A stretch of 7,642 nt of DNA from positions 1 through 7,642 of the forward strand of contig JALVAU010000276.1 in assembly GCA_027011025.1 (NCBI GenBank), given 5' to 3'. This DNA is from Campylobacteraceae bacterium. Lineage in GTDB: Bacteria > Campylobacterota > Campylobacteria > Campylobacterales > Sulfurospirillaceae. This document shows, one piece after another, positions 1-7,642 of the stretch (positions are counted from its first letter, which is position 1; each line of letters opens with the position of its first letter). The position numbers and the translations under genes were made by a program. Below the pieces are notes generated by a model. The model did no database searches. It worked only from the letters and a program-made list of their open reading frames with translations, and had not been told where the DNA came from.

Positions 1-492
1 CGCTATGAGTCCGCCTTTGCTTGCACTATAATTGACTTGTCCTACATTTCCTGTTTCGCCAATGATAGATGAGATATTTACTATAGCTCCATATCTCTTT
101 TTATTCATCACTTTTAAAGCTTCTCTGCAACCAATAAAAGCAGAAGTTAGATTTACCTTCAGTACCGACTCAAAATCTTCAGTTTTCATTCTAATAGCTA
201 ACTTATCATTTGTAATACCTGCATTATTAACAAGATAAGATAATTCTCCATCAGACTCAACTATGGTCTTTATACTCTGGATAAAAGCCTGTTCATCAGC
301 TATATCAAAACCGATAACAGCAGCAATACCGCCACTATTTTGAATCTCACTCTTAAGAGCGTCTGCCTCTTGGGGACGGGAACGATAGTTTATCCAAACC
401 TTCAAACCATACTCGGCTAAGGTTAAGGCAATTTGTCTGCCGATACCACTTGCCGCGCCTGTAACTAAAACATTTTTACCTTTAAACTTCAT
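1..492 (-). CDS. fabG: 3-oxoacyl-ACP reductase FabG, N-terminal 164 residues (3' end outside window)
   Basis: This is an NADPH-dependent short-chain dehydrogenase/reductase that reduces 3-oxoacyl-ACP to 3-hydroxyacyl-ACP in the cytoplasmic type II fatty-acid elongation cycle. The visible part is open from the start codon to the window edge. It shows the Rossmann cofactor motif TGAASGIG at residues 11-18, NNAG at 89-92, the active-site Asn114, and the catalytic Ser142, Tyr155 and Lys159, with the S-x12-Y-x3-K spacing of E. coli FabG. The family is usually about 245-250 residues, so roughly a third is missing. The ATG at 490-492 is preceded by AAGGA at 498-502 (minus strand) with a 5-base spacer, which supports this start. 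It lies 30 bp downstream of gpmI on the same strand and probably shares its transcript. A different SDR specificity cannot be excluded by motifs alone, but the neighbourhood and length fit FabG. Confidence 0.93.
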   Translation of the reverse strand, partial: MKFKGKNVLVTGAASGIGRQIALTLAEYGLKVWINYRSRPQEADALKSEIQNSGGIAAVIGFDIADEQAFIQSIKTIVESDGELSYLVNNAGITNDKLAIRMKTEDFESVLKVNLTSAFIGCREALKVMNKKRYGAIVNISSIIGETGNVGQVNYSASKGGLIA

Positions 493-522
493 ATATATCC
501 TTTTATATTATTACTCCACCGA

Positions 523-2001
523 CTAAACTAGTGGTTCATCCATCTCTTTTGGGATTTCCAAACCCATCAATTTTAAAACTGTAGGAGCTACATTGTTTAG
601 CCCTCCGTTTTTTACTTTTTTTATATCTTTGGCTTTAACAAAACAAAAAACATCAAAAGTTGTGTGATTTGTCAAAACTTCGCCTTTTTCGTTTTCCATT
701 TGCTCACAATTTCCATGATCGCTTATCAAAATAAAAGAGTATTTTTGTTCGTCACACTCTTTTAGGATCCTTCCTATCTGTTTATCGACTGCCTCTACTG
801 CCTCTACTGCTGCACTGTAATTTCCCGTATGACCAACCATATCACCATTTGCAAAATTTACCACTATAAAATCATAGCCTGCCTGCATAGATGTTAAAAC
901 TGCATCCCCCACCTCAACGCTACTCATTTGGGGTTTCAAGTCATAGGTAGCAACTTTTGGGCTGGGTATAAGCACTCTACTCTCTCCAATATCAGGCTCT
1001 TCGACACCACCATTTAAGAAAAAAGTTACATGTGCATATTTTTCAGTTTCAGCTATATGCATTTGCGATAATCCACTATCTGAAATCACATCTGCTAGTG
1101 TATTTTTTGGAGGGGTTGAGGGAAACATAACTTTAAATGGATAAGAAGCATCATACTCTGTTATCGTTATACTCGAAATTGCGCTCTTGTCTCTCTTAAA
1201 TTCATTGAAATCTCGAATTCCTATGGAAGCAGATAATTCTCTCATCCTATCATTTCTAAAATTTGCAAAAATTACGCCATCATTTTCATTCATCCCTAGA
1301 TAATCTGACATGCTAATTGGCTCTATAAACTCATCCGTGATATCTTTTGAGTAAGAGTCTTTTATATAATTTTGAGGACTTTTATCTGTTTTTTGTTTCG
1401 CATCTACTATCACATCATAAGCTCTTTTTACTCTATCCCATCTATTGTCTCTGTCCATCGCATAAAATCTTCCACAAATCGTAGCAATTTTTATATCTTT
1501 GTCACAAATATTCTCTAGCTGTTCAATAAAATCTATACCGGATGTTGGGCTTACATCTCTTCCGTCAGTTATAACATGTAAAAAAACTTTCTTGCCACTA
1601 TCTTTTGCTATTTTTGCAAGAGCGATGATGTGATCTATATGAGAGTGAACACCACCATCACTAACCAATCCGATTATATGAATATCACCCTTAACTCCCA
1701 ATATATCCTTTAGGGCTGGATTATTTTTGAGAGTATCCTCTTTTATAGCCAAAGAGATTTTTACAAGATTTTGATACATAACGCGCCCTGCACCTATGCA
1801 CATATGACCTACTTCGCTATTCCCCATCTGCCCCTCGGGAAGTCCAACCGCGAGTCCGGAAGTTTTAATCAATGAATTTGGAACTTCTTTGAAAAGTTTA
1901 TCATAAGTCGGTTTTTTAGCATTTGCAAAAGCATTTGCTCTTGAGTCCGGATTATATCCGATACCATCTGTAATAACAAGTATGGTTTTATTGCAATTCA
2001 T
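523..2001 (-). CDS. gpmI: 2,3-bisphosphoglycerate-independent phosphoglycerate mutase
   Basis: It interconverts 3-phosphoglycerate and 2-phosphoglycerate in glycolysis/gluconeogenesis through a phosphoserine intermediate and two metal ions (usually Mn). It belongs to the alkaline phosphatase superfamily. The 492-residue length is slightly short of the usual 500-515. The metal and catalytic residues are all visible: Asp12 (TDG), nucleophile Ser62 in MGNSEVGH (59-66), His119 in SDGGVHSH, RD at 148-149, Arg178 and Arg184 in GRFYAMDRD, Lys321, Asp387 and His391 in NGDMVGH, Asp428-His429 in SDHGN, and His446 in NHTT. The phosphatase-like fold is split by the inserted transferase domain (about 75-295), as in the family. 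The start at 1999-2001 has AAGG 9 bases upstream. It is the first gene of a probable gpmI-fabG transcript and is divergent from mraY. Nothing indicates damage. Confidence 0.97.
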   Translation of the reverse strand: MNCNKTILVITDGIGYNPDSRANAFANAKKPTYDKLFKEVPNSLIKTSGLAVGLPEGQMGNSEVGHMCIGAGRVMYQNLVKISLAIKEDTLKNNPALKDILGVKGDIHIIGLVSDGGVHSHIDHIIALAKIAKDSGKKVFLHVITDGRDVSPTSGIDFIEQLENICDKDIKIATICGRFYAMDRDNRWDRVKRAYDVIVDAKQKTDKSPQNYIKDSYSKDITDEFIEPISMSDYLGMNENDGVIFANFRNDRMRELSASIGIRDFNEFKRDKSAISSITITEYDASYPFKVMFPSTPPKNTLADVISDSGLSQMHIAETEKYAHVTFFLNGGVEEPDIGESRVLIPSPKVATYDLKPQMSSVEVGDAVLTSMQAGYDFIVVNFANGDMVGHTGNYSAAVEAVEAVDKQIGRILKECDEQKYSFILISDHGNCEQMENEKGEVLTNHTTFDVFCFVKAKDIKKVKNGGLNNVAPTVLKLMGLEIPKEMDEPLV

Positions 2002-2080
2002 AAATTTTTACCTTTTAAATACGCTTATAAGCAATATTTTACTAGAATTATACTTTCAATAAAATATAAATGGATTTTTT
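2002..2080. promoter_or_regulatory. gpmI/mraY divergent intergenic region with overlapping -10 boxes
   Basis: This 79-bp region must hold the promoters for both directions. On the minus strand a perfect TATAAT lies at 2052-2047, predicting a start near 2040 and a 5' leader of about 39 bases for gpmI. On the plus strand TATACT lies at 2049-2054, predicting a start near 2061 and a leader of about 20 bases for mraY. The two hexamers share four base pairs, so polymerase could bind in only one orientation at a time. No convincing -35 element is seen, which is normal for Campylobacterota housekeeping promoters. A 10-bp perfect palindrome, GCTTATAAGC, lies at 2023-2032 within the gpmI leader. The promoter calls are by eye only. 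Confidence 0.5.
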
Positions 2081-3145
2081 ATGCTCTATTGGCTCTATCA
2101 AGCAACTCACATCAACATTTTTCAATACATCACTGTCCGTTCCGGTATTGCATTTTTTATCTCACTCTTTATAAGTATGTACCTTATGCCAAAATTTATA
2201 AAATGGGCAAAAAACAGAAATGCAAATCAACCCATATACTCTTTAGCACCACAAGGACACCAATTAAAAGGAAAAACTCCTACCATGGGCGGATTAGTAA
2301 TTGTATTTGCAGCTCTCATAGCCATCCTTATATGTGTGAATTTAACAAACATATTTGCATTAGTAGGATTTGGTGTTATAACTCTATTTGGATTGATTGG
2401 CATAAAAGATGATATATCAAAAATAGTCGGTAAAAATAACAACTCCGGTTTAAGTGCAAAATTAAAATTTTCTCTACAATTTACCTCTGCACTTGTAATT
2501 TCATATTTCCTATATCAAAGCACCGTTTTAGACACAAGTCTATTTTTACCATTTTACAAACACCCTGTACTAGATATGCAGTGGTTTGCTGTTTTCTTTT
2601 GGGCTTTTGTTATGGTGTCATCAAGCAATGCGGTAAATCTCACTGATGGGTTGGATGGATTAGCAACAGTACCATCTATACTATCCATGCTTACCCTTGG
2701 TATATTTGTTTACATCAGTGGCCATGCTATACTTAGCGGATACCTGCTCTTACCAAAGATAAGTGGCATAGGTGAAGTAGTTATCATAGCTGCCTCCTTA
2801 ATAGGTTCACTTGTGGGCTTTTTATGGTATAACTGCTACCCTGCTGAAGTATTTATGGGAGATAGCGGGAGTTTGAGTTTGGGGGCCTTTATAGGATATA
2901 TGGCTATAATCTCAAAAAATGAATTTCTGCTCGTTCTTGTCGGCTTTGTTTTCGTACTAGAGACAATGTCGGTAATCTTGCAAGTCGGGAGTTTCAAAAC
3001 CAGAAAAAAAAGGGTTTTTCTGATGGCACCTATTCATCACCATTTTGAGATAAAAGGCTGGGCTGAAAATAAGATAATAGTAAGATTTTGGATTATGGCT
3101 CTCATATCAAATATCATAGCATTAACGGCTCTTAAGATCAGATGA
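2081..3145 (+). CDS. mraY: Phospho-N-acetylmuramoyl-pentapeptide-transferase (lipid I synthase)
   Basis: This integral membrane enzyme transfers phospho-MurNAc-pentapeptide from UDP to undecaprenyl phosphate, making lipid I, the first membrane step of peptidoglycan synthesis. At 354 residues it has the usual family length (about 355-360). About ten hydrophobic segments alternate with the conserved cytoplasmic loops. The hallmarks are intact: the loop around KGKTPTMGG (63-71), the Mg-associated Asp pair 110-111 in [15 protein letters not shown] (186-195), Asp261 in [11 protein letters not shown] (258-268), and the triple-His motif MAPIHHHFE (315-323). The ATG at 2081 follows GGA at 2072-2074 with a 6-base spacer, a weak ribosome site. 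The next gene, murD, starts inside its stop codon. The length and motifs leave little doubt. Confidence 0.98.
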
Positions 3146-4332
3146 TAACACTATTTGGACACGGAAAAACTACTAAAGCCATAGCAAAAAGATTTCAAAA
3201 CTGCCAAATTTTTGACGACCATTTTAAAGAAAAAAGCTTCGATGAATTTGGCAATGAACTACTTCCGCCAAATGAATTTAATCCAAAAAATTCTGATATT
3301 CAAATACCAAGCCCTAGTTTTCCGCAAAATCATCCTCTTGTAAAAAAAGCAACAAATCTAGTAAGCGAATATGATTTTTTTGCAAAAGATATGCCATTTT
3401 CCATCTGGATAAGTGGAACTAATGGCAAAACAACTACCACCCAAATGTTGGATTTTATCTTCAAAGAAAGAGGTGCAGAGTGTGGAGGAAATATAGGAAA
3501 TCCTCTTGCCAATTTAGATAAAAACAATAAATTATGGATACTAGAAACTAGCTCCTATATGCTCCATCAAACAAAAATAGCAACCCCGGATATATATCTA
3601 CTTTTACCCGTAAAGCCTGATCATTTGAGTTGGCACGGTAGTTTTAAAGAGTATGAAAAGGCAAAACTGAGTCCATTAGAAAGAATGAGTGAAGGGAGTA
3701 TAGCAATCATTCCCGAAGTTTATAAAGATATAAAAACTTCAGCCCATAAGATATTCTATGAAGATGAGTATGATTTGGCAAAAAAGATGGGTATCGATAT
3801 AGAACAAGTAGCATTTCAAGCACCTTTTCTACTTGATGCTCTTTTGGCTCTTGCTTGTGAAAAAATACTTTTAAACTCAATTGATTATAAAAGGTTTAAT
3901 AAATTTAAAACTGATGAGCATAAACTAGAGGAGTTCAAAGATAAATCAGGCAGAGTTTGGGTAAATGACTCTAAAGGTACAAATCTTGATGCAACACTCG
4001 AAGCTTTAAAAAGATACAAAGATAAAAATTTGATTTTGATCCTTGGAGGAGACGATAAAGGAGTGGACTTAACGCCTCTTTTTGATGCTATGAAACCTCT
4101 ACATGTAAAGGTTTTTGCGATAGGTGCAAACACAGATAAAATAGTAAATTTTTGTCAAAAAATAGACAAAAAAGCCATAGCTAGCAAGTATCTTGAAAAA
4201 GCTATAGAAGAGATACAGAAGATTCATACAGACAAAACTACGGTTTTACTTTCGCCTGCTGCCTCTAGTTTGGATCAATTTAGCTCTTATATTGACCGTG
4301 GAAAATTATTTAAAAAATTAGCAAATAGCTAA
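3142..4332 (+). CDS. murD: UDP-N-acetylmuramoylalanine--D-glutamate ligase
   Basis: This cytoplasmic ATP-dependent Mur ligase adds D-glutamate to UDP-MurNAc-L-Ala. A short N-terminal Rossmann-like part (1-85; glycine-rich [11 protein letters not shown]) is followed by the ATP-binding central domain with P-loop SGTNGKTTT (91-99), GNIGNP (116-121), LETSSYML (134-141) and DHLSWHG...YEKAK (160-175), where Lys175 matches the carbamylated lysine. The C-terminal domain has EHKLEEF (259-265), NDSKGTN (275-281), GGDDKG (302-307) and [10 protein letters not shown] (371-380). At 396 residues it is clearly shorter than E. coli MurD (438), mostly in the N-terminal domain. The usual HNxxN-type motif of the central domain is replaced by a stretch around [13 protein letters not shown] (226-238). 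The start codon overlaps the mraY stop as ATGA, so translation is probably coupled. It converges with the repair gene 18 bp downstream. Confidence 0.96.
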
Positions 4333-4350
4333 AGGACACCTCTCATAACC

Positions 4351-5124
4351 CTAAAGTTTCAACTTAAGGCTTATCGGACAGTGATCACTACCTATGATAT
4401 CATCATGAATTTGTGCGTCAATTATATTGTCCTTTAAATCACTTGAGACATAAAAATAGTCTATTCTCCATCCAACATTGTTTTTTCTTGCCCCTGCTCT
4501 GTAAGACCACCAAGAGTATCTATCTTTTATGTCACCATTTACATGTCTAAATGTATCTATATAGCCATTTGATAACAATTTATCTATCCACTCTCTTTCC
4601 ATTTTTAAAAAACCTGATGTGTTTTCATTGGCTTTTGGACGAGCCAAGTCTATCTCTTTGTGAGCTGTATTTACATCTCCACAGATAATCAATGATTTTC
4701 CCTCTTTACGAAGTTTTTGACAATGAGTAAAAAATCTATCATAAAAAGCCATCTTGTAGGCTAGGCGCTCTTCATTTCTTTGTCCATTTGGAAAATAGAC
4801 ATTTAGAAAAACTATATTTTTATAGTGAAACTCATTGATTCTTCCTTCATCTAATATATCAACATTTTGTGCTATACCTGATTTTTCAGATGGTACAGAG
4901 CTAAAAAGTGCTACTCCTGATTGACCTTTTTTACTTGATGAGTTCACATGAACCTCACAAAAATTTTTCTCAAATATTGTTGATGGTATCTGCTCTTTTT
5001 GGGCTTTTATCTCCTGAAGTGCTAAAAAATCAACTTCTTTTTCATCTATCCACCTTAATGCTTCTTTTTTGTCAACTGCTCTTATGCCATTTACATTCCA
5101 AGATACAAAATTTAACTCTTCCAT
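4351..5124 (-). CDS. xth: Exodeoxyribonuclease III / AP endonuclease (Xth/ExoA family)
   Basis: This Mg-dependent DNA-repair enzyme of the endonuclease/exonuclease/phosphatase fold cleaves 5' of abasic sites and removes damaged 3' ends in base-excision repair. Its 257 residues match the family (about 250-270). Motifs in order are: SWNVNGIRA (8-16), with Asn10 and Asn12; LQEIK (36-40), with metal ligand Glu38; NVYFPNG (108-114), with Tyr110; CGDVNTAH (148-155), with Asp150 and Asn152; YSWWSYR (203-209); WRIDYFYVS (219-227), with Asp222; and the closing SDHCP (246-250), with the catalytic Asp247-His248 pair. The GWRIDYF and SDHCP forms resemble the ExoA/APE1 branch. The ATG at 5122-5124 is preceded by GGAG at 5132-5135 with a 7-base spacer. 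It stands alone on the minus strand and converges with murD. No confident promoter was found upstream. Confidence 0.95.
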   Translation of the reverse strand: MEELNFVSWNVNGIRAVDKKEALRWIDEKEVDFLALQEIKAQKEQIPSTIFEKNFCEVHVNSSSKKGQSGVALFSSVPSEKSGIAQNVDILDEGRINEFHYKNIVFLNVYFPNGQRNEERLAYKMAFYDRFFTHCQKLRKEGKSLIICGDVNTAHKEIDLARPKANENTSGFLKMEREWIDKLLSNGYIDTFRHVNGDIKDRYSWWSYRAGARKNNVGWRIDYFYVSSDLKDNIIDAQIHDDIIGSDHCPISLKLKL

Positions 5125-5236
5125 GTTATTACTCCATCAACCAAATGCATCAACTTTTGAAAAACATAGACTTGGTGAAATGTAAACAGAAAAATTTGCA
5201 GAACCTTACTATGCTAATTCAAAAAAATTTCTATTT

Positions 5237-5268
5237 ACAGATTGTCGAGTATCTGTTTTCCCTTCGGG
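5237..5268. repeat. Two adjacent small inverted repeats
   Basis: ACAGAT and ATCTGT form a 6-bp stem around an 8-base loop (5237-5256). Three bases on, CCCTTCGGG (5260-5268) is a short GC stem with a TTC loop. Read on the minus strand, they are followed after nine bases by a run of seven T (5227-5221). That spacing is too long for a standard intrinsic terminator. The role is unknown. Confidence 0.4.
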
Positions 5269-5313
5269 TGCTTTAGTTTTATCCATATATTTTTATGTAT
5301 TCATTTGACTTCA

Positions 5314-5325
5314 GCTTAGCTAAGC
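5314..5325. repeat. 12-bp perfect palindrome GCTTAGCTAAGC
   Basis: This is an uninterrupted 12-bp palindrome in the spacer, about 140 bp upstream of the fecR-like start and 190 bp upstream of xth on the other side. It could be an operator-like site or simply part of the decayed frame described at 5209-5411. No second copy was noticed elsewhere in the window. Confidence 0.45.
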
Positions 5326-5424
5326 CTTCATAAATCTGCTTTGTCTATGAAAAAAACTAAAACATCAAAAGCTGCTCTGTTTGGTCGATAGAGTAACAAT
5401 ACTATTTGTTTTTAACCAATATTT

Positions 5425-5459
5425 TAGTATCATTTAACAAAATTATTCATAAAAGGAAA
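5425..5459 (+). promoter_or_regulatory. Candidate promoter and ribosome site of the fecR-like operon
   Basis: TAGTAT at 5425-5430 is a reasonable -10 box in an A/T-rich context and would give a leader of about 27 bases. A clear -35 element is absent. AAGGA at 5453-5457 lies 6 bases before the ATG at 5464 and is a good ribosome site. I found no convincing sigma-54 or sigma-28 element upstream. Confidence 0.35.
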
Positions 5460-5463
5460 TGTA

Positions 5464-5883
5464 ATGCGTATATTACTCAGTTTTGTATTGCTTGTCTCTT
5501 TTCTATTCGCTCAGGATATTGCGATAGTAAAGAAAGTTACAGGTAAAGTGTTTGCCAAGAGGTCAGAAAAAAATATCAGGTTAAATATCGGAAATAAGTT
5601 GCAAAAAGGAGATATTATAATTACCAAAAAAGATAGTTCGATTGGTGTAATATTTCATGATGGAACTCTTCTTTCCTTGGGTGAAAATAGTATATTGTCC
5701 GTTGACAAATACATATTTGAACCAGCTAATAAGAAATTTGCATTTGATATCAACATGAAGAAAGGGTTAGCGACTTTTGAATCCGGCAAAATCGGAAAGT
5801 TATCTCCAAATTCTGTACACTTCAATGTTCCAGAGGGCACTATTGGAATTCGTGGTACTAAATTTTATGTGGAGGTGAAATAA
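5464..5883 (+). CDS. Secreted FecR-domain protein
   Basis: This is a small exported protein of 139 residues. Residues 1-16 form a signal peptide (basic MR start, hydrophobic core, probable cleavage after FLFA). Nearly all the rest is one FecR domain: GDIIITKKDSSIGVIFHDGT (49-68), SLGENSILSV (71-80), and the closing signature PEGTIGIRGTKFYVEV (123-138). Classical FecR is an inner-membrane anti-sigma regulator that reads a TonB-dependent receptor. This protein lacks the N-terminal cytoplasmic and membrane parts, and no sigma factor or receptor gene is nearby, so only the periplasmic ligand- or partner-sensing module is present. It starts a packed unit with the OmpA-like gene (2-bp gap) and the CHASE2 gene. 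Its specific role is inferred from this company and is not known. AAGGA 6 bases upstream supports the ATG. Confidence 0.85.
   Translation: MRILLSFVLLVSFLFAQDIAIVKKVTGKVFAKRSEKNIRLNIGNKLQKGDIIITKKDSSIGVIFHDGTLLSLGENSILSVDKYIFEPANKKFAFDINMKKGLATFESGKIGKLSPNSVHFNVPEGTIGIRGTKFYVEVK
5871..5878 (+). promoter_or_regulatory. Strong Shine-Dalgarno GGAGGTGA for the OmpA-like gene
   Basis: This near-perfect anti-16S complement lies inside the last codons of the fecR-like gene (Val-Glu-Val), 7 bases before the ATG at 5886. It decides that start and is much stronger than the other ribosome sites in the window. The OmpA-like protein may therefore be made in excess over its upstream neighbour. Confidence 0.75.
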
Positions 5884-5885
5884 TT

Positions 5886-6488
5886 ATGGAAGTAGCAGTA
5901 ATTTTAACATGGATAGGTATGATAGTTGCATCACTTATGCAAAGTCCAGTTCCGCATACTACAGTAGTATTGGTTGATAATGATAAATCACACAATGCAA
6001 TTGTTGTGCAAACAAAAGCCGGTTTAGTTACAATTGATAAACCTGGAAATTATGTAAATCTAACTTCAGCAAAACAGAAACCAAGTGCTATAAAAACAAT
6101 GAGTAAGGCAGAAATAGCTAAGAGATTCAAAAGTGCTATAAAAGCTCAACCTGCAAAACCTATACACATATATCTATATTTTCAAAACGGTACTAGTAAA
6201 TTGACAAAAGAATCTTTAAGTCAACTCCCACACATATATAAACTCATAAAAGAGAGGGCTCCTTGTGATGTTAATATAATCGGACATACAGACACAACAG
6301 GCTCTCAAAAAGCAAACCTGAGACTTTCACTAAAAAGAGCAGAGGGAATAAAAAAATGGATACTGTCAAAAAACACAACCCTAAATAATTTAAAAGTTGA
6401 ATCTTACGGAGAAAATGACCTTTTGGTTCCAACCCCAGACAATGTAGCTGAACCAAAAAATCGTACAGTTGAGCTTTTAATAAGATAA
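5886..6488 (+). CDS. OmpA-family peptidoglycan-binding protein (periplasmic, no beta-barrel)
   Basis: The 200-residue protein has an N-terminal hydrophobic segment (4-19), a linker with some beta character (25-90) and a C-terminal OmpA-like domain (about 93-198). The domain shows the signature GHTDTTGS (133-140), LRLSLKRA (145-152) and NRTVELLIR (192-200). Asp136 and Arg151 have the 15-residue spacing of the diaminopimelate-binding pair of E. coli OmpA (Asp271, Arg286), so it should grip peptidoglycan. There is no outer-membrane barrel and no lipobox cysteine. The N-terminus begins MEVAV, without the usual basic residues, so it may be an uncleaved inner-membrane anchor rather than a normal signal peptide. 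It is translated 2 bp after the FecR gene and lies 14 bp before the CHASE2 gene. A flagellar MotB-type stator role is unlikely because MotA is absent and the MotB plug and anchor features are not seen. Confidence 0.85.
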   Translation: MEVAVILTWIGMIVASLMQSPVPHTTVVLVDNDKSHNAIVVQTKAGLVTIDKPGNYVNLTSAKQKPSAIKTMSKAEIAKRFKSAIKAQPAKPIHIYLYFQNGTSKLTKESLSQLPHIYKLIKERAPCDVNIIGHTDTTGSQKANLRLSLKRAEGIKKWILSKNTTLNNLKVESYGENDLLVPTPDNVAEPKNRTVELLIR

Positions 6489-6502
6489 AGAAGTAAAAAC
6501 AG

Positions 6503-7642
6503 TTGAAATATATCAAAATACTCTACGGAATTATTTTTATACTTTCCGTATATTTCACCACATATAAGAGTAATATAGCAGAGTATTTTGATTATAAATT
6601 TTTTGATATAGGCAGTATCCTAGTAAGCAATGATGAAAAAAAAATAGACTCTTCAGTCATTGTTGTAGATATAGATGAGAAAAGCTTAAGATACCTAGGT
6701 CAGTGGCCTTGGTCAAGATTGATTTTGGCAAAGCTTATGGAAAATATCCTAAGTGCAAAACCAACAAATATCGGTATGGATATAATCTTTCCCGAGAGAG
6801 ACAAAACATCACTCATAGAAATATCAAGATTTTTTAAAAATTACTATTCTCAAGAGATAAAGATATCTGGTGCCAATAAACAGATGTATGACAATGACAA
6901 AGTATTTGCAGATGCCATAAAAAATGCTCAAGTAACAATGCCTGTATATATGACAAATAAAATCAATAGAAAATGCTACATCCCTGAAAAAAACAGACAC
7001 AAACCTCAGAAGATTGATACAATGTATACTTCTGCTTATATGTTGTGTAATCTTGATATTTTACAGAAAAATAGTTCAAATATCGGTTTTATAAATGCTC
7101 AAGAAGACAAAGATGGAATACTCAGAAGAGTTCCTGCATTTATCAAATATAAAAATTACTATATTCCATCGTTTGCTTTAGCAAACCTTATGAATATAGA
7201 CAATATTAAGGTGAGCAATAATTTGATATCCATACTTGGTCATAATTTCAAAACAGATAAAAATTCAAATATTTTACTTAATTTTTACGACAAACAAACA
7301 TATCAACATATATCAGCCGTAGATATACTGTCAAACAACTTTGATAAAAAAAGACTATTAGGAAAATTTGTACTTATTGGCACTACCGCAGTAGGACTGC
7401 ATGATAGATATGTAGCTACTTCAGGAGACATTATCCCCGGTATCTATGTACATGCTACCATAATAGACAATATATTGCACGATTCGACTATATACCAACC
7501 AAGATATTTAAAGTCTTTAAATTATATAATTGCTTTTTTTCTATCTTTAACTCTTTTAATTCTAATTTATAAGAAATTCTATATGTCTTTTATATTACTG
7601 TTTTTAGGTCCAACGATACTATATCTTGCACTAGGACTTTTT
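6503..7642 (+). CDS. CHASE2-domain membrane sensor protein, 5' part (3' end outside window)
   Basis: The frame is open for 380 codons to the window edge. A TTG at 6503 is the only sensible start: an in-frame TAA lies at 6494-6496 and the first in-frame ATG (codon 79) would cut into the domain. AAAGAAG at 6487-6493 is a weak ribosome site. Residues 4-20 form a membrane segment. The extracytoplasmic CHASE2 sensor follows, with VIVVDIDEKSL (52-62), GQWPWSR (66-72), a GMDIIFPERD stretch (about 91-100), a VLIGTTAVGLHDRY stretch (about 286-299) and GIYVHA (313-318). Two more membrane segments are visible at about 339-356 and 361-380. CHASE2 proteins typically have three such helices and then a cytoplasmic adenylate/guanylate cyclase, GGDEF, histidine kinase or Ser/Thr kinase domain. 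That output lies beyond the window and cannot be named. It is the third gene of the fecR-like unit. Confidence 0.88.
   Translation, partial: MKYIKILYGIIFILSVYFTTYKSNIAEYFDYKFFDIGSILVSNDEKKIDSSVIVVDIDEKSLRYLGQWPWSRLILAKLMENILSAKPTNIGMDIIFPERDKTSLIEISRFFKNYYSQEIKISGANKQMYDNDKVFADAIKNAQVTMPVYMTNKINRKCYIPEKNRHKPQKIDTMYTSAYMLCNLDILQKNSSNIGFINAQEDKDGILRRVPAFIKYKNYYIPSFALANLMNIDNIKVSNNLISILGHNFKTDKNSNILLNFYDKQTYQHISAVDILSNNFDKKRLLGKFVLIGTTAVGLHDRYVATSGDIIPGIYVHATIIDNILHDSTIYQPRYLKSLNYIIAFFLSLTLLILIYKKFYMSFILLFLGPTILYLALGLF

What the first reader, a model, noticed from the sequence alone, without database searches (positions are those of the whole stretch)
5464..7642. FecR - OmpA-like - CHASE2 unit: a candidate cell-envelope sensing module
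Three genes with gaps of 2 and 14 bp encode a free periplasmic FecR domain, a peptidoglycan-binding OmpA-type protein and a transmembrane CHASE2 receptor. This is seen directly. From family knowledge, FecR domains relay extracytoplasmic signals, OmpA-like domains grip the wall, and CHASE2 is a sensor domain of unknown ligand; FecR and CHASE2 genes are, from memory, often neighbours. The inference is that the FecR protein and/or the wall-bound OmpA protein present a signal (wall state, ligand or mechanical stress) to CHASE2, which passes it to a cytoplasmic output. The ligand and mechanism of such modules are, to my knowledge, undescribed.
Basis: partly seen in the sequence, partly recalled or inferred. 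Interest (0 to 1): 0.7.

Follow-up and report, generated by a model that had tools for sequence, protein, structure and literature searches.

The report
Cell-wall-linked head of a c-di-GMP switch
This bacterial operon encodes a FecR-domain protein predicted to be secreted, an OmpA-like protein of the cell-wall-binding type and a CHASE2 receptor, a trio that sits together in 27 of 398 genomes of its order, and it would likely let the cell adjust the messenger c-di-GMP to the state of its envelope.

Summary
Observation confirmed: FecR (139 aa), OmpA-like (200 aa) and CHASE2 genes lie in tandem with gaps of 2 and 14 nt; CHASE2 is cut by the contig end. In the closest relative (95% identical) the receptor is whole: CHASE2 plus an HD-GYP domain with its signature residues, so the predicted output is c-di-GMP hydrolysis.

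The trio is not chance. Of 398 genomes of the order, 30 carry the OmpA protein's own N-terminal domain; 29 of these, and no others at that match strength, carry this CHASE2 type (14 genera). All 24 intact CHASE2–HD-GYP loci fetched have FecR and OmpA beside them; none of 69 CHASE2–cyclases fetched has this OmpA. Output can be HD-GYP or histidine kinase while the FecR–OmpA pair stays, so the pair probably serves the sensing side. The OmpA anchor varies too.

FecR–CHASE2 neighbourhood is already in print for cyclases and kinases; my searches found no paper on the OmpA/HD-GYP version. The logic resembles YfiBNR with unrelated parts and the opposite enzyme. Contact, ligand and sign of control are untested. 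New variant of a known kind.

The parts
5464..5883 (+). FecR-domain protein, 139 aa, hydrophobic signal-like N-terminus, FecR domain ends at the C-terminus
   Evidence: Pfam FecR 2e-09 at residues 51-137; hydrophobic N-termini in the 25 triad rows (by eye, no signal predictor run)
5886..6488 (+). OmpA-like protein, 200 aa
   Evidence: Pfam OmpA 1.7e-16; AlphaFold mean pLDDT 91.7
5889..5939 (+). N-terminal hydrophobic helix of the OmpA-like protein (residues 2-18), no lipobox
   Evidence: (helix 2-18)
5955..6170 (+). N-terminal domain peculiar to this OmpA family (residues 24-95; four short strands, then helices)
   Evidence: (30 strong hits in 398 genomes)
6177..6464 (+). OmpA-type domain; Asp136 and Arg151 the same in 92 of 92 aligned rows
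   Evidence: fold matches OmpA/Pal-type domains
6503..7642 (+). CHASE2 receptor, first 380 codons (TTG start), cut by the contig end; the 95% identical full copy has 632 aa with an HD-GYP domain
6554..7555 (+). CHASE2 domain match
   Evidence: Pfam residues 18-351
6974..7048 (+). stretch between two Cys codons of the CHASE2 domain (residues 158 and 182), each Cys in 89 of 96 rows; a disulfide is an inference

Best explanation
The window holds the first three genes of a conserved gene set in which a FecR-domain protein predicted to be secreted and an OmpA-like protein with the residues for wall binding likely act as the periplasmic input to a CHASE2 receptor, whose predicted output, read from the 95% identical copy, is an HD-GYP c-di-GMP phosphodiesterase. 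Shown: the genes, their order, their co-occurrence over 14 genera, the one CHASE2 clade to which the receptors belong, the conserved HD-GYP signature in relatives, and the change of output domain with the FecR–OmpA pair kept. Inferred: the OmpA-like protein is fixed to peptidoglycan and reports the spacing or state of wall and outer membrane; FecR is the soluble go-between that docks on the CHASE2 ectodomain; OmpA controls how much FecR is free to do so, as YfiB does with YfiR; docking shifts the transmembrane bundle and the long helix at residues 390-441 of the relative's model and so sets phosphodiesterase activity and with it c-di-GMP-controlled attachment or motility. The sign (activation or inhibition) is not known.
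Against: No contact was tested: no complex could be predicted here and no true fusion was seen (the one FecR–CHASE2 ORF, L133, runs through an assembly gap). FecR–OmpA pairs also occur without a CHASE2 beside them (L107, L147), and an OmpA gene at a contig end without one (L106), so the pair may have its own job. The window itself does not contain the HD-GYP half, and that half is missing from the assembly. The N-terminal helix of the OmpA protein lacks positive charge, so its anchoring is uncertain. Distances of the three proteins correlate (r 0.87-0.89), but species descent alone would give that. The promoter and terminator scan gave nothing above shuffles.
Confidence: 0.55

Rival explanations
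1. Co-receptor rather than sequestration: FecR and OmpA form one wall-anchored complex that binds CHASE2 all the time and passes on tension or spacing, as a mechanical or integrity sensor; nothing is released or captured.
For: Tandem order and one gene of each per locus; several ways of tying the OmpA partner to the envelope are tolerated: hydrophobic helix, lipobox, or a long N-terminal extension (L051, L056; barrel-like and with a calcium-type repeat by eye only).
Against: No complex predicted or measured; FecR is a separate protein in all 27 linked trios.
Confidence: 0.25
2. The FecR–OmpA pair has its own envelope job (for instance outer-membrane or wall maintenance) and the receptor only monitors it or rides along in the operon.
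For: FecR–OmpA pairs L107 and L147 and the OmpA gene L106 without a CHASE2 beside them.
Against: 29 of 30 genomes with the OmpA N-domain have the receptor; even L107's genome carries this CHASE2 clade, on another contig (L065).
Confidence: 0.15
3. A cell-surface-signalling (FecI-FecR-FecA-type) regulator, with FecR as anti-sigma factor.
For: Pfam FecR match.
Against: 139 aa, with only the FecR domain found and a signal-like start; no sigma factor among the 7 window proteins and 6 L013 proteins run against Pfam (not every ORF was run).
Confidence: 0.02
4. Chance neighbourhood of three unrelated envelope genes.
For: None found.
Confidence: 0.01

Closest known systems
Campylobacterota CHASE2–adenylate cyclase cluster (PMC9239204, passages read)
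   Same: CHASE2 receptor with a FecR-domain protein beside it; the authors suggest one pathway; cyclic-nucleotide output
   Different: Output adenylate cyclase; partners a TPR protein and a cAMP phosphodiesterase (in L075 a class-II PDE/GAF/HD-GYP protein); FecR proteins mostly longer (two of about 146-165 aa seen, L124 and L127); this OmpA absent from 69 of 69 cyclase loci fetched; different CHASE2 clade
BiofilmReg operon of Burkholderia and relatives (PMC5192318, passages read)
   Same: FecR domain, a peptidoglycan-binding domain and a CHASE2 receptor in one operon; a strain lacking biofilm production has an insertion in its response-regulator gene (start of abstract)
   Different: LysM and FecR in one protein, histidine kinase output with response regulator and DUF4136 protein; Beta- and Gammaproteobacteria
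YfiBNR of Pseudomonas aeruginosa (PMC4887326 passages; PMC4655355 start of abstract in a listing)
   Same: Three-part envelope to c-di-GMP relay with an OmpA-type peptidoglycan-binding protein and a small periplasmic protein
   Different: The small protein is YfiR, not matched by our FecR protein in Pfam; YfiN is a diguanylate cyclase that makes c-di-GMP; here CHASE2 and HD-GYP, which would break it down
Sinorhizobium meliloti CHASE2 cyclases CyaD1/CyaD2/CyaK with outer-membrane NsrA (PMC13001267, passages read)
   Same: CHASE2 receptors that depend on an outer-membrane partner for their signal
   Different: Beta-barrel NsrA, plant protein signal, cAMP output

Membership tests
CHASE2 receptor | CHASE2 domain over Pfam cut-off | tested here: met
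   178 bits, cut-off 26.3
CHASE2 receptor | one N-terminal and about three C-terminal transmembrane helices around the sensor domain (recalled) | tested here: inconclusive
   Helices 4-22, 334-356, 360-383, 390-441 in the model of the relative would fit, but no topology predictor was run; the window ends at residue 380
HD-GYP c-di-GMP phosphodiesterase | HD-GYP fold and signature residues | tested here: met
   In L013 and relatives, not in the window: (which residues bind metal is recalled)
HD-GYP c-di-GMP phosphodiesterase | hydrolysis of c-di-GMP | not testable with these tools
   V-cGAP3, a cGAMP enzyme, is also among the matches
HD-GYP c-di-GMP phosphodiesterase | presence in this very gene | tested here: inconclusive
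   Contig ends; best C-terminal match in own genome only 42%, about 3.4 kb unassembled
FecR anti-sigma regulator | cytoplasmic anti-sigma part | tested here: not met
   139 aa, FecR domain only
FecR anti-sigma regulator | neighbouring ECF sigma gene | tested here: not met
   None among the 7 window and 6 L013 proteins run against Pfam; other ORFs not run
YfiBNR | OmpA-type protein with peptidoglycan-binding residues | tested here: met
   Asp136, Arg151 in 92 of 92 rows (their role from PMC4887326 passages and family knowledge)
YfiBNR | YfiB family model | tested here: not met
   35.7 bits against a cut-off of 128
YfiBNR | GGDEF diguanylate cyclase as receptor | tested here: not met
   HD-GYP in L013; own gene unread
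YfiBNR | YfiR-type periplasmic repressor | tested here: not met
   The small protein matches FecR only in Pfam
Campylobacterota CHASE2-cyclase cluster | cyclase output | tested here: not met
   HD-GYP in L013; different CHASE2 clade
Campylobacterota CHASE2-cyclase cluster | TPR partner protein | tested here: not met
   None among the 7 window and 6 L013 proteins run against Pfam; other ORFs not run
LapA-type retention module | NCBIfam retention_LapA over cut-off | tested here: not met
   41.5 bits, cut-off 50; weak match to 5ix9, an antifreeze protein, E 1.5e-4

The most novel reading that the evidence does not exclude
The FecR domain is the general ligand of CHASE2 receptors, and in this clade it is held and metered by a peptidoglycan-bound OmpA protein: a YfiBNR-like wall-to-messenger relay built from unrelated parts, wired to destroy rather than make c-di-GMP, with output modules (HD-GYP, histidine kinase) exchanged beneath one constant input head.
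Probability: 0.3. Interest if true: 0.75.

Novelty: new variant of a known kind. Interest (0 to 1): 0.55.

Why it matters
What CHASE2 domains recognise was stated as unknown in 2016 (PMC5192318, passage); the one later case seen here is a plant protein sensed through an outer-membrane barrel (PMC13001267, passage). A receptor clade that keeps the same two partners through changes of output domain, gene order and anchor type names candidates: FecR as docking partner, OmpA as the wall link. That turns an open question into three deletions and one binding assay. It would also be a case of YfiBNR-like logic with the opposite enzyme.

Tried and rejected
FecR–CHASE2 fusion: L133 showed both domains in one 1106-residue frame, but the frame crosses unknown residues and a shifted repeat, so I take it for an assembly-gap artefact. 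Missing end of the gene in the own genome: not found. Promoter and terminator scan of 5100-6700: 4 promoter-like sites against 7.9 in shuffles and no terminator, so no evidence on co-transcription either way. Plasmid collection: two Azospirillum hits, to the OmpA domain only; the one opened has an unrelated neighbourhood. Structure search with the receptor model gave HD-type domains as its good matches; the CHASE2 part was barely tested, so nothing follows about its fold. Sequence search of PDB at E up to 1 found no match on the CHASE2 part and for FecR only 5ix9. YfiR kinship of the 145-aa neighbour protein in L013: no Pfam match up to E 5. Correlated distances of the three proteins (r 0.87-0.89, 25 loci, 0 of 2000 permutations) are confounded by species descent. 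Shared contig lengths in the three protein lists: 24 lengths common to the 120 listed of each; suggestive only.

Papers: eight searches (on YfiB). HD-GYP with FecR and OmpA gave 0 papers; CHASE2 with OmpA 2, unrelated by title; CHASE2 with HD-GYP 4, whose CHASE2 passages describe no CHASE2–HD-GYP receptor. Ten papers were opened, all only by passages. Two more neighbours of the theme: MtxA, followed by a CHASE2-cyclase gene (PMC4439547), and a FecR protein in the Sinorhizobium Clr regulon (PMC5498481). Subscription papers are mostly, and preprints wholly, not held.

Rows dropped or not examined: one search listed 150 CHASE2 places (my count) and left out its weakest; I examined the 50 with open frames under 700 aa (49 fetched and the window) and 49 of the 100 longer ones, making the 99 proteins. 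The duplicate L013 and the broken copy in G001 (L074) are not among them. OmpA counted as present only at E under 1e-20; one weak match (L133, E 1e-7, OmpA end only) was not counted. FecR beside cyclases (47 of 69) was counted only in the stretches fetched, some cut by contig ends, and with a profile grown from the window's FecR, so it is a lower bound. The 12 genomes were chosen because they carry CHASE2. Four weak OmpA N-domain matches (E 5e-5 to 6e-4) were not counted as present. Alignments used parts of the 120 listed relatives: OmpA 91, receptor 94, FecR 75, plus the query rows; L051 was left out of the N-domain alignment because its cut was misplaced.

Full report
What is there. Three genes on the + strand, 5464-5883, 5886-6488 and 6503-7642, separated by 2 and 14 nt, encode a 139-aa FecR-domain protein, a 200-aa OmpA-like protein and the first 380 residues of a CHASE2 receptor. 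The window is a whole 7642-base contig of a fragmented genome of 494 contigs; the one related locus found in named genomes is from a Campylobacteraceae MAG. The upstream genes match phosphoglycerate mutase, glycosyl transferase family 4, Mur ligase and, on the other strand, an endonuclease/exonuclease family; in most other loci neighbours of other sizes and strands stand there (not identified one by one).

The unit. CHASE2 occurs in 137 of 398 genomes of the order. I fetched 100 stretches; 97 of them and the window hold the 99 CHASE2 proteins that I sorted by output: HD-GYP 24, cyclase 69, histidine kinase 3, unsorted 3 (the window; L091, cut by a contig end; L101, which Pfam shows to be a HisKA_2 kinase outside this clade). 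The other three stretches are the broken copy L074 and the two without a receptor, L106 and L107. The OmpA partner stands beside 24 of 24 HD-GYP, 2 of 3 kinases and 0 of 69 cyclases. In 21 of the 24 the order is FecR-OmpA-CHASE2, in three (L051, L054, L056) OmpA-CHASE2-FecR. Adding the window (output unseen, same clade) and the two kinases, 27 loci in 27 genomes carry the linked trio.

Reverse test. The N-terminal domain of the OmpA protein (residues 24-95), on which Pfam gave no match at E 0.001, gives 30 strong hits in 398 genomes and four weak ones. Searching the same genomes with the window's CHASE2 gives 29 hits at E 5e-58 or better, then a step down to E 2e-50, where receptors with longer frames begin. 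All 29 genomes are among the 30; they come from 14 genera. In 27 the intact genes are neighbours; in G001 the copy is broken; in G368 the receptor (a kinase version, L065) and a FecR–OmpA pair (L107) lie on different contigs. The thirtieth, G322, has the OmpA gene at the end of a 3.7-kb contig and no receptor of this strength.

Clade and swap. A tree of the 99 CHASE2 domains puts the 27 OmpA-linked receptors and L065 in one clade (SH-aLRT 100; quick method, no bootstrap, some long rows), with two separate places for the kinase output (L108/L109 and L065). Keeping FecR and OmpA while the cytoplasmic part changes is what one expects if they belong to the sensing side; that is inference.

FecR and CHASE2 in general. 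In 12 genomes chosen because they carry CHASE2, the Pfam FecR model finds 22 places; 20 lie within 3 kb of a CHASE2. The two misses are both in G349: a FecR with a lipoprotein-type OmpA about 7 kb from the module, and a partial match. This adjacency for cyclases is already published (PMC9239204; passages), as is a LysM/FecR–CHASE2-kinase operon in Burkholderia and relatives (PMC5192318; passages). Beside the cyclases fetched here a FecR was found in 47 of 69 (lower bound).

The OmpA partner. Asp136 and Arg151, at the places of the peptidoglycan-binding residues (PMC4887326 passages and family knowledge), are the same in 92 of 92 rows. Its anchor varies: a hydrophobic helix without lipobox in 20 of the 25 triad rows, the window included, a lipobox in two (L049, L058), a longer N-terminal part with a calcium-type repeat (by eye) in three (L051, L054, L056; barrel-like by eye in the two long ones); among the 92 aligned relatives 33 have a lipobox by a simple pattern. 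The constant part is the N-domain plus OmpA domain. Related OmpA or FecR proteins are named from Desulfuromusa, Gallionella, Oxalobacteraceae and Electrothrix, and a CHASE2–HD-GYP from Desulfuromusa kysingii, so the unit probably reaches beyond the phylum; I did not read those loci.

Mechanism. I commit to a YfiBNR-like relay with HD-GYP output: OmpA on the wall, FecR as soluble messenger, CHASE2 as its receptor. YfiB, an OmpA/Pal-like lipoprotein, sequesters YfiR and so frees the cyclase YfiN (PMC4887326, passages). It works like that by analogy of parts and places only; three tested features of YfiBNR are not met. What is not known: contact, signal, sign.

Verdict. A real, conserved and, in my paper searches, unreported version of a known association. 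Interest 0.55.

Noticed in passing
L013 / L102, L097, L105 downstream of the module: Convergent cluster beside the CHASE2–HD-GYP gene: a GGDEF protein, a small protein of 137-145 aa with a signal-like start and a protein of about 645 aa (TonB-receptor plug by Pfam in L013; the other two by size, position and GGDEF motif). Opposite c-di-GMP enzymes would stand next to each other. The small protein resembles YfiR by eye only.
   Followed up: partly
L074 (G001:C201): Broken copy of the module in the same genus: truncated OmpA and CHASE2 pieces with a stop, no FecR found by the profile.
   Followed up: partly
L147 (G349) and L107 (G368): FecR plus lipoprotein-type OmpA pairs without a CHASE2 directly beside them.
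   Followed up: partly
L075 9172-11520 and similar genes beside CHASE2-cyclases: Neighbour protein of about 780 aa joins a class-II cAMP phosphodiesterase, a GAF and an HD-GYP domain (Pfam run on one), linking cAMP and possibly c-di-GMP turnover.
   Followed up: partly
window 5886-5945 and relatives: No positive charge in the first eight residues of the OmpA protein in 67 of 92 aligned rows, lipoproteins included; odd for an inner-membrane anchor.
   Followed up: no
L133: Apparent FecR–CHASE2 fusion that looks like an assembly-gap artefact in an alanine-rich repeat.
   Followed up: yes
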